Source: Nitrosopumilus sp. (GTDB lineage: Archaea > Thermoproteota > Nitrososphaeria > Nitrososphaerales > Nitrosopumilaceae). From it: a stretch of DNA of 64,000 nt. The position numbers were made by a program, and so were the translations under genes. Where the stretch lies: positions 186,001-250,000 of the forward strand of contig JAOTWS010000001.1 of NCBI GenBank assembly GCA_029862745.1, read 5' to 3'. Below, piece after piece: positions 1 to 64,000 of this stretch (the stretch's first letter is position 1; the number at the start of each line of letters is the position of its first letter). A model generated the notes under the pieces. That model was not told the DNA's origin and searched no databases. It worked only from the letters and a program-made list of their open reading frames with translations.

Positions 1-85
1 TTGAAGAACACTTAATCCAACCTGTGCATAAAACGAACAAAATAAACGAAAAAAGTTCAAAAGTTTATCAGGTCAGCATTTTTAC

Positions 86-394
86 TTAATAATCGATCTT
101 TTTTATTCTAACAGAACTACCTTTGCCTTCTAGATAATGCCCAATAAAATTAGTCATTTGTTCTCCAATTTTATGTCCCAATGCACCCTTCATCATACCT
201 GATTTTTCAATGATTTGTGTCAATTCCTCACTGATCTGAATATTAAAAAAGGTCCAACCAAATTTTTCAAAAGGTTTTTCAATCACATACCCGTTTTGCA
301 CATTACATTCTGTTTCTAAATCAGTTAATGCTTGTATTACTATAGAGATTTCTTTCTCATAACTTCTTGTACTTAGTTGAAATAATGGATTCAA
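86..394 (-). CDS. hypothetical protein, 102 aa
   Basis: I do not recognise a family. The 102-residue product has no signal peptide, membrane segment or metal-binding cysteine pattern. It is mixed alpha/beta in character, with a Gly/Lys-rich stretch near residues 65-75 and a basic C-terminus. Codon use matches the neighbours and the start is an ATG, so I believe it is translated. It stands alone, with more than 500 bp of mostly non-coding DNA behind its start. Confidence 0.6.
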   Translation of the reverse strand: MNPLFQLSTRSYEKEISIVIQALTDLETECNVQNGYVIEKPFEKFGWTFFNIQISEELTQIIEKSGMMKGALGHKIGEQMTNFIGHYLEGKGSSVRIKKIDY

Positions 395-975
395 TTAACT
401 ATATTCCAAACAACTTATGTTTTATATTAAATGAACCAAATATGATGTAAGAATTCTTGTTTTAGATGGAAAATCAAAAAAGAACTGAGAATCTAACTTT
501 TAAAGTCAATCATAAATAATACTGCGTCTGATTTTTACCCCTGTGAGGTAGTCGTAGCCCATCCGGTTTGAACCTAAAAATATTTTAAAAAAATAAATCA
601 TCCCAAGAAATGTATCTTAATTAAATGAGTGAGGTACTGTTCTCAATCTTTTTGACATGTACAAATCCCTACAATCTGTACATTAAACCCAAGATTTCCT
701 CTCTTTAAAATCTGATTTTATACTATACCATTCAAAGCACCTTCAGATTGGATCTATCTTAGAGCTGTAAAATATGATGAAATCGAAGAGACTTGAACAC
801 TACTAATAAGATGGATCGTATAATGTTATTTTCTAAATTTTAGATATTTGTGAACTTTAAATCCTATAATTGTGAGTATTACAATATACATTTCCAAGTT
901 TAATGCAGTGATTAGTGCACCTATGAATCATTGTGATGTAAAATTTCTCAAATATTTCAACTGCCAGTTAGTCGT
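395..975. other. mostly non-coding spacer
   Basis: This spacer of about 580 bp is very AT-rich. I see no tRNA or long open frame in it. The only unusual content is a GC-rich patch at about 530-580, described separately as a possible 31-codon reading frame on the minus strand. Confidence 0.5.
506..601 (-). other. possible small ORF or gene relic, 31 codons
   Basis: Reading the minus strand from ATG at 601 to TGA at 506-508 gives a 31-residue peptide ending in GYDYLTGVKIRRSIIYD. The last 20 codons are clearly richer in G+C than the surrounding spacer and use codons such as CGG, GGC, TAC and CTC that are rare nearby. It could be a real micro-protein, the end of a decayed gene, or part of an unrecognised RNA. 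I cannot name a family. Confidence 0.25.
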
Positions 976-1026
976 TTGTTAAAGTGCATATTAATATTAA
1001 AAAACCACACCATCATTTTTAGAATA

Positions 1027-2016
1027 ATGAACTCATATCATACATTCAAAAACATATCGCCTTCAGTTTATCAAGAAATTAAAGATTTCATCAAATTAAA
1101 ATATAAAATCAAAGTTTTGGAAAAAACTTCACCAGGACTAAAGGAGTCTTTTGACATTTTATCTGAATCTATTAAAGTACACTATTATACAAAGGAGAAA
1201 TTACTTTTTCAATCTAGTCCAACAAACAAAACATATACAAAATTGATTTTTGACATAGATAAGAAATTTTCACTAAATACACTTGATGAAATAGAACAAA
1301 AAATAACTACGATTCCATCAGATGTAAAATTTTTTGTAGGTTGTGATGAGGCAGGTGCAGGTGAAACTTTTGGATCCATGTTTTTAGGATGTGTAATTAT
1401 TGACGTTAAGAATTTAAAAAACATTGAACAAATTTTTGATACTCAAAACATCAAGGAGCTCAACGAGTCTGAAATACTCGAAAAATACAATAAAATCAAA
1501 GAATATTGTAAAATTTTTAAAATAAAATGTGAAGCATCAGAAATTGATGAGAACAGTAAAAATATGCTTCTTGATCAAAAATATGAGGAATTACTAAGCG
1601 AAGCGATTTCTGAAAAAGAAAAATTGTGCGTAATAATTGATGATTATGGAATTAAAAGAGACTTAAAATTATTTTTAGAAAATCTTGAATCTAGAGGAAA
1701 TACCGTAATTGTTGAAAACAAGGCTGATGAAAAGTATCTTGCATGTCAGGCAGCTTCTGTTGTTGCAAGAAAGGAAAGATTTGAGGAAATACAAAACCTT
1801 AACAAAAAATTCAATGTGCAAAATGAATCTGGAAAAATAATTTATCCTGGATCTGGTAACGCTGCAAACTCACAAACTGCAGAATATTTAGAAACATTCA
1901 TGAGACTATATCCTTCTAAAGATCTTCCTCCTTTTGTAAGAAGAAAATGGAATAATGTTAAAAAAATTATTACAAAAAAAAATGGTCAAAAAATTTCACG
2001 ATTTTTTGAAGAATAA
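1027..2016 (+). CDS. ribonuclease HII/HIII-like protein
   Basis: This is an RNase H type 2 family enzyme, expected to cleave the RNA strand of RNA-DNA hybrids. The signature GCDEAGAGETFG lies about 100 residues in and matches the metal-binding GxDExGxG loop. Further on come IIDDYGIK, giving another acidic residue, and KADEKYLACQAASVVAR, the KAD...AAS helix typical of RNase HIII. An N-terminal extension of about 100 residues precedes the catalytic domain, as in RNase HIII, where it is a TBP-like substrate-binding domain. I prefer the ATG at 1027; a TTG at 976 would add 17 hydrophobic residues that do not resemble the family. The gene is monocistronic. RNase HII is the usual archaeal enzyme, so the HIII-like layout is notable. 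Confidence 0.75.
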   Translation: MNSYHTFKNISPSVYQEIKDFIKLKYKIKVLEKTSPGLKESFDILSESIKVHYYTKEKLLFQSSPTNKTYTKLIFDIDKKFSLNTLDEIEQKITTIPSDVKFFVGCDEAGAGETFGSMFLGCVIIDVKNLKNIEQIFDTQNIKELNESEILEKYNKIKEYCKIFKIKCEASEIDENSKNMLLDQKYEELLSEAISEKEKLCVIIDDYGIKRDLKLFLENLESRGNTVIVENKADEKYLACQAASVVARKERFEEIQNLNKKFNVQNESGKIIYPGSGNAANSQTAEYLETFMRLYPSKDLPPFVRRKWNNVKKIITKKNGQKISRFFEE

Positions 2017-2351
2017 CTTTTAAGATATAATGAAAATACCTTTTATTTTTGAATGGGATTTATTGATCTTACAAGATAAGAGTATTTCAGAGATAATTCA
2101 TTATTTGGCCATACCTATAATCCCATAAAGTCTTTGCAGAGAAAAGTAACTTTTTAATTTTCTAAAATAAATTTCATATGAATTACAATTCACTATGAAA
2201 ACATTTTAGCCATATGTGATCAACTTTATATGTTTTCAAATCAATTCAAAAGAATCATAATTTTAGGCTTAGTTATGAGGTCAAAAAGGCCTGAATTAAT
2301 CTTGATGATAATTTGAGATTCTAAAATTCGGTCTATTAAAGAGATATAGTT
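2017..2351. other. non-coding spacer
   Basis: I see no open frame with coding character and no structured RNA in these 335 bases. The first 40 bases after the RNase gene contain T-rich stretches that could end transcription. Confidence 0.4.
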
Positions 2352-2462
2352 TCACTCAAATGACTTAGCAACCCTTGTGATTCGATGACCACAGTTTGCA
2401 CAAAGATTAATTTTTTTATCAAATCTAAGTTCTCCACATTTATCACATCTAGTAAAAGCCAT
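2352..2462 (-). CDS. zinc-ribbon micro-protein, 36 aa
   Basis: A minus-strand frame from ATG at 2462 to TGA at 2352-2354 encodes 36 residues with two CxxC knuckles, CDKCGE near residue 6 and CANCGH near residue 21. That is a complete four-cysteine zinc-ribbon fold in miniature. Such tiny zinc-ribbon proteins are frequent in this archaeal group. Function is unknown; binding nucleic acid or protein is the usual inference. Confidence 0.6.
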   Translation of the reverse strand: MAFTRCDKCGELRFDKKINLCANCGHRITRVAKSFE

Positions 2463-2543
2463 AATACATTCAAGACAAACTAGGAAATAAGAATGATCTT
2501 AATTTTGAATTAATCTATAAAAGCCTGCAAATTTTTCTTAACA

Positions 2544-2702
2544 TTAAGGAAAATTTCCTTCATCAAGTAATTCTTTGTATATTGTTTTTTCCAGACGGGT
2601 TTCTGCTGCACCACATTTACTACACATTCCCAGATCATCAGGATTCTCTTTCTTTCTCTTCTCACATTCTACGCATTTATGAATCCCTTTTTTGAATCCC
2701 AT
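2544..2702 (-). CDS. zinc-ribbon micro-protein, 52 aa
   Basis: The minus-strand frame from ATG at 2702 to TAA at 2544-2546 encodes 52 residues with CVECEK near residue 10 and CSKCGA near residue 27, so four cysteines are spaced as a zinc ribbon. Charged residues surround both knuckles and the C-terminus is acidic. It lies 80 bp upstream of another zinc-ribbon gene on the same strand, so the two may share a transcript. Confidence 0.6.
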   Translation of the reverse strand: MGFKKGIHKCVECEKRKKENPDDLGMCSKCGAAETRLEKTIYKELLDEGNFP

Positions 2703-3381
2703 AGATTGAATTCAGTTTGTCTTAGGCAAAAAGCTTGTGATTTTTTCAATCCAGTAAATGCTTAGAGTAATTATTACTCTTTTTTATTGAATTCGCAGTT
2801 CAGTCCATAAATAATGAAATCCATTTACAAGTTCTGATCTTTATTATGATCTCATTATTTTGCGTTTTCATACCCAAAAAAGAATTCCCTTTTTATTTCG
2901 CATAGAAAATATTCTCAAAATGCATAACATGTGCAAGAATTTTTTAGTAAATCAATAATTTTTCTACAATTTCCTTTGTCAGTAATTGAGGTAAATCATA
3001 CGTTGGGTTTTTGTTTAATACCTACAAAAATCACCAAAAGATTACAAGATATATCAGGATCTTTTGAAGGACTAATTGCCATGTACTTCGAACAATGATG
3101 CTAATATGAATCGACATGATTTGTCTTAAGTGAGTTTATTTTAATTAAAAATAATTAGAATTATTTCAGGTATGTGAAACATCCATAATTTAACAAAGAA
3201 CCACTCTAAAATAATATGATGAATTTTTAGTTATTCCCATATTTTCAAAAAGAGGTAAAGTCTCAAAAACAATTATTGTTAAAATGAATAAAACAACATC
3301 AATCAAAGAGGCATCATAATAATTTCAACCTGTTTTGAAACCAGAGAACAAAAAAACATTAACACTTGTATACGAAATATC
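2703..3381. other. non-coding spacer
   Basis: In these roughly 680 AT-rich bases I find no convincing reading frame, repeat or RNA gene. Short frames are broken by stops in all phases. Confidence 0.4.
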
Positions 3382-3651
3382 ATGACATATTCTATGGATA
3401 AGAGACAAGATGGCCTTGCTGTTCTTATAAATCTACGAAATGAAGGACAACTTCCATGGCTCATTGATAGTTTAGAATCAATATTTGGTAATGAATCTGT
3501 GGAAAGTCTGTATACAGAAAAACAGATTACAATCACTATTGGTAAAATAGATTTTAGAGAGAAACACAGAAAACTAGTCCTTGAGGAGGTTCACAAATTT
3601 GATGGACTTGTTTTAGATGAAGTAGAAATCTATGATCATTTTCCACAATAG
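3382..3651 (+). CDS. hypothetical protein, 89 aa
   Basis: The 89-residue acidic protein has no recognisable family. It shows a helix-strand-helix character (NLRNEGQLPWLIDSLESIF, then QITITIGKIDF) and no membrane or metal-binding signature. The ATG start is about 30 nt after an AT-rich stretch. Codon use is typical of the window. It is followed by a region of gene decay. Confidence 0.6.
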   Translation: MTYSMDKRQDGLAVLINLRNEGQLPWLIDSLESIFGNESVESLYTEKQITITIGKIDFREKHRKLVLEEVHKFDGLVLDEVEIYDHFPQ

Positions 3652-3752
3652 TTTATACTTTTTATAATTTTACCAATCTATCTGCATGAACAAGTCATAG
3701 ATATTTCAGATACTCATCGAGGATGCGTGATTTTATTGATTCATGAATTAAA

Positions 3753-4137
3753 CTAGATTGTCATAAATACAGGAATTTTGTATTTTTACAAAAGTTATGG
3801 AGGTGTACTCCAAAAAAAATTGTTTCAATTTATCCATATCTTTTTTTCTATTATGATAAACTCCACGTTTTGTTCTTTTTGAAAATTTTAAAAATTCTTT
3901 CAACTATGTTACCAACACTGTATTTTATTGATGTCACATTTTTTCAATAATCTTTATTTTTTTCTTTATATTTTTTACAACTATTAATTCATCTGATTTG
4001 ATAGCATGAAATAATATTATCTCAAAGCCATGTTTCATGGCAAGATTAGAGACATGCTTAAGAAATGCTTGTTGTCAGATTCATCTATACAAACAAAAAT
4101 TTTGAATTTGAAAATTTTTGTGTTTAATTATTTTCAT
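3753..4137 (-). pseudogene. decayed universal stress protein (UspA family)
   Basis: Reading the minus strand, pieces of a UspA protein appear in successive frames. First comes a beta strand ending FVCIDESDN-KH, then HVSNLAMKHGFEIILFHAIK after a one-base shift, then GNIVERIFKIFKKNKT, then RKKDMDKLKQFF, and finally the family's C-terminal strand KIPVFMTI before a TAG at 3753-3755. At least three or four indels separate them, so no full-length product is possible. The order and content match the intact UspA genes at 24973 and 27042. This marks 3.7-5.4 kb as a region of gene loss. I infer recent decay because the protein motifs are still legible. Confidence 0.75.
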
Positions 4138-4267
4138 ATTGAACATTTATGCAATCATCCTGAATATGACGATTAGTATAGTTGAAGATATAATAACTAA
4201 GCAAGTTAACAAATTTACAAGTTCAAAGTTTGTAAGCCATCTCAATTGTAATGAGGTATAAATACAT

Positions 4268-4303
4268 AAATCATTTTAGAAGTATAAATCATTTTAGAAG
4301 TAT
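4268..4303 (+). repeat. 18-bp tandem duplication
   Basis: The 18-base unit AAATCATTTTAGAAGTAT occurs twice head to tail at 4268-4285 and 4286-4303, just before the ATG at 4317. It produces the repeated HFRSI pattern if translation is started at 4251, which argues that the true start of the downstream gene is 4317. Confidence 0.8.
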
Positions 4304-4316
4304 AATTCACAAGACA

Positions 4317-5383
4317 ATGTCTCTAAAAAAATATAACACATCAGAGATCACTCCTTCTGAATGGCATGCAATTAATCAATTCACATCAGAGTTAGAATTA
4401 CAAAATTATACATGTGTGTCAATATATTATCCGCATGACAAACGCTCAGAAATATTAACACTATTGGATAAACCGAAGAATAATCAAGCAAGAGAGAAAA
4501 TAGAATTTTTAATCAAGCAAGAAATTACAAAGCAAGTAAAACCAACAAAACCCAGAAAACAGTTCATCAATACTTATTGTATTTTTGGATGGCAAAAAAA
4601 CAACAAGATAGTTCTCAAAAAAATTGCTATTTCAAAAGAGATGCCATTTGTTTATGTTGCAGGAAAAAAGATATACCTGAAACCATTTCGGGACATATTA
4701 AAAACAAACTACCATATAATTTTGGTAATCATTGATCAAAAGTCAGATCACATACGATATATTCAAGGAAACAAGATATTGGCAGATGAAAAATCAAGTA
4801 TTAATTTGCAGGGATGACACAAAAAAGGTGGACAGAGTCAAAAACGATTCTTGAGAGCAAGACAGACACTCATTCAAGGATTTTTCAAACGAACTGCAAA
4901 GTCAGTAATATGGATTCAAATGATGTAAAGATTTTATTTTTGGGAGGAGTGGGAAACGCAAAAATTGGATTTCATGATGAATTAGATTCGGAACTAAAAA
5001 TGAAATCACGTTTTATGGAAAACGTGTCATTTAACACATCCATGAATATTGTGAATAAAAAAATCATCAAACATCTTTACGATTACAGGAGAAAGCATGT
5101 ACTTGAAGTTGTATTCAAGTTTGAAAAAGCAATTAAAGAAAAATTGATTGTAAGAAAAAATTCAGAGATACAGAAGGCCTTGAAAATTGGGGCAGTGAAT
5201 ATTCTTTTGGTGTCAGCTAATTATTATAATTTATCACCTACCAATAATCAAAAAATAACAAAGATGATCGACCTTGCTGAGAATACATCATCCAGAGTAG
5301 AATTTGTAACCAATCCAAAACTAGTTAAAAAGATGGAAAAATATGGTCATGTACTTGCATTGCTTCGTTACAAGTTCAAATGA
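4317..5383 (+). pseudogene. aRF1-like release-factor paralogue, broken at UGA and by a frameshift
   Basis: Three pieces together make an eRF1/aRF1-family protein of about 355 residues. Codons 4317-4814 encode the N domain and the start of the central domain. A TGA at 4815-4817 interrupts it. The same frame continues with HKKGGQSQKRFLRARQ, where GGQ (4827-4835) is the catalytic motif of peptidyl-tRNA hydrolysis. Around 4907 the frame shifts by -1 into a segment with ILFLGGVGNAK and a family-like C-terminus LALLRYKF ending at 5383. The N domain has KNNQAREKI where aRF1 has NIKS, so it would not read stop codons normally. An ATGA at 4814 could restart translation, but in a frame lacking GGQ. Most likely a pseudogene; recoding is a less likely alternative. 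Confidence 0.7.
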
Positions 5384-5484
5384 GTACATGCTTATGCAAG
5401 AAAGAGAAATATTCAAAAAAACCAAAAACTAAAGATTTACTTGGAGTGAGTGACCATAGAAATTTCTACCAATCATCATCCAAT

Positions 5485-7086
5485 CTAAAAGACTTCTTTT
5501 GGACGATATTCACCAAATACTTCTCTGAACGTATTGCTGATTTCACCAGTAGTAGCAAATGCTTTAGCAGCTGTGACGATATATGGCATTAGATTTTTGT
5601 CAGTATCAGCCGCACTTTTCATTGCTGAAAGTGCATCTTCCCATTTTTTAGCATCTCTAGATGAACGCAATTCTTTAAGTGCCTTCTTTTGTTGAATTTC
5701 TATTTTTCCGCCAATCCTAAGCAAGTCAGGTTGCTCTTCTTCTTCAACATATTTGTTAACACCAACAATAATTCGTTCATTGTCATCTGTTTCTTTTTTA
5801 AGACGATATGCGTTTGCCCTTATTTCGGATTGAAAGAATCCTTTTTCAATTGCTTTTACAGAGCCGCCCATTTTTTGGATTTTTTTCAAATATGCCCAAA
5901 CATCAGCCTCAATTTGATCACATAATTCTTCAAGATAATAAGATCCAGCCAATGGATCAGCTGTTTTTGTAATACCACTTTCATGAGCCACAATTTGTTG
6001 TGTTCTAAGTGCAATTTTTGCAGATTCCTGAGTTGGAAGTGCAAGTGCTTCATCTCTAGAATTAGTATGAAGTGATTGGGTTCCACCAGCAACTGCAGCC
6101 ATTGTTTGAATAGCAACACGAACGATGTTGTTATTTGGTTGTTGCGCAGTTAAAGATTCACCACTAGTTTGAGTATGAAATTTTAATTGTAATGAACGCG
6201 GGTTTTTGGCATGAAACATTTCTTTTAGAATTTTTGCATAAACTTTTCTTGCGACTCGAAACTTTGCAACTTCTTCAAAGAATTCTATAGTACAACAAAA
6301 AAAGAATGAAAGACGGGGTGCAAAGTCATCAATTTTTAATCCTTTATCCAAACAGGTTTGAATATATGCAATAGCATTTGCCAATGTAAACGCAACTTCT
6401 TGTGTAGCAGTACATCCAGCTTCTCGCATATGGTATCCAGATATCGAAACGGGGTACCATGAAGGTACTTTTTGTGCACAGTATTCTATCATATCACCAA
6501 TTAATCGCATGGAGGGTTGGGGTGGATAAATGTAGGTATTTCTGGCAATGTATTCTTTTAAAATATCATTTTGAGTGGTTCCACGAAGATCATGACTTTT
6601 GAATCCTTGTGCCTCGCCAACTGCAATATAATATGCAAGTAGAGTTGATGCAGTGGAATTAATAGTCATTGAAGAACTGACTTTGCCAAGTGGAATACCA
6701 TCAAATGCAGTCATCATATCCTTAATTGATGTGATTGAGACACCAACTTTTCCTACTTCACCTTCAGCTTGTGGCGAATCAGAATCATATCCAATTTGAG
6801 TGGGTAAATCAAATGCCATACTAAGACCTGTCTGACCTTTTTCAAGCATGAATTTGAAGCGTTCATTGGTAAGTTTGGCATCTCCAAATCCAGAATATTG
6901 TCTCATAGTCCAAAATCTTTCACGGAACATTTCAGGATGAATTCCCCTGGTAAATGGATATTTTCCAGAATCCTCAGCAGGTTTCTTCTTAGGAGATTTT
7001 TGATAAATACGCTTTACCGTAAAGCCTGAATCAGTAAAAATTTTCTTTTCAGATTCCTTTGATTTTGTTGATTTTTTATCGACCAT
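5485..7086 (-). CDS. mcmA1: methylmalonyl-CoA mutase, large (catalytic) subunit
   Basis: This 533-residue protein is the substrate-binding TIM-barrel half of adenosylcobalamin-dependent methylmalonyl-CoA mutase, which interconverts methylmalonyl-CoA and succinyl-CoA. Family motifs are clear: YPFTRGIHPEMFRERFWTMR near residue 43, RQYSGFG, MAFDLPTQIGYDSD, the FHTQTSGESLTAQQP strand and GGTQSLHTNSRDEALALPT. The B12-binding domain is absent and is encoded separately at 14028, the two-gene arrangement of archaeal mutases. The MeaB-type GTPase gene lies 4 bp upstream on the same strand. In ammonia-oxidising archaea the enzyme serves the 3-hydroxypropionate/4-hydroxybutyrate cycle. Confidence 0.96.
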   Translation of the reverse strand: MVDKKSTKSKESEKKIFTDSGFTVKRIYQKSPKKKPAEDSGKYPFTRGIHPEMFRERFWTMRQYSGFGDAKLTNERFKFMLEKGQTGLSMAFDLPTQIGYDSDSPQAEGEVGKVGVSITSIKDMMTAFDGIPLGKVSSSMTINSTASTLLAYYIAVGEAQGFKSHDLRGTTQNDILKEYIARNTYIYPPQPSMRLIGDMIEYCAQKVPSWYPVSISGYHMREAGCTATQEVAFTLANAIAYIQTCLDKGLKIDDFAPRLSFFFCCTIEFFEEVAKFRVARKVYAKILKEMFHAKNPRSLQLKFHTQTSGESLTAQQPNNNIVRVAIQTMAAVAGGTQSLHTNSRDEALALPTQESAKIALRTQQIVAHESGITKTADPLAGSYYLEELCDQIEADVWAYLKKIQKMGGSVKAIEKGFFQSEIRANAYRLKKETDDNERIIVGVNKYVEEEEQPDLLRIGGKIEIQQKKALKELRSSRDAKKWEDALSAMKSAADTDKNLMPYIVTAAKAFATTGEISNTFREVFGEYRPKEVF

Positions 7087-7090
7087 ATTA

Positions 7091-8020
7091 TCACTTTAAT
7101 AATGATTTTGTAATTTGATCTCCGGCTTCGAAAGGATCAATGCCTTTTGCTTGCAATTTTTTAAGATATTTTGAAAATGTCTTATCAGAATGTAACATAT
7201 CATCAATCTTTTCTCTCATGTTATTTAAAACAATATCTTTTAGTTCAGTTTCTAGCCTTTCAGAGTCTTTATCATTTTTGGATCTCTTTTTAGAATTCAT
7301 CATTTCTTTCAAGGTCTTTGCAAATTCCGTAATACCAGAATTCTTTTTTACAGATGTTTTTAAAATTACCGGATTTCGAACAGAATCACCAATAAAATCC
7401 CGAACAGCGTCAAATAACTGATTTGCTCCGCTTAGATCACTCTTGTTAACAAGGTAAATATCTCCAATCTCAGTCAAACCGGCTTTGATTGTTTGAATAC
7501 TATCTCCAGTGTTAGGATTGAAAACAACAACTATAATATCAGCAATATTAGATATTTCAACTTCAGTTTGCCCAGCACCAACGCTTTCAATGATAATTGG
7601 ATTAAATCCAGCATACTCCAAAATACGAATGCTGTTTCGTAGTGAACGTGACACTGCTCCTGTTGCACCTCTTGATGCAATACTTCGGATGTATGTCCCA
7701 GAATCAGTGGATTCACTCATCCGTACACGATCACCAAGTATTGCACCTCCAGTAACATGACTGGTTGGATCAATTGCAAGTACAGCTGGTTTAGTACCAA
7801 GTTTTTTCAAGGTAACAGCTGTCTTGTTAATTAATGAACTCTTTCCAGCTCCTGCGGGACCTGTAATTCCAATTATCATAGAGTGTCCAGTATCCTTGAA
7901 AATTTTCTTTAAAATTTTTTTTGCTTCTTTTTGATCGTTTTCAATAATAGAGATTGCTTTTGCAATAGTCCCACGTTTTCCTTTCTTTAAATCAATTAAA
8001 TCCAACATACAATGTTCCAA
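7091..8020 (-). CDS. meaB: MeaB/ArgK-type GTPase, mutase chaperone
   Basis: A G3E-family P-loop GTPase that protects and reloads the adenosylcobalamin cofactor of methylmalonyl-CoA mutase. The Walker A motif is GPAGAGKSS near residue 55, followed by the DPTSHVTGGAILGDRVRM segment characteristic of MeaB, IIESVGAGQTE (switch region) and the specificity motif NKSD. The 309-residue length is normal. An internal ATG at 8008 (MLDLIDLKKGK) is a plausible alternative start. The mutase gene follows after 4 bp, so the two are surely co-transcribed. Confidence 0.94.
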   Translation of the reverse strand: MEHCMLDLIDLKKGKRGTIAKAISIIENDQKEAKKILKKIFKDTGHSMIIGITGPAGAGKSSLINKTAVTLKKLGTKPAVLAIDPTSHVTGGAILGDRVRMSESTDSGTYIRSIASRGATGAVSRSLRNSIRILEYAGFNPIIIESVGAGQTEVEISNIADIIVVVFNPNTGDSIQTIKAGLTEIGDIYLVNKSDLSGANQLFDAVRDFIGDSVRNPVILKTSVKKNSGITEFAKTLKEMMNSKKRSKNDKDSERLETELKDIVLNNMREKIDDMLHSDKTFSKYLKKLQAKGIDPFEAGDQITKSLLK

Positions 8021-8047
8021 AAGGGTGCAATAAAATCTTGTGGCTAT

Positions 8048-8455
8048 CTATAATCTTCCATAAATTACAGGGGGCACAGGATCTCCAAGTGGATGTATTT
8101 CTGTTTTGAGTTGAATATGACCAAAGTCAGCATGTTCAATTTCTAAGACAACTGGATGAATCGCCCAGCCATATTTTGGCGCATTTGGAAATGGGATAAT
8201 TTCAATGAATTCGGAATTATAGAAGGTCTTGTGGAAGGATTCATTCATTCCAAGAATTTCCATTACAACCGAATTTGTTTTATCAGATTTATCAAAATAA
8301 GACACCTCAACATGACCAGAATCATAGTAAATTGCCTCAAACTTAAACGTCTCCCGGAGTATTTCTTTGTCGTCGGTTCCAGCGCCAGTAAGAAACAATA
8401 TTGCCAAAATGGTAAAAACACCAAGGAAAATTGGAGGTCCGAGTTTTTTAGCCAT
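8048..8455 (-). CDS. membrane-anchored hypothetical protein, 135 aa
   Basis: Residues 7-24 (GPPIFLGVFTILAILFL) form one membrane segment with the short lysine-containing N-terminus expected inside. The remaining 110 residues are polar with beta-strand character and probably lie outside the cell. I do not recognise the domain. Its start overlaps the 3' end of the aminopeptidase gene by 8 bp and MeaB begins 27 bp after its stop, so it sits mid-operon. Confidence 0.75.
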   Translation of the reverse strand: MAKKLGPPIFLGVFTILAILFLTGAGTDDKEILRETFKFEAIYYDSGHVEVSYFDKSDKTNSVVMEILGMNESFHKTFYNSEFIEIIPFPNAPKYGWAIHPVVLEIEHADFGHIQLKTEIHPLGDPVPPVIYGRL

Positions 8456-10949
8456 ATTTGAATTCTTTTCTCATATTTCTAAGAAATTTGGAGTTTATTC
8501 TAATTCTCTCAAGAGTTTGTGATTGTGTTCTTTCGGTACCAGGAGTAGGGTTCTTTTTGAAGAATGCCTTGATCTCTTTTTCCATAGAATCATCTGCAAC
8601 AGATGCAATGCTTGCTACAATCCTATTAAACAAAGGGTTGCCATGACCAACTTTTTTGTTTAGTTTTTTCCAATTCTTCTTTAACCATGGCCACAAAATC
8701 TTATCACCATATGGGTTTCCAGCAACTTTCATGATAGGTAGCTGCATATTTTGTGAACGAACTTCAGAGGTTTGAGAAAAGTCCAGTGATTTGAGTAAAA
8801 GTTTTTTGTCTTGGAATCCACACATTGCACCAAGAAATCGGAGTTTTTCTTCCATTGTTTTTGCACTTTTGTATAGTTTTACAAGTTCAGCGTGTGTTTT
8901 TGAATTGCCATTCCATGCGGCAATTGAACAAACAGGCTCCACCAAATCCGGAGATAGGGAATTAGGGGATTTTAAGAATTCTTTATATTTACTCAATGCT
9001 TTTTCTGTAACTTCTTCATCGTTCATTTTACCTAAGGTAGAGATAACAAATGCACGGAGCATTGCATCAGTATGGTTATCAGATTTTTTTGGTTCCCAAC
9101 CTACACGGAATAAAATTCTTCTAAAGTAATTCACAGCATAGATTCTAATTTCATCTACAAATGGTTCATCAAATGCACGGAAATATAATGAAGCTAAATT
9201 ATGTGCCACATTAACGGATGCAAGATAACTATCTTCTTCAAAGTATGCATCTGAAAAATCAAGATAGTTTCTTACATACTCATCACCTGAAACACAAAGC
9301 GAAAACAAATCATTTTGAATTGCCCATCTATCAATTACTGCAATGCGTTTTTCATCAATTAACATTTTTAGATCAAGTAAAATTCCTTCATCATATTTTA
9401 CGCGATAAAATCCCTTTCTTCCATAATTTGCTACAAATCCCAAAGTATTCTTAGGTAGTTTTATGGAAAGTGTCTTAGTTGAGAACAATTTTTTAGAAAT
9501 TTCATTTTTCAATCCTAAAGACAATGGAATGGACCACAAACCTTTGCTAAACTTACCATCAGACTCTAGCAGGTATCTCTTTTGTTTTAGTTTTAAAACA
9601 TTACCGTCCTGATTAATCTCGACAAGAGGGAAACCAGGTTGCTTTAGCCAAGTGTTGATCATTGAAGACACGGGCATTTTTGAGGCCTTGCCAATTGCAT
9701 CCCACAAATCTTGTCCTTTGGCATTTTTGTATTTAAAATCAGAGAGATATTTTTTGAGTCCTTTTCGGAAATTTGGTTCCCCCACATAAGATTCTAACAT
9801 TCGAAGAATACATCCACCCTTATCATAAGATATTGCATCAAAAATTTCTCTAATTTCTGCAGGTGAATTTACTTTAACATCTATTGGATGAGTTGTTTTT
9901 AGTGAATCAAGCCCCATTGCAGTATTCATTGCATCATCTACAAACTGATTCCACAAATCCCATTCAGGATAAAATTGATCAACAAATTTAGTGGCCATAA
10001 AAGTGGCAAAGCTTTCATTTAACCATAGATCATTCCACCATTTCATTGTGACTAAATTTCCAAACCATTGATGCGCAATCTCATGTGAGATCACTTCTGC
10101 AATGAATTGTTTGGTTCTAGTAGAAGATGTTTTAGGATCATAAAGCAGAATTGTTTCTCTGAAAGTTATTGCTCCCCAGTTTTCCATAGCACCTGCTGCA
10201 AAATCAGGGACTGCAATCAAATCAAGTTTTGGCAACGGATATTTTATTCCAAAATATTTTTCATATGAAGTGAGAAGTTTTTTTCCTAAGTTTAGTGAAA
10301 ACTTTCCCTTTGATTTATTTCCTTTAGTGGTTATAACCCTAATCTGTATTTTACCAACATTACCTGAAAGATATTCAAACTCACCAACTGCAAGATAAAT
10401 TAAATATGTAGAAACAATCGGAGTTTGTGCAAACTGATAGATAGTTTTACTACCAATTTTTTTCTTTGATTTAACTGGCATGTTTGAAATTGCAGTGAAT
10501 TTGTTATCAGCTATAATGGAGATATCAAATGTTGCTTTTGCTTCAGGTTCATCCCAACATGGAAATGCACGTCTAGCATCTGCTGCCTCAAATTGAGACG
10601 TTGCAAGATATTTCGTTTTTCCATTTTGTTTGTATTGACTACGATAAAATCCAAGTAATCTATCATTCAGGATTCCTTCAAATTCCAAATTTATTGTGGC
10701 CTTGCCTTTAATTTTTTTTCCTAAAAATATTTGAAGTTGTTCATTTTTTTCTGCTATTTTGGGAGCTGACTGAATAATCTCATCATTACATTTTACGTGA
10801 CAGGAATGAATTTTTAGTTCAGCGCAATGCATGACAATAACTTTTGTTGTTTTTTTACAATCGATAGAAATAGTTTCAGAACCAATAAATGTAAATTTTT
10901 TGAGATCTGGCTCAAATGTTAGTTGATAGTTTATTGGAATTACATCCAC
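8448..10949 (-). CDS. M1 family zinc aminopeptidase (tricorn factor F2/F3-like)
   Basis: This cytosolic metalloprotease removes N-terminal residues from peptides, probably downstream of the proteasome. The exopeptidase motif GAMENW and the zinc site HEIAHQWFG with the downstream ligand in WLNESFA are intact, about 250-320 residues in. The N-terminal beta-saddle domain and C-terminal helical superhelix bring it to 833 residues, typical of archaeal tricorn-interacting factors and related to human puromycin-sensitive aminopeptidase. There is no signal peptide. It heads a run of minus-strand genes towards meaB and the mutase. Confidence 0.95.
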   Translation of the reverse strand: MDVIPINYQLTFEPDLKKFTFIGSETISIDCKKTTKVIVMHCAELKIHSCHVKCNDEIIQSAPKIAEKNEQLQIFLGKKIKGKATINLEFEGILNDRLLGFYRSQYKQNGKTKYLATSQFEAADARRAFPCWDEPEAKATFDISIIADNKFTAISNMPVKSKKKIGSKTIYQFAQTPIVSTYLIYLAVGEFEYLSGNVGKIQIRVITTKGNKSKGKFSLNLGKKLLTSYEKYFGIKYPLPKLDLIAVPDFAAGAMENWGAITFRETILLYDPKTSSTRTKQFIAEVISHEIAHQWFGNLVTMKWWNDLWLNESFATFMATKFVDQFYPEWDLWNQFVDDAMNTAMGLDSLKTTHPIDVKVNSPAEIREIFDAISYDKGGCILRMLESYVGEPNFRKGLKKYLSDFKYKNAKGQDLWDAIGKASKMPVSSMINTWLKQPGFPLVEINQDGNVLKLKQKRYLLESDGKFSKGLWSIPLSLGLKNEISKKLFSTKTLSIKLPKNTLGFVANYGRKGFYRVKYDEGILLDLKMLIDEKRIAVIDRWAIQNDLFSLCVSGDEYVRNYLDFSDAYFEEDSYLASVNVAHNLASLYFRAFDEPFVDEIRIYAVNYFRRILFRVGWEPKKSDNHTDAMLRAFVISTLGKMNDEEVTEKALSKYKEFLKSPNSLSPDLVEPVCSIAAWNGNSKTHAELVKLYKSAKTMEEKLRFLGAMCGFQDKKLLLKSLDFSQTSEVRSQNMQLPIMKVAGNPYGDKILWPWLKKNWKKLNKKVGHGNPLFNRIVASIASVADDSMEKEIKAFFKKNPTPGTERTQSQTLERIRINSKFLRNMRKEFKYG

Positions 10950-11005
10950 ATTGAGGATAATTTAGTTACACTTTAAGTAGATTTTCTATTACTAACAGGA
11001 CACAG

Positions 11006-11167
11006 TTATTTCCACGGATCAGACCTTTCATCCCAAGTTATAGCATTAATTCGGGTTTTGGTAAGAGAATGACTGTTTTTTATCGATGAAAGGAGACATT
11101 CATCAGAACAATGAGTTATCTCAAAGTTTTTCATGAATTTCCCACAATTTTCACAGTATCTACCCAT
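11006..11167 (-). CDS. small zinc-binding protein, 53 aa
   Basis: The frame from ATG at 11167 to TAA at 11006-11008 encodes MGRYCENCGKFMKNFEITHC and then SDECLLSSIK. The pattern CxxC-x(n)-H-C-S-D-E-C could bind zinc. It closely resembles the N-terminus of the protein at 30949 (MGEFCHKCKKEMKYPEFAHG, then SDEC), so the two are paralogues. Role unknown. Confidence 0.6.
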   Translation of the reverse strand: MGRYCENCGKFMKNFEITHCSDECLLSSIKNSHSLTKTRINAITWDERSDPWK

Positions 11168-11288
11168 TCCTCAAATAAACAAATTTGGATCTTTTCAAAT
11201 CTATTCCCTCAAAACAAGTAAATAAAAAAATTATTTTAAAAATATTTATGATTATCAAATTTGAAAATAAATATTCAGGAGAATCATC

Positions 11289-11298
11289 TTTATAAATA
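11289..11298 (+). promoter_or_regulatory. TATA box for the gene at 11322
   Basis: CTTTATAAATAG lies about 27 nt before the TTG start at 11322. With archaeal initiation about 25 nt after the TATA box, the transcript would begin at or next to the start codon, meaning leaderless translation, as at several other genes here. Confidence 0.5.
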
Positions 11299-11321
11299 GT
11301 CACATACGAGGTAATTGTTAA

Positions 11322-11909
11322 TTGGGTTCAATTACAGCAAATAATCATCAATATCCAGTAAAAAAAGAGAAGACACGTAGTGTCACTTACCGCCTTCCAG
11401 TTAAATTGGTTAAAGAAATAGAAGCTGAAGCCATGAATCACAACATATCTCATAATGTAATGGCAAGACAAATTTTAGAGAAATACATTGAATGGGATAG
11501 ATTTGCATCTAAAATTGGAATGATACCAGTACCAAAAAAAATTCTTGACATGCTAGGAATGGAAATGACAGCCTCGGAAATTAATGATATAATCAATGTA
11601 ATAAAACCAGTGATTAAAGATACAGTCTTATTTATCAAAGGAGGTTATGATTTACAAAAATGTATTGAAATCCTTGAAGAATATATGAAAGCATCAGGAA
11701 TGAAATCAGATCATAGAATAGAGGGAGAGTTACATCACTTTATCATCCAACATGAGTTGGGAAGTAACTGGTCAATATTTACAGAGCAGTTACTTCAAGA
11801 AATATTCAAGGAATTCCTACCAGAATCTAAAATGAAATGCCAGACAACTAAATCTACAGTCATTGCAACAATTGCACTAGGTGGAAATTTTAGTGAACAT
11901 GTGTATTAA
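11322..11909 (+). CDS. ribbon-helix-helix-like DNA-binding protein, 195 aa
   Basis: Residues 17-60 (KTRSVTYRLPVKLVKEIEAE and the following helix) look like a ribbon-helix-helix or MetJ/Arc-type DNA-binding unit: one strand and two helices. The remaining 130 residues are mostly helical and of unknown function. The start is TTG at 11322, placed by the TATA box about 25 nt upstream. I infer a transcription regulator, but no target is visible nearby. Confidence 0.65.
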   Translation: MGSITANNHQYPVKKEKTRSVTYRLPVKLVKEIEAEAMNHNISHNVMARQILEKYIEWDRFASKIGMIPVPKKILDMLGMEMTASEINDIINVIKPVIKDTVLFIKGGYDLQKCIEILEEYMKASGMKSDHRIEGELHHFIIQHELGSNWSIFTEQLLQEIFKEFLPESKMKCQTTKSTVIATIALGGNFSEHVY

Positions 11910-11919
11910 AAAAATAAAA

Positions 11920-12312
11920 TTAGTTTTTGTTGAAAACTATATTCACATCAATTTTTCCATCATGAAAACTAGTATTGATTTCTTTGATTTTACTTTTGTA
12001 CAAAAAGAGTCTCTTACCCTCTTCTGTGATGACCCCAGAAGTTCGAATCATCTTTGAATCATGTAGTAGTTGAATTCTTCTATACACAGTACTCAAAGGG
12101 ATAGATTTTTCGCGAGATACTTCAATTGCAGATTTTGGTGAAGTCATTATTGCCTCTAAAATAAGGCGACAATACTTATCAGAAAGTACTTCAAGAAAAG
12201 ATTCTTTACTTTCTAATTCTTCGATTTTTAATTGATTTAAGATTTGCATACTTTCTATAAGTGTTTTTTGGATATAACTAGATAGTACACACTTGTGTGC
12301 TATGCAAGACAA
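11920..12312 (-). CDS. winged-helix transcriptional regulator, 130 aa
   Basis: Residues 40-100 form a winged helix: LEVLSDKYCRLILEAIMTSP, then the helix-turn-helix SAIEVSREKSIPLSTVYRRI and a wing around KMIRTSGVITEEGKR. This resembles ArsR/TrmB-like archaeal regulators with a preceding coiled-coil-prone helix. There are two or three cysteines in the N-terminal 15 residues that might sense redox or metal. It converges with the gene at 11322, 10 bp apart. Confidence 0.75.
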   Translation of the reverse strand: MSCIAHKCVLSSYIQKTLIESMQILNQLKIEELESKESFLEVLSDKYCRLILEAIMTSPKSAIEVSREKSIPLSTVYRRIQLLHDSKMIRTSGVITEEGKRLFLYKSKIKEINTSFHDGKIDVNIVFNKN

Positions 12313-12389
12313 ATAAAGAATATTATTAATTCAGGGTAATCCATATTTTTGAATAAGTTTTTGAAATATAAAACAACAATTAATTGGAG

Positions 12390-13319
12390 TTAAAGATTAG
12401 GGGATTGCTCTGCCTTTAATCCCTTGTATCTATTTCTTATAGTGACCTCTGTAACACCTGCAGCTTCTGCAAGATCCCGTTGTGTGATTGATACACCATT
12501 TTTTACACATGACAAATACAGAGCAGTTGCAGCTAACCCCATAGGATCTTTGCCAGCAGACTCTTTACGTTCCTGTGCATCTTTGAGTACCTTGACTGCA
12601 TATCTTTTTGTTTTCTCAGAAATTTCAAGTTTGCTTGAAATTCTTGCAATACATTGAATTGAATCGACAACAGGCATCTTTAATTCTAATTCATGGTGTA
12701 ATAATCGATAGCATCGTGCAATGTCTTTTCTTTTAACATTAGCAGCATCAGAAACGTCTTTTAGTGTTCTAGGAGTTTCTGTGTCTCGACATGCAGCGTA
12801 TAGAGATGCAGCAATCATTGCAGAGATAGATCTTCCACGAACTAATTTTTTTTCCAATGCTTTTCTATAAATGTAAGCTGCTTTTTCCAACACATTTGCA
12901 GGAACCGATACTTTGTCTTTTAATTTATTCAAATCACTAAGTGCTTGTCTTAGATTTCTATCAACAGGTGCATGTACCTGACTTCTACTATCCCAAGTTC
13001 GCAGTCTCTCAATAGTACTTTTCATCGAAGTTGAAAGTGGTTTTCCTGAAGCATCTTTGTTTAGAGGATTAATTACAGTGGATAATCCCATATCATGTAT
13101 CATCAGAGATGAAGGGGCACCAGTTCTTGCAGGATCTGCTCCGCCATCTTTTTGAAATGATCTCCATTCAGGTCCTGATTCTTGTGATTTTTCAGTAATT
13201 ACATACCCACACTTTCCACAAAATTGTTCACCTGTTACTTCATCAACGAGAATAGAGTTTTTTCCACAACGCAGACAATTAGAGTTTTGGTTAAAAGAAT
13301 CCATGTTAGTCTTCATCAT
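12390..13319 (-). CDS. tfb: transcription initiation factor IIB (TFB)
   Basis: TFB recruits RNA polymerase to TBP-bound promoters. The N-terminal zinc ribbon has CLRCG and CGKCGYV, then the B-reader segment with EWRSF, and two cyclin repeats follow (RNLRQALSDLNKLKDKVSVP onwards, and CIARISSKLEISEKTKRYAV onwards). The C-terminal repeat contains the BRE-recognition helix ITQRDLAEAAGVTEVTIRNR. Length 309 is normal. Translation may begin at 13319 or at the ATG at 13304. This group carries several tfb paralogues, so it may serve a subset of promoters. Confidence 0.95.
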   Translation of the reverse strand: MMKTNMDSFNQNSNCLRCGKNSILVDEVTGEQFCGKCGYVITEKSQESGPEWRSFQKDGGADPARTGAPSSLMIHDMGLSTVINPLNKDASGKPLSTSMKSTIERLRTWDSRSQVHAPVDRNLRQALSDLNKLKDKVSVPANVLEKAAYIYRKALEKKLVRGRSISAMIAASLYAACRDTETPRTLKDVSDAANVKRKDIARCYRLLHHELELKMPVVDSIQCIARISSKLEISEKTKRYAVKVLKDAQERKESAGKDPMGLAATALYLSCVKNGVSITQRDLAEAAGVTEVTIRNRYKGLKAEQSPNL

Positions 13320-13562
13320 AAATTATCCTGTTAATTGAAAATTCCAAAACGTTAGTCTGTTTTCTATATTTTGACATAGATAGAATCAGATTCTCATGTA
13401 TATGAAGGATGAGTATTTCCAGCTATCAGAGTTTTTAATCAAACAATCTCTGTTTTATATAGAAATCATAGGTATTGTATTGTTTAGATGTATAATTCAA
13501 ATGTATTCTAAAATCATTGTTTAAAACAAAAATCAGGATCAGTGCTGTAAAGTTATTTTTGT
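13320..13562. other. spacer between tfb and a small ORF
   Basis: AT-rich spacer behind the tfb start. I see no strong structure. The tfb promoter must lie in its first 50 bases. Confidence 0.3.
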
Positions 13563-13688
13563 ATGGATCTGGATGATCGATCATACTCTGCAAAAGAGGT
13601 AAAAGCCTTGCTGATTTTTACTAGTCGTATTTTTACAAAAAAGGATAAGAGGTTTTGTGCTTTATGCAATGACCTGGATCTCTCGTGA
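13563..13688 (+). CDS. possible small protein, 41 aa
   Basis: ATG at 13563 to TGA at 13686-13688 gives 41 residues beginning MDLDDRSYSAKEVKALL and ending with CALCNDLDLS. The composition is protein-like and there is a CxxC near the end. It overlaps the 3' end of the convergent gene at 13662 by 27 bp, which weakens the case. It could also be a truncated relic. Confidence 0.35.
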   Translation: MDLDDRSYSAKEVKALLIFTSRIFTKKDKRFCALCNDLDLS

Positions 13689-13925
13689 AGACATACCTCC
13701 ATAACCAGGATCAATCTTTTGTTTTGGGTTTAATGTGGTGTCATGGTGACATGCTTTATTACAAACAGGACAGAATTTTCTATCAAGCACAATACATTGA
13801 CAGATATGATTTTTCACGTATGCTTGTGCAGCTTGATTCCATTCACCAGTCCCATTACAATATACACACACGTTTGAACCAGAAGAACCAATACCCTTAC
13901 AGAAATCACATGTATCTTCAGTCAT
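13662..13925 (-). CDS. cysteine-rich zinc-finger protein, 87 aa
   Basis: The protein carries CDFCKGIG and CVYCNGTGEW, a DnaJ-like CxxCxGxG pair, and then CQC and CPVCNKACHH. About ten cysteines and two histidines in 87 residues suggest two or three zinc sites. The C-terminal 20 residues are Gly-rich. Similar DnaJ-zinc-finger-like proteins assist folding or bind nucleic acid; here the role is unknown. The ATG is at 13925. Confidence 0.7.
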   Translation of the reverse strand: MTEDTCDFCKGIGSSGSNVCVYCNGTGEWNQAAQAYVKNHICQCIVLDRKFCPVCNKACHHDTTLNPKQKIDPGYGGMSSREIQVIA

Positions 13926-14027
13926 ATCTATGTATCTACCTAATTGATTAAATCAATATATTTGAAGATATAAACTCGAGCGAAAACCAAATAAACCTTT
14001 TAAAATATCCCCAAATTACCTATAATC

Positions 14028-14450
14028 ATGAAGCAAAAAACTGCGTCTCGAAGTATCAAAATATTGGTTGCCAAGTTAGGTCTGGATGGTCATGATAGAG
14101 GAGCTCTTGTATTATGCAGGGCATTTAGAGATGCAGGGATGGAGGTAATCTATTCAGGACTTTTTGCCACACCAGATAGAATTGCACAGATAGCAGAAGA
14201 TGAAGATGTTGATGCAGTTGCAATGAGTTTACTAAATGGAGCACATGGGACATTATTTCCAAGAGTTGTAAAGGCTCTAAAAAAGAAAGGTGTTAAAGAT
14301 GTGCTTATTGTTGGAGGAGGTGTAATTCCTGAAATAGATCATAAGGATTTGATCAAAGCAGGAGTAGATCATGTGTTTGGACCGGGTACATCATTACCTA
14401 CAATCATTGATCATATAACAACTGGTGTTTCTAAATTAAGAAAAATATAA
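14028..14450 (+). CDS. mcmA2: methylmalonyl-CoA mutase, B12-binding subunit
   Basis: This 140-residue Rossmann domain binds adenosylcobalamin for the mutase encoded at 5485. The base-off/His-on motif DxHxxG is DGHDRG near residue 22, followed by the SLLNGAH strand-loop and the GGGVIP loop that cradles the nucleotide tail. It stands alone on the plus strand, 7 kb from its partner gene, as is common in archaeal genomes. The start lies about 25 nt after an AT-rich TATA-like stretch. Confidence 0.95.
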   Translation: MKQKTASRSIKILVAKLGLDGHDRGALVLCRAFRDAGMEVIYSGLFATPDRIAQIAEDEDVDAVAMSLLNGAHGTLFPRVVKALKKKGVKDVLIVGGGVIPEIDHKDLIKAGVDHVFGPGTSLPTIIDHITTGVSKLRKI

Positions 14451-14459
14451 GAAAAAAAA

Positions 14460-15458
14460 TTATTCTGTGGAATCAGGCCACATCATTTTACGCATTTGTT
14501 TACCAACTTTTTCAATTTGATGAGCATCATATTCTTTCATGTATTTATCAAAGGCATCCTTACCGTTTTTCTGATATTCAGAAATCCACTCATTATTGAA
14601 CGTGCCATCTTGAATCATGGTAAGAACTTTTTTCATGTTCTCTTTATTTGTAGAATCCATTACCATCGGTCCACGAGTTAATCCACCATATCGGGCAGTT
14701 TCACTTACACGTCTCCACATTCCATTAATTCCATATCTCTGAATCATATCTACAATGAGTTTGAGTTCATGTAAAACTTCAAAGTATGCAATCTCTGGTT
14801 GATATCCTGCTTCAACTAGAGTTTCAAATGCATTTGTAACCATAGATGCTGCACCACCACAAAGGTCAGCCTGCTCACCAAACCAATCAGTTTCTACTTC
14901 TTCTTTGAAAGCAGTTTTGATCAATCCAGCTCTAGCACTACCTATTGCTTTTGCAATTCCCAATGTTCGATCCCAAGCTTTTCCTGTAAAGTCTTGTTCC
15001 ACTGCAACAATTGCAGGAGTGCCAAAATTATCAAGATATGTTTCTCGAACTTTGGAGCCAGGTCCTTTTGGTGCAATCATAATAAGATCAACATTGTTTG
15101 GGGCTTCAATCCATTTCCAATAGATTGCAGCTGCATGAGAAAATGACAATGCTTTTCCTTCAGAAAGATTGGGTCCGATTTCGTCTTTGTATACTTGACC
15201 TTGAATCATGTCTGGAATCAATATATGAACAATGTCTGCTTGTTTTGTAGCATCGGCTACAGACATTACTTTGTGACCGTCAGATTCTGCCTTTTTCCAG
15301 CTGTTACCGCCTTTCTTAAGACCAATTATAACATTAAGACCAGAGTCTTTCATGTTGTTAGCCTGTGCGTCACCTTGGATTCCATAACCGATTACAGCAA
15401 TTGTTTGATTTTTTATTGAGTCAAGACTTATTTCGTTATCTTTCCACGTTTTTGCCAT
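14460..15458 (-). CDS. ilvC: ketol-acid reductoisomerase
   Basis: Converts acetolactate (or acetohydroxybutyrate) to the dihydroxy acid in branched-chain amino acid synthesis, using NAD(P)H and Mg. The N-terminal Rossmann motif is GYGIQGDAQANN near residue 24. The knotted C-terminal domain carries ETDWFGEQADLCGG with the metal ligands Asp and Glu, and later FEVLHELKLIVD. Length 332 is typical of class I enzymes. It converges with mcmA2 with 9 bp between stops. No other ilv genes are adjacent. Confidence 0.96.
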   Translation of the reverse strand: MAKTWKDNEISLDSIKNQTIAVIGYGIQGDAQANNMKDSGLNVIIGLKKGGNSWKKAESDGHKVMSVADATKQADIVHILIPDMIQGQVYKDEIGPNLSEGKALSFSHAAAIYWKWIEAPNNVDLIMIAPKGPGSKVRETYLDNFGTPAIVAVEQDFTGKAWDRTLGIAKAIGSARAGLIKTAFKEEVETDWFGEQADLCGGAASMVTNAFETLVEAGYQPEIAYFEVLHELKLIVDMIQRYGINGMWRRVSETARYGGLTRGPMVMDSTNKENMKKVLTMIQDGTFNNEWISEYQKNGKDAFDKYMKEYDAHQIEKVGKQMRKMMWPDSTE

Positions 15459-15898
15459 GACTTTAACACAAATACTGCAAATATTAACTAAAGCGAATCA
15501 TATCAAAATTATAAGTCAGGGAGTTTTTAAGATAAAAAAACTATAAGGTTTGAAATTTGATCGGAAAAACAATATACCGAAGGTCATAGTTAAGAAGTAA
15601 GATTTAGTACTATGTTAGAATTATCTACTATACAACTGTTAGAATAAAGGGCATCTGAGGAAAAACAATCTAAGCGCGGGTACAGATTTTATTTTCAATT
15701 TTAAAATTGAAGAGAAACAGTCCGGTAATTATTACAAATAATCATTTCAAAGTTATTTTTTGAAATTCATGTTTATCTATGAGTTTTGATCTTATTTCTT
15801 AGATACATCCAAAGCAAAATGAGTGTGAAAATATACTTTGGATGTACAAAAAAACCCACGCATAATTCAAAAATATAATAGAAAAAAATTCTAAATAA
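15459..15898. other. 440-bp spacer with palindrome and stem-loop
   Basis: No coding frame is convincing. The spacer holds an 18-bp perfect palindrome TTCAATTTTAAAATTGAA at 15694-15711 and a separate 11-bp inverted repeat described next. Both lie downstream of the minus-strand ZIP gene and upstream of ilvC. Confidence 0.5.
15804..15846 (-). terminator. stem-loop downstream of ZIP gene
   Basis: TACATCCAAAG (15804-15814) and CTTTGGATGTA (15836-15846) form a perfect 11-bp stem with a 21-nt loop, about 55 nt past the stop of the ZIP transporter gene. There is no long U tract directly after it, so it may be a 3' stability element rather than a classical terminator. Confidence 0.4.
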
Positions 15899-17080
15899 TT
15901 AGACAAATATACTTGTCAGATACATTACGAGCATACCTACTGCAATTCCTGAAACTATTGACGCACTTGAAAGACTATTCTCATTTTCTTCCCTAAGCCA
16001 TTTCATTATGATGATGATGACTTGAAATATGGCACCAGCCCCAATAGATAAAAAGATAACTGCAGAGAATGGAGAATACATGAATCCTCCAAGCCATGCG
16101 CCAAAAATTGCAGGTGCACCAGCTATCATACCCATTGCAACAAGTTTTCCAATAACTGACTTTTTTTCTTTAGCTAGTGGTGATGCAATGGCAAGACCTT
16201 CAGTGGTGTTGTGCAATGCAAATCCTACAATAAGAAAAGTACTCAATGCTACTTGTCCAAGACCTATTGCAGCTCCAATTGCTAGGCCTTCCCCAAAATT
16301 ATGCAATCCGATACCTATTGAAATCATAAGTGCAATGGCCACGGGTTTTGCATAGGGAGAATCTTTTACTCTTTGAATTAGTTTTTCACCAGAATAATAC
16401 AATCCAAGAAAAGATAGTATTGTCACTGTTGCAACTAACAAAACGCCATTAAAACTAGCTGCAAGATTTTCTGCGGATGCATCTAGAGCCTCTTCTATTG
16501 AATCAATTCCCAAAAACAGCAAAAGACCTATTGTTAATGCCATAAAGAAATGATATTTGTTTTTACTTAATCTCCTGATAAATGGTAGCCACATCAGCCC
16601 AATCATTACAGGAATAATTCCAACATAAGTTCCAATTAATGCAAAAAACCCTATTAACTCTAAACTAAGTTGCAGTCTTGGGGCTGCAGCCTCTATTTCT
16701 TTTTCAAATCTAGTTCCATCCTCAATTGTAATTCCTATTGTGTATGGTTCTGCCTCGTTCCATGCAAATGGTATCCTTACTAACGCAGTCTCATATCTTT
16801 CCAAAAACCTGTCAGGTTCTACTGCTGCAGGCTGTATCCTGTCATTGATGTCAGCCATTACAACCTCTACTGGGATTGGACCCGTGTTTCTTACAGTTGC
16901 ATGTACTTCAGAACCTACAAAATCAATCATCTCTATTGTTATCTCAGGTAATGGCACTCCAAGATCCAGAAGATCAGAACCAGGTCCAAAGATATAGGCC
17001 ATCATTATAATTACAAATGCAAATGGAATCAGACCACTGACGATTGTTTTTGTCTTTGAAGGTTTCTTATCAAGTTCCAT
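15899..17080 (-). CDS. ZIP family metal transporter
   Basis: A membrane transporter expected to take up divalent metal ions such as zinc, iron or manganese. After one N-terminal membrane segment there is an outside domain of about 110 residues, then a ZIP core of roughly eight segments. The family's metal-site helices are visible as LHNFGEGLAIGAAIG and LHNTTEGLAIASPL, each with His, Asn and Glu ligands. I choose ATG at 17080 (MELDKKPSKTK), which overlaps the end of the multicopper oxidase gene by 11 bp; a longer frame back to 17137 would only overlap it further. The overlap implies translational coupling and a shared metal role. Confidence 0.88.
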   Translation of the reverse strand: MELDKKPSKTKTIVSGLIPFAFVIIMMAYIFGPGSDLLDLGVPLPEITIEMIDFVGSEVHATVRNTGPIPVEVVMADINDRIQPAAVEPDRFLERYETALVRIPFAWNEAEPYTIGITIEDGTRFEKEIEAAAPRLQLSLELIGFFALIGTYVGIIPVMIGLMWLPFIRRLSKNKYHFFMALTIGLLLFLGIDSIEEALDASAENLAASFNGVLLVATVTILSFLGLYYSGEKLIQRVKDSPYAKPVAIALMISIGIGLHNFGEGLAIGAAIGLGQVALSTFLIVGFALHNTTEGLAIASPLAKEKKSVIGKLVAMGMIAGAPAIFGAWLGGFMYSPFSAVIFLSIGAGAIFQVIIIIMKWLREENENSLSSASIVSGIAVGMLVMYLTSIFV

Positions 17081-18158
17081 ATTCGATTGTATCTCCTGTT
17101 GTTGGTGATGTTTCTTGCAGTGAATCAGAATCATCATCAGAAACTAGGAATATTCCAACCCAGCCTTTCTCAGAAAATTCCACCTTGTGTGCATGGAATA
17201 GATACTTTCCTGGATATTGATATTCAAACTCCATTATCCCACGTTCAGTTTGAGATAAGGTGATCATATCAGTGTAAAATGAAGGAACTAGATCAGTTCC
17301 TGTTGGATAATATTTGTACAGATTACCATGTAAGTGGAAGTTGTTTATAGGATCAAACTCCACCATGTTGACCACGTAAACACGAATCAGTTCATTTGTT
17401 TTAATCTGAATTGGATGATGTTGATAGTAAAACGGAATGGTGTTTGCAGCATAGAAATTATTTTCAGTATCAAAGTCAGTATCCAAACCATTTAGAACCA
17501 TTACCATCTCATCAGCTAGTTCTCTACCCTCTTTTGGATCAACTATGAATACGCCGTACAATCCGTGCACAATGTGCTCTTCAAGCGGCATTACATGGCA
17601 GTGATACGGATGAACACCAGCTGGTCCTGCAATGAATTCATAAGTGAATTGTCCCCCTCCACCGCCAACTATCTCAAAGACGCCATCCATTTCAGCAGGA
17701 TGTATTCCATGAAAGTGCATGGTGTGTTGTTTTGAGCCATTGTTTATGAAGTGTACACGGACTGTATCTCCTTCGGTTGCACGGATTGTAGGTCCTGGAA
17801 CACTTCCATTAAACGTCCAAGCATTGTAAAAAACACCTGGAGATACCTCCATGATCTTGTCATCCTCTGCAACAATTGTGTATTCTCGTAGTGTTGTGCC
17901 GTCTGGTAATGTTGATGTTACACCATAATCAAAATCCCTTAGATATTCCATTGGATCAAACTCCATGGTAGATTCAACGTATAGCGGATCTATTATCTCG
18001 CCTGTAGTCTTTACAAATCCTCCTGAATGAGTAACAAAGACCTTTTCTTCTGATTGCGCTGTGATGACTTCGGGAAACACAAAGAAAATTGAAGATATTG
18101 CTGTAACTGCAATTAAAGAAAAGATCATAATTGATCGCGAATTAAAAGATGATTTCAT
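17070..18158 (-). CDS. two-domain multicopper oxidase, secreted
   Basis: Residues 1-34 are an export signal with a hydrophobic core. Two cupredoxin domains follow. Copper-ligand motifs are MHFHGIHP and HPYHCHVMPLEEH in the first domain and NFHLHGN and FHAHKVEF in the second. HCH and HxH pairs indicate a trinuclear type 2/3 centre, and HCHVMPLEEHI carries the type 1 site. Such enzymes oxidise metals or organic substrates or reduce nitrite; which applies is not clear. The gene is followed by an overlapping ZIP transporter and preceded by a DtxR-type regulator, so copper or iron handling is a sensible inference. Confidence 0.9.
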   Translation of the reverse strand: MKSSFNSRSIMIFSLIAVTAISSIFFVFPEVITAQSEEKVFVTHSGGFVKTTGEIIDPLYVESTMEFDPMEYLRDFDYGVTSTLPDGTTLREYTIVAEDDKIMEVSPGVFYNAWTFNGSVPGPTIRATEGDTVRVHFINNGSKQHTMHFHGIHPAEMDGVFEIVGGGGGQFTYEFIAGPAGVHPYHCHVMPLEEHIVHGLYGVFIVDPKEGRELADEMVMVLNGLDTDFDTENNFYAANTIPFYYQHHPIQIKTNELIRVYVVNMVEFDPINNFHLHGNLYKYYPTGTDLVPSFYTDMITLSQTERGIMEFEYQYPGKYLFHAHKVEFSEKGWVGIFLVSDDDSDSLQETSPTTGDTIEYGT

Positions 18159-18194
18159 ACGGATATTTCCTTACTTTCTTTCATGAATATAAAT

Positions 18195-18236
18195 TTAGCC
18201 TAGGCTAACTTTTTTAGCCTTACGCAAATTTATAGT
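18195..18236 (-). promoter_or_regulatory. MCO-ZIP promoter with DtxR-type palindrome
   Basis: The perfect palindrome TTAGCCTAGGCTAA lies at 18195-18208, and a second half site TTAGCCTTACG begins near 18214. On the minus strand a TATA-like ACTATAAATT sits at about 18227-18236, so the palindrome covers the expected transcription start. The shape matches DtxR/MntR/IdeR operators, and a DtxR-family gene is immediately upstream. Metal-dependent repression of the oxidase and transporter is inferred. Confidence 0.7.
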
Positions 18237-18266
18237 AAAATGCACTAAAAGTAGTTTTTTATAAAT

Positions 18267-18758
18267 TTAAAAACCAAATTTCCTAAATTCAGAGAGCAGA
18301 TGAGGCTTTGATTTTAAAAACAATATGAATTTTCTGAGTTGTTTTGTTGTTTTTGGATTTAAGTGGTGTTCTATTCCTTCTACATCCTGATTTGCAGTGG
18401 AGTTGTCTATTCCTAGTATCTCAAAGAATTCCAATAGATCACTGTGCTTTTGCCTTATCTCACTTGCGATGCTTTCTCCCAGAGGAGTCAGCTTTAACCC
18501 CTGATATTTGGTATAATCGATGTACTTGTCTTCATCTAGTCTTCGTAACATCTTGGTAACACTGGGTGGACTAACGTTCATGTAGTTTGAGATATCCAAT
18601 GGCGTTGCATATCCTTTGAGTTCTATGAGTTCAGAGATTACTTCCAAGTAATCCTCCATTCTGGTTGTGAATTTTGAACTTTTTTGTCCATGAACTCGTT
18701 TTATGGATTCTAGTCGTTCTCCTTCCTTGTGTGGTTTTTCAGTCAAGAAATCAATCAA
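18267..18758 (-). CDS. DtxR/MntR family metal-dependent repressor
   Basis: The winged helix (MEDYLEVISELIELKGYATP then ISNYMNVSPPSVTKMLRRLD) is followed by the metal-binding dimerisation region with EFFEILGID and GIEHHLNP, which carry the His/Glu ligands of MntR-like proteins. No SH3-like third domain is present, so it is MntR-sized. About 25 residues precede the conserved start of the helix-turn-helix. It lies 108 bp upstream of the multicopper oxidase with the palindromic operator between, so it probably controls that pair. Confidence 0.88.
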   Translation of the reverse strand: MIDFLTEKPHKEGERLESIKRVHGQKSSKFTTRMEDYLEVISELIELKGYATPLDISNYMNVSPPSVTKMLRRLDEDKYIDYTKYQGLKLTPLGESIASEIRQKHSDLLEFFEILGIDNSTANQDVEGIEHHLNPKTTKQLRKFILFLKSKPHLLSEFRKFGF

Positions 18759-18862
18759 GATTACTTGATTTGCTTAGATTTTTAATTTATCTATTTTACA
18801 ATTAAAATTTAGTTTCCATGAAACTATAATTATTCATAATGAATTCAACGTGAGCATGAAAA

Positions 18863-18958
18863 TTATTCTCTTGCAACTACCTCATATCCAGCCTTACCAA
18901 AGTTATGGGTTACCTGGATGTATGGACAATCGTCGTAATTTTGAGTAAATTCTGTCAT
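18863..18958 (-). CDS. possible micro-protein, 31 aa
   Basis: ATG at 18958 to TAA at 18863-18865 encodes MTEFTQNYDDCPYIQVTHNF and ends KAGYEVVARE. Codon use and composition look coding, and it sits in a 500-bp spacer with nothing else. It has one cysteine and no known motif. The remainder of 18759-19270 shows no feature I can support. Confidence 0.4.
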   Translation of the reverse strand: MTEFTQNYDDCPYIQVTHNFGKAGYEVVARE

Positions 18959-19270
18959 TTTATTCTTGTGCTCTCTTTTTCAAGTTTTTTTGTGTGTTGT
19001 ATCTTGTATTTTAGAATGTTCTGAGCTAACGGATTATTTGTAAGAACTTCTGACAAAGTAACTTGTTAATTTGTGGTGGTGCAATTATTAATTTGTGCAT
19101 AACTGGTCTGAACTGAAATGCCCAAGATAATTGTAAGAACAAGAATGTAATTAAACTAGATAGAGAAGACGACGTTAAAATTAATGTCAATCCGAAAAAT
19201 TATGTTTCTAGTGCAAATTATTAGAAAATGGTATATGAACTATTGAAATAATCTGTAAATCCAGAAATTA

Positions 19271-19921
19271 TTACTTCAACTTTATTGTGATTTCTTCTCC
19301 ATTTCCAATGGGTGTTGTTATAGTTCGAAGTTTTGGATTTTTCTTAAGATAATCTGAGAATTTTTTCATATCTTGTTTATATTTTTCAGGATATAACATA
19401 TTGTCTGTAACAATCACTCCTCCAACAGATACCATCGGCAAGATCAAATCGAAATATTCGATGACATTTTCCTTGTCGGCATCAATTAGTACAAAATCAA
19501 AAAAATATTTGTATTCTTTTTGTAAACTTAATTCTCTTAGTATCTGTATTGCCAATCCTTCTTTGACAGTAATCATATCTGCAATTCCAGCTTTTTGAAA
19601 ATTCTCCTTTGCTCTTTTTATCTTGTTTGGATTTTGTTCAATTGTAATGATTTGACCTGATTGCTCATAAATTGCCTCTGCGCACCATATGGTAGAATAC
19701 CCTGTCGACATTCCAACTTCAAGCATATTTTTTACATTTTTTAGACGTAAAATCATGTTTAGTAACTCTCCAGTCTCTTTTGTAATTGCAAGCATTCTAT
19801 CTTCAGGAGCAACATTAACTTTTCTTAATTTTTCTAGTGTTGATTGTTTTTCTAATTTTTCAAGTATATTTGAAATGGATTTTATCATGCAGTATTTGAG
19901 TATTTGAAAGAATTTAATCAT
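19271..19921 (-). CDS. O-methyltransferase, caffeoyl-CoA type
   Basis: A class I SAM-dependent methyltransferase of the catechol/caffeoyl-CoA O-methyltransferase family. Motif I is LEVGMSTGYSTIWCAEA, the SAM ribose acid is in ITIEQNP, and the metal-binding Asp is in FVLIDADKENVIEYF, with VTDNMLYPEKY downstream as in the family. Translation may start at 19888 (MIKSISNIL) rather than 19921. The substrate cannot be told from sequence. It stands alone. Confidence 0.85.
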   Translation of the reverse strand: MIKFFQILKYCMIKSISNILEKLEKQSTLEKLRKVNVAPEDRMLAITKETGELLNMILRLKNVKNMLEVGMSTGYSTIWCAEAIYEQSGQIITIEQNPNKIKRAKENFQKAGIADMITVKEGLAIQILRELSLQKEYKYFFDFVLIDADKENVIEYFDLILPMVSVGGVIVTDNMLYPEKYKQDMKKFSDYLKKNPKLRTITTPIGNGEEITIKLK

Positions 19922-20069
19922 TCTTCATATATTACAATGTTGACTTCATTCAAATTTGATTATTTCAGGAATAGATAACATCTTTTTACTTTATCTCCAT
20001 TTGAAATCATAGAAATTACAAACCGTAACAATCAAAAAATTAATTATGCATGAAAATAAGATATTCTAA

Positions 20070-20297
20070 ATGGGAAAAGGAGTCATAATAGGAATAATAA
20101 TTGGGATTGCTATTACAGGATTAATTTTGACTTATACCAACACATTTGAAGTATTAAGACCTGAAGTTGAATCATCAGTTGACACTGCAAAGGATACAAT
20201 ATCAAAGATAGACGGGAAAGACGTAGTAAAAAAGGCCGAAGAGGCATCAAACAAAATTAAAGAAGTAGCAGACAAAATTAAGATAACAGATCCCTAA
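20070..20297 (+). CDS. small membrane protein with helical tail, 75 aa
   Basis: Residues 2-24 (GKGVIIGIIIGIAITGLILT) make one membrane helix. The remaining 50 residues are charged and helical (VDTAKDTISKIDGKDVVKKA and onward) and may form a coiled coil or amphipathic helix along the membrane. The ATG is 25 nt after AT-rich sequence. Function unknown. Confidence 0.7.
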   Translation: MGKGVIIGIIIGIAITGLILTYTNTFEVLRPEVESSVDTAKDTISKIDGKDVVKKAEEASNKIKEVADKIKITDP

Positions 20298-20729
20298 ATC
20301 ACAAGAATATATCTAAAACCTGTTACTCTGAGACCAAGATGTTTTCAGGCGAGTTCATCATGATATAGACATAGTTATCTAACGACTTTATGGTATAGGT
20401 TTTCATCTAGATATAAACATCAAAGAAAAAAATTATGATATCATAGTAGAAGTAGATGGTAAGACAATATTTTCATCGTACAGAGAGGATAAATCAGAAA
20501 ACAAACTCGTATTCTTTTGACATGATTCCAAATGTCACAAAATCATAAAGCTATTATGGCGAGGTTACAAATAAGTCACTGTTTGAATTACTGAGAAAAA
20601 GCAATTCAAGACTATGATGAATTGATTATGTGGAATTAGACATCAATACAATGCGGCTATATTTAAAACAGATAAAAAATAATCCGAAATACATTCTAGA
20701 ATAATACATAGATAAAATATCTAACAAAT
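20298..20729. other. spacer with a decayed coding relic
   Basis: At 20391-20520 a plus-strand frame without a start codon reads LYGIGFHLDINIKEKNYD and on to ENKLVFF before a TGA. Another piece reads YYGEVTNKSLFELLRKSN a little further on in a different frame. These look like fragments of one small protein gene broken by indels. I cannot name it. Confidence 0.35.
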
Positions 20730-20849
20730 TTAAATCTCAATTATATTATCGCAAGAGCGACACTTTACAATGACTTTTTCACCAGGCAGTCTAATGAATC
20801 TCTTTGAGCCACATTTTGGGCAAATAGGGCAAGATCGTGCGGGTTTCAT
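20730..20849 (-). CDS. zinc-ribbon micro-protein, 39 aa
   Basis: ATG at 20849 to TAA at 20730-20732 encodes a 39-residue four-cysteine ribbon with CPICPKCGSKRF near residue 7 and CRSC near residue 30. Its start overlaps the nadM stop (TGATG on the minus strand), which supports it as a real, coupled gene. Such ribbons often bind nucleic acid; the role here is unknown. Confidence 0.65.
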   Translation of the reverse strand: MKPARSCPICPKCGSKRFIRLPGEKVIVKCRSCDNIIEI

Positions 20850-21379
20850 CAATGATCAGTTGGTTTTGTATCAGTTTGAGATATTACTGTTAATCTGTTT
20901 TTTGCATTAATTTTTGTAAGCAACTCATAAACTGCATTTGGAACAAGTTCTTTCCAATTATCATTCATTTTTATCATATTGCGAATTTTGGTTGCATTAA
21001 ATTGTGGCCTATCCAAAAAGACAGGTTTGACTACATCGATACCAGAATCAGACAAGAGCATGGAAACATAATCATTCCCACTGTAAACTTTATCAAAATA
21101 TGGTAGTGTGGATTTTAGATAAGATGCCCACGTTGCAATATTAAATTGATTTTCAAGAGATACAATAAATATATTATTCAAATCAAGTGAAGCATCTTTT
21201 AGAGAATTATGAATCATTTCTATTCTCTCACCTGCAGTAAAAGGATCTTTTTCAAGATAATTAAATTGGGAGCTAGTGATGGCGATTATGACTTCATCAC
21301 ACTCATTAAGAATTTGGGTTACCAAATTCAAATGACCCAAATGAAAAGGCTGAAATCGACCCATCATCAAACCACGCAT
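20849..21379 (-). CDS. nadM: nicotinamide-nucleotide adenylyltransferase, archaeal type
   Basis: Joins NMN and ATP to make NAD. The nucleotidyltransferase motif GRFQPFHLGHL (HxGH) is at residue 7, and the C-terminal signature with Arg and Thr is DRPQFNATKIR. Length 176 fits archaeal NadM. The gene starts at ATG 21379 and ends overlapping a tiny zinc-ribbon gene. NAD synthase is encoded in this window at 44561. Confidence 0.94.
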   Translation of the reverse strand: MRGLMMGRFQPFHLGHLNLVTQILNECDEVIIAITSSQFNYLEKDPFTAGERIEMIHNSLKDASLDLNNIFIVSLENQFNIATWASYLKSTLPYFDKVYSGNDYVSMLLSDSGIDVVKPVFLDRPQFNATKIRNMIKMNDNWKELVPNAVYELLTKINAKNRLTVISQTDTKPTDH

Positions 21380-21466
21380 GATTAGTAGGTAGTGTTGATT
21401 TTATTAAATCAGTCTATTTCGCAGTATCTACTCCGTATTTTTATATTTTAAACTGACTAAAACTGC

Positions 21467-21577
21467 ATGTTAAAGATCTCAGCCTATGACGCATTTTATG
21501 GTGCAATCAGCAAACCCAATAACTGCAAAAGAGTATGCAAACAAGATAGAAACATGAGAAATAGATTATCAATGTAG
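21467..21577 (+). other. possible small ORF or relic, 36 codons
   Basis: ATG at 21467 to TAG at 21575-21577 gives a peptide beginning MLKISAYDAFYGAISKP with an RVCKQDR stretch. Coding character is modest. The rest of 21380-21869 is AT-rich with no feature I can support. Confidence 0.2.
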
Positions 21578-21869
21578 AATTTTCCAGGAGTTTGAATTTC
21601 AATGTAAATACAGTTAATGGTAGATGTTAGTAATCATTGAACAATAAAAACGATAATCTGTTGAAATATCTTCAAACCAATAATTGTTTTGAATACTGAC
21701 TATTTTGTATTGATCTTTTAGAAAATTTCTGTAGATTCGGGTGATGATTAGGTTTTGTTTTAGAGTTATGATGATACAGAATTTAATTCAAAAAAAAAGA
21801 AATATTGGTGATTTTAATGATGACAAATGAATTAGAAAGTAATTTAACAACATTTGATGATTCAAAACT

Positions 21870-22079
21870 ATGACCGATAATAATAGCATGACATCTAGCA
21901 CAGATTGTATAAATTGCACACATTCAAAAGAGGATCATCATTTGGTACTTGGTCGTTCTGGAGGAGGGGATTTTCTGCCAGGTACATCAATGCCAAGTGG
22001 AAAATTGGAATCAAGTATTACATGCACTAAATGCACCTGCAACAATTATGCTTCAGTTGAAGATTCCAAAGAGGAATGA
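21870..22079 (+). CDS. small cysteine-containing protein, 69 aa
   Basis: The product contains CINCTHSKEDHH and later CTKCTC, a possible four- to five-ligand zinc site split by a Gly-rich stretch (GRSGGGDFLPGTSMPSGK). No signal or membrane segment is seen. Its stop overlaps the start of the next small gene (ATGA at 22076), suggesting a two-gene operon. Function unknown. Confidence 0.6.
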   Translation: MTDNNSMTSSTDCINCTHSKEDHHLVLGRSGGGDFLPGTSMPSGKLESSITCTKCTCNNYASVEDSKEE

Positions 22080-22216
22080 ATGACAAAGCAATCAAATGTT
22101 GGGTACAGAGATATCTATACCCTGCAATTTTTTCTGAAAGATTTGAAGAAGAAATAAAAGATATTCTCTCGTTTGAAGTTGCATATAAAATAAAATTTGA
22201 TGCTATAATTTTATGA
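22076..22216 (+). CDS. small protein, 46 aa, coupled to upstream gene
   Basis: ATG at 22076 overlaps the upstream TGA in an ATGA, and the frame runs to TGA at 22214-22216. It encodes 46 residues rich in aromatic and acidic residues (KCWVQRYLYPAIFSERFEEE). The overlap and composition argue for a genuine gene. No family is recognised. Confidence 0.5.
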   Translation: MNDKAIKCWVQRYLYPAIFSERFEEEIKDILSFEVAYKIKFDAIIL

Positions 22217-22309
22217 TGGGTAGTATTTTGTATTCACATACAATATCATTAATCTAGTAGATCAAAATCATCTAAGATCTCTGTAAAGCAAGATGTATCT
22301 GTAGTAGTA

Positions 22310-23024
22310 CTATTTTATGGCTCCAAATGAACCAAAGACAGAATTTTTGTGAAGTATTTCTATTTTTTTAAAACCAACATCCCTCATGACTTTTATTTGA
22401 AATGTCATTGATCTTGGGGTATCTTCCTTTTCCACATACTGGAGCACATCATTCTTGTAGGACACTCCACCAACTCTTTCTAGATAATCCCTATATCGGT
22501 CCATGCTCATCTTCTGGATACGCTCATCTTCATGAGATATGAGATCAGTATCCAAAAGGACCCCCTCCTATAACAAGTGACTTGTATATTTTCTCAAAGA
22601 CACTTCTCCACTCGTCATATTCTCTGAGGTGATGAAGGACAACGGCAGCTATCACGATATCATATGTTCCACTCGTAATGTCTACACTTCTAATGTCGCC
22701 TTGAATGGTTCTCACCTCTCCACGAGTCAAGACACTGATTCTTTTTTTGGCCTGCTCTAGCATGGGAAGACTAAGATCCAAAAGTGTGCAATCAAGGTTT
22801 GGAATCTTTTGCAATGTCTTTATGGTGTAATTACCTGCACCACATCCAATATCTAGGATCTTTTTTGCGTCTCTGTTTACATAGAATGCAGATGATGCAA
22901 TCAAATCCATCTGTAAAGACGAATCAATTACAGCCTTTTGACCTGTCTCTAGGTTGGAAAATCTCTGGACGTCGTTATCAAAACGTTTCCTTATTTCATC
23001 AGGAGTTGATTTTGCTGCCAACAA
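22310..23024 (-). pseudogene. SAM-dependent methyltransferase split by one extra G
   Basis: The first part (23024 to 22545) is a class I methyltransferase with motif I LDIGCGAGNYTIKTL, the acidic LLDLSLPML, and IVIAAVVLHHLREYDEW. It then runs out of frame at IGGGPFGY. The second part (to 22310) supplies the family C-terminus after a shift at the G5 tract of 22561-22565 (plus-strand C5). Removing one G gives an uninterrupted protein of 237 residues through VIGGVLLDTDLISH. It is either a recent pseudogene, a phase-variable gene, or a homopolymer sequencing error. No decay is seen elsewhere in the gene, so loss would be very recent. Confidence 0.8.
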
Positions 23025-23203
23025 TACCTTTTCAGGGATACAATTGTTATTAGTTATGCTCTAGCGTTCTCCTTGCAATCAATCCTATATTCTAGATTCA
23101 AATCAAAGATTAGGGTACGAAAAAGTCTGCCTATGAGTTGAACTGAGCACTTCTACCATCATGACGTATTATGTGGTCTATGCAATACACGAAGCTGTGG
23201 TAA

Positions 23204-23338
23204 TTGCAAAAGTACACTGCTATTGAACCAAAGCTGCTACAAAGCGGCACCAGTTGGGGTGAGGTTAATGAATACAACAAACGAGGAGCAAATCCAGACA
23301 TGAATGCTTTGAAAAACCATATAGCAAAACTCCTGTAA
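23204..23338 (+). other. possible small ORF or relic, 44 codons
   Basis: TTG at 23204 to TAA at 23336-23338 reads as QKYTAIEPKLLQSGTSWGEV followed by NEYNKRGANPDMNALK, which looks like the tail of a real protein. The same frame continues upstream across a TAA (RIMWSMQYTKLW), so a truncated gene is more likely than an intact one. Confidence 0.3.
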
Positions 23339-23399
23339 TCGGATTGAATTGTGCTTGATTACAAATTATTTTGCGGTGTTACGCATTTTAATATCAGTC

Positions 23400-24317
23400 T
23401 TACTTGATTGACCCGCTTCCCATAATCCTGATGGTGGTGGATTCAGGTTTCAAAACCACAGCAATTTGACCCTTTTTGCATACGACAGGCTTTTCAAATG
23501 AAAGTTTCAGAGGAGAAATGGATGAAAATTTTGCAGCTTTGATTTGCAAACCAATGTTTACCAGGCATCCTTGATTTTCAGTAATATTATTTTTGTAGAA
23601 GGGGTTCTTTTGAAAATCAAGTTCAACTTCGGTCATAACATCAACTACTCCCTCTTTAGTAATTATATCTCCACGTCCAACTTCATCTGGTTTTGCACCT
23701 TTAACTGCAAGACCTACTCTTGCAGGGCATACAGATTCTCCAACAGGATCATCATGCATTTGAATGGATTTGACCAATACATCAATTCCTGCAGGATATA
23801 ATTTCAGATTGTCATATTGTTTTATTTTTCCATTTGTAACCTTACCTAAGATCACAGTACCAACTCCTTTAACATCAAAACAATGATCAATTACCATTTC
23901 GGGAGGATCATTGTTTGTTAGGGGTTCAAGTTTATCCATCTCTTCTTTGATTTTATCAGGTTCAATTTTGAGATATTTTTCAACAACTGTTCCTTTTATC
24001 ATCAAATCCAGTTTTGACTCATCAACATCAAATGTATGAGAGAGGAGCCCTTTTTCTTTTTTCAATGAATCAAGTGCAATGATTTGTTCACCAGTAAATT
24101 TATCTAATTTATCTACATAAAATATAACATATTCTGCCAAATTAATTGCCTGAAATAGTGGCTGAATTTTATCTGGGAATCCACTAGGAGTAACCCATGT
24201 TTTGATAATATCAGACTCTTTTCGGTCATAAAGTGAAAGATCAGTCACAGTTCCCTTTTTTCCAAATTCAGATGCAAGATCCTGTTTACCCAAAACAACA
24301 AAATTTACAGACTTCAT
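23400..24317 (-). CDS. EF-Tu/SelB-like protein without G motifs
   Basis: The C-terminal two thirds resembles domains 2 and 3 of EF-Tu/SelB-type factors: DHCFDVKGVGTVILGKVTNG and VLVKSIQMHDDPVGES, then KKGQIAVVLKP and RIMGSGSI. The N-terminal 100 residues are the size of a reduced GTPase fold, but I see no P-loop GxxxxGK[ST] and no NKxD, so it cannot bind GTP in the usual way. Such proteins occur in archaea as SelB/eIF2-gamma relatives of unknown role. I prefer the ATG at 24317 (MKSVNFVVLG); the frame opens at 24329. Confidence 0.75.
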   Translation of the reverse strand: MKSVNFVVLGKQDLASEFGKKGTVTDLSLYDRKESDIIKTWVTPSGFPDKIQPLFQAINLAEYVIFYVDKLDKFTGEQIIALDSLKKEKGLLSHTFDVDESKLDLMIKGTVVEKYLKIEPDKIKEEMDKLEPLTNNDPPEMVIDHCFDVKGVGTVILGKVTNGKIKQYDNLKLYPAGIDVLVKSIQMHDDPVGESVCPARVGLAVKGAKPDEVGRGDIITKEGVVDVMTEVELDFQKNPFYKNNITENQGCLVNIGLQIKAAKFSSISPLKLSFEKPVVCKKGQIAVVLKPESTTIRIMGSGSIK

Positions 24318-24376
24318 ATTTTTCAACACGACAAAGTTTTGTTTAGTATATATAAAATACGGGTCTTGATGAGCCT

Positions 24377-24559
24377 CTATGCACCGGTGTATGTTACAGG
24401 ATTTTCAGTTGTAGGAACTTCTACGGCTTGAATGGATCCAGACACATCTATCTGTGCGTCAAGTGTTATGACTTGTATTATTTTTAGAATCTGTCCTGGA
24501 CCAACCTTATGTGCAATATTTTTAAATTCGTATACGAGATTCATGTCTCCAGCAAACAA
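24377..24559 (-). CDS. small hypothetical protein, 55-60 aa
   Basis: The frame encodes MNLVYEFKNIAHKVGPGQIL and on to a Thr/Pro-rich tail. ATG at 24544 is the more probable start; 24559 would add five residues. It begins 18 bp upstream of a Gly-rich open stretch and lies 48 bp beyond the start of the EF-Tu-like gene on the same strand. The composition is convincingly protein-like, but I know no family. Confidence 0.5.
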   Translation of the reverse strand: MFAGDMNLVYEFKNIAHKVGPGQILKIIQVITLDAQIDVSGSIQAVEVPTTENPVTYTGA

Positions 24560-24972
24560 CCTTTCAATCAGCCGACAGATGGGCTCATAATTTCATGCAT
24601 AAGAGGTGGAAATTCTATTATTTACAAGATTCGCCATAGTATAGGTGCAATATTCTCAGAGTTTCAATACAAAATACTTAAGGGTAATTTTTTTGCCACC
24701 CTTGAAAAGTTATGGTTGACCAATTTTATTCCCCTAAGAAAAAAAATACACTAATGTTAAGTCACAGGTTCTCATTTTAGACAATTTTTAGCACGGAAAG
24801 ATGAAAAAACAATAGATGGTTTGAATGCTAACAACAAGTGTTCAATACTGGGAGGGCTAAATCTAAAGGAATAGTAGTCAGTGGGTGTCATGACACAAAT
24901 ATTCCAAATGATCAATTCCTTCATTGAGAATCAATTTTACTCTTAATATGGATGATTTTATGTTTTTTCTAT
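24560..24972. other. spacer before the stress-protein cluster
   Basis: About 400 bases without a supported gene. A frame on the plus strand runs through part of it but has poor coding character and overlaps the opposing small gene, so I reject it. The promoter of the UspA gene should lie near 24945. Confidence 0.35.
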
Positions 24973-25389
24973 ATGGATCTTAACAAAATTTTAGTCCCAA
25001 TAGACGGTTCAAAAAAGTCCTTTGAAGCCCTAGATCGAGCAGTAATTCTTGCAGGATTTACACATGGTCACGTAACTGGTATTCATGTAATTCCTCATGT
25101 TGTTGATGGAGGACCAAGAACAAAGGCATTTGATAAACAATTAGTCGATGATGCAAAAATCGTTCTAAAAAAAGCAACAAAACGTGTAGGAAACAAGAAT
25201 GTAAAATTTACAACGAAAATTCTAAGAGGTTCTCCAGGACATGTTACATTACATACTGCAAAAACAGGAAAGTTTGATCACATTGTAATGAGTACAACCG
25301 GTTCTGGATCTGCAACTGAAGATATGATAGGTAGTGTATCCAACCATATACTTCAAAAATCTAAAATCCCTGTATATCTGATCAAATAA
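24973..25389 (+). CDS. universal stress protein, UspA family
   Basis: A single alpha/beta nucleotide-binding domain: ILVPIDGSKKSFEALDRAV at the start, FTTKILRGSPGH in the middle, and the ATP-binding type loop MSTTGSGSATEDMIGSVSNH with the final strand KIPVYLI. I choose ATG at 24973 (MDLNKILVP) over an upstream TTG-type start. It is the first of a plus-strand run of stress and CBS genes (UspA, CBS, CBS, UspA). Confidence 0.92.
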   Translation: MDLNKILVPIDGSKKSFEALDRAVILAGFTHGHVTGIHVIPHVVDGGPRTKAFDKQLVDDAKIVLKKATKRVGNKNVKFTTKILRGSPGHVTLHTAKTGKFDHIVMSTTGSGSATEDMIGSVSNHILQKSKIPVYLIK

Positions 25390-25403
25390 TTTGGAGAACT
25401 AGA

Positions 25404-26261
25404 TTGTCTGATATAATGTCCATTTCACAAAAACCAATTACAATTGAAAAAACCTCTTCTCTAAGTCATGTAATTTCAGAATTATTGAAAAACAAAATCA
25501 GTAGATTGATTGTGACTGAAGATGGTACTTCTGTAGGGATAATTACAGAAAAAGACATCGGATTATTCTTACTTGAAGATGATTCAGACAAGTATCTGGA
25601 TGAAATCCCTGCATCTCAAATTATGCACATGCTTACTTCTGTGGATGAATCCATGTCTGTTGAGAATTGTATAGAAATAATGCTTGAAAAACAAATTGGT
25701 TCTTTGGGAGTTACCTCAAATAGTAATGGGCTGATTGGAATCATTACCAAAACTGACATTGCTCAATATTATATCAAAAAATACTCTAAAACAAATACAG
25801 TTGGAGATGTTATGACGATATCTTACATCTCTATGAACCATGATGCAACTCTTAGACATGTAGTATCTGAACTAATTGATAAAAAAATATCTAGAATTTT
25901 TATAAAAAATGAAAATGGTGAACCTCAAGGAATCCTGACATTTCGTGATTTGTTTCATGTTGCATTAGAACAAGGCAATACTGATTCTGTTTTAGATAGT
26001 TCTGATCCTGCAATATCTGTAGTTTTTACAAGAAAAGGATTCCTTTCTGATTCAGGATTTGGAAACACTATACAAGCAAAAGACGTTATGACTAAAACTT
26101 TTGAATCTGTGGATTTTGACGAAGATCTTACCGTAGCTTGTGAAGAAATGATTCAAAATAAAATCAATGGTGTTGGGGTAAGAATAAATGGTAAATTAGG
26201 TGGCGTAGTTTCTAAAACTGACATTCTAAAAGCTATTTACATAAATAACAAACCAAAATAA
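25404..26261 (+). CDS. protein with four CBS motifs
   Basis: Four CBS motifs in two Bateman modules make up the whole 285 residues. CBS motifs are visible as DIMSISQKPITIEKTSSLSH, IMHMLTSVDESMSVENCIEI, VMTISYISMNHDATLRHVVS and VMTKTFESVDFDEDLTVACE. These bind adenine nucleotides and sense energy state. No effector domain is fused. It starts at TTG 25404 or ATG 25416, 14 bp after the UspA stop, so the two are probably co-transcribed. Confidence 0.9.
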   Translation: MSDIMSISQKPITIEKTSSLSHVISELLKNKISRLIVTEDGTSVGIITEKDIGLFLLEDDSDKYLDEIPASQIMHMLTSVDESMSVENCIEIMLEKQIGSLGVTSNSNGLIGIITKTDIAQYYIKKYSKTNTVGDVMTISYISMNHDATLRHVVSELIDKKISRIFIKNENGEPQGILTFRDLFHVALEQGNTDSVLDSSDPAISVVFTRKGFLSDSGFGNTIQAKDVMTKTFESVDFDEDLTVACEEMIQNKINGVGVRINGKLGGVVSKTDILKAIYINNKPK

Positions 26262-26372
26262 TTTTTCACATTTTAGCAGTCTTGAGTTTTAATTCAAGCA
26301 TTAATTCCTGCGGGAGAGCAAAAATAATCTTAAACTTGTATATCTTATATTCAACACACGTGAATAACACTC

Positions 26373-26804
26373 ATGAGTAAATCAAAGATTCCCGTTAGCG
26401 TATTTATGATAAAAAATATTGCAACTATATCTCCATTAAATACTGTTGAAGATGCTGCCAAGATTTTTTATGAAAAAAATATTACTTCTTTGATGGTCAT
26501 GCAAAATAATGAACTAGTTGGATTAGTTACAGAAAAAGATCTTGTTACCAGTGTATTGGTTTTTGACAATAATAAAGACACACAAATAAAAGACATCATG
26601 ACTTCCTCAATAGTGAGTGTGAATTCTGACATTTCAGTAATTAATGCTGCAAATCTTATGATCGAAAAAAACATTCACAAACTTCCCGTAATGGAAGATG
26701 GTAAATTGGTAGGATTGATTTCAGCTACAGATCTCATTGTTGTCTTTTCTATGAGTAATGAAGATGATCTTGTAAAAATTTTTGGCACTCAATTAGGTCT
26801 TTAG
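26373..26804 (+). CDS. CBS-pair protein, 143 aa
   Basis: One Bateman module with two CBS motifs (VFMIKNIATISPLNTVEDAA and IMTSSIVSVNSDISVINAAN) and the nucleotide-contact pattern GLVTEKDL and GLISATDL. It resembles the stand-alone archaeal CBS proteins that regulate partner enzymes by binding AMP or ATP. It is 111 bp after the four-CBS gene, with its own AT-rich promoter region. Confidence 0.9.
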   Translation: MSKSKIPVSVFMIKNIATISPLNTVEDAAKIFYEKNITSLMVMQNNELVGLVTEKDLVTSVLVFDNNKDTQIKDIMTSSIVSVNSDISVINAANLMIEKNIHKLPVMEDGKLVGLISATDLIVVFSMSNEDDLVKIFGTQLGL

Positions 26805-27041
26805 TTGTTTTTTTTTTTTGAATTCCATTATGTCTAGTATTCAGATTGTAACGAGAATATTATGTTGTTGTGGTGTACAGAAATTCCAATTAAACTAGTT
26901 CTAAAAATCTAATCTATGAAATTTTATACATATTGGCGTACATTTCTATCCCTAATTTGGTAAAACTCTATTTCTTACATTTGATTACCATAAAAGAAAA
27001 TCATCATTGTTTTTTATAATGAATAGAATTCTTTTATGTTC

Positions 27042-27464
27042 ATGGCAAAAATAAACAAAATACTTGTACCTTTAGATGGTTCCAGTAATTCTGTAAGAGG
27101 ATTAGATAGAGCAATAGATATTGCTAAAGGAACTAATGCAGAAATAACAGGATTCTATGTATTTCACTTACCTCTTGTTGCGGGAATAAAATATACGCAG
27201 AAAATGAAAGACGATGCACAAAAAAAGGCTGTAAAAGCAATAGGTCCTGCTATGAAGAAAGTTCAAAAATCAGGTATCGAATTTAAGTATAAAACTGGAG
27301 GAGGACACATAGGTAAAGAAATATCTAAAATGGCACAAAAAGGGAAATTTGACATGGTTGTAATCGGTGCTAGAGGTATTGGTGGAGCCAAAGAAACATT
27401 TCTTGGTAGTACATCAAACTATGTCATGCATAAAATAAAAATTCCGGTTTTAGTCGTAAAATAA
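27042..27464 (+). CDS. universal stress protein, UspA family
   Basis: A second UspA domain: ILVPLDGSSNSVRGLDRAID, a central YKTGGGHIGKEI strand-loop, and VIGARGIGGAKETFLGSTSN followed by KIPVLVV. The GxxG-x9-GS pattern for ATP binding is intact. ATG at 27042 is preferred to 27036. It is a paralogue of the gene at 24973 and of the decayed copy at 3753. Confidence 0.92.
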   Translation: MAKINKILVPLDGSSNSVRGLDRAIDIAKGTNAEITGFYVFHLPLVAGIKYTQKMKDDAQKKAVKAIGPAMKKVQKSGIEFKYKTGGGHIGKEISKMAQKGKFDMVVIGARGIGGAKETFLGSTSNYVMHKIKIPVLVVK

Positions 27465-27653
27465 ACAATATCAGTTATTGGTTGTATTCTGTCTGAAGAA
27501 TATTTAAGATAAACGTGTACTCCGTGATTCCAAGCGAACAGGGTACAAGTCAGAATAGTTTTTCATTGTGATAAAACAGAGATAAAAAAATATGACAATT
27601 ACGTACATTGTCATCATAAAAGAGATTGAAATCTTTGTTCATGTAGTAATGCT

Positions 27654-28495
27654 ATGAAAAAGTATTATTTTTTCTTTATTGCATCTCTTATTGCTATATT
27701 GTCATTAGGATATTCTTTAATTCAAGATAACAACAATCAAAATGATTTTCAAGCGTATCAAAATACAGATAACGAGTTAGTTTCAGATGTTAAAAAAATT
27801 GAATCTGAAATAAATGAAAAAATTCTAAAAAAAATATCATAAATAATATTTTTTCACAACCTCAAGATTCGGGGATACTCGTATTAGATTATTTTAATGA
27901 ATTAATTCAAAAAATTGCTGCAACCTCTTCAATCTACGATCTTGTCAGATTTTCGATAGGCATGGTAATCTATGCAATTTTTGTTTATCACTTTTACCGA
28001 TTTTTATCAAGGCGGGACATCTTCTCCATTAATTTAGAAAAAAAAATTGCTACAGGCACACTAAAATCAACTGGTAAAAGAATCTCTGCTGCACCTAGAA
28101 TTGCAGCTTTTATAGCAACAAATTTCTTTATTTTTCCATTTGTGATATTTCTCTGGTTTATCGGCTATTCGTTATTCATGTTTATGCTTGTACAAAATAT
28201 GTCCACTGCAACAATTTTTCTTGTTTCAAGTGGATTGATTATTGCAATTAGAATGTCTGCGTATTATAGTGAAGACTTGTCAAAAGATATTGCAAAATTA
28301 CTCCCATTTGCATTACTAGGAATATTGTTATTTAATCCTCAATTTTTCACATTGTCTGACATTTTATCTAGATTAGCTGAAATGCCTTCCTTTGTAATCG
28401 AAATAGCATCATTTATGATAGTAGTCATGATTGTAGAAATAGTTCTTAGCACGTTTTATCTCATTAGGATTAGATTTTTTCCTAAAAAAGATTAG
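27654..28495 (+). CDS. membrane protein in two frames, candidate -1 frameshift
   Basis: The first frame (27654-27842) encodes a signal peptide or first membrane segment and a polar linker ending in KILKKIS. The second frame (open from 27809 to 28495) has no usable ATG, GTG or TTG before 27962, yet its sequence from SQPQDSGILVLDYFNELIQK onward is clearly coding and leads into four to five membrane helices. Joining them by a -1 shift at the A8 tract of 27827-27834 gives a single protein of about 280 residues. The join site contains A AAA AAA in the zero frame. Either a single A was lost, or frameshifting is used. Function unknown. Confidence 0.65.
27827..27842 (+). other. slippery heptamer A-AAA-AAA followed by stop
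   Basis: In the zero frame the codons run CTA AAA AAA ATA TCA TAA, so A27827 with AAA and AAA forms a canonical -1 slippery site, nine bases before the stop at 27840-27842. Slipping by -1 continues into the long downstream frame. I cannot see an obvious stem-loop after it. Confidence 0.5.
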
Positions 28496-28633
28496 ATGAG
28501 TCTAGATGATCATAATGCTGCAGTACAACTAATTTTTCTACCAAATTTGAAGGACTATCCTCCTCTTCATCAGCATTTTATTTGATATTTGTGTTGTATG
28601 TTTTTAATGGGTGAAAATTGAAGTCAATAAGTT

Positions 28634-29959
28634 ATGGTGATACAATCATTCAAATCCATTACTCCTCAGGTAACTTATCTAATTAAAAAAAAATTATGGG
28701 CACAGGTTCTTGTTGGATTATTTTTAGGGTTATTGTTGGGAGTTTTTCTAGGGCCTGAAACAGGAATTGTGGAGAAAGATACTAGTGGAATCATCACTAC
28801 TTGGCTTTCCATTCCTGCTCATTTGTTTCTCAAAATTATCCAGATGATAATAATCCCTCTAATTTTTGCTTCAATAATTAGAGGTCTTTTGTCATCTGGC
28901 AGTGTAGAGCAACTTCGAACCATGGGAATATCTGTTGCGATATATTTTATTGTAACTACAGTTATTGCATTAGGCATAGGTGTTTTTGTAGCCACCACCA
29001 TAATGCCCGGAAATTTTGTAGATAGTGAATCAATACTAGCAAGCCTGGAAATTGATGGGACAGAGCAACTTGTAGAAAATGTAGAATTTAATTTTCTTGA
29101 CATTCCAGAACATATCATCGGAATTATTCCAAGTAATCCTTTGACGTCTTTTATGTCTGGAGAAATGCTAAGCATAATTATTTTTGCGTTATTTGTTGCA
29201 GTCGCATTGATCTCATTACCTGAAAAAAAATCTGAGCCAATAACTGATCTGTTGGAATCAGTACAAGAAATTACCATGAAGGTAGTTTCATGGGCCATGC
29301 GATTGGCACCTTTTGCAGCATTTGGTTTGATGGCAGATATTGTATCTAAAGTAGGCCTTGATGCCCTTGTGGGCCTTGGTGCATATATGGGAACAGTGGT
29401 TATTGGTCTTTTCATAATGATGTTAGTTTACATCATAATTATCAAAGTATTTGCTAACAGACCAATAATATCTACATTAAAAATGATGAAAGATCCACTG
29501 CTTCTTGCATTTTCGACTTCAAGTTCGGCTGCTGTAATGCCTGTTTCCATAAAAACTGCCGAAGAAAAAATGAAAGTAAAGCCCGCAGTTTCCCAATTTG
29601 TCATCCCCCTTGGTGCGACAATCAACATGAACGGTACTGCACTATACCAAATAGTGGCAGTGTTTTTTCTTGCCCAGCTTTTCAGTATCGAATTGGGGAC
29701 AACGACAATTATTCTAATTGCAGTTACTGCGCTTATGGCATCCATTGGTGCACCATCTGCTCCAGGTGCAGGTATAGTAATTTTATCGTCTATTCTCTTA
29801 GCTGCAGGTGTACCCGTTATTGGAATAGTTCTTTTATTAGGAGTAGATAGAATCTTAGACATGACAAGAACAATGGTAAATGTGGGAGGGGATCTTACTG
29901 CATGTTTGTTATTTGATAAGAGAATCAAACCGGACAAAAAAGATACTGATGAAACATAG
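28634..29959 (+). CDS. dicarboxylate/amino acid:cation symporter
   Basis: A DAACS (GltP/DctA-type) transporter of 441 residues with eight membrane helices and two re-entrant hairpins. The first hairpin shows the serine-rich STSSSAAVMPVS and the NMDGT-equivalent motif reads NMNGTALYQ. The second hairpin region is GAPSAPGAGIV. The conserved final part DRILDMTRTMVNVGGD includes the Arg/Asp substrate-binding residues. It probably imports C4-dicarboxylates or acidic amino acids with Na or H ions, showing some organic uptake capacity. Confidence 0.94.
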   Translation: MVIQSFKSITPQVTYLIKKKLWAQVLVGLFLGLLLGVFLGPETGIVEKDTSGIITTWLSIPAHLFLKIIQMIIIPLIFASIIRGLLSSGSVEQLRTMGISVAIYFIVTTVIALGIGVFVATTIMPGNFVDSESILASLEIDGTEQLVENVEFNFLDIPEHIIGIIPSNPLTSFMSGEMLSIIIFALFVAVALISLPEKKSEPITDLLESVQEITMKVVSWAMRLAPFAAFGLMADIVSKVGLDALVGLGAYMGTVVIGLFIMMLVYIIIIKVFANRPIISTLKMMKDPLLLAFSTSSSAAVMPVSIKTAEEKMKVKPAVSQFVIPLGATINMNGTALYQIVAVFFLAQLFSIELGTTTIILIAVTALMASIGAPSAPGAGIVILSSILLAAGVPVIGIVLLLGVDRILDMTRTMVNVGGDLTACLLFDKRIKPDKKDTDET

Positions 29960-30235
29960 TACTAACCTTAGACTTGTGTTTGACTATGTTTGAGTGATTT
30001 TAAGAGATAATCATTATTTTTGGAATTTTTACTCATTACTATCTGCACCATAATCACATACGTTGCCACTTCTGAAAAGCATGCTTAGTTTAAAATCTTC
30101 TTTTGCTCCAAACACAACAAGCATATCTTCATTTCTGTTTTTTTGAGATTATTTTCTTTTGATAAAAAAATAAATTACAATATCAAATTTGGAGTTCAAA
30201 TAACGCCTTTAATACAAATCAACCATACTTAGATC

Positions 30236-30697
30236 ATGGTAAAAATTCCCGATAAAATCAAAGAGTTCATCGAGAATCAAGGAATTTTTGCTGTAGGAAC
30301 TGTGAGCGGAAACAAATTTCCCAATGTATCTCCAAGAATTTTCTTTACAGTTGACGAGGATGCAATTTACTGGCTTGATTTTTTCAAACATAAATCATAC
30401 AGAAATTTTCAGATAAATCCGTGGGTAACGGTTTCTGTCTTTAACAAGGACGAATTGGAAGGGTATCAGTTCAGAGGAGTTGTAAGATTTATCACTGATG
30501 AGCCCATAAAATCAGAAATTAAAGAGTCTATAATCAAAAAAACATTGAAATCAAATCCATCTCCTAAAGTCAAATTACTGTCAGAGAAAGAAGCTAACGT
30601 AGTTGAATTTGAAGTAAAAGTCTGCTATTCACTAAACCCTGAAAAACATTCAGATCTATCTATTAGTTCAGACATAAATCCCTCCCAATTATTCTAA
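30236..30697 (+). CDS. pyridoxamine 5'-phosphate oxidase-like FMN protein
   Basis: The split-barrel FMN-binding fold is indicated by IFAVGTVSGNKFPNVSPRIF, AIYWLDFFKHKSYRNFQINP and VTVSVFNKDELEGYQFRG. These are the strands and flavin-contact residues of small pyridoxamine phosphate oxidase-like oxidoreductases. Length 153 is typical. Substrate unknown; F420 or FMN use cannot be settled by eye. ATG at 30236 lies about 25 nt after a TATA-like region. Confidence 0.8.
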   Translation: MVKIPDKIKEFIENQGIFAVGTVSGNKFPNVSPRIFFTVDEDAIYWLDFFKHKSYRNFQINPWVTVSVFNKDELEGYQFRGVVRFITDEPIKSEIKESIIKKTLKSNPSPKVKLLSEKEANVVEFEVKVCYSLNPEKHSDLSISSDINPSQLF

Positions 30698-30807
30698 TGA
30701 CCATCCATGTGGAAGTGTGAATGTTTAAAAAATCATGATATTATTTTTAAAAAATACCTTATCATTAATGTCGTAATAATTTGAAGTTAAATATTGCATA
30801 TATCTAG

Positions 30808-30921
30808 GATCAAGCGAGTCAACTAAGTGCAATAACAATAATTGTATCATCTTTTTCTACCACCCTGTTTATCGGTAATTCTTATGGACAGATAGAAAAT
30901 TTGGAAACAGAACTTGAGTGA
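30808..30921 (+). pseudogene. remnant of a secreted-protein N-terminus
   Basis: A frame without start codon reads QLSAITIIVSSFSTTLFIGN then SYGQIENLETELE before TGA at 30919-30921. The hydrophobic core with a small-residue cleavage area looks like a signal peptide. The rest of the gene is gone. Low-level support only. Confidence 0.3.
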
Positions 30922-30948
30922 GACGATTTATTACAAAATATTAATTTC

Positions 30949-31158
30949 ATGGGAGAGTTTTGTCATAAGTGTAAAAAAGAAATGAAATATCCAGAATTTG
31001 CTCATGGTTCTGATGAATGTTTCTTTGATGAAATTAAAACTGAAAAAACAATTGATGATATGTCATTTAGAGATAATGAGGAGGTGATTCTAATCCTTGA
31101 GTTTAATTATTTTATTTTTATATGTCTAAAAATGATTCTACACTTTATTTCAAATTAA
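30949..31158 (+). CDS. small zinc-binding protein, 69 aa
   Basis: The N-terminus MGEFCHKCKKEMKYPEFAHG followed by SDEC is closely similar to the small protein at 11006. CxxC plus H and C make a possible zinc site. The last 25 residues are hydrophobic and may have been added by loss of an original stop, since the paralogue is only 53 residues. The stop overlaps the convergent HD gene by 4 bp. Confidence 0.55.
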   Translation: MGEFCHKCKKEMKYPEFAHGSDECFFDEIKTEKTIDDMSFRDNEEVILILEFNYFIFICLKMILHFISN

Positions 31159-32495
31159 ACAATCCCACCTAAAAGATCAACTCGGTAATAATCCCAATGT
31201 TCAGGATCAAGCATTGCAACAAACTCTACGTTTTCAGAACCCATTCTTTTCTGAATCAGATCGCGAAGAGCAAAGCTTGTCAAGTATCTATATCTTTTTG
31301 AGTTTGCCAAAAGAGAGAATACTTTTCTAAGTCTGGTACCACCTCCAAGTCCCCAGTACCCAACCCTCATTGCAATTGGTTCTAAAAATATTGTATTTTT
31401 CTTTCCATAGTTCTCATCTTTTATTCCAGCATAAAGCTGATAGTCCTCAAGAGGTCCTCCTTTTGCATATCCTATTATGGTATTGCTGTCATCATTTAGC
31501 CTGAGAGTAGTCAGGATAGTATTTGGATTCAGAATGGATTTTGCAAAACTTGACTTTTGTAGTTGTAATGGCTGTGGCAGCTCATTGTAAATTTCTGTTA
31601 GTGAAGTTATGAATTCGTCTGAATTTCTTTCTTCTAGTGATTCTGCCCTTGTCTGAAATTTCTGGTTCTCATATTCAAATTTTGATTCGATTCGAATTTC
31701 ATCTTGACGGAGTTTCATAAAGGACAAAACAGTATCCATAAAGTTTTTTCTTGTCTTCTCTGGTAATGCATGAAGAACACGTCTGCACATTTTGGATTCG
31801 TTGTTCAGCAAAGTCTCAAAAAAGTTTACAGACATTCTTGCGATTGTGGATTGATGCCATGCAAATGCATGTGCATTCTTTTTTGCTTTCTCCATTGCAT
31901 TTGAAAAGTCTCCCATTGCATAACCTCCAATTCTGTCAGCAACGGAGAGAAACCATCCCAACTCTTCGTAATGTGATTGTTTCTCAGGATCGTCTTTTGT
32001 AATTTTGGATCGTTGAAAGCACTCTTTCATCAGCATCTCGGGCTTTTCCTTGAACTCTCCTGCCCATGGATAAGATGTTCTCAAAATTAATGCCTTTATG
32101 ATCTCGATATCAAGTTCTGCTTCATTAATCAGTTTTTTTAATTCTATGTCCATGGAGATAAATTGTATCACGCTTTCCTCATGGGGTCTGTCAACTGATT
32201 TTTGCGGATCAAAGTCATGAAATAGTGCTGCGGTGTAAAGATACTCTATATCTTTCTGATCTAGTTTTTGCAATTTTTTTTCCCATAATGCCGCAAGCAA
32301 TGTTATGTATGTGACCTCTAATTCATGGTCTATGTTGTGAAAACCATAGTAATCTCGTCCAATCCCCTGAGATTCAAAAATTTGAATTGTATAGTTTAAC
32401 ATTTTGTGAAAACATTCAATTTTTTCAGTTCCAGATGAATTTAACAATTCTTGAATTTTATTTTTAAGAGGATGTTTATTGTTAAAATTTTGCAC
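31155..32495 (-). CDS. HD-domain protein with GNAT-like C-terminus
   Basis: Residues 20-260 contain a metal-dependent HD phosphohydrolase-like region: HNIDHELEVT, then AALFHDFDPQKS with the HD pair, and later a SVADRIGGYAMGD helix. Residues 290-446 resemble a GNAT acyltransferase, with GYAKGGPLEDYQLY and a GYWGLGGGTRLRKVF segment that could contact acetyl-CoA, ending near LDPEHWDYYRVDLL. The combination of an HD and an acyltransferase-like domain is unusual, and the substrate is unknown. It lies next to CBS and cyclase genes, so nucleotide signalling is a possible setting. Confidence 0.7.
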   Translation of the reverse strand: MQNFNNKHPLKNKIQELLNSSGTEKIECFHKMLNYTIQIFESQGIGRDYYGFHNIDHELEVTYITLLAALWEKKLQKLDQKDIEYLYTAALFHDFDPQKSVDRPHEESVIQFISMDIELKKLINEAELDIEIIKALILRTSYPWAGEFKEKPEMLMKECFQRSKITKDDPEKQSHYEELGWFLSVADRIGGYAMGDFSNAMEKAKKNAHAFAWHQSTIARMSVNFFETLLNNESKMCRRVLHALPEKTRKNFMDTVLSFMKLRQDEIRIESKFEYENQKFQTRAESLEERNSDEFITSLTEIYNELPQPLQLQKSSFAKSILNPNTILTTLRLNDDSNTIIGYAKGGPLEDYQLYAGIKDENYGKKNTIFLEPIAMRVGYWGLGGGTRLRKVFSLLANSKRYRYLTSFALRDLIQKRMGSENVEFVAMLDPEHWDYYRVDLLGGIV

Positions 32496-32596
32496 GACTT
32501 TTACTTGTAATTTAATTTTTTAAAAGATGCGTCAATGTTAAATAGTGATTTTGTACATCCTTCAGATATATTAATCACATAATTGAACCATAAGCC

Positions 32597-33403
32597 TTGA
32601 CCAAATCTAGTTCAACTATTTCTAATAGCCCGCTAAGTGAGCTTTTACAAACCTCATTAACATCCATTCCTTGTGTAAATATTAGAAAAAATGCTAAAAT
32701 CAAAGTTGCAGCTGGAATGTTAGTTCAGTATTTAGAGACATTTACAGATTCAATAGTGGTTCGTGATAATACTAAACCAATAGGAATTATTGGTGGAAAA
32801 GAAATAATTCGAGGAGTATACAAAAATCCCTCCTCTGATTTTTTTGAGATGAAACAGGTAGACGATGTTACCGATCATAGACTTAATGTGGTTACAGCAG
32901 ATACGACAGTCAATAAATTAATTTCACTTTGGAAGGAAGTAGGTAGAGCAATTGCCTTTATCGATATGGGACATGAAGATTATGCAGCAATTTCTGTAAA
33001 AAAAATGTTAGAAATAGGAATTAACAGTAATTCTGAATTTCACATATCTGAGATTCCCAAAAAGAAAGCAATTACATTTGATAAAGATGCCACCTTAGGT
33101 AATGTTATGAAACTAATGTTAGAAAACAAAAATAGAAAAATATTGTTTGAAGACACAAATCAATTCATCAATGACAGACTCATTATTGAAACTATAGAAA
33201 AATTTGACTATCTTGTTGGTACTGACAATTTTTTAGACATTCCTGCAAATGTCGTACCTCTTGATGAGGCCAAAGTGGTTTCTGAAGATTTGAGTCTTTC
33301 TGAGATTTCAAAAATAATGTATGACATGTCGCAACCATTAGTGATATATGAAGGACAACCAATTACTCCATGGGACATTTGTCTTTCTTTAGATAAGAAT
33401 TGA
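32597..33403 (+). CDS. CBS-like signalling protein, 268 aa
   Basis: Two or more diverged CBS motifs can be traced: RKNAKIKVAAGMLVQYLETF with PIGIIGGKEIIRG, then RLNVVTADTTVNKLISLWKE, and IPKKKAITFDKDATLGNVMK. The fold pattern is right but the motifs are degraded, so ligand binding is uncertain. Start is TTG at 32597. It is divergent from the HD gene and convergent with a nucleotide cyclase gene. Confidence 0.7.
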   Translation: MTKSSSTISNSPLSELLQTSLTSIPCVNIRKNAKIKVAAGMLVQYLETFTDSIVVRDNTKPIGIIGGKEIIRGVYKNPSSDFFEMKQVDDVTDHRLNVVTADTTVNKLISLWKEVGRAIAFIDMGHEDYAAISVKKMLEIGINSNSEFHISEIPKKKAITFDKDATLGNVMKLMLENKNRKILFEDTNQFINDRLIIETIEKFDYLVGTDNFLDIPANVVPLDEAKVVSEDLSLSEISKIMYDMSQPLVIYEGQPITPWDICLSLDKN

Positions 33404-33423
33404 GTATTGATAACTAGAAAAAT

Positions 33424-34206
33424 CTAATTTTGTCTTTTGACCTCAAAAACTTCATAGCCATATTTTTGTTTAATTTCAATAGAACAAAATTGAATAAACT
33501 CATAATCTGAAAAATCTTTTAAAATTTCATACAAATTAATTCCAACAACTAGACTATTTTTTGGACAAAGCCCATTAATTTTAAAGCATCGGTTAACCGT
33601 GTTTCCAAAAACATCAACTATGTTGGATGTAGTACTTTGTGCTACTTTGACAGAACCATAAGTCATACTTATCTTGTAATCCAATTCTGGCAAGTTTTTT
33701 TCTTTGAGCTGTTTTGCTAGTTCATCATGAGAATCAATCATTGATAAACCACATTCTAAAATATTTTTCATCATTATAGAATCATTAGGATCAATGTTTG
33801 AAAATCTAAACATAAGAGCATCTCCTATGTTTTTTATCACCTCACCATCATACTTGCGAACAATTTTTGCCATAAAATTCAAAAAAACTTCATATAATTG
33901 CGTAAGAGCATCCTCAGACAATCCAGCTGAGAGTTTTGTAGAGTTTGTCATGTCGATTACCCCTATGCAATCATTTTGAATATGTTGAGAAAATTTCAAT
34001 AAAGTATCTTCTGTGGTAGAATTGTCTGCTATACATCCCAAATGCAATAATCGAATTAGTTTATCATGAATTTGTGAGGAATTAAATTCATTTTTGTTTT
34101 TTAATTCAAGAAGATAACTGATTATTCTAGGGTCATCAATAATAAAATCATCAAGTTGTATTATGCCCGACTGTATCTTAATAGAATTTGTATGCTCATC
34201 TTCCAT
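33424..34206 (-). CDS. class III adenylate/guanylate cyclase-like protein
   Basis: Residues 90-235 form a class III nucleotidyl cyclase domain. The first metal aspartate is in GVIDMTNSTKLSAGL and the second in KNIGDALMFRF. Substrate and transition-state regions are MTYGSVKVAQS and DVFGNTVNRCFKI; the Asn and Arg match catalytic positions. The N-terminal 80 residues are a helical region without a clear sensor. Cyclase domains are rare in this group, so it may signal through cAMP or be regulatory. It converges with the CBS-like gene. Confidence 0.82.
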   Translation of the reverse strand: MEDEHTNSIKIQSGIIQLDDFIIDDPRIISYLLELKNKNEFNSSQIHDKLIRLLHLGCIADNSTTEDTLLKFSQHIQNDCIGVIDMTNSTKLSAGLSEDALTQLYEVFLNFMAKIVRKYDGEVIKNIGDALMFRFSNIDPNDSIMMKNILECGLSMIDSHDELAKQLKEKNLPELDYKISMTYGSVKVAQSTTSNIVDVFGNTVNRCFKINGLCPKNSLVVGINLYEILKDFSDYEFIQFCSIEIKQKYGYEVFEVKRQN

Positions 34207-34334
34207 GTATTTTTCATAAACTAGTGAGATTTATCTATGATCAGAATCATCTTTAAAAAATAAATTTATTCTATTCCTTTCCCAATTTATTATTTTTTTA
34301 TCTTCCAGATATTGCAGGCAAGTACAATTTAGAA

Positions 34335-34589
34335 ATGAAGATATGCCACCTGACGGCATGTGATCACATATTTGACACAAAGACTGCCAGCTATGATTTC
34401 GGTGTAATTGATCTTAATACATCTGAGGATGCAATCAAACTAAAAGTAGGAAGAACAGAGATTACAAAGATCTTTGGCAATGTATCAGAGTATTTTATAT
34501 TAAAACGATTTCCAATTTACACCACAATGATTCTACCTGATGGCTCTGAGAAGAATCTAAAAACCAGCCAAGAAACCCAATCCAATTAA
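34335..34589 (+). CDS. hypothetical protein, 84 aa
   Basis: Cytosolic 84-residue protein with beta-rich pattern (SYDFGVIDLNTSEDAIKLKV, then RFPIYTTMILPDG). Two cysteines lie at the N-terminus (MKICHLTACDH). No family recognised. The ATG start and codon use are normal. Confidence 0.6.
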   Translation: MKICHLTACDHIFDTKTASYDFGVIDLNTSEDAIKLKVGRTEITKIFGNVSEYFILKRFPIYTTMILPDGSEKNLKTSQETQSN

Positions 34590-34974
34590 TCTATTTGAAT
34601 AATTTTTTGGATATCGTCCAATCTTTTTGAATTCAAAGTATATTGCATTCCATATGATGTAGATAGATGAAACACAGATAGCCTCAAAAAAGAAGATAGT
34701 AATAAAACCAAAGGCAGCGAGGAGTGGGAAGAAGAAATGAAATCTAGTCCTTTTAATTTATCAGATGCAATAAGTGCAGAAACGAATCTACAAAGATAAA
34801 ATAGAATTTTTAATATATTCAATAATTCAATATAACATATGCAAAGGGATTCCATCATCTTAAAAGAAATAGACAAGATTGTAAGGCTTTGGCAAAAATT
34901 TTCAGAATGACGAGCCGTTCCCAAAAAATGAGAATGATAAATACGCATTAAATTCACTTTCACGTAATAGTATC
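34590..34974. other. spacer with weak coding relics
   Basis: No intact gene is supported. Plus-strand fragments such as GSEEWEEEMKSSPFNLSDAI near 34720-34800 and MQRDSIILKEIDKIVRLWQK from 34840 look protein-like but are short and broken. A minus-strand frame over the same DNA has poor composition and I reject it. Confidence 0.35.
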
Positions 34975-35391
34975 ATGAACAAAAAATCAATAATTGGAAT
35001 TGTTGTTGGTCTTATGATAGCAACTTCTACTGTTTATTTTGTAGAGACATCAGAAGAGCTATTTGAAGAGCAAGACATGATAAAAGGTCCATTCTTCTTG
35101 ATTGTAGCAATTGCTTACATTCCAGTTGCAGTATGGATGTTAAAGAAACCAAATAGCTCAATACCATATGCCGTAACAATAGCAGGAATAATTGGAGTAA
35201 TTGCATTGTATGCAGTTACAAGAACTGACATGGCAGCAGCACTTGGAATGAGTGCAGGAGGAATAGGTCACTTGGGAATCGTATCCAAAGTACTCCAAGT
35301 AGGTGTAGTGATCGGTTCTGTACTGGCATGGACACAAGCCAGAAAAGAACCATTACTGCAATATGAAAGCACAAGGGTGAGAAAGCAATGA
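34975..35391 (+). CDS. four-helix membrane protein, 138 aa
   Basis: Hydrophobic segments lie at about residues 5-24, 38-57, 64-83 and 105-122, with a basic C-terminus RKEPLLQYESTRVRKQ. The function is unknown. Its stop overlaps the next gene by 4 bp and the third gene follows within 4 bp, so the three membrane genes form a tight operon. The third helix contains small residues (AVTIAGIIGVIALYAV), suitable for close helix packing. Confidence 0.72.
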   Translation: MNKKSIIGIVVGLMIATSTVYFVETSEELFEEQDMIKGPFFLIVAIAYIPVAVWMLKKPNSSIPYAVTIAGIIGVIALYAVTRTDMAAALGMSAGGIGHLGIVSKVLQVGVVIGSVLAWTQARKEPLLQYESTRVRKQ

Positions 35392-35705
35392 AAGTACTCA
35401 CACTTGGCTTATTTTTGCTTCTGACACTTTCAGTAGTTACTACCGTTCCTACAGTGTTTGCAGATGACGATGAAGGTGACGAGTATGATGAAGATAACCA
35501 GAAAGGATTTGGAGATACTGAAAGACAGCAAGAAAGAGAACAGGAAAGGGAAAGAGAAGATGATGATGAAGGTGAAGGACTTGCACTAAGAGGCGGAATA
35601 CCTGATGCAATCCTTTATGGAACCATTATGGTGATTATCGGCTCTGTTGCATATACAGGATACAAAATCTACAAGGCAAAAAAACCCAAACTAGAATCGA
35701 AGTGA
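35388..35705 (+). CDS. secreted or membrane protein with acidic domain, 105 aa
   Basis: A signal peptide (LTLGLFLLLTLSVVTTVPTV) is followed by a strongly charged stretch of Asp, Glu, Arg and Gln (residues 26-65, e.g. DDDEGDEYDEDNQKG) and one membrane helix (AILYGTIMVIIGSVAYTGYK) near the C-terminus. The acidic ectodomain might bind metal ions. It is the middle gene of a three-gene operon. Confidence 0.72.
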   Translation: MKVLTLGLFLLLTLSVVTTVPTVFADDDEGDEYDEDNQKGFGDTERQQEREQEREREDDDEGEGLALRGGIPDAILYGTIMVIIGSVAYTGYKIYKAKKPKLESK

Positions 35706-35709
35706 TCCG

Positions 35710-36201
35710 ATGAGTCTCAAAACCCTCCCTGTTATTTTTCTATTATTTTTGATACCCATACAGGTATTTGTAGATGATGACGCTGACGAAGCAGTAGAAA
35801 GCCTCGGATGGGTGGCAATTGGTGCAGGAATCATTGCAAATCTACCTTTTATCGTGTTTAATAAATGGAGAAGATACGCTGTACATGCAGGTGGGCAGTC
35901 ATTAGTAATGGCAAGACAGGCAGTTCAATTCTACAAACCTGTTCTGAACTTTCACATAATTCTCAACTCTATTGGTTATTTTGCTGGCATGACACACGGA
36001 TTGCTTTTAGTAAATGATCTTGATTCCATCTCACTATCACTTGCCATAACCATGACTGGGTTAATGATAAGCTGGATTTTACTTAGATACACATCATCAA
36101 GACACACCAAGATTTTCACTCGATTGCTGCACGGACAGTTTGGTTTACTGTTGTTATTGATAGCATTAATTACACTTCATGTTTTAACCGGAGATGATTG
36201 A
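35710..36201 (+). CDS. membrane protein, 163 aa
   Basis: Four or five membrane helices with His residues near the ends of several (YAVHAGGQ, NFHIILNSIGYFAGMTHGLL, LLHGQFGLL, LITLHVL). That pattern recalls haem- or metal-binding four-helix membrane proteins such as ferric-reductase-like or cytochrome b561-like domains, but I see no definitive motif. It ends the three-gene operon beginning at 34975. The operon could form a small membrane redox unit; this is inference. Confidence 0.7.
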   Translation: MSLKTLPVIFLLFLIPIQVFVDDDADEAVESLGWVAIGAGIIANLPFIVFNKWRRYAVHAGGQSLVMARQAVQFYKPVLNFHIILNSIGYFAGMTHGLLLVNDLDSISLSLAITMTGLMISWILLRYTSSRHTKIFTRLLHGQFGLLLLLIALITLHVLTGDD

Positions 36202-36429
36202 ATGTATATTCACGTGGAACATAAAAAAAATCATAATTAAATAATAATTATAAAAAATATTTCAGAGATTATTTCATCAGATCAGCAATCTAATGAATTT
36301 TAAACAAGATTTAGAGTCAAAAAACGAATTACAAGATAAATTGAACCTGCAGATGAAAAAAGTATTCATTAATCAAAAAATGATCAACTCACCCTAATTA
36401 AAATACAAATCCTAGAAACTGTTTATCAA

Positions 36430-36537
36430 TTATGTTTTAGAACATTTTTCACACAGTACAGGTTTGTCTGTAGTATAAACTAGTTTTGCATCTTTCTCTG
36501 TAATTCCACACTTGAAACATTCTGCGACTCTTACCAT
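36430..36537 (-). CDS. zinc-ribbon micro-protein, 35 aa
   Basis: Starting at ATG 36537, the product is MVRVAECFKCGITEKDAKLV and then DKPVLCEKCSKT, a clean two-knuckle zinc ribbon. The frame is open further upstream to 36648, but those residues are low-complexity and unlikely to be translated. It lies directly downstream of the metal ATPase gene on the same strand. Confidence 0.6.
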   Translation of the reverse strand: MVRVAECFKCGITEKDAKLVYTTDKPVLCEKCSKT

Positions 36538-36656
36538 TAGTATTTTCTTGGTTTTTCCATTATTTCTCTTTTTCCAAATTTCGGATTGTTTCTCCCAAAG
36601 ATATAATTTTTTGCCAAGATTAAACTCTGTAAAAAAAAGAAAAACCAAATCTGGTT

Positions 36657-38534
36657 CTATCTGGCCCTTAACGCATTTAGAATTACTGCCACATCCAATA
36701 CCTCTTGGAGTAATGCACCATATTCAGGTTCAATATATCCCATCGCTGCAAAACCCATAAGTACAAAGCTTGCACCCAATCCGATAAATATCCCCTGCTT
36801 GGCTATCCTGACTGTCCTCTGGCTGATTTCAACTGCCGTAACCACTTTTGTGACATCATCTACCATCAATACGATGTCAGACGTTTCAGCAGAAATGGCC
36901 GTACCTTTTGACCCCATTGCAATACCTGTTGTCGCAGTTGCCAGTGCAGGAGCATCATTGATTCCATCACCCACCATAATCACATTGCCAAACTGCTCTT
37001 TGTTTTTTTTGACGATAGATACCTTTTGCTCAGGCAAGAGATTTGCATGTACTGCAGAGATGCCTGCTTTTCGTGTAATGTTTTCTGCATTATCTGAATT
37101 GTCTCCAGTCAGTATCGCAGTATGTTTTATTCCAAGGTTTTTCAATTTGTCAATCATCAAACTGACACCTGGTCTTATCACATCACCGAAAATGAGCATT
37201 CCAGAAAGGGTTCCATTAATGGTTACAAATGCCAGCATTTTTCCATCTGAATCGATCTGATTTTTGGCATCTTGGATATTCTGTTTTAGTTTCACATCTG
37301 TTTTTGCAAAAATGCCTTCAGAGCCAATCACCACATGCTGTCCATTCACATCTCCCTCTACTCCGGCTCCGGGTGTCTCATGAAAGTTTTCAGGAGTTGG
37401 AATCTTGTCAAATTTGTTCTCAGCCAAGAACAATATAGACCTGGCAGCCGGATGCGATGACATCTGCTCTACTGCTGCAACCTTGAGCAGAAGAGAATCA
37501 AACGATACGTCATCCCCTACAGGTCTTAACTCTTCAAGTTTTGGAGAACCAAACGTGATAGTCCCTGTCTTGTCAAACAGCATGGCTTTGGCCTTTCCCA
37601 GATTCTCTATTGCAGAGCCTGTCTTGATCACAATGTTATGTTTGGCTGCTCTGTTGATTCCGCTGATTATTGCAGCAGGTGTTGCAAAAATCAGTGGGCA
37701 TGGGGTTGCAACTACCAATACTGCAAGAATTGTAGTTGTGCTCTGTGTAATGACCCAACCTGCCAGGCTTACTGCAATGACAATGGGTGTAAACCACACA
37801 GCATACCTGTCAGCCAATCTTTGAAGTGGTGCCTTTTCTTGCTGAGCCTTTCTTACAATCTGAACTATTTTTGCGTACTGGCTCTCACCACTTGTTTTTT
37901 GCGCTTCCATATCAAACGGATTTCCGATATTTACAGTGCCGCTAAATACGGCATCGCCAATATTTTTTATCTTTGTGATTGGTTCCCCAGTCAATGCCGA
38001 CTCATCTACTTGAACCTGGTCATCTCTTGTCATGCCATCGACTGGTACAAGGTCACCGGCTCTAACTACAAGTACATCACCTGGTCTGACGTCAGCTACG
38101 TCTATCTCATCTAGTGCGCCATCGTTTTTTCTGATTGCAAATCGTGGAGCCCTTTTTGACAGCTCTTCCAACGAGTCCTGTGCGTGTCGGAATGCATAAT
38201 CTTCCAGTGCCTTTCCGCCTGACTGCATAAGGACAATTATGACTCCAGGAAATGGATCATTTGTAATGACAGATACTATAATTGCAAGCATTGCGATAAT
38301 GTCTGCTGCAAATTTTCGGTGAAGAATTCCCTTAATGGTGTTCCACACTATGGGTGCGCCACCTGTAATCAAGATAACAAGCCAGATAGAATGCCCCAGA
38401 TCGGGATTTTCAAGCAGCCAGTGGAAGATTCCTCCAATAAACAGTCCTAAAATTGCAATAAATGTAACAGGATAATGCCTGATAAATGAGAAAACTGCCT
38501 TGATGTCTATTTTTTGCATACCTGAACACTGCAT
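36657..38534 (-). CDS. P1B-type heavy-metal transporting ATPase
   Basis: A metal-pumping P-type ATPase of 625 residues. The phosphorylation motif is DKTGTITFG, the A-domain motif TGEP is ALTGEPITK, and the hinge is GDGINDAPALA. The nucleotide-domain HP motif is SSHPAARS. The membrane metal site reads TPCPL rather than CPC or SPC, so specificity is uncertain (TPC variants are a minor subclass). There is no N-terminal heavy-metal-binding domain. Start may be 38534 or the ATG at 38519 (MQKIDIKAVF). It most likely exports a transition metal. Confidence 0.93.
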   Translation of the reverse strand: MQCSGMQKIDIKAVFSFIRHYPVTFIAILGLFIGGIFHWLLENPDLGHSIWLVILITGGAPIVWNTIKGILHRKFAADIIAMLAIIVSVITNDPFPGVIIVLMQSGGKALEDYAFRHAQDSLEELSKRAPRFAIRKNDGALDEIDVADVRPGDVLVVRAGDLVPVDGMTRDDQVQVDESALTGEPITKIKNIGDAVFSGTVNIGNPFDMEAQKTSGESQYAKIVQIVRKAQQEKAPLQRLADRYAVWFTPIVIAVSLAGWVITQSTTTILAVLVVATPCPLIFATPAAIISGINRAAKHNIVIKTGSAIENLGKAKAMLFDKTGTITFGSPKLEELRPVGDDVSFDSLLLKVAAVEQMSSHPAARSILFLAENKFDKIPTPENFHETPGAGVEGDVNGQHVVIGSEGIFAKTDVKLKQNIQDAKNQIDSDGKMLAFVTINGTLSGMLIFGDVIRPGVSLMIDKLKNLGIKHTAILTGDNSDNAENITRKAGISAVHANLLPEQKVSIVKKNKEQFGNVIMVGDGINDAPALATATTGIAMGSKGTAISAETSDIVLMVDDVTKVVTAVEISQRTVRIAKQGIFIGLGASFVLMGFAAMGYIEPEYGALLQEVLDVAVILNALRAR

Positions 38535-38693
38535 ACAATTAGTTTCCTATGTATATTTTCTAGATTTGAAAATGCATGTTTTGATACTCATTAATACTAC
38601 CAATCAACAAAAACCACATACAAAAGACAAATACTCAAAAAAGCATTACTGAAAAAAATACATGATATTACGATTAACCTATAGCCTCAAAGA

Positions 38694-38930
38694 TTATTTA
38701 TCAAAGTCAGATTTGTTGAACTTTAACATGTGATCTTTTATCGTTATTTTAGATCCTTTTTTCATATAGTATGGCACCTTTTTGTCTGAAAACAATCTGA
38801 CGTTTACTTTTGCATTATCTTCTATGGCTTGATAAACATCCACGTCAGAATCCTTCTCGCTGATTTGTTTCCATGTGTCTTCTAATTCACAGTAAACAAA
38901 ATTGATGTATGTGTTAGTTGGATTAGCCAT
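38694..38930 (-). CDS. hypothetical protein, 78 aa
   Basis: ATG at 38930 gives MANPTNTYINFVYCELEDTW and a C-terminus with KKGSKITIKDHMLKF. Acidic, with no membrane or metal motif. Codon use is typical of the window. It is 160 bp upstream of the metal ATPase on the same strand, so possibly co-regulated. Confidence 0.55.
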   Translation of the reverse strand: MANPTNTYINFVYCELEDTWKQISEKDSDVDVYQAIEDNAKVNVRLFSDKKVPYYMKKGSKITIKDHMLKFNKSDFDK

Positions 38931-39422
38931 AATCACCTGAATTTTACACTTGTTTTTTAATGTTAAGCAAAATATCTTTTTTGATATTAATGGTTGTAAT
39001 CATATTGAAACAACACTTTACAGAAAATCTACTTTGAACATCCCAAGTCATAATGATTGCGAGCAAAATTCGAGTGTTGATTTTCTTTTAGAAAGTCAAA
39101 TTTAATTCGCTTCAAGTGAATCAAAGGCTCTGTGCCAACAGTTGAGGGCTAACAATTAATTTCCCTTGAGGGAAATCTAGAACCGTCCGTTAGGACATGA
39201 GGACTTTGAAGAATTATCTCAGGAATTACACATCAAACAATCTAATCATCATCTAGATTCCAAAAATCTTCTGGACTGAATGATTTTTTTGTTTTTATCA
39301 CATTTGCTTCATCATATTATGTAATCGTATTATTGAGCGGTCTAAGGTTGTATTGCACATCATCTTTACTGTTAAAGAAAATTATAATTTATCATGGAAA
39401 ATGTTTTATTCGTTTGATGTAA
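38931..39422. other. spacer with unidentified coding relic
   Basis: Around 39100-39290 the plus strand has less AT-rich DNA with a broken frame reading SKALCQQLRANN, stop, FPLREI, stop, NRPLGHEDFEELSQELHIKQ. It looks like the 3' end of a decayed gene, conceivably from a mobile element, but I cannot assign it. No intact gene is visible. Confidence 0.3.
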
Positions 39423-39848
39423 CTATAGGATATTGATTGTAGATGTCTGAAATGTTTCCATATTATTTGAGTGTTCTGTTTTATTAATACAATTTTCATT
39501 TCTTGTATAATACTCAGATAAATTATTGTTAAGATAATCTTCTGCTAGTTTGTGGACAAGTGTCCCAATGTATGTTGCACGTTTTGTTATTATACCTGCT
39601 TGTGCTTCTCCTATTCTTTATCTCCATTCTTGTAAGCCTTTTTTCTTTTCTTCGGGTATTGTAGCTGACAACATTGCAGTTACAGATGGATAGATGTATC
39701 CATTTGGTGTAGAATAGAAATGCTTACCATCTTTTTCTATCAGTATGGCTTTCTTTGATTGTGGAATTCTATTACCAATCCAGGTGAATCTCTTTTGGGA
39801 TGTCATGATGTGACCCCTATGTTTCGATTCGAATGCAGTCGAAACCAT
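39423..39848 (-). pseudogene. phage-type exonuclease (Cas4/RecB-like), in-frame stop
   Basis: The minus frame reads FTWIGNRIPQSKKAILIEKD, then YPSVTAMLSATIPEEKKKGL and QEWR, a TAA at 39618-39620, and continues in the same frame with RIGEAQAGIITKRATYIGTL and VHKLAEDYL to a TAG at 39423. SVT.(I/M)LS...W+.R.GE..A..I...A...GT..H...E.YL is the recognisable N-terminal region of viral PD-(D/E)XK exonucleases. The catalytic C-terminal half is missing. This is therefore a nonsense-mutated and truncated gene from an integrated virus or plasmid. Confidence 0.7.
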
Positions 39849-39902
39849 CGAAACCCAAAAAAGTTATCATATTTTGCTTGGATTACACCAAAGGAGTTCA
39901 TT

Positions 39903-40150
39903 TTACCCTCCTTTTTTGGTACCAGTTTCGATTAATTCTGGAATATCTCTTTCTATTTTCTCTCTGAATTCTTGAAACGTTATGTGTGGATTATCATTAT
40001 CATAAATTCTAGTTATTTTTCCAAATTCTATCGAAGCTTGTCCAAGCCTTGCCAGGCACGTCCATATATAAACAAAATTAGTTCTAGCATGGATACTTCG
40101 ATAGATCCTCGATCTCTACAGAGTCATCTAAAATATGCAGATGGTATAGT
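39903..40150 (-). pseudogene. broken gene of a former mobile element
   Basis: Ending in TAA at 39903-39905, the minus frame reads TNFVYIWTCLARLGQASIEF then GKITRIYDNDNPHITFQEFR and EKIERDIPELIETGTKKGG. It has no start; upstream, a different frame continues with ILDDSVEIEDLSKYPC. A frameshift near 40100 thus splits it. It lies immediately upstream of the broken exonuclease on the same strand, so both likely came from one element. Confidence 0.5.
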
Positions 40151-40263
40151 ATAGATTTTCCATGTGAAAGATCAGACATCCTAAATATCACAATAAATTA
40201 CTAATTTAACTCCATATTAAAGATTGACTAATTAATCATACCACACACAGAATAATTGTAATT

Positions 40264-41016
40264 CTACGAAAATGAGTTTAAAACTGTAATATAACTTGCG
40301 AATCGATGATTTTCAGGTTTTACTAGCTTTTGATGATATTTTGAAACAGGTTTCCCAATTGCCCCATTAAGACCAAGAGGTCCTTTTACATATTTTTTAT
40401 CGTCAGCCCAAGCCAGTACCTCATCAGTTGGCGCATAATAGTTTACAATTTTTTTTTCAATAATATTTTGAATTATTTTCCCATATTTTTTTGAGGATGG
40501 AACATCTCCAGTAATTGACGCGCCAAAAAGATATGCACTATCAATAATGCCATAATTTTGTTTCTTTTTTGCAAGATATTCAAGAGTGCTCAAAATCACC
40601 TGAGATCCTAAAGAATGACCCATCAGTTTAATCTTGGTTTTGGGACTGGTTGATTTGAAATCCTCTATAAATTTTCCAAGATTTCGCCCATTTTTCTTTG
40701 CAATAACTTGGCCTGCTGCAAGTGACCGTTTTGCATATTTGATCAAATGTGCACCAGTAGTGTTTGAATCATAACTAAATCCAATTACAGGATAAACATA
40801 TTCTAATTTACGGAGTCGATTTTTTGCAAGCAAAACTTTGGCTATAGCTCCAGCATTATTGTTTCTTAATCCATGTATCATTATAGTGAATTCTCTTGAT
40901 CCTAACAAATTTTTAAAATCTTTTTTAGGGTATAGATAATATGGATTAGTCTTTATCGTCTTTCCAGTAGTTAGATCATAATATCCCCTAGTAGAAATTC
41001 GTGGAACAGGTTTCAT
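40264..41016 (-). CDS. alpha/beta hydrolase (DUF726/lipase-like)
   Basis: A serine hydrolase fold: TIMIHGLRNNNAG (the oxyanion-hole HG), then MGHSLGSQVI with the nucleophile elbow GHSLG, and AYLFGASITGDV. A late Asp (TDEVLAWADD) and His (ENHRF) can complete the triad. Length 250. Substrate unknown; possibly a lipid esterase. The stop-to-start gap to metG is 2 bp, so they share a transcript. Confidence 0.82.
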   Translation of the reverse strand: MKPVPRISTRGYYDLTTGKTIKTNPYYLYPKKDFKNLLGSREFTIMIHGLRNNNAGAIAKVLLAKNRLRKLEYVYPVIGFSYDSNTTGAHLIKYAKRSLAAGQVIAKKNGRNLGKFIEDFKSTSPKTKIKLMGHSLGSQVILSTLEYLAKKKQNYGIIDSAYLFGASITGDVPSSKKYGKIIQNIIEKKIVNYYAPTDEVLAWADDKKYVKGPLGLNGAIGKPVSKYHQKLVKPENHRFASYITVLNSFS

Positions 41017-41018
41017 AA

Positions 41019-42674
41019 TTATTTAGAGGGTCCAAGATTCTTTTTGTGATTTTCTATATCAGATGTTTCAACTTTTGTAAACAGAGGCGAAGAATTACCT
41101 AAAACATGGCCAGGTAGAATATTCAATTCAGAAATATCATTCCAAGAAAAATCTGTGACATTTCCATCCAAGCCAAGCTGAGTCCAGATTTTTTGAGATG
41201 ATTCAGGCAAGAATGGAAATATAGCAATAGCCATGCTCTTTGCAGCATTAACTGAAAGAAATACACAGTTTTTGGTCCCAGGACCCAATTTCCAAGGTTC
41301 TTTGTGCTGAAAATATTGATTAAAAAATGATGAAAAATCCATAATTTTTTTCAAAGCTCGGTCAAGATGATTACTTTCTAAAAGAGAGCCGACTTCACTT
41401 GAGAAATTTTTAATTTTTTCCTCTGCCTCTGAATCTTTCTCATCAAAGGATTCGATTTCTGGAACTTTCCCATCAAAGGATTTGTTAGTAAACCCAAGAG
41501 CTCTATTAACAAAGTTTCCAAGATTTCCAATCAATTCAGAATTAATTCTTGTAGTAAAATCATCCCAATCAAAATTCAAATCATCTTGAGAATACGGATT
41601 GATTGATACAAGATAAAATCTAAGATAGTCTGCAGGATAGTATTCTAAGAATTGTTTTAACCCAATGTACCAATTTCGACTTTTTGAGATTTTCTTTCCT
41701 TGTAGTGTTAGATGACCTCGCGTTGGAATATAGTCAGGTAACTTGTATTCACTGTTAATACCTAATCGCATCGCAGGCAAGAAAAGATAATGGTGATATA
41801 CAATGTCTTTTCCAATAAAGTGATAAATGTCAGCAGAGTTCCAAAACTCTTTACCATCAACTCCCTTATCGCCAAGAAATTTTAAAGCAGTTGAAATGTA
41901 TGCCAGATGGTTATCAAACCAACCATAGAATACTTTGTCATTTGCATCAGCAAGGGGAACAGGAACACCCCAAGAAATATCACGTGTTATGTCCCAATCA
42001 ATCAAACCAGATTTAATCCAATTCTGAACATATTTCTTTACATCTTTTTGAAGATGTTCATTTTCATCTAACCATTTTGATAACGAATCTCTAAAATTTG
42101 TTAGTCTAAAAAAGTAATGTGTAGTTTTTTCTTTAGTTGGAGGCTGGTCACAAAGGGCACATTTAGGATCAGTTATCTCGTCAGGAACACGTCCGCAACT
42201 TTCACATAAATCAGAGTATTGATCTTCTGCCTTACAGTAAGGACAGACACCTTTAACATATCGATCAGGTAAAAATTTCTTATCCACATTACAATAAAAT
42301 TGAATAATTTCTTTCTCATAGATATGTCCTGAATCATTTAGTTTTTTGAATACATCTTGGACAAAGGCAATATTTTCAGAAGAGCTAGTTTTGTAAAAAT
42401 AATCAAAATGGATATTGAATGCAGAAAAATCTTCATAGTCACGTTTATTCCAATAAGCCACATATTCAGCAGGAGTTTTTCCTTCTTTTTCAGATTGAAT
42501 CAGAATCGGCGTACCAAAGTCATCAGATGCACAAACGTAGTAAGCCTCAACACCATTTAGTTTTAAAAACCTGGTAGTTACATCGGCAGGAAGATAAGTT
42601 GATGCAACATGTCCTAAATGAATTTCGCCATTTGCATAAGGTAATGCACTTGTGATAATAGCTTTTTTGTTCAT
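41019..42674 (-). CDS. metG: methionyl-tRNA synthetase
   Basis: Charges tRNA-Met. The class I signature HLGH is in ANGEIHLGHVASTYLPADVT and the KMSKS loop reads GKKISKSRNW. The connective domain carries zinc knuckles CPYCKAEDQYSDLCESCG and CALCDQPP. The anticodon-binding helical domain follows with no C-terminal EMAP-II-like dimerisation domain, giving 551 residues, as in related archaea. It precedes the alpha/beta hydrolase gene by 2 bp. Confidence 0.96.
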   Translation of the reverse strand: MNKKAIITSALPYANGEIHLGHVASTYLPADVTTRFLKLNGVEAYYVCASDDFGTPILIQSEKEGKTPAEYVAYWNKRDYEDFSAFNIHFDYFYKTSSSENIAFVQDVFKKLNDSGHIYEKEIIQFYCNVDKKFLPDRYVKGVCPYCKAEDQYSDLCESCGRVPDEITDPKCALCDQPPTKEKTTHYFFRLTNFRDSLSKWLDENEHLQKDVKKYVQNWIKSGLIDWDITRDISWGVPVPLADANDKVFYGWFDNHLAYISTALKFLGDKGVDGKEFWNSADIYHFIGKDIVYHHYLFLPAMRLGINSEYKLPDYIPTRGHLTLQGKKISKSRNWYIGLKQFLEYYPADYLRFYLVSINPYSQDDLNFDWDDFTTRINSELIGNLGNFVNRALGFTNKSFDGKVPEIESFDEKDSEAEEKIKNFSSEVGSLLESNHLDRALKKIMDFSSFFNQYFQHKEPWKLGPGTKNCVFLSVNAAKSMAIAIFPFLPESSQKIWTQLGLDGNVTDFSWNDISELNILPGHVLGNSSPLFTKVETSDIENHKKNLGPSK

Positions 42675-42712
42675 TAGATATTACCAATTACACGATGTTA
42701 AGGTTAAGAAGT

Positions 42713-43954
42713 TTACCAGCTATTGGCATATTTTACTTGTTCAGAATTGAGTTTGTCTATTTTGACATTCATTGCCTTTAGTGCATCAACTGCCACTTGT
42801 TTATCTATTTCTTCAGGTACATTGATAATTTTGTTTTCCATGTTCTTGTGATTTTTAAGGATATACAAAACAGAAAGAATTTGATTTGAAAAAGATTGTG
42901 CCATTACTTCCGGTGGATGTCCTTCAGCTGCAACCAAGTTTGCAAGTCTACCCTGTCCAATCAGATAGACTACTTTCCCATTCTTCAAGACACATTCATC
43001 AAGATTTGGCCTTACTTCTTTAACAGATTTTGATGACTTGAGCAAAAACTTACTATCAATCTCTACATCAAAATGACCTACATTACCCATGATTGCACCA
43101 TTTTTCATTTGTAAGATGTGTTCTTTTCTAATAACACTAGTCATTCCAGTACATGTTACAAACATGTCACCAATCTTGGCAGCTTGGGACATTTGCATTA
43201 CTTCAAATCCATCCATATGAGCTTCAAGTGCTTTTATTGGATCAATCTCAGTAACAATAACTTTAGACCCCATCCCATGGAATCTAGATGCAACACCACG
43301 TCCAACCCAACCATATCCAACCACCACAACACGTTTTGATGCCATAAGAAGGTTCATTCCACGAAGATAACCATCAATGGTACTTTGTCCAGTCCCATAT
43401 CTATTATCAAACATGTGTTTTGTGTATGCTTCATTAACTAAGATTACAGGATAGCGAAGTTTACCTTGATTTTCTACAGCTCTAATTCTAGTTACACCTG
43501 CAGTTGTTTCCTCAGTTGCACCTAAAATATTCATAGTGTTAAATCTCTTATCAAAGTGAGCCTTGATATTCATATCAGCCCCATCATCAGTTAAGATAGT
43601 TGGCTTATGTTGTAGTACCTGATCAATACACCAATCATATTCTTTGACGGATTGACCATGCCAAGCATATACATGGATTCCCTGTGATGCCAAAAATGCA
43701 GCAATATTATCCTGAGTAGTCAATGGGTTTCCACCACAGCATGCAACAGTTGCCCCTAATTCTTTAGCACCCATTAATAAAACAGATGTCTCTTTTGTAA
43801 TATGTAAACAGAAACCAAGAGTGACACCTTTGAGTGGTTTTGATTTTTTAAAGCGATTAATTGTGTTATCAAGAATTTGCATATGAGATCTAGCCCAGTG
43901 ATAAGATATCTTTCCTTCTTGAACTAATTTTGAACTAGTTTTTACTTTACTCAA
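42713..43954 (-). CDS. ahcY: adenosylhomocysteinase
   Basis: Hydrolyses S-adenosylhomocysteine to adenosine and homocysteine, clearing the product of methyltransferases. NAD-binding GYGWVGRGVASRFHGMG lies near residue 215; substrate residues include DDGADMN, EETTAGVTRI and NVGHFDVEID. Length 413 matches archaeal forms, which lack the roughly 40-residue plant/bacterial insert. It is divergent from the Rieske gene at 44030 and lies upstream of metG on the same strand. Confidence 0.96.
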   Translation of the reverse strand: MSKVKTSSKLVQEGKISYHWARSHMQILDNTINRFKKSKPLKGVTLGFCLHITKETSVLLMGAKELGATVACCGGNPLTTQDNIAAFLASQGIHVYAWHGQSVKEYDWCIDQVLQHKPTILTDDGADMNIKAHFDKRFNTMNILGATEETTAGVTRIRAVENQGKLRYPVILVNEAYTKHMFDNRYGTGQSTIDGYLRGMNLLMASKRVVVVGYGWVGRGVASRFHGMGSKVIVTEIDPIKALEAHMDGFEVMQMSQAAKIGDMFVTCTGMTSVIRKEHILQMKNGAIMGNVGHFDVEIDSKFLLKSSKSVKEVRPNLDECVLKNGKVVYLIGQGRLANLVAAEGHPPEVMAQSFSNQILSVLYILKNHKNMENKIINVPEEIDKQVAVDALKAMNVKIDKLNSEQVKYANSW

Positions 43955-44029
43955 TAATGTTCACCTCAAATTATACTATAAAATTCTATCATGCGAATGT
44001 AAATAAATAACAAACATATCAGAAAAATA

Positions 44030-44332
44030 TTGACTTGGAAGAAAATTGCAGATAAAGGAGCAGTTGCTGCCGGAAAGGGCAAAGCCTTCAAAATAGATGG
44101 AAAACAAATTGCAATTTTCAATCAAGACGGATATCATGCGATAGATGATCTTTGTGTTCATCAAGATGGATCAATTGCACCAGGAAAACTAGAAGGAGAC
44201 ATTGTAGAATGTCCTTTACATTTTTGGCATTATAATATCAAGACTGGGAAATTAACAGACTATCTCAAGGATGTGAAACTTGAAACATACCCAGTAGAGT
44301 CAAGAGATGACGGTCTTTACGTAGATATCTAA
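44030..44332 (+). CDS. Rieske [2Fe-2S] ferredoxin
   Basis: A soluble Rieske domain of 100 residues. The cluster ligands are in CVHQDG (Cys-x-His) and CPLHFWHYN (Cys-x-x-His). It has no membrane anchor and resembles the ferredoxin components of non-haem iron oxygenases or of nitrite reductase small subunits. Start is TTG at 44030, with AAATAAATA about 25 nt upstream suggesting a leaderless transcript. Redox partner unknown. Confidence 0.9.
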   Translation: MTWKKIADKGAVAAGKGKAFKIDGKQIAIFNQDGYHAIDDLCVHQDGSIAPGKLEGDIVECPLHFWHYNIKTGKLTDYLKDVKLETYPVESRDDGLYVDI

Positions 44333-44560
44333 TACTAGAAAAAATAAGTTTTACAAGTAATACTGTATTTTTTGTAGTTATTGAAAATTAAATACACGTA
44401 GCGTTACAATTAATTCTCTCTTGTGCTAAATATGAGTTATGATATATATTGATAATCTGCAGTAATATCAAAAAATAGTATCTTCAATAGCAGATGTTCA
44501 AAATAAACTAATTCATAATTAACAAGCATAAGTTTTATTCATACATATTTCAAAAAGTTA

Positions 44561-45352
44561 TTGTTGAATCAAGATATTATCAATGAGATCATTAATCAAG
44601 ATTATTCAAAAATCATTGAAAATATTGAGAAATTTGTTTCTGAGCAGATTGATAAAAATAATGCAGAGGGAGTAATATTAGGATTAAGTGGCGGAGTAGA
44701 TTCTGCAGTTTTAGCATATATCTGTAAAAGAAAACTAAAAGAAAAAACATTGGCAATAATCATGCCAGACACATCAATAACACCTAACGCAGAAACAGAA
44801 GATGCGCTAAAAATGATTGCACTGACTGGAATAGAGTATAAGTTGATCGACATCAAGCCAATCATAAAAGAATACACAATGTATCTAGAACCAAATAAAA
44901 AAGCTAGAGGAAATCTCCGTGCAAGAGTTAGAACAAACATTCTGTATTATTATGCCAACATCAAAAATTATCTTGTTTTAGGATCAAGTGATAAAAGTGA
45001 GTATTTGATTGGGTATTTTACAAAATTTGGAGATGGTGCATCAGACATCACACCAATTATATCATTATACAAACTGCAAGTAAGGGAAATTGCAAAACAT
45101 CTAGGAGTGCCAGAGAATGTAATTTCAAAGAAGAGCAGCCCACATTTATGGGAAGACCACAAAGCAGAAAAAGAGATAGGTATTTCATACGAGGAAATAG
45201 ATTCCATTTTGCATTGTATGTTTGAAAAAAAATTATCAATTTCAGAAATAGAAAAAATTACAGGAATTGACAAAAACATGATTAAAAAAGTTGAAAGGTT
45301 AAACATGAACAGCAAACATAAAAGAACAACAATACCAAAACCTGAGATTTGA
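44561..45352 (+). CDS. nadE: NAD synthase, ammonia-dependent type
   Basis: Converts nicotinic acid adenine dinucleotide to NAD with ammonia and ATP. The PP-loop is LGLSGGVDSAVLAYI, and GSSDKSEYLIGYFTKFGDGA carries the substrate-binding residues. No glutaminase domain is present, so it uses free ammonia, fitting an ammonia oxidiser. Start is TTG at 44561 (two TTG codons in tandem). The stop is followed one base later by the cysS ATG. Confidence 0.95.
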   Translation: MLNQDIINEIINQDYSKIIENIEKFVSEQIDKNNAEGVILGLSGGVDSAVLAYICKRKLKEKTLAIIMPDTSITPNAETEDALKMIALTGIEYKLIDIKPIIKEYTMYLEPNKKARGNLRARVRTNILYYYANIKNYLVLGSSDKSEYLIGYFTKFGDGASDITPIISLYKLQVREIAKHLGVPENVISKKSSPHLWEDHKAEKEIGISYEEIDSILHCMFEKKLSISEIEKITGIDKNMIKKVERLNMNSKHKRTTIPKPEI

Positions 45353-45353
45353 A

Positions 45354-46739
45354 ATGAAACTTCAAGACACACTGTCAAATTTAGAGCAGACATTAGATAT
45401 TTCAAAAAAAGTGAAAATTTACCTTTGCGGAGTTACAGTATATGATGAATCACACATAGGACATGCAAGAACAATTATAGTTTTTGATGTTTTAAGAAAA
45501 TATCTTGAGAGTAAGGGAATAGAGATAGAATTTATTCAAAATTTTACGGACGTTGATGATAAAATAATTAATCGTGCAAATGCAGAGAAAACAACTGCAG
45601 ATAACATTAGTGCAAGATACATTGAAAATTATTTTACAGATTTTGATGGATTAAATGTAAAAAGAGCAACAAACTATCCCAAAGCAACAGAACACATAAA
45701 AGACATTATCAAATTTATTGAAAAATTAATTAAAAAAGAAATTGCATACACATCAAAAAATGGAGTGTATTTTGAAGTGTCCAAATTTCCGGAATATGGG
45801 AAACTATCTAAAAAGAAAATAGATGAACTTCAATCAGGGTCAAGAATAGAAATTGATGAAGCAAAAAGGAGTCCATTAGATTTTGCAGTATGGAAGTTTT
45901 CAGATATAGAGCCAGTATGGGATAGTCCATGGGGAAAAGGGAGACCAGGATGGCACATTGAATGCTCTGCAATGAGCATAAAATATCTTGGCCATAATTT
46001 TGACATACATGGCGGAGGGAGAGACCTAATCTTTCCGCATCACGAGAATGAAATTGCACAATCAGAATCATGTACAGGAAGTCAGTTTGCCAAAGTTTGG
46101 ATGCATATAGGAATGGTTACAATAAATGGTGAAAAAATGTCAAAATCCACAGGAAATGTGAAATCAGTTAAACAGATGTTAGAAAATTGGGGATCAAATG
46201 TAATTAGATTATTTTGCTTATCAGGACATTATTCTAAACCAATTGATTACTCTGAAGAATTGCTAAAAGAGAATCTTATAAAATGGAGACAAGTTGAAAC
46301 ATGTTATTACGAATTAATCCATGCAGATACCAAGAGTTATGAAAATATTAATGAGATTGTCAACAAAATAGGCAAGGAATTTGACAATGCATTAGAAGAT
46401 GATTTTAATTCACATCTTGCATTATCTGCATTCTTTCAATTAATCAAAGAAGGAAATAGATTGGCAGCTGAGGAAAAAATAAGCAGAAAAGATGCTGAAA
46501 ACATCAAAGCAGAAATGCAGAGGATGATGATGATTTTAGGGTTAGCCATTCCGAAAATAACTGAAAATGAAAAACAGGAAATTGACGAGATGGTTAGAAA
46601 TAGAGAAAGGTTAAGAAAAGAAAAAAAGTTTGAGGAGGCAGATAAAATAAGAGACAAGTTAAATGAAATCGGTGTAGAGATAATTGATCATAAAACAAGT
46701 ACAGTGTGGATGAAAAAAGAAAATATCAAAAAACAATAA
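45354..46739 (+). CDS. cysS: cysteinyl-tRNA synthetase
   Basis: Class I synthetase with the HIGH motif in VYDESHIGHART, zinc-ligand CSAMSIKYLG with HGGGRDLIFPHHENE, and the KMSKS loop EKMSKSTGN. Length 461 is typical. It follows nadE with a one-base gap. The C-terminal helical anticodon-binding region ends KTSTVWMKKENIKKQ. Confidence 0.96.
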   Translation: MKLQDTLSNLEQTLDISKKVKIYLCGVTVYDESHIGHARTIIVFDVLRKYLESKGIEIEFIQNFTDVDDKIINRANAEKTTADNISARYIENYFTDFDGLNVKRATNYPKATEHIKDIIKFIEKLIKKEIAYTSKNGVYFEVSKFPEYGKLSKKKIDELQSGSRIEIDEAKRSPLDFAVWKFSDIEPVWDSPWGKGRPGWHIECSAMSIKYLGHNFDIHGGGRDLIFPHHENEIAQSESCTGSQFAKVWMHIGMVTINGEKMSKSTGNVKSVKQMLENWGSNVIRLFCLSGHYSKPIDYSEELLKENLIKWRQVETCYYELIHADTKSYENINEIVNKIGKEFDNALEDDFNSHLALSAFFQLIKEGNRLAAEEKISRKDAENIKAEMQRMMMILGLAIPKITENEKQEIDEMVRNRERLRKEKKFEEADKIRDKLNEIGVEIIDHKTSTVWMKKENIKKQ

Positions 46740-46770
46740 ATTAAAAATCTTTTACAGTGATTGTTTTAAA

Positions 46771-46953
46771 ATGGATAAAAAAATTCAAATTAAAAAATTA
46801 ATAAACAGATATTCCTATACAGGTGTTCACATAAATAGAATATACTTGCTAAAGATTCTAGATCAAACAAGACAAGAAAAATATCCAGAAACATATTCAT
46901 ATAAAATAATTCAGCATAATACGCATGAGTCTAAAGTCATTAACATTTTTTAA
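46771..46953 (+). CDS. possible small protein, 60 aa
   Basis: A basic, Tyr-rich 60-residue frame (MDKKIQIKKLINRYSYTGVH) begins 31 bp after cysS. There is no known motif, and composition is AT-driven. It may be real, but the evidence is thin. Confidence 0.35.
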   Translation: MDKKIQIKKLINRYSYTGVHINRIYLLKILDQTRQEKYPETYSYKIIQHNTHESKVINIF

Positions 46954-47021
46954 TTAGTCCAGTCTAATTAGTTACATCTAATTTTCATCGCCTTTAATAG
47001 ATACAAGTAATAAAATTAATC

Positions 47022-47306
47022 ATGAATGCTTGGACTAGGTTTTGGAATTGGTATGAAAATAAGATATTAGGCAGTGTGATTCTCATTGCAATAATACAAT
47101 TCATTCAAGTCCCACATATGGTATGGAACGCAGACATTATGCTAGAAGCAGGGATTGTATCAAGAGTTCATCCAGTGATAGATTGGTTCTTGTATGGAGT
47201 AGACCTAATTGAAATTATTTCCATTATTAATGTTGGAATGATAATGTTTGCATTAATTAAGAAAAGAAGGATGAATAAAAAACAATCAAATATTATTGAA
47301 AAATAA
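47022..47306 (+). CDS. small membrane protein, 94 aa
   Basis: Two membrane segments at about residues 16-32 and 60-82, with aromatic-rich N-terminus MNAWTRFWNWYENKIL and a basic tail KKRRMNKKQSNIIEK. ATG at 47022. It converges with the MscS gene with only 2 bp between stops. Function unknown. Confidence 0.7.
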   Translation: MNAWTRFWNWYENKILGSVILIAIIQFIQVPHMVWNADIMLEAGIVSRVHPVIDWFLYGVDLIEIISIINVGMIMFALIKKRRMNKKQSNIIEK

Positions 47307-47308
47307 TT

Positions 47309-48133
47309 CTATTCCTTTGCTTGCCATATAACACGCTGTGGGAATGGGATTTCAATTCCAGCATCATCAAGAGCATTTTTAGCAACTTTAAGCAATTTTG
47401 GGCCTACTTGATCCCAATCATCTCTAGGATGCCACACCAGAATTTCTATATTTATACTAGAATCTGCAAGTTCCTTAATGCGAAACTCAGGTTTTGGTAG
47501 AGTCAAAACAAACTCCATTGATTTACGAATTTGTTTTTCAATTACAGATGTGGCCCCATCAATATCTTCTTTATAGGCTATTCCAACAATGGCCTCAGAT
47601 CTCCTAACAGGAGTAGAAGATAGTGAACGAATGTTTGATGTAAAAAATGATTCATTAGGAACACGGATGATGGTACCGTCAAATCTCCTAACACGCACAG
47701 AAAATGTGCTAATATCCAGCAATGTGCCAGTAACATCAGATCCTGGAATTTCAATTTTATCACCTTGTTTTACAGGTTTTTCTATCATCAAGAAAATGCC
47801 TGAAATTAAATTTGAGACAACAGATTGCGTTGCAAAACCAATTACAATTCCAAAGATTCCACCAGCTACAAGTAATCCTGAAAAATCAACACCGGTAGTT
47901 GATGTGAAAACTAAAAACGATAAAATAATTATTCCAAAATAAATTAGCTTACTAAAGTTTTTGGCAGTATCTTGAGGAAGTTTAGGAGCATAATATTTTG
48001 AAAATAAAAGGCGTACTGTTCTTGCAAGAATAATACCCACACCGACTATAATTCCACCAGTAAGCAGAGAAAGAGCAGTCAAACCTCCTGTGATTTCAAT
48101 CTCCGATAAACTTTGTAGAAATTCAAATACCAT
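47309..48133 (-). CDS. mscS: MscS family mechanosensitive channel
   Basis: A small-conductance mechanosensitive channel that releases solutes under hypo-osmotic stress. Three N-terminal membrane helices are followed by the pore-lining helix with glycines and alanines (LLVAGGIFGIVIGFATQSVV), the beta domain (KPVKQGDKIEIPGSDVTGTL) and the cytoplasmic alpha/beta vestibule ending in GIEIPFPQRVIW, a family hallmark. Length 274 is close to E. coli MscS (286). It overlaps the upstream DUF432 gene by 1 bp. Confidence 0.93.
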   Translation of the reverse strand: MVFEFLQSLSEIEITGGLTALSLLTGGIIVGVGIILARTVRLLFSKYYAPKLPQDTAKNFSKLIYFGIIILSFLVFTSTTGVDFSGLLVAGGIFGIVIGFATQSVVSNLISGIFLMIEKPVKQGDKIEIPGSDVTGTLLDISTFSVRVRRFDGTIIRVPNESFFTSNIRSLSSTPVRRSEAIVGIAYKEDIDGATSVIEKQIRKSMEFVLTLPKPEFRIKELADSSINIEILVWHPRDDWDQVGPKLLKVAKNALDDAGIEIPFPQRVIWQAKE

Positions 48134-48888
48134 CAGTCAACACCCATATCCATGTGTCTTATACTTTCAGATACCTCATACGCTGGAGATTTAGCCCAAT
48201 CAGTTTTAATTGGATTTGCATCTATATCAATAACTTCAAGAGTTAGTTTTTTCCTAAGTGTTGCAACCAATGAATCAATTATTGATTTAGAATTTTTATA
48301 ATACAAGGAATTACCAGTGATCGGAAAAACAATTTTAGAAATGGTAAAACCCTTATTCAATTGATTTTTGATGTCAATTTTTAAAACGGCATTGTAAAAA
48401 GGGATGGAATCTTCATACGATTCAACTATTTCAGAATTTGTGTATTTGCAAAGAGTTCCAGATTCCGGAGGACCATATAAACAAAATCTAGAGTTTATAG
48501 GATCACAAATAAACCAATCAAGAGAATCTTTATACCCTCCATGAACTAAAAACACCCCAATCTCTATTGGGCATCTAACATATACTGTGGCAGCCGAACC
48601 TTCAGATAGAAAAACAGGTGTTTCAAAATCCAGATAGACATGACTAGTTCTAGGAGCAGGATGGTTTAATGGGCGAATTGGGCATAATTCAAGTGTCAAG
48701 TCTGAAGATATGCTTGGAATTATTTTTTTGATTATTTTATTCTCAGCATCTTTTCGAATGTAAGAAAAAACATGCTTTCCTATTCTTTCAATCTTAATTT
48801 CAATATTAGGAAAAGTAAATTCAAAATTTTCACTAATTGTGTAAATCCCGTAATTAGATAATACAGATTCAGAATTTTTATCGCTCAA
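48133..48888 (-). CDS. DUF432 family protein
   Basis: A 251-residue archaeal protein of the DUF432 type. Typical features are the CPIRPLNHPAPRTSHVYLDF segment and the ...SEGSAATVYVRCPIEIGVFL strand pair. Its stop overlaps the MscS start by one base, and DUF432 genes are often beside MscS in archaea. No signal peptide or membrane segment. The function is unknown, but a link to the channel is a natural inference. Confidence 0.75.
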   Translation of the reverse strand: MSDKNSESVLSNYGIYTISENFEFTFPNIEIKIERIGKHVFSYIRKDAENKIIKKIIPSISSDLTLELCPIRPLNHPAPRTSHVYLDFETPVFLSEGSAATVYVRCPIEIGVFLVHGGYKDSLDWFICDPINSRFCLYGPPESGTLCKYTNSEIVESYEDSIPFYNAVLKIDIKNQLNKGFTISKIVFPITGNSLYYKNSKSIIDSLVATLRKKLTLEVIDIDANPIKTDWAKSPAYEVSESIRHMDMGVD

Positions 48889-48971
48889 CTAGGATTAACA
48901 TCAAATCCCAAGATTTAATTCCTCTCATTAAGAGTTGAACATGACCTGTGTTTTAATAAAAAAAGAATCTG

Positions 48972-50303
48972 CTATTCCAGTTCTAAAAGAATATTTGCAC
49001 TTCCAAAATCTTCGTTAATTCTAAAATAATATGTTTTTGAAGAATCATATTCAAATTTTGTTCCACCGTAACCAATATTTGGACCAAAAAGAATGTTGAA
49101 TTCTCTTGTGTCACCTGGATTCAGAACAATTTCTCCACTAGTAAAGTCCATTCCAGAATATTTGAATGCCTTTGAGCCATCCCATATATCATAACTGCAT
49201 ATAGAAGGACTTGTACAATGCATTGCAGTGATCTCAGAACTTGTGTTCTCAGCTAACATTCGAATGGATAATATAGCTTGTCCAGTTGGACTGATTACAA
49301 ATTCATTTCCTTCAGAGCCAATTCCAAACCAATAATAGGTAATTGGTCCAATTTCAAATCTTTCAGCATTTGCTTTATGCTTGTATAATGTAATTGCTTT
49401 TTTGATGGGTTTTTCACAATCAATTCTTTTGTAGCTTACTTTGATTTCAGAGCATTTTTCTAGTTCTGCTTCAAGTGCTGCCAATTCAGTATCAGTACTT
49501 TTTGGTGCTTCAGATGTCATTTGAGGGGTTTGAGAAGTTGCAGAAACTGAGATTAATCCAATTTTAATCATATGTTGGATACCATTTACAAATTCACCAT
49601 CAGTGATAGTTCCATCTGCCCACCAACCAGCATTAGTTTTTACCCAAGCTGGAACACCATCATCTGATGATTCAGAAGATACAGCTGTAGAAGGAACTAC
49701 AATGATGTCGTTTGTAATCAAAAATTCAATACCAGACAAGAATTCAGATTCAGAGATTGTTCCATCTGCCCACCAACCAGCATTAGTTTTTACCCAAGCT
49801 GGAACTTCATTTTGAGCAGAGGTCATATGGCGCATCATGGGATCAATACTGTTTAGAACATCATCCATGTTTTTTCCAGAAATTTTTACAACTGCCCCAG
49901 AAACAATTTCAGTGGTACCACCATGTGGTAAAGTAGAATCAACATATTTTGCATACAAAATATCACCAGGGGCGGATATTAGTCTATTTTTTGTTGGATC
50001 TCCAGAATCTGCAACATAAACACTACCTTTGAAAATCCCACTATACACACCTGTCTCCACAACTAGAATTTCCAAACCAGCAGGGGATGTATCAGACCAA
50101 ACAGTTATTGTAAATTTATCTGCAAAGTTTGGATATTCTTTTTTATTCATATCATTGTCTTTGACATAAATATCAGCAAAGGAGTTAATTGAAACAATCT
50201 CTTTATCCCAATAAATTATTCCAGTATTAGATGATTCTGCAAATACCATGGGTGTACCCATAAGAATTAATGAAAAAGCAATCACCATCCATTTATTCAT
50301 CAT
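48972..50303 (-). CDS. secreted surface protein with repeated WVKTNAGWW motifs
   Basis: An N-terminal signal peptide (WMVIAFSLILMGTPMVFAES) targets it outside. Residues 25-150 form a beta-rich domain (EIVSINSFADIYVKDNDMNK, SGIFKGSVYVADSGD). Two copies of PAWVKTNAGWWADGTI follow near residues 165 and 215, then a C-terminal beta domain with FGPNIGYGGTKFEYD. The repeat region is identical in DNA to that of the gene at 50418. Such repeats are common in secreted Nitrososphaerota proteins. Its promoter carries a CACTA box, so it may belong to the regulon described in Findings. Confidence 0.85.
   Translation of the reverse strand: MMNKWMVIAFSLILMGTPMVFAESSNTGIIYWDKEIVSINSFADIYVKDNDMNKKEYPNFADKFTITVWSDTSPAGLEILVVETGVYSGIFKGSVYVADSGDPTKNRLISAPGDILYAKYVDSTLPHGGTTEIVSGAVVKISGKNMDDVLNSIDPMMRHMTSAQNEVPAWVKTNAGWWADGTISESEFLSGIEFLITNDIIVVPSTAVSSESSDDGVPAWVKTNAGWWADGTITDGEFVNGIQHMIKIGLISVSATSQTPQMTSEAPKSTDTELAALEAELEKCSEIKVSYKRIDCEKPIKKAITLYKHKANAERFEIGPITYYWFGIGSEGNEFVISPTGQAILSIRMLAENTSSEITAMHCTSPSICSYDIWDGSKAFKYSGMDFTSGEIVLNPGDTREFNILFGPNIGYGGTKFEYDSSKTYYFRINEDFGSANILLELE
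49440..49808. repeat. 369-bp duplicated segment, copy 1
   Basis: Base for base identical to 50886-51254 in the same orientation. It covers the repeat region of the secreted protein gene. Inside it a 46-bp unit recurs at 49610 and 49760 (150 bp apart), encoding PAWVKTNAGWWADGTI. Total identity between two paralogues that differ on both sides indicates recent duplication or gene conversion. Confidence 0.95.
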
Positions 50304-50320
50304 GATGCTTTATCATTGCA

Positions 50321-50357
50321 AATATTTAAGGTCATAATTATTTTAGACTAGTGGCAA
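50321..50357 (-). promoter_or_regulatory. promoter with TTGCCACTA box, gene at 48972
   Basis: Reading the minus strand: TTGCCACTA (50357-50349), 10 bp, a weak second copy ATTATGACC (50338-50330), then CTTAAATATT (50330-50321) as TATA. The start codon at 50303 lies about 23 nt after the TATA centre, giving a leaderless transcript. One good box is present here, whereas sister promoters have two. Confidence 0.5.
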
Positions 50358-50417
50358 AAAACAATTATTTGAGATTAAGATGGATGTAAGTGTTTTTGTT
50401 AAAAATAAAAAAAGGGT

Positions 50418-51320
50418 TTATCCCAAATTTAATGGGATAGAAATGCTACCAAAAGATTCACTTCCTCTAAAGTAGTAATCTTTTTCAGGATCATATTCAA
50501 ATGTAGTTCCCCCGCCACCAATATTTGGTCCAAAGAACATATTGAACATTTCAGTTTCTCCAGGTTTTATTATAATCTGACCATTGGTGAAATCCATTCC
50601 TGAATATTTGAAATCCTCAACACCATTTGTGACATCATAGTTACATATAGCAGGTCCCGTACAAAACAGCGCCTCAGTTTGAGAACCAGTATTTTCAACT
50701 AAGATTCTGAGTCGGAGCATTGCTTGACCAGAGGATGTAATTTCAAAGCTGTTTCCTTCAGTTCCAAAACCAGGCCAATAGAAAGTAACAGGTCCAGCTT
50801 GATGAGGTTCTGAAAGCAGTTTGAAATTATATGCAGTGATTTCATGTTTTGCAGATCTTTCACAGTTGAGTCTATCATATGCTTTTTTGATTTCAGAGCA
50901 TTTTTCTAGTTCTGCTTCAAGTGCTGCCAATTCAGTATCAGTACTTTTTGGTGCTTCAGATGTCATTTGAGGGGTTTGAGAAGTTGCAGAAACTGAGATT
51001 AATCCAATTTTAATCATATGTTGGATACCATTTACAAATTCACCATCAGTGATAGTTCCATCTGCCCACCAACCAGCATTAGTTTTTACCCAAGCTGGAA
51101 CACCATCATCTGATGATTCAGAAGATACAGCTGTAGAAGGAACTACAATGATGTCGTTTGTAATCAAAAATTCAATACCAGACAAGAATTCAGATTCAGA
51201 GATTGTTCCATCTGCCCACCAACCAGCATTAGTTTTTACCCAAGCTGGAACTTCTGCATAAACAGATGCAGTAGAGGCCAATAGAAGTATTGCGGCAATT
51301 GCAGTTATTATGATTTTCAT
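50418..51320 (-). CDS. secreted surface protein, short paralogue of 48972
   Basis: Signal peptide ITAIAAILLLASTASVYAEV, then directly the two PAWVKTNAGWWADGTI repeats (residues 24 and 73), a charged linker and the C-terminal beta domain (FGPNIGGGGTTFEYDPEKDY). It lacks the N-terminal domain of the 443-residue neighbour. The shared 369-bp segment is identical, while the C-terminal domain has diverged, so a conversion event is likely. The promoter has two strong CACTA boxes. Confidence 0.85.
   Translation of the reverse strand: MKIIITAIAAILLLASTASVYAEVPAWVKTNAGWWADGTISESEFLSGIEFLITNDIIVVPSTAVSSESSDDGVPAWVKTNAGWWADGTITDGEFVNGIQHMIKIGLISVSATSQTPQMTSEAPKSTDTELAALEAELEKCSEIKKAYDRLNCERSAKHEITAYNFKLLSEPHQAGPVTFYWPGFGTEGNSFEITSSGQAMLRLRILVENTGSQTEALFCTGPAICNYDVTNGVEDFKYSGMDFTNGQIIIKPGETEMFNMFFGPNIGGGGTTFEYDPEKDYYFRGSESFGSISIPLNLG
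50886..51254. repeat. 369-bp duplicated segment, copy 2
   Basis: Identical to 49440-49808. See copy 1. Confidence 0.95.
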
Positions 51321-51340
51321 TGTTATATTTATTCAGAAAG

Positions 51341-51419
51341 GATATTTAAGATAGTGCTAAAATGAGTTCTAGTGCTAAAATGATAAAATCAAAATTAAAA
51401 TGACAAAATCTAGTGGTAA
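51341..51419 (-). promoter_or_regulatory. promoter with three CACTA boxes, gene at 50418
   Basis: On the minus strand TTAGCACTA occurs at 51378-51370 and again at 51360-51352, 18 bp apart. TTACCACTA lies further out at 51419-51411. A TATA-like CTTAAATATC follows at 51350-51341, with the start codon at 51320. The divergent DUF1722 gene (51471) has its own TATA (51441-51448), and the outermost box is the closer one to it. Confidence 0.6.
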
Positions 51420-51470
51420 TGTGAAATAGCGTTGTTTCTCTTTATATGGAAATGAAGAACAACTTGAAAG

Positions 51471-52016
51471 GTGAATGAGATTCAAAAATCCACAAGTGAA
51501 AAAATAAAAAAAATATCAGAAAGAGAGGTTAAAGAATTTGTGTTACAAAGATTTGAGGATGTAAAAAAAAGTAATAAAATAAAAGATTTGATTTCGTTTC
51601 AAGCAATGAACAAGTACATGGTGATGGCACATAATCAAAATGAGTTAAAGGTTTTAGGCAATATCGTAGCAAGCAACAAAAAAAATCCATTTTCAGAAAT
51701 ACTTGCCGAATATGAAAAACATCTAAAAGCGGCACTAAATAGCGAGCCTACAATAAAAAAACATAGTAATGTGATAATGCATATCTTTGGATTTTTTTCT
51801 AAAAACTTTAGTCAGTTAGAAAAAGAACAGTTTTTTAATTTGTTAAATCAATTTCAGGAAGAGCAGATCACTATAGGGAGTATTTTATCAGAGATAAATC
51901 CAATAATTTACAGATTCAACAACACATATCTTGCTAGCCAAACATATTTTCTTTTATATTCGGATCCAGATACGGGAAACATATTCCAATTTTTAAGAAA
52001 AGGTAATTCAGAATAA
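51471..52016 (+). CDS. DUF1722 (YbgA-like) protein
   Basis: The core reads DLISFQAMNKYMVMAHNQNE, then ILAEYEKHLKAAL, NVIMHIFGFFSKNFSQLEKE and TYLASQTYFL. These are the helical motifs of DUF1722, here without the DUF523 half found in bacterial YbgA-like fusions. In bacteria the domain is frequently next to photolyase and LitR/CarH genes, which matches the context here. Start is GTG at 51471, with TTTATATGG about 26 nt upstream. Molecular function unknown. Confidence 0.8.
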   Translation: MNEIQKSTSEKIKKISEREVKEFVLQRFEDVKKSNKIKDLISFQAMNKYMVMAHNQNELKVLGNIVASNKKNPFSEILAEYEKHLKAALNSEPTIKKHSNVIMHIFGFFSKNFSQLEKEQFFNLLNQFQEEQITIGSILSEINPIIYRFNNTYLASQTYFLLYSDPDTGNIFQFLRKGNSE

Positions 52017-52101
52017 GAGAATATTTGAGAGAAAATTTAGAATAAAGCAATAAAAATATTCAAATCAAAAATTAAATAGATTTTCGGATATATCATATAC
52101 T

Positions 52102-53259
52102 TTAAAAAAAATCAGAAAGTATTTTCTGCTGTATTAATTTTGAAATATTTCCATGTATGAGCCACTCAGTTTTACTTATACTAGTTCTATTTGATGCCAA
52201 AAGAATTGCATCATCAAAATTATCAGCAATGGCGGGATTTTGATTCATGACCTCACGAATGCCTTCACGGACTTGCCATACACCTACAGGAATCGCATAT
52301 TCAGGTCTGATTTCACGTAAAATAACGACTCCAGCCTGAATTTTCATTTTGGATAAATATTCTAATACACCCAATTTGGCTGCAAAATAGGCTCCAGCTA
52401 TTGCCGGAGAATGATCAATTCCACGTGCATCCTCAAAATCAGAGCCAAATCCCAAAACACTATCAGAATACCAAGCCTCAATCATTTCATACATCCATCT
52501 GTGCGGAAATAAAACAACAATGAAAATATTACCTAAATGCTCATAAAAAAAAACCCTGCAAGAATCAATTAAACCATAATCTAAAATCTCACTTACAAGA
52601 GATTTTGAAATAATATCATCAGTGGCAGTTATACTCCATTTAGTTGGAACAAGTTTTCTTTTTTTTCCCAACATACCAATACTAAAACATTTTTGAATTT
52701 TTGAAATTTCAATTCCAGAATCATACAAACTCAGAATTGCATCTTCTGCTTTCAAGTCTTTATCATAGAATATTTTTTCAATTGATTTATTAGAATTAGA
52801 ACTAAAGAACTTTGCAGATCTTATTTCTCCAATAGGACCAAAAGGGGCACTTTCACCATCAAGTAAAACATTAGATGATGTTGATTTTGAAAATATTATA
52901 TCAGTATCAGTAGGCTTAGAAGACATTGTTACCTCTTGAAGATCTTCTATATACCTACCATCTGTTTGATCAATTGAGATTTTTTGTATTCCACGAACTA
53001 AATTTAATCTAAAATTAACAATTTCTTCCAAAGATTTTCCTTTCCACTTTTCAGGACTATCAAACAGACTTGTGTCACCATGAATTGGAGGAAGCATTGG
53101 ACCAACAAAGACTTTTGGGTAGTTATGTGAACCCACGAAGACAGATGGCGGACTGGTTCCACTAATAGAATCAGAAGAAAATAAATTTCCATATTTTGAG
53201 AGAGTTTCATGCCACTTGGATAAAATTGCACGTCGAATATCTTGAGACTCAGAAGACAA
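52102..53259 (-). CDS. nreA: Nre family DNA repair protein (NreA-like)
   Basis: The family signature GTSPPSVFVGSHNYPKVFVG (residues 33-52), then PMLPPIHGDTS and FRLNLVRGIQ, identify an archaeal NreA. The C-terminus LIQQKILSDFF is a PCNA-interacting (PIP) peptide, as in haloarchaeal NreA/NreB, which act in DNA damage resistance. There is no N-terminal zinc finger, as in the A-type lineage. It is convergent with the DUF1722 gene and divergent from the cobalamin-binding gene. Confidence 0.88.
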   Translation of the reverse strand: MSSESQDIRRAILSKWHETLSKYGNLFSSDSISGTSPPSVFVGSHNYPKVFVGPMLPPIHGDTSLFDSPEKWKGKSLEEIVNFRLNLVRGIQKISIDQTDGRYIEDLQEVTMSSKPTDTDIIFSKSTSSNVLLDGESAPFGPIGEIRSAKFFSSNSNKSIEKIFYDKDLKAEDAILSLYDSGIEISKIQKCFSIGMLGKKRKLVPTKWSITATDDIISKSLVSEILDYGLIDSCRVFFYEHLGNIFIVVLFPHRWMYEMIEAWYSDSVLGFGSDFEDARGIDHSPAIAGAYFAAKLGVLEYLSKMKIQAGVVILREIRPEYAIPVGVWQVREGIREVMNQNPAIADNFDDAILLASNRTSISKTEWLIHGNISKLIQQKILSDFF

Positions 53260-53358
53260 CGTAAATTGTGCCTAAAATTACCCTATTAAGTTGCCTAATT
53301 AACAAAATTGACAGATTGTAAACGTATGATGTTTAAAGGATATTTGCAAATATAATAT

Positions 53359-54279
53359 ATGGTAGTTAAAAGAATTGTTTCTTTTCTGCCAAGTGCAACT
53401 GAGCTATTGTATGAATTTGGAGTACAAGATCTGTTATACGGGGTTACACATGAATGCAAATATCCACCAGATGCAAATTTAAAATTAAAAGTTATCAGTT
53501 CAGTGATTAAATCAGACAAACTATCAAGTCAAGAGATCGATATGATGACTTGCCAGTTACTAAAAGAAGGAACAGATATTTTCATTTTAGATGAAAAAAA
53601 TCTAAAAGATGCAAATCCAGATTTGATCATAACACAAGAAACTTGTGAAGTTTGCGCTGCATATACAAACCAAGTAAGTAAAGCGATAAAAATTCTTGAA
53701 AAAAAACCAACTCTGGTTTCAATGGATCCACATAACCTGTATGAAATTATTAACTCAGTTAAAGAATTAGGAAAAATATTAGAAAAAGAATCAAGAGCAA
53801 AAGAAATCATAGATTCGCTTGAGAAAAGAATTCAAAACATACAGAAAAAATCTACAGGTAAAAAGCCAAAAGTTCTTGCAATTGAATGGATTGATCCATT
53901 TTTTACTGCAGGTCATTGGATTCCAGAGATGATAGATATTGCAGGAGGAACTAACATGATCAGTAAAATTGGAGAGCGTTCCAGAAGATTAAGTTTTAAA
54001 GAGATTAACCAAGCTGATCCAGATATAATTATCATGATGCCATGTGGATTTGATATCAGACGTACAGTTTTTGAATACAATAAAATATTAAAAGAAAATG
54101 ATAATTGGAAATCGTTAAAAGCTGTTAAAAATAAACAGGTTTTTGGAGTTGATGCAAATTCATTTTTCAGCAAGCCAAGCATTAGAACGATAGACGGATT
54201 AGAGATATTAGCAAAAATAATTCAACCAGATACATTCCAGAATCTAAAAATAAAAGAAAATGCATATTTTGCAATATAA
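53359..54279 (+). CDS. BtuF-like cobalamin-binding protein, no signal peptide
   Basis: A class III solute-binding fold: RIVSFLPSATELLYEFGVQD near the start, TQETCEVCAAY in the middle, EWIDPFFTAGHWIPEMIDIA, and DPDIIIMMPCGFD. These are features of the BtuF-like 'cobalamin-binding protein' group. It has no signal peptide or lipobox, so it should be cytosolic and probably not part of a classic ABC importer. Its place beside a B12-dependent regulator hints at corrinoid handling. I see no CACTA box before it. Confidence 0.78.
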   Translation: MVVKRIVSFLPSATELLYEFGVQDLLYGVTHECKYPPDANLKLKVISSVIKSDKLSSQEIDMMTCQLLKEGTDIFILDEKNLKDANPDLIITQETCEVCAAYTNQVSKAIKILEKKPTLVSMDPHNLYEIINSVKELGKILEKESRAKEIIDSLEKRIQNIQKKSTGKKPKVLAIEWIDPFFTAGHWIPEMIDIAGGTNMISKIGERSRRLSFKEINQADPDIIIMMPCGFDIRRTVFEYNKILKENDNWKSLKAVKNKQVFGVDANSFFSKPSIRTIDGLEILAKIIQPDTFQNLKIKENAYFAI

Positions 54280-54318
54280 TTAACATGAACTAAAATAGAT
54301 CATAACACATACTAATAT

Positions 54319-54408
54319 ATGAAAAAATTAAATTTAATTCCTAGTGAGTTTATAAAAAATCTAGATATTGAAGAGTTATTAGAAATAAAAAAATATTGTT
54401 ATGTTTGA
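54319..54408 (+). other. possible small ORF, 29 codons
   Basis: ATG at 54319 to TGA at 54406-54408 reads KKLNLIPSEFIKNLDIEELL then EIKKYCYV. The composition is protein-like, and the end lies in a tandem repeat. It may be the truncated remnant of a gene disrupted by repeat expansion. Confidence 0.25.
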
Positions 54409-54458
54409 ATTAAAGATAAAAAAATATTGTTATGTTTGAATTAAAGATAAAAAAATAT
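54385..54458. repeat. 31-bp tandem repeat, 2.4 copies
   Basis: The unit starting ATAAAAAAATATTGTTATGT occurs at 54385-54415 and 54416-54446, and a partial third begins at 54447. It lies between the convergent btuF-like and SDR genes, where it could arise by replication slippage. It overlaps the SDR stop codon. Confidence 0.85.
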
Positions 54459-55834
54459 CAAATAGGTTTCCCCTTGTATTGATAATCAACTACTTTGTGG
54501 AATAAATTGTGAGAAGTAATCACAGTTATGGATGCAGTTACAATACCAATGAAATTTCGAAGAGTCATTAATTCACTAGGTAGATTAGCTATCAATGATG
54601 TTTGAAAAATTACATGAAAATTATCAAATAACCAAAATGCCAATGTAACCCAAGATAACACACCAGCTAAAAGATAACCTAAACGCGCCTTACTACGAAT
54701 AAAAATTATTGCCATAATGATTACAACGTACCAAATAAATGATCCTAGCAACCACAGTGGTTGGTATACTTCAGGTCTATCATCTAACCAATAATAAGAA
54801 GTGCCAATTATAGCCAATGCAAAAAGAGATATCTGAATAGCCTTTTGGTTAATTTTAAAACCAGTTTTTTCTTCTTTCATCTCAGACGGAGTAGGAGATG
54901 ACATCATTTCTTTAGTAGCAATGTCAATGGATTCACGGACAGACTTTAATCTCAATGGAATGATTTTTGTAATTTCATTATTTGTTACAACGGTATCATG
55001 TACAAGACTATCAATCAGAGGTCTTGCAAGAGATGCCTTTACAGGAGTAATCAAATCAACCCAATAAGAAGAAAGACGAGTGGTCAGAAATGGGATTTGC
55101 AAGACAAACAAATTTTTATTTAAATATGCAGAATAAACACGCATTAGTTCTTCATAGGTCATTCTATCAGGACCACCAATTTCAAATATTTTTCCTAGGG
55201 TTTCAGGTTTTTTAAGACATTCAGATAAATAATAAATTACATCATCAACTGCGATAGGTTGTGCAATAGATTTTACCCATGATGGACACACCATAATACG
55301 CAATCGTTCAACAAGATAACGAAGCATGGCATAAGATCCTCCCTGAGCACCTATAATCAAGGATGCACGTAATTCAGTAACAGGGATGTTTTTAGAGGCA
55401 AGTATTTCTCCGACTTCCTTACGACTTTTCATATGAGGAGATAATTCTAAACTATCATTAACCAAACCCCCAAGATAGATGATTCTCTTCACACCAGATT
55501 TTGTTGCAGCTTTGAGAAAATTTTGAGCTTGAATCTTTTCTCTAGATGCAAATTCTTTCCATTCTGATTTACTGCCCTCCATAGAATGAAGTAAATAATA
55601 TGCAACCTCAATACCATTCATTGCATTAGTGAGTTGATCAATATCAAAAACATCAGCTTGAACATATTTCACATTTTTAGTGTCAGGTATTTTTTTTCTA
55701 CTCAACCCCGTAACAGTGTAACCAGATTCAGATAGTAATGAAATCAATCGAGAACCAATGAAACCAGTAGCGCCAGTTACCAGAATAGAAAAAGGTGACG
55801 ATTGAATAAAGGAATCACTAGTATTTTTTTCCAT
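54458..55834 (-). CDS. NDUFA9-like SDR/NmrA epimerase with membrane tail
   Basis: Residues 14-300 are an atypical short-chain dehydrogenase: the NAD(P) loop TGATGFIGSRLI, VKYVQADVFD, then YYLLHSM and GVKRIIYLGGL. There is no classical YxxxK at the usual place, as in NDUFA9-type members. Residues 330-445 add three or four membrane helices (LFALAIIGTSYYW, GSFIWYVVIIMAIIF, VLSWVTLAFWLF). Homologues with such tails occur in bacterial light-inducible LitR/CarH clusters. It lies directly behind a decayed membrane gene, which it shares a CACTA-box promoter with. Confidence 0.82.
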   Translation of the reverse strand: MEKNTSDSFIQSSPFSILVTGATGFIGSRLISLLSESGYTVTGLSRKKIPDTKNVKYVQADVFDIDQLTNAMNGIEVAYYLLHSMEGSKSEWKEFASREKIQAQNFLKAATKSGVKRIIYLGGLVNDSLELSPHMKSRKEVGEILASKNIPVTELRASLIIGAQGGSYAMLRYLVERLRIMVCPSWVKSIAQPIAVDDVIYYLSECLKKPETLGKIFEIGGPDRMTYEELMRVYSAYLNKNLFVLQIPFLTTRLSSYWVDLITPVKASLARPLIDSLVHDTVVTNNEITKIIPLRLKSVRESIDIATKEMMSSPTPSEMKEEKTGFKINQKAIQISLFALAIIGTSYYWLDDRPEVYQPLWLLGSFIWYVVIIMAIIFIRSKARLGYLLAGVLSWVTLAFWLFDNFHVIFQTSLIANLPSELMTLRNFIGIVTASITVITSHNLFHKVVDYQYKGKPI

Positions 55835-55836
55835 TT

Positions 55837-56103
55837 TTACCTTAATTCTCCCAACTGCTTAACTCTCTCACGCTTCACGTAGAGTACAAACCAAATTGTA
55901 AAACAACCTGAATCCAACCAAAGATATGCACCAACATCTAATGCACCACTACTAGAACTGTCAATTCGCTGTATAATCAAAGAATCTCCTCAATTACCAA
56001 CAGAGTAAAAACTACAGATAAAAGTTGGTCATCCAATAATTCTACACCACTTCACATCTAGTCTTGAAAACAACTCATCTGTGAATACGCTATTGCTTTT
56101 CAT
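55837..56103 (-). pseudogene. small membrane protein gene with compensating frameshifts
   Basis: ATG at 56103 starts KSNSVFTDELFSRLDVKWCR and hits a stop in frame. The middle is coding in another frame (ELLDDQLLSVVFTLLVIEEI, a membrane segment). The original frame resumes with IIQRIDSSSSGALDVGAYLW and ends FVLYVKRERVKQLGELR at a TAA (55837-55839) just before the SDR start. A +1/-1 pair of indels around a roughly 20-codon stretch explains it. The promoter upstream is fully formed, so loss is recent or the product is changed. Confidence 0.5.
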
Positions 56104-56123
56104 AATTGAAGTTTTTGATCAAG

Positions 56124-56180
56124 TTATTTAAAACTAGTGTTAATTTTTTATTCTAGTGGTAAAATGTTCTTTCATGGTTA
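56124..56180 (-). promoter_or_regulatory. promoter with CACTA boxes for SDR operon
   Basis: Minus strand: a weak outer copy TTAACCATG (56180-56172), TTACCACTA (56162-56154) and TTAACACTA (56143-56135), spaced 18-19 bp, then TTTAAATAA (56132-56124) as TATA. The ATG at 56103 is about 25 nt on. This drives the broken membrane gene and the SDR gene. Confidence 0.65.
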
Positions 56181-56220
56181 AATGTAGGACAAAAGTGAAT
56201 AAAATAAATAAAATTAAGTA

Positions 56221-56257
56221 TTGGCACTATAAACATTTTTTAACACTAGTTATATAA
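56221..56257 (+). promoter_or_regulatory. promoter with CACTA boxes for the CarH-like gene
   Basis: TTGGCACTA (56221-56229) and TTAACACTA (56240-56248), exactly 19 bp apart, are followed by TTATATAA (56250-56257). The ATG at 56279 is about 25 nt later. The regulator therefore probably controls itself, and the boxes sit where a bound protein would affect TBP/TFB access. Confidence 0.7.
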
Positions 56258-56278
56258 GAAATACAATAATAACGAATA

Positions 56279-57133
56279 ATGGTCTACATTAGAGCTAAGA
56301 AAGTTAAGTCTGATCAGTACCTCTATTTGGTTAAAAGTATATGGGATTCCAAAAAAAGTACATCAAAACAAGAAATTATCAAATATCTTGGAAAAGCATC
56401 CGAAGTAATCAAGGATGACATACCGATAGATTATAGAAATGATCCTAAAGTATTATCAGTATTAGCATCATATAATCCAAAAGACATCAAAAAAAGAGAA
56501 GATGTAACTAAGAAATCAAAACAAGAATTATACAAGAAACTGACAGATGGTAGTATTGAACATTGTATTAAAATTTATGAAGAATATATCAAAATTTTTA
56601 ATGAATCAGACTTTTTTGATAAAATTTTAAGACCTGTAATGTATAAGATTGGAGATGATTGGGCAAGTAGTAAAATAAGTATTGCAACAGAACACGTAGC
56701 AAGCAACATAGCCCAAACACTAGTCAAAATAATAATGGATCGAGTTTCAGGTTTAAAAAATAAAAAAAGAATTCTAATTTGTGTTCCTTTAGGAGAAGAA
56801 CACAATTTAGGCTGTGATGTATTAGAGACATATCTATCAATTAAAGGGTTTAAAGTATACAATATTGGCACATCAATTCCAACTGAATCGATCTTGAGTT
56901 TTATTCAGAATGAAAAGCCAGAAATTATTCTAATTTCAATTACACTAGAAGATAATATTAGTGCAGGACAAAGACTAGTAAAAAAAATTAAAGAGCAACA
57001 TAAGATCCCAGTACTGATTGGAGGGCATGCTATACAAACACAGAAAACCCCTAAATTTGAAGGAGATGTCATTTATGATGTGCGACTAGAAGAAATACCA
57101 AAAATACTAAGAAAATACAATTCAAAATCATAA
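56279..57133 (+). CDS. CarH/LitR-like B12-binding regulator with atypical N-terminus
   Basis: Residues 80-155 form the helical cobalamin cap with the CarH signature W-x9-EH (W128, E138, H139, in DWASSKISIATEH). Residues 163-280 are the B12-binding Rossmann domain with E173-x-H175-xx-G178 (EEHNLG) for the lower axial histidine. These positions agree closely with Thermus CarH. The residue after W128 is Ala; in Thermus CarH it is the His that binds cobalt after light. Instead of a MerR helix-turn-helix, residues 1-45 (YIRAKKVKSDQYLYLVKSIW then IIKYLGK) resemble the N-terminus of IS1634/IS4-type transposases, likely a DNA-binding domain. The inferred role is an adenosylcobalamin-dependent, possibly light-sensitive, regulator. 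Confidence 0.82.
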   Translation: MVYIRAKKVKSDQYLYLVKSIWDSKKSTSKQEIIKYLGKASEVIKDDIPIDYRNDPKVLSVLASYNPKDIKKREDVTKKSKQELYKKLTDGSIEHCIKIYEEYIKIFNESDFFDKILRPVMYKIGDDWASSKISIATEHVASNIAQTLVKIIMDRVSGLKNKKRILICVPLGEEHNLGCDVLETYLSIKGFKVYNIGTSIPTESILSFIQNEKPEIILISITLEDNISAGQRLVKKIKEQHKIPVLIGGHAIQTQKTPKFEGDVIYDVRLEEIPKILRKYNSKS

Positions 57134-58474
57134 AGATTCCAAAAATGATTCAATTTTTGGTAAACACAAAATGGAGCTATGAGCAGCAGAGTCAGTACCT
57201 ATCCCATAGCTAATTGTAGAATCACCTACAAAAAAAAGTCCCTTTATACCTGGAATTTCATGAGGCATCTTAGATTTCCACACTAATCCAGGCTCCTTTG
57301 CAACAGATTCAACAAGTTTCCAGGCCATTGGTCTTTCCCATATTAATGAGGAATCAAACTGTGGATAAATTGACGAGATTTCCATTTTCATGGTTTCAAC
57401 GATTTCTTTTATTTTTTTTTGATCATCTGTAACAGATGGGGAGACTGGAGTACCTGCAATCATTAAATGTTCTCCAGGGGGAGAAACAGCAGGAGTGATA
57501 TTTGAGATAAAAAAGATTCCCTTAGTAACATAATTATCACCAACAGGAAATACAACTTGTCGTGTATCAATTTTCGAGTTTAACGCAAAATGAACTTCAA
57601 CCACAGATGTTTTCTTATTTAACCGATTTATTTTTGCAAGAAATTTGTTGTTCACAATACCATCATCAAATAACTGATTTAATGCAATGTATGCAGGGTA
57701 AGACACCACTACACAACTTGAAGCAATAAATTCATCTTTTCCAATGCTGTTACGTATAATGATTCCAACAACCTTGGAATTTTCTATTATAATTTTTTTT
57801 ACAGAAACATTAAGGTCTATTTGACATTGGTTTTGCATCACATAATTAGCCAATACTTGTGTGATTGAATCATAACCACCATCAGTAGGATATGCAAATT
57901 CGCTAGTACCGCCTCTAAAGGGATTTGCGCGAATTATAGTTCTAGTAAATTCACCTAAAGAGATATGATCAGCAGTATCTGCAAATGCGAGCATGCAAAC
58001 AGCTTCAAAGAATGCATTAGTTTCTGGATCTAATTTTTGAGTAACTCCAGTTAATGATTTGTCATCCCAAGATTCAGTTTTTTTTATGGATGTGAATGCC
58101 ATTGGAAGTAGAATTTTAAGAAGTTGGATTCTACTTTTAAAAGGAATCAAAGAGAGACGTAGTAAATCACCCATACCTTTAGGATATTTATGAAATCCAG
58201 ATTTTGAATGAAATGCAATGTCATCCACCTTTGATAAATTCAATCTAGATTCAATCCCAATGGATTTAAAAATACTAAAAATTGCTGATTTTTTATAAAA
58301 AGGCATTATGTGAAAACCATTATCCAAAATATGATTCCTAAATTTCATAGATGTTGTTCTGCCCCCTATCTGAGCACACTTTTCAAGTATTTTTGGATGA
58401 TATCCATGATTGGCAAGAAGTGCGCCAGCTGTTAATCCGCCTACACCAGCACCAATAATTATAATTTGAGACAC
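57128..58474 (-). CDS. CrtI-like FAD-dependent oxidoreductase
   Basis: A phytoene desaturase/amine oxidase-type flavoprotein. The FAD Rossmann motif IIIGAGVGGLTAGALLANHG is at residue 5, with LEKCAQIGGRT and, near the C-terminus, GLFFVGDSTISYGIGTDSAA for the flavin ribityl. The 448-residue length is short of CrtI (about 500), so it may act on another isoprenoid or a lipid. Start is GTG at 58474. It converges with the CarH-like gene (overlap 6 bp) and its promoter has two CACTA boxes. Confidence 0.85.
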   Translation of the reverse strand: MSQIIIIGAGVGGLTAGALLANHGYHPKILEKCAQIGGRTTSMKFRNHILDNGFHIMPFYKKSAIFSIFKSIGIESRLNLSKVDDIAFHSKSGFHKYPKGMGDLLRLSLIPFKSRIQLLKILLPMAFTSIKKTESWDDKSLTGVTQKLDPETNAFFEAVCMLAFADTADHISLGEFTRTIIRANPFRGGTSEFAYPTDGGYDSITQVLANYVMQNQCQIDLNVSVKKIIIENSKVVGIIIRNSIGKDEFIASSCVVVSYPAYIALNQLFDDGIVNNKFLAKINRLNKKTSVVEVHFALNSKIDTRQVVFPVGDNYVTKGIFFISNITPAVSPPGEHLMIAGTPVSPSVTDDQKKIKEIVETMKMEISSIYPQFDSSLIWERPMAWKLVESVAKEPGLVWKSKMPHEIPGIKGLFFVGDSTISYGIGTDSAAHSSILCLPKIESFLESL

Positions 58475-58490
58475 AAAGAGTTTTAGAAAT

Positions 58491-58532
58491 TTTTATATTT
58501 ATAATAGTGCCAAAATAATTTCATAGTGCTAA
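58491..58532 (-). promoter_or_regulatory. promoter with CACTA boxes for FAD oxidoreductase
   Basis: Minus strand: TTAGCACTA (58532-58524), 10 bp, TTGGCACTA (58513-58505), then TTATAAATATAAAA (58504-58491) as TATA. The boxes are 19 bp apart and next to the TATA box. The GTG start at 58474 is about 24 nt on. Confidence 0.7.
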
Positions 58533-58982
58533 TTATTTTGATAGATTAGATTGAAGATAATTTTCGGCGCAAATAACAAACTTCTCCATAACAGAATTCA
58601 TTTTTTTAATAATCAGAAATTTCAAAAATGGAATAAATTTTAAAATTCCATTTAGTTTTAAATATATTGAGATGTCAATATCAGTACCAAAAGATGAAGG
58701 GGTATATTTTTCAGAAAAAACTGTTCCCTTTAATAGACCGTTCAAAATAAACACCTGATGAGTATTTGGATGAGCAATAACATGTTTTGTTTTAATATCA
58801 TGATGGAAACCAAGAAAGTTAATAGATTCTAGAACAAGTTTTTCAGAAGTAGTGTCATCAAGAATTTCTAGAGATTTAAAATATTCAGGCATCACATTAT
58901 GAAAGTTTGATACATCAGTACTAATTTGAAAGAGAGTATCTCTTGGCAGCATACTTTGATTATGAAGATAAAAATGACTCAT
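58533..58982 (-). CDS. SRPBCC superfamily protein, 149 aa
   Basis: A START/Bet v1-like lipid-binding fold: N-terminal RDTLFQISTDVSNFHNVMPE (strand and the two-helix cradle), central VFSEKYTPSSFGTDIDIS and a long C-terminal helix KKMNSVMEKFVICAENYL. Members bind hydrophobic ligands such as isoprenoids or polyketides. It overlaps the upstream 119-residue gene by 4 bp (ATGA), forming a two-gene operon beside the FAD oxidoreductase. Confidence 0.78.
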   Translation of the reverse strand: MSHFYLHNQSMLPRDTLFQISTDVSNFHNVMPEYFKSLEILDDTTSEKLVLESINFLGFHHDIKTKHVIAHPNTHQVFILNGLLKGTVFSEKYTPSSFGTDIDISIYLKLNGILKFIPFLKFLIIKKMNSVMEKFVICAENYLQSNLSK

Positions 58983-59338
58983 GCTAATTCACACATTTTA
59001 ACATAATCAAACAAATTTGATTTGGTTATTACTATATCAGGATAATGATTCTTCATTTGAGCATAAACTTTTGCTAGAGATAATTTAACCGCATCTGTTT
59101 TTTCTGGATCAGTTTGAGGGAGCAATCTAATGGTAGTTTTTTTGTCATTAGTCATAATCTGAATAAAATATTCCTGATGTTTATCATCAATTACAATAGT
59201 TGGTAATATTGCAATACTACCACTCTTTTCGACATAAATTGTTGGGATTTTTATCAAAGGAGATTTTTGAAATATTGGAGTAAAAAGTTCAGAGAAATTA
59301 AAAAGATCAATTCGCCTATCCAAGACAATATGAGGCAT
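58979..59338 (-). CDS. hypothetical protein, 119 aa
   Basis: Cytosolic protein with strand-rich middle (IPTIYVEKSGSIAILPTIVI) and a C-terminal helical part around KTDAVKLSLAKVYAQMKNHY. No family recognised. It is the first gene of an operon with the SRPBCC gene, and its promoter has one good CACTA box. A role in the same pathway is inferred from position only. Confidence 0.65.
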   Translation of the reverse strand: MPHIVLDRRIDLFNFSELFTPIFQKSPLIKIPTIYVEKSGSIAILPTIVIDDKHQEYFIQIMTNDKKTTIRLLPQTDPEKTDAVKLSLAKVYAQMKNHYPDIVITKSNLFDYVKMCELA

Positions 59339-59360
59339 TATGTCATATCATATGATAATT

Positions 59361-59399
59361 GGTTATTTATCTAATCATCTAGAATTAAACTAGTGCCAA
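59361..59399 (-). promoter_or_regulatory. promoter with CACTA box for SRPBCC operon
   Basis: Minus strand: TTGGCACTA (59399-59391), 10 bp, a degenerate AGATGATTA (59380-59372), then ATAAATAACC (59370-59361). The ATG at 59338 is about 27 nt after the TATA box. The 19-bp phase of the other promoters is kept even though the second copy is weak. Confidence 0.5.
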
Positions 59400-59432
59400 T
59401 ATTAGCAATTAGATGTGAATTTTAGGCTATGT

Positions 59433-59469
59433 TTAGCACTAGATTAGAGAATTTCTAGACCTTAAATAA
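59433..59469 (+). promoter_or_regulatory. promoter with CACTA box for gene at 59490
   Basis: Plus strand: TTAGCACTA (59433-59441), then a degenerate TTTCTAGAC (59452-59460) at 19-bp phase, then CTTAAATAA (59461-59469). The ATG at 59490 is about 25 nt later. The intergenic region is shared with the divergent SRPBCC operon. Confidence 0.5.
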
Positions 59470-59489
59470 TTTGTTGTTCAAAATAGAAT

Positions 59490-59687
59490 ATGACAACTGA
59501 ATTAGTCCATCAAAAAATTTGTTATAGTTATACGATTATTACAGATGTCTACACGGAAAAAATTACATTTAGTTTCAGTTCAGTTTTTTCTAAGAGATCT
59601 GTTGATTCAGGTGTAGAGACATTAGTTACCATCAGAGATAGGATTAAGTGGATAAAACAAAAAGTTGGAGGTGAAATCAGTGGGTAG
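59490..59687 (+). CDS. hypothetical protein, 65 aa
   Basis: Short beta-rich protein (SYTIITDVYTEKITFSFSSV) ending in a helix (TLVTIRDRIKWIKQKVGGEI). No family recognised. It overlaps the downstream zinc-finger gene by 8-23 bp depending on that start, implying translational coupling. Its promoter has a CACTA box. Confidence 0.6.
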   Translation: MTTELVHQKICYSYTIITDVYTEKITFSFSSVFSKRSVDSGVETLVTIRDRIKWIKQKVGGEISG

Positions 59688-59865
59688 AACATGTAGAGGG
59701 ATTTGTCAGATGCACAAAGCAGAGCCTGTTTCAAATAAAATAAGGTATGAAATTGGTCAAAAAAGATGTACATTTTGCGGCATATTTTTGTCATCAAATG
59801 ATACAAGATGTATTTGTTGTAAGGCAGTATTAAGAACAAAACCTCGAAGTAAAAAAAAGGACTGA
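59665..59865 (+). CDS. zinc-finger protein of a Nitrososphaerota-type family
   Basis: The sequence GRTCRGICQMHKAEPVSNKI, then GQKRCTFCGIFLSS and RCICCKAVLRTKPRSKKK gives several CxxC-type pairs and a basic tail. From memory, close paralogues (GRTCRGIC..KAEP..GQKRC..CG) are frequent and multi-copy in these genomes. Starts possible at TTG 59665, GTG 59671 or GTG 59680; the conserved part begins at the last. Nucleic-acid binding is plausible. Confidence 0.7.
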   Translation: MEVKSVGRTCRGICQMHKAEPVSNKIRYEIGQKRCTFCGIFLSSNDTRCICCKAVLRTKPRSKKKD

Positions 59866-61077
59866 TTATTTTTTGACAGCACTTACCAGAGATATCACAT
59901 CTCTATCTCTTAGCTGATAATCAATAGGTAATCTTAGCCCATATCTCAGATCTTTTGCATAAAGTAGACCTTTAGTTAAATCGGTATGAATTTCTTTTGC
60001 TAGATCATTTATTGTTGCACCATTTTTTAATAAAATTAAATCAGGTAAGATTCTTCCTTTCTTATCAGAGAGAGATTTTTCATCTGCTACAGGATAAATG
60101 GAGTTCATTTTTAGTAATTTGAAAACAGCTACATTAATTGCAAATTGAACGCCCGTTCTCATATATTCACCCATTATACTTTTTTTGATAAAATTAAGCG
60201 CATTAGTTTGTTTTTCATTTAATTCATGAGCTTTGATAATTTCAAATTCTTCTGAACCAGGGGAATATTTTATCAATCCTTTTTGCTCTGCACGTCTAAG
60301 AACAAATTCACTATCACCACTTACAGGGATTACTATTGAATCATTATATCTTTCTCGCAGTCTATCAAAATTTTTATCAGCACCTTCAACATCAACTTTG
60401 TTTGCAACAATTAAAGTGGGTTTTGAAATCTTTCTAAGATAGGATGCAAATTTTTTAGTATCCGCCATATCAAATTTATCGAATGTTTTTTCCTCAAGGC
60501 CTGTTGCTAATAGAGTTTCTTTAACATGAGCCTTGTTCACCCCAATCCCGTGATAGAGATCAGTTATAGCATCTAAAATATTAGAGCCAGATCTTATTAG
60601 TTTTGAAATTTTATCTCTGTTGCCTTCCAAAATTTTATGATACCACATAATGAGTTCTTCTTCAATATCTGCAAAATCAGAGACAGGATCTCCAGCATCA
60701 ACTTCTGTGATTTGTCCAGTTGAGTCAATTCCTCCAGATGCATCAACTACATGAAGTAGTGCATCAGATTGTGCGGCAATTGATAAAAACTGGTTTCCAA
60801 GCCCTTTACCCTTCCATGCATCTTTGATAAGGCCAGGTAAGTCAATTAACTCAATTGGAATATAGCGCCAGCCATCAAGACATTTAGAGTTATTTGGATT
60901 GTCTTGAATTTTAAATTCAGGATGAACACAAAGAGTAATTGCATGTGCCACACCAGATACTGGTTTCTTAGTAGTAAAAGGATATGATGAGATCTCCTCA
61001 GAAGAAAGAGTAGCAGAATTAAAAAAAGTAGTCTTGCCAGTATTGGTTTTGCCGATTAAACCAATCTTGATAGGCAT
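59866..61077 (-). CDS. YchF/Obg-family GTPase (archaeal type)
   Basis: A translation-factor-like P-loop GTPase/ATPase. The G1 motif is GKTNTGKTTFFN, G3 is DLPGLIKDAWKGKGLGNQFL, and G4 NKVD lies in VANKVDVEGADK. YPFTTKKP and the Obg-type GLGNQFL are present, and a C-terminal TGS domain ends around LRYGLRLPIDYQL. It belongs to the Obg/DRG/YchF/Ygr210 lineage associated with ribosomes. It converges with the zinc-finger gene with no gap. Confidence 0.9.
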   Translation of the reverse strand: MPIKIGLIGKTNTGKTTFFNSATLSSEEISSYPFTTKKPVSGVAHAITLCVHPEFKIQDNPNNSKCLDGWRYIPIELIDLPGLIKDAWKGKGLGNQFLSIAAQSDALLHVVDASGGIDSTGQITEVDAGDPVSDFADIEEELIMWYHKILEGNRDKISKLIRSGSNILDAITDLYHGIGVNKAHVKETLLATGLEEKTFDKFDMADTKKFASYLRKISKPTLIVANKVDVEGADKNFDRLRERYNDSIVIPVSGDSEFVLRRAEQKGLIKYSPGSEEFEIIKAHELNEKQTNALNFIKKSIMGEYMRTGVQFAINVAVFKLLKMNSIYPVADEKSLSDKKGRILPDLILLKNGATINDLAKEIHTDLTKGLLYAKDLRYGLRLPIDYQLRDRDVISLVSAVKK

Positions 61078-61111
61078 ACAGAAATTAGTATCTGAGAATA
61101 TTTATCTCTGT

Positions 61112-61477
61112 CTAGAAATTTGAAGAATTTTTTGTTTTTATTTTTTCAAGAGTTTGATTAATTTCTTTTAACGACCAATCAATATCAACCAAATCATCCT
61201 CAGTTAGTTGTCCTGTCCATTTTTCTAATACGCTATTTGTAATTTCAGCACAATTGTAAATCAGATTCCAATATGGATGGTGTTCGGCAGTGGTGTATGC
61301 AAGTTCAGTTACATCATTTAGACCATTTTGTGCCTTGGCCAAAGAGGTTAGATTTTCACCAAATATTTTCACAATGTTGTTTTCTAGATCCTTTTCTACT
61401 CTTAGAGGAGTGTTCAAAGACTTGTATTTTTCTAGTAATTCAAGTAAATCATGATAAAAATTTTCAAAGAGAGTCAT
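61112..61477 (-). CDS. helical hypothetical protein, 121 aa
   Basis: Predominantly helical and acidic (LLELLEKYKSLNTPLRVEKD, then QNGLNDVTELAYTTAEHHPY and a final helix). No known motif. Its start overlaps the CoA-binding gene by 4 bp, so they form an operon. Role unknown. Confidence 0.7.
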   Translation of the reverse strand: MTLFENFYHDLLELLEKYKSLNTPLRVEKDLENNIVKIFGENLTSLAKAQNGLNDVTELAYTTAEHHPYWNLIYNCAEITNSVLEKWTGQLTEDDLVDIDWSLKEINQTLEKIKTKNSSNF

Positions 61478-61887
61478 TTTGACAGCCTCTGATGTTCAGC
61501 AAACATACATCTGTTGAAAACTACCTCAATTCCCTCTTTTCTTGCTAAATCTTCAGCTTCTAAATTATGGATTCCTTCTTGTAACCAAATTACTTTAGGC
61601 TTTTTCTTTATTGCATCCAAGATAAAGGGTAAGATTTGTTCAGAAGGTCTAAACACATTAACAATGTCAACGTCACTATCTATTTCTGAAACAAAGGCAT
61701 AACATTTTTTGTCCAAAATTCGTTCACTGTTAGGATTTACGGGGATTACATTATAGCCATGATCTAAAAGATATTTTGGTACATAGTGTGCGGCTTTTGA
61801 AGGATTTTTTGACATTCCCACTACAGCCACATTATTTAATGAAAGGATACTACGAATTTGTTCATCAGTGTGGGAATCTTGTTCCAT
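61474..61887 (-). CDS. CoA-binding domain protein (YccU-like)
   Basis: A single CoA-binding Rossmann domain: VAVVGMSKNPSKAAHYVPKY, VIPVNPNSERILDKKCYAFV and VIWLQEGIHNLEAEDLARKE with VVFNRCMFAEHQRL at the end. It resembles succinyl-CoA synthetase alpha-type domains and bacterial YccU. The cognate enzyme is unknown. First gene of a two-gene operon. Confidence 0.87.
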   Translation of the reverse strand: MEQDSHTDEQIRSILSLNNVAVVGMSKNPSKAAHYVPKYLLDHGYNVIPVNPNSERILDKKCYAFVSEIDSDVDIVNVFRPSEQILPFILDAIKKKPKVIWLQEGIHNLEAEDLARKEGIEVVFNRCMFAEHQRLSK

Positions 61888-61972
61888 AAAAAATATTCAA
61901 TCAAGAAGAATATAATTTTTGAATTGATCTAGATAAACAAAGAATTTTTTAGTCTCTATACAAACAAAAGTC

Positions 61973-62479
61973 ATGAATGCAGAACCAAAATATCTCATAG
62001 TATTAGGTACAATAAAGAATGGAATTAAGAAATTTGATAAAATTCAAAAAATCACACAGATTGAATCTGAGGAGTTAGATTCAATTTTAGAAAAATTAGA
62101 AGAAAAAGAGTTCATCCAAGTGAGAGAAAGAAAAGGATGGCTTGGAACCAAAATCGAAATAACCCCTACAGATAAGGGGTTAAAAGAAGTAGATGAAAGA
62201 GTTCATGAATTACAAGACAGATGGAATCAAATGTCATTGATATACAAAACAGGAGACAAGGAAAAGCTAAAACAAGAGATGGATGATAATAAGTCATTAT
62301 TACCAACCATGATGTTTTTTGGAATAATGGATATGATGATGTTCTCAATGATGTTCAGCATGATGGGAATGGCAATGTCTGAATACGTTCCGGCAGATAA
62401 CATACCAGATACAGGTGAAGGGAGTTTTGATGATTCAAGTATGGACGATGGTGGATTTGATATAGATATTGGATTCTAG
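61973..62479 (+). CDS. winged-helix protein with Met-rich segment, 168 aa
   Basis: Residues 4-75 look like a winged helix (IQKITQIESEELDSILEKLE and the wing QVRERKGWLGTKIEITPTD). Residues 108-135 are extraordinarily Met-rich (MMFFGIMDMMMFSMMFSMMG), either a membrane helix or a soft-metal site, and the tail is acidic. It may be a membrane-associated or copper-responsive regulator, which is only inference. It lies 37 bp before the biotin ligase gene. Confidence 0.7.
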   Translation: MNAEPKYLIVLGTIKNGIKKFDKIQKITQIESEELDSILEKLEEKEFIQVRERKGWLGTKIEITPTDKGLKEVDERVHELQDRWNQMSLIYKTGDKEKLKQEMDDNKSLLPTMMFFGIMDMMMFSMMFSMMGMAMSEYVPADNIPDTGEGSFDDSSMDDGGFDIDIGF

Positions 62480-62515
62480 TGTGTGTTTTATACTTGAAGT
62501 TCAGACCACACATAG

Positions 62516-63523
62516 TTGAAGTACAATTCTTTTGATAAACCAGGATTGCTAAAAGTCCTCACATTTTTGCAAACCCACAATACAGAATATCTATCAGGTC
62601 AAGATTTGAGTGATGTGTTAAAGATCAGCAGAGTTGCAGTATGGAAACATATCAAAAAAATTCGAGAATTTGGATATATAGTGGAATCAAGACAAAAATT
62701 AGGTTACAAACTTTTAGCAAATTCAGAATTACTTTTGCCATGGGAAATTACATCAAATCTAAAAACCAAAATAATTGGGAGACGGGTATATTATTTTGAC
62801 TCTATAGATTCTACTCAAAACCAGGCACTGAAAATAGCATCAGATCCTATAAACAATGGGGCAGTAATAATAGCATCAAAACAGACAGGAGGAAAAGGTA
62901 GATCAGGAAGAAGATGGATTTCGCCAAAAGGCGGTATTTGGACTTCCATCATATTACAACCAAAATTTGACATATCAATTATAACATTATTTCCAATTGC
63001 ATCATCATTAGCATTATCAATTGCAATAGAAAAAATATTTTCAGTAACACCTGAATTGAAATGGCCAAATGATTTAACAATTAACGGGAAGAAAATAGCT
63101 GGAATACTAGTAGATGCATCATTAGAATCAAATAAAATTGAGAGTTTAGTGTTAGGAGTTGGAATAAATTTTAATGTTAATGTAAAAGAAATCGAAAAAA
63201 CACTTAAACAAACACCGAATTTTTATGGAGTTGCATCACTAAGTGAACAAAAAATAGATGTCAAGCCAATTCAATTAGTTAAAATATTTTTGGAAGAATT
63301 AGAAATATTATATAATGAACTTAATGCAAAACAAATTAAGAAAATTATTTCGGAGTGGTCAAAAAGATCATCAACTATTGGAAAGAATGTGGAGTTAAAT
63401 ACAGAAGATATAAAAATTAAAGGAAAAGCTATTAGAATAGACGAAGATGGTGCATTAGTAGTTTTAGATAACGATAAAATGCACAGAATAATCGCGGGCG
63501 ATATAATTCATTTACCAAAATAA
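62516..63523 (+). CDS. birA: biotin-protein ligase / biotin repressor
   Basis: Attaches biotin to acetyl/propionyl-CoA carboxylase, a key 3HP/4HB enzyme. An N-terminal winged helix (VLKISRVAVWKHIKKIREFG) is followed by the catalytic domain: SKQTGGKGRSGRRWISPKGG (the GRGRxGR loop), KWPNDLTINGKKIAGILVDA, and GVGINFN. The C-terminal SH3-like part ends HRIIAGDIIHLPK. Length 335 is standard for bifunctional BirA. Start is TTG at 62516. It probably represses biotin-related genes as well. Confidence 0.94.
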   Translation: MKYNSFDKPGLLKVLTFLQTHNTEYLSGQDLSDVLKISRVAVWKHIKKIREFGYIVESRQKLGYKLLANSELLLPWEITSNLKTKIIGRRVYYFDSIDSTQNQALKIASDPINNGAVIIASKQTGGKGRSGRRWISPKGGIWTSIILQPKFDISIITLFPIASSLALSIAIEKIFSVTPELKWPNDLTINGKKIAGILVDASLESNKIESLVLGVGINFNVNVKEIEKTLKQTPNFYGVASLSEQKIDVKPIQLVKIFLEELEILYNELNAKQIKKIISEWSKRSSTIGKNVELNTEDIKIKGKAIRIDEDGALVVLDNDKMHRIIAGDIIHLPK

Positions 63524-63525
63524 GG

Positions 63526-63873
63526 TTATTTTTTAATATTTTTTTGTTTTTTTGTTTTTAATAATTTTTTTGATTGAGAGTTAATCATTGATGATTGTTC
63601 TTTCAGAATATCTTTTAGTTCGTTTTGTATATCAAATACCGTCTCTAATAATTCCTCCAAAGCCACTGAATATTGCTCATAGGCATATAGGAGTTCAGTT
63701 TTCTTGTCATTTGTTTTGGATAGATATTCGTTTAAATGCAAAAAATTTGCAGATTCAATTAATTCTGGAATTTTAGAGGGAGGGTTATCTAATTGATCTA
63801 ATTCAAATTTAATTCTCTGGATTTTTTTACGTAGGCCATAAATTATTTCCCCAGTACCAATTTTTGTCAACAT
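63526..63873 (-). CDS. coiled-coil hypothetical protein, 115 aa
   Basis: Almost wholly helical with heptad-like spacing (LRKKIQRIKFELDQLDNPPS, then YEQYSVALEELLETVFDIQN) and a lysine-rich C-terminus (KKLLKTKKQKNIKK). No catalytic or metal motif. It converges with birA with 2 bp between stops. Function unknown; DNA or membrane association is possible. Confidence 0.65.
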   Translation of the reverse strand: MLTKIGTGEIIYGLRKKIQRIKFELDQLDNPPSKIPELIESANFLHLNEYLSKTNDKKTELLYAYEQYSVALEELLETVFDIQNELKDILKEQSSMINSQSKKLLKTKKQKNIKK

Positions 63874-64000
63874 ATAACCACATAATCATAACAAATTAAA
63901 GATTTTCATAATAAAGATAGGCAAGATGAAACAAAATCAAACACAGATTTGGCATAAGCTAGAAACAGACTAAACAAAAAAATACAATTACGATATTTTA

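Follow-up and report, generated by a model that had tools for sequence, protein, structure and literature searches.

CarH homologs are defined by two sequence signatures, Wx9EH and ExHx2Gx41SxV/Tx22-27GG (PMC8156234). In many, though not all, of them a His beside the Trp provides the upper ligand of a bis-His light state (PMC9304148). A SignatureFinder survey described light-responsive cobalamin-binding domains by the elements GxxW, EH, GxxH, and GxxxP and reported helix-turn-helix, cyclase, bilin, GAF, and MEDS partners, with no archaea in its main text (PMC11796333). In Pseudomonas, the locus of the LitR protein PmlR1 holds phrB, a short-chain dehydrogenase gene, and a FAD oxidoreductase gene (PMC9758184). 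CarH/LitR proteins, photocobilins, and their relatives were bacterial only in our search of open-access papers, which returned no archaeal CarH/LitR or B12 photoreceptor.

Ammonia-oxidizing archaea (AOA) are among the most abundant marine microbes and are light-sensitive. Photolyases are already known from epipelagic and low-salinity AOA (PMC9239080), and no report of a regulator or an operator for them was found in the open-access literature. Here, we describe a gene of a Nitrosopumilus-type archaeon, situated in a 64-kb stretch of DNA (referred to as the window), that encodes a CarH-like B12 protein. We estimate a probability of about three in four that this protein represses transcription in an AdoCbl-dependent, light-responsive manner, as CarH does, and controls a photoprotection regulon.

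Domains and nearest relatives of the B12 protein

The protein consists of a head (residues 1 to 46), a linker, a four-helix bundle (residues ∼67 to 157), and a Rossmann B12 domain (residues ∼161 to 280). The open reading frame is real. Among 250 genomes of the family, 123 conserve it as protein, with alignments that start at residue 1. Pfam recognized B12-binding_2 at residues 82 to 152 (3.5e-10) and B12-binding at residues 165 to 255 (8.7e-15), and it accepted no family, and no MerR domain, within the first 80 residues. The top NCBIfam model was CarH (1.6e-16; residues 79 to 260), which aligned only from residue 79 onward and gave 60.4 bits, below its equivalog cutoff of 400 bits. Neither Pfam nor NCBIfam produced a transposase match that would indicate an IS4-type DDE catalytic domain. 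Among PDB sequences, the best relatives were photocobilins and CarH/LitR proteins, and AerR matched too. A biliverdin-binding domain is absent; the protein stops at residue 284, right after the Rossmann domain.

Structural comparison gave the same relatives. The top Foldseek chain for the protein model was the B12 domain of Thermus thermophilus CarH (TtCarH; E of 5e-11), and VIA-align aligned 207 residues with a photocobilin at a Z score of 16.9 and a root mean square deviation (rmsd) of 11.0. Superposition of the whole protein left an rmsd of 10 to 11 Å because the relative placement of the domains in the model is uncertain (pTM of 0.52), and CarH and the photocobilins still ranked first. By the MerR criterion the protein stands outside CarH/LitR; by its B12 domain and the gene set described below, it appears to work like a member.

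CarH-defining motifs and residue 129

Several features tie the B12 domain to light sensors. First, W128-x9-E138-H139 has the exact CarH spacing, and each of the three residues is kept in 94 of 101 distinct homologs. Second, the lower-axial motif and its completion, E173-x-H175-x2-G178-x41-S220-x-T222-x25-G248-G249, are also exactly spaced, with E173 and H175 kept in 101 of 101. Third, the SignatureFinder elements GxxW, EH, and GxxH are all present as G125-xx-W128, E138-H139, and G172-xx-H175; a G197-xxx-P201 is present as well, which may not be the GxxxP position meant in that work (PMC11796333). An earlier note, made from the sequence alone, had proposed an archaeal CarH/LitR-like B12 sensor, and this view agrees with the Pfam domains, the CarH motifs, and the nearest solved relatives, CarH and the photocobilins. 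Its residues W128, A129, E138, H139, and H175 are all correct in the translation, both motifs that it pointed out have the CarH-defining spacing (PMC8156234), and the structural match to CarH on which it had made the likeness depend was found.

The residue beside the Trp is Ala129. This position is variable over the 101 homologs, where Ala (48), Glu (14), Gln (11), and Ser (8) are the commonest residues and His is not among them. The H132A variant of TtCarH was mostly tetrameric in the light in one study, in contrast to the disassembly seen in an earlier report (PMC10442372). Given the non-His residue and the tetrameric H132A protein, the archaeal light-release step probably differs from that of TtCarH or uses another residue. 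For the altered light-state chemistry suggested earlier, the Ala is only partly telling, since position 129 is variable and bacterial CarH proteins do not always have the His (PMC9304148).

The cofactor is probably in use in the source organism, because putative methylmalonyl-CoA mutase-type subunits, read from translations, are encoded in the window at positions 5485 to 7086 and 14028 to 14450, and because AOA make cobalamin, having acquired its synthesis (PMC7554672).

Distribution and a paralog

Homologs were found in 145 of 400 genomes of the class, including other families, putative soil lineages among them, at 37 to 47% identity. A search with the head profile in 250 genomes of the phylum gave no match in the sampled families outside the order. 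Seven of the 101 homologs represent a paralog (∼37% identical to the window protein) that lost the W, E, and H of Wx9EH and kept H175. The paralog gene sits in loci L073, L074, L077, L086, L123, L124, and L126. Its immediate neighbors are often a photolyase gene and those of a MEDS-domain and a small winged-helix-like protein; its promoter carries its own conserved element, ACTCAYCWAGGTGCGTAATNGGATTAAATAC, not TTAGCACTAG.

A transposase-type head

Conservation within the family is highest at residues 1 to 49, where 11 columns are invariant in 25 sequences that represent several genera and families. The AlphaFold model of the head shows three strands followed by a helix (pLDDT of 90). Neither single-sequence HMM scans with the head (Pfam and NCBIfam) nor a profile search of PDB sequences returned anything of weight. 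When the head was compared by hhalign with the N termini of IS1634-type transposases from related archaea (loci L175 to L190), the probability was 96.9% and the score 46.3, compared to at most 5% and at most 15, respectively, in 60 column-shuffled controls. Since the single-sequence scans were empty, this relation is visible only at the profile-profile level. The earlier note had seen a non-MerR head of about 45 residues resembling that of IS1634/IS4-type transposases; the absence of MerR and the hhalign match uphold this, and of the HMM searches that it called for, the single-sequence form failed and the profile-profile form succeeded. Fold searches with the head model among solved structures reached a Foldseek E value of 0.7 at best and VIA-align Z scores of ≤4.3; this missing match is no evidence of a new fold. 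The occurrence of the head on transposases, together with the operator data below, suggests that it binds DNA.

The same N-terminal head was also seen on a Fic-type protein (HPFGDGNGR) in locus L204 (G178:C1:1008000-1016000; ORF at 3437, minus strand), so that transposases and Fic proteins have it in common with the B12 regulator. This sharing, like the lack of a confident fold match, counts against the repressor reading.

Gene neighborhood and photolyase

In ∼90 loci, the B12 gene lies near genes for an NmrA/epimerase-type protein, a FAD oxidoreductase, an SRPBCC-like protein, a DUF1722 protein, and TFB (Table 1). A photolyase gene accompanies it in 22 of these loci and lies within 4 kb of it in 23 genomes. 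In the family, 51 of the 53 photolyase-bearing genomes hold the B12 protein or its paralog. Among 250 genomes, protein and photolyase were both present in 51, the protein alone in 72, photolyase alone in 2, and neither in 125 (Fisher P = 1.6e-16); the genomes in this and the operator test below are related, and the P values therefore overstate independence. As a counterexample, one genome (G015) has a photolyase and nearby operator sites but no detected homolog of the B12 protein. Both the co-occurrence of the B12 protein with photolyase and the tandem operator described below are new here.

TABLE 1 Features of the B12 gene cluster in the window
Feature	Position	Strand	Remarks
Repeat protein	48972..50303	-	Operator site TTGCCACTAG upstream
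Putative operator site TTGCCACTAG	50348..50357	-	Upstream of 48972-50303 (-)
Putative secreted protein with VPAWVKTNAGWWA repeats	50418..51320	-	
Three putative operator sites (51351, 51369, 51410)	51351..51419	-	Between divergent 50418-51320 (-) and 51471-52016 (+)
DUF1722 (YbgA-like) protein	51471..52016	+	Pfam 1.4e-35; in photolyase operon in several relatives
NmrA/epimerase-type SDR protein	54458..55834	-	458 aa; conserved divergent neighbor
Putative tandem operator TTACCACTAG ... TTAACACTA	56135..56162	-	Faces divergent gene 54458-55834; same intergenic region as B12-gene operator
Putative tandem operator of B12 gene	56221..56249	+	TTGGCACTAT at 56221-56230, TTAACACTAG at 56240-56249; 19-bp period
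TATA-like TTATATA	56250-56256	+	Directly after B12-gene operator
CarH-like B12 protein gene	56279..57133	+	284 aa; Nitrosopumilus-type archaeon
Three-stranded beta head, residues 1-46	56279..56416	+	Strands 2-9, 12-23, 28-39; IS1634-type transposase-related
Wx9EH codons (W128 to H139)	56660..56695	+	Motif capping adenosyl group in CarH (PMC8156234)
E173-x-H175-x-x-G178 codons	56795..56812	+	Lower axial His motif; completed by S220-x-T222 and G248-G249
FAD-dependent oxidoreductase (phytoene desaturase/HpnE-like)	57128..58474	-	Putative regulon member
Putative tandem operator TTAGCACTAT-N9-TTGGCACTAT before TATAAATA	58504..58532	-	FAD oxidoreductase promoter
SRPBCC-like protein	58533..58982	-	Weak Polyketide_cyc match; conserved neighbor
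Conserved 119-aa protein	58979..59338	-	Putative regulon member
Putative operator site TTGGCACTAG	59390..59399	-	Upstream of 58979-59338
Putative operator site TTAGCACTAG	59433..59442	+	Upstream of decayed TFB gene

The conserved neighbors also bear on a different role. The B12 domain matches corrinoid methyltransferase proteins (NCBIfam pyl_corrinoid, 9.5e-13), and the protein could accordingly be the corrinoid protein of a methyltransferase system; close homologs belonging to such a pathway were among the findings that the earlier note had named as refuting a sensor. No corrinoid methyltransferase partner, however, is among the conserved neighbors of the ∼90 loci, the protein has the CarH-type Wx9EH cap and a conserved extra head, and the operators tie its gene to photoprotection genes. 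The methyltransferase role was rejected for its lack of partner genes and has almost no probability left.

Some further observations were made in the cluster. The decayed TFB gene (59491 to 59690, plus strand) has several stops and a frame change, and its operator at 59433 is still complete. In many relatives the TFB gene at this position is undamaged. The two putative secreted proteins at 48972 to 51320 (minus strand), both with operator sites, are built of repeated VPAWVKTNAGWWADGTIS units for which Pfam has no family.

A tandem operator and the genes that it precedes

Upstream of the B12 gene is a tandem repeat, TTAGCACTAG-N9-TTAGCAYTAG, that extends from marine Nitrosopumilaceae to other families and soil relatives. 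The second copy abuts a TATA-like box, and the period is 19 bp in 51 of 52 repeat pairs. The fragment from 56221 to 56257 that was proposed earlier for a gel shift coincides exactly with this conserved location. Ten sites in the 64-kb window scored above 14 (50348, 51351, 51369, 51410, 56153, 56221, 58504, 58523, 59390, and 59433), and all of them lie within 50348 to 59442, the 9.1 kb around the B12 gene, in the promoter regions of the cluster.

The operator precedes particular gene families in relatives. A site was found upstream of the FAD oxidoreductase gene in 32 of 38 cases, the DUF1722 gene in 39 of 39 (either strand), the repeat protein genes in 51 of 66, the 119-aa protein family in 28 of 36, and the TFB genes in 23 of 56, and before none of eight other neighbor families with 15 to 17 members each. 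The count for the B12 gene itself (72 of 98) is circular because the matrix was built from B12-gene promoters; the counts for the other gene families are not. Photolyase operons had a site on the same strand in 17 of 40 and on either strand in 24 of 40, and about half of them have no strong site directly upstream.

Genome-wide sites were located by pattern searches. In the source genome, sites also cluster at a pyrimidine-dimer DNA glycosylase/TFB locus and in the surroundings of the contig C8 photolyase. The first of these (L151:5743-7036, minus strand) encodes a glycosylase of the T4 endonuclease V type (Pfam 3.8e-27) and a TFB, each with an operator upstream, and is likely a UV-repair arm of the regulon. 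A site directly upstream of the contig C8 photolyase was expected and is absent; other genes at that locus carry it. Small conserved proteins (AEEQEWANLLAEIFDKLTQKHASITYDFENLEM...) near photolyase or other regulon genes, which belong to no known family, have operator sites as well (L131:2050-2629, minus strand; L152:4652-4837, plus strand).

The B12 protein might sense cobalamin level or redox state instead of light through the same operator, with the repair genes as incidental targets. The match of the B12 domain to AerR, a B12-binding coregulator, is consistent with this, as is the BtuF-like cobalamin-binding protein that is a frequent neighbor (53359 to 54279, plus strand, in the window). 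However, the operator precedes the BtuF-like gene in 0 of 17 cases, and the conserved Wx9EH cap is a signature of AdoCbl light sensors (PMC8156234). The regulon, moreover, comprises photolyase, pyrimidine-dimer glycosylase, and kin of bacterial light-induced genes and no genes for B12 uptake or synthesis. A cobalamin or redox signal is therefore considered unlikely, and light is the preferred one.

Across genomes, the operator tracks the B12 protein. Of 250 genomes, 94 have both the protein and the tandem operator, 29 the protein only, 8 the operator only, and 119 neither (Fisher P = 1.4e-32; related genomes), and the reversed pattern used as a control hit a single genome. In near-complete genomes of the genus, the mean number of TTAGCACTAG sites was 5.8 with the protein compared to 2.8 without it (P = 1e-4; related genomes); the reversed control differed little (1.6 and 1.0).

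This tracking argues against assigning the operator to another factor, such as a dedicated TFB paralog or a winged-helix protein, with the B12 gene merely one of its targets. TFB genes are indeed frequent neighbors that carry a site themselves in 23 of 56 cases, and the second repeat is at the TFB contact position upstream of TATA. Yet the operators persist in the window although its TFB copy is decayed, and soil relatives ∼40% identical to the window protein keep the operator before the B12 gene despite different neighbors. Ownership by another factor thus seems improbable, and the B12 protein remains the favored ligand of the operator.

Proposed mechanism

By analogy with CarH (PMC8156234, PMC9304148), the following scheme of dark oligomerization and light release is proposed for the B12 protein as a repressor. 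In the dark, AdoCbl bound between the four-helix bundle and the Rossmann domain, with H175 as the lower ligand and W128, E138, and H139 above the adenosyl group, would keep the protein oligomeric. The heads of the oligomer would sit on at least two direct repeats of TTAGCACTAG with the 19-bp period. One repeat, right upstream of the TATA box, would be at the position of the TFB-recognition element, and binding to this contact region would therefore block assembly of the preinitiation complex. Light would cleave the Co-C bond and dissociate the oligomer, freeing the regulon. The latter would consist of the B12 gene itself, the FAD oxidoreductase, DUF1722, repeat protein, TFB, and pyrimidine-dimer glycosylase genes and, in many species, photolyase operons, so that the B12 gene would repress itself plus the photoprotection set.

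Taken more broadly, the family may constitute an archaeal branch of B12 photoreceptors that has a transposase-type beta head in place of MerR, a new 19-bp direct-repeat operator at TATA, a release step free of bis-His ligation, and, in AOA, a photoprotection regulon of photolyase operons, pyrimidine-dimer glycosylase, DUF1722, FAD oxidoreductase, and TFB. We lean toward this wider picture. The protein is best read as an AdoCbl-dependent, light-released repressor, the first archaeal case as far as the open-access literature searched shows. If this is true, the way in which marine and soil nitrifiers respond to light would have a molecular switch with a defined regulon, and the B12 light-sensing module would have been joined to a DNA-binding head of another kind in a second domain of life. 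The protein would also be a natural case for CarH-type release without a bis-His ligand, and it might serve optogenetics as a compact part that brings a new operator.

Comparison with known systems

The archaeal protein combines features of several described families. With IS1634-type transposases it shares the ∼40-residue head, including a common YxYxxxSxWD...K...YLGK pattern and a 97% profile match, but it lacks their catalytic domain and has the head fused to a B12 domain. Photocobilins (SasPcob and AbDPcob) are the top PDB sequence match for its B12 domain, and SasPcob likewise has a Gln, not a His, after the Trp. Unlike the photocobilins, however, it has no biliverdin domain, and its output is a DNA-binding-type head rather than a bilin domain or cyclase. 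Myxococcus CarA, which lost the Trp of the cap motif (PMC9304148), resembles the archaeal paralog in that the paralog keeps the lower His without a Wx9EH cap; CarA retains the EH, whereas the paralog is without all three residues. The class II LitR (PplR/PmlR) loci of Pseudomonas have a similar light-induced set of photolyase, short-chain dehydrogenase, and FAD oxidoreductase, but class II proteins consist of the helix bundle only and are controlled by a LOV protein, in contrast to the full B12 domain found here.

The closest comparison is with class I CarH/LitR of Thermus thermophilus, Bacillus megaterium, and Myxococcus. The archaeal protein differs from these by its transposase-type beta head instead of a MerR helix-turn-helix, by the lack of a His beside the Trp, and by a repeat period of 19 bp compared to 11 bp for bacterial CarH (PMC9304148). 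Most of its apparent targets are genes for DNA repair and for oxidoreductases, and a pathway of carotenoid synthesis is not evident. What the two have in common is the two-part B12 domain with Wx9EH and ExHx2Gx41SxTx25GG, direct-repeat operators that overlap the core promoter, and photolyase-type genes nearby.
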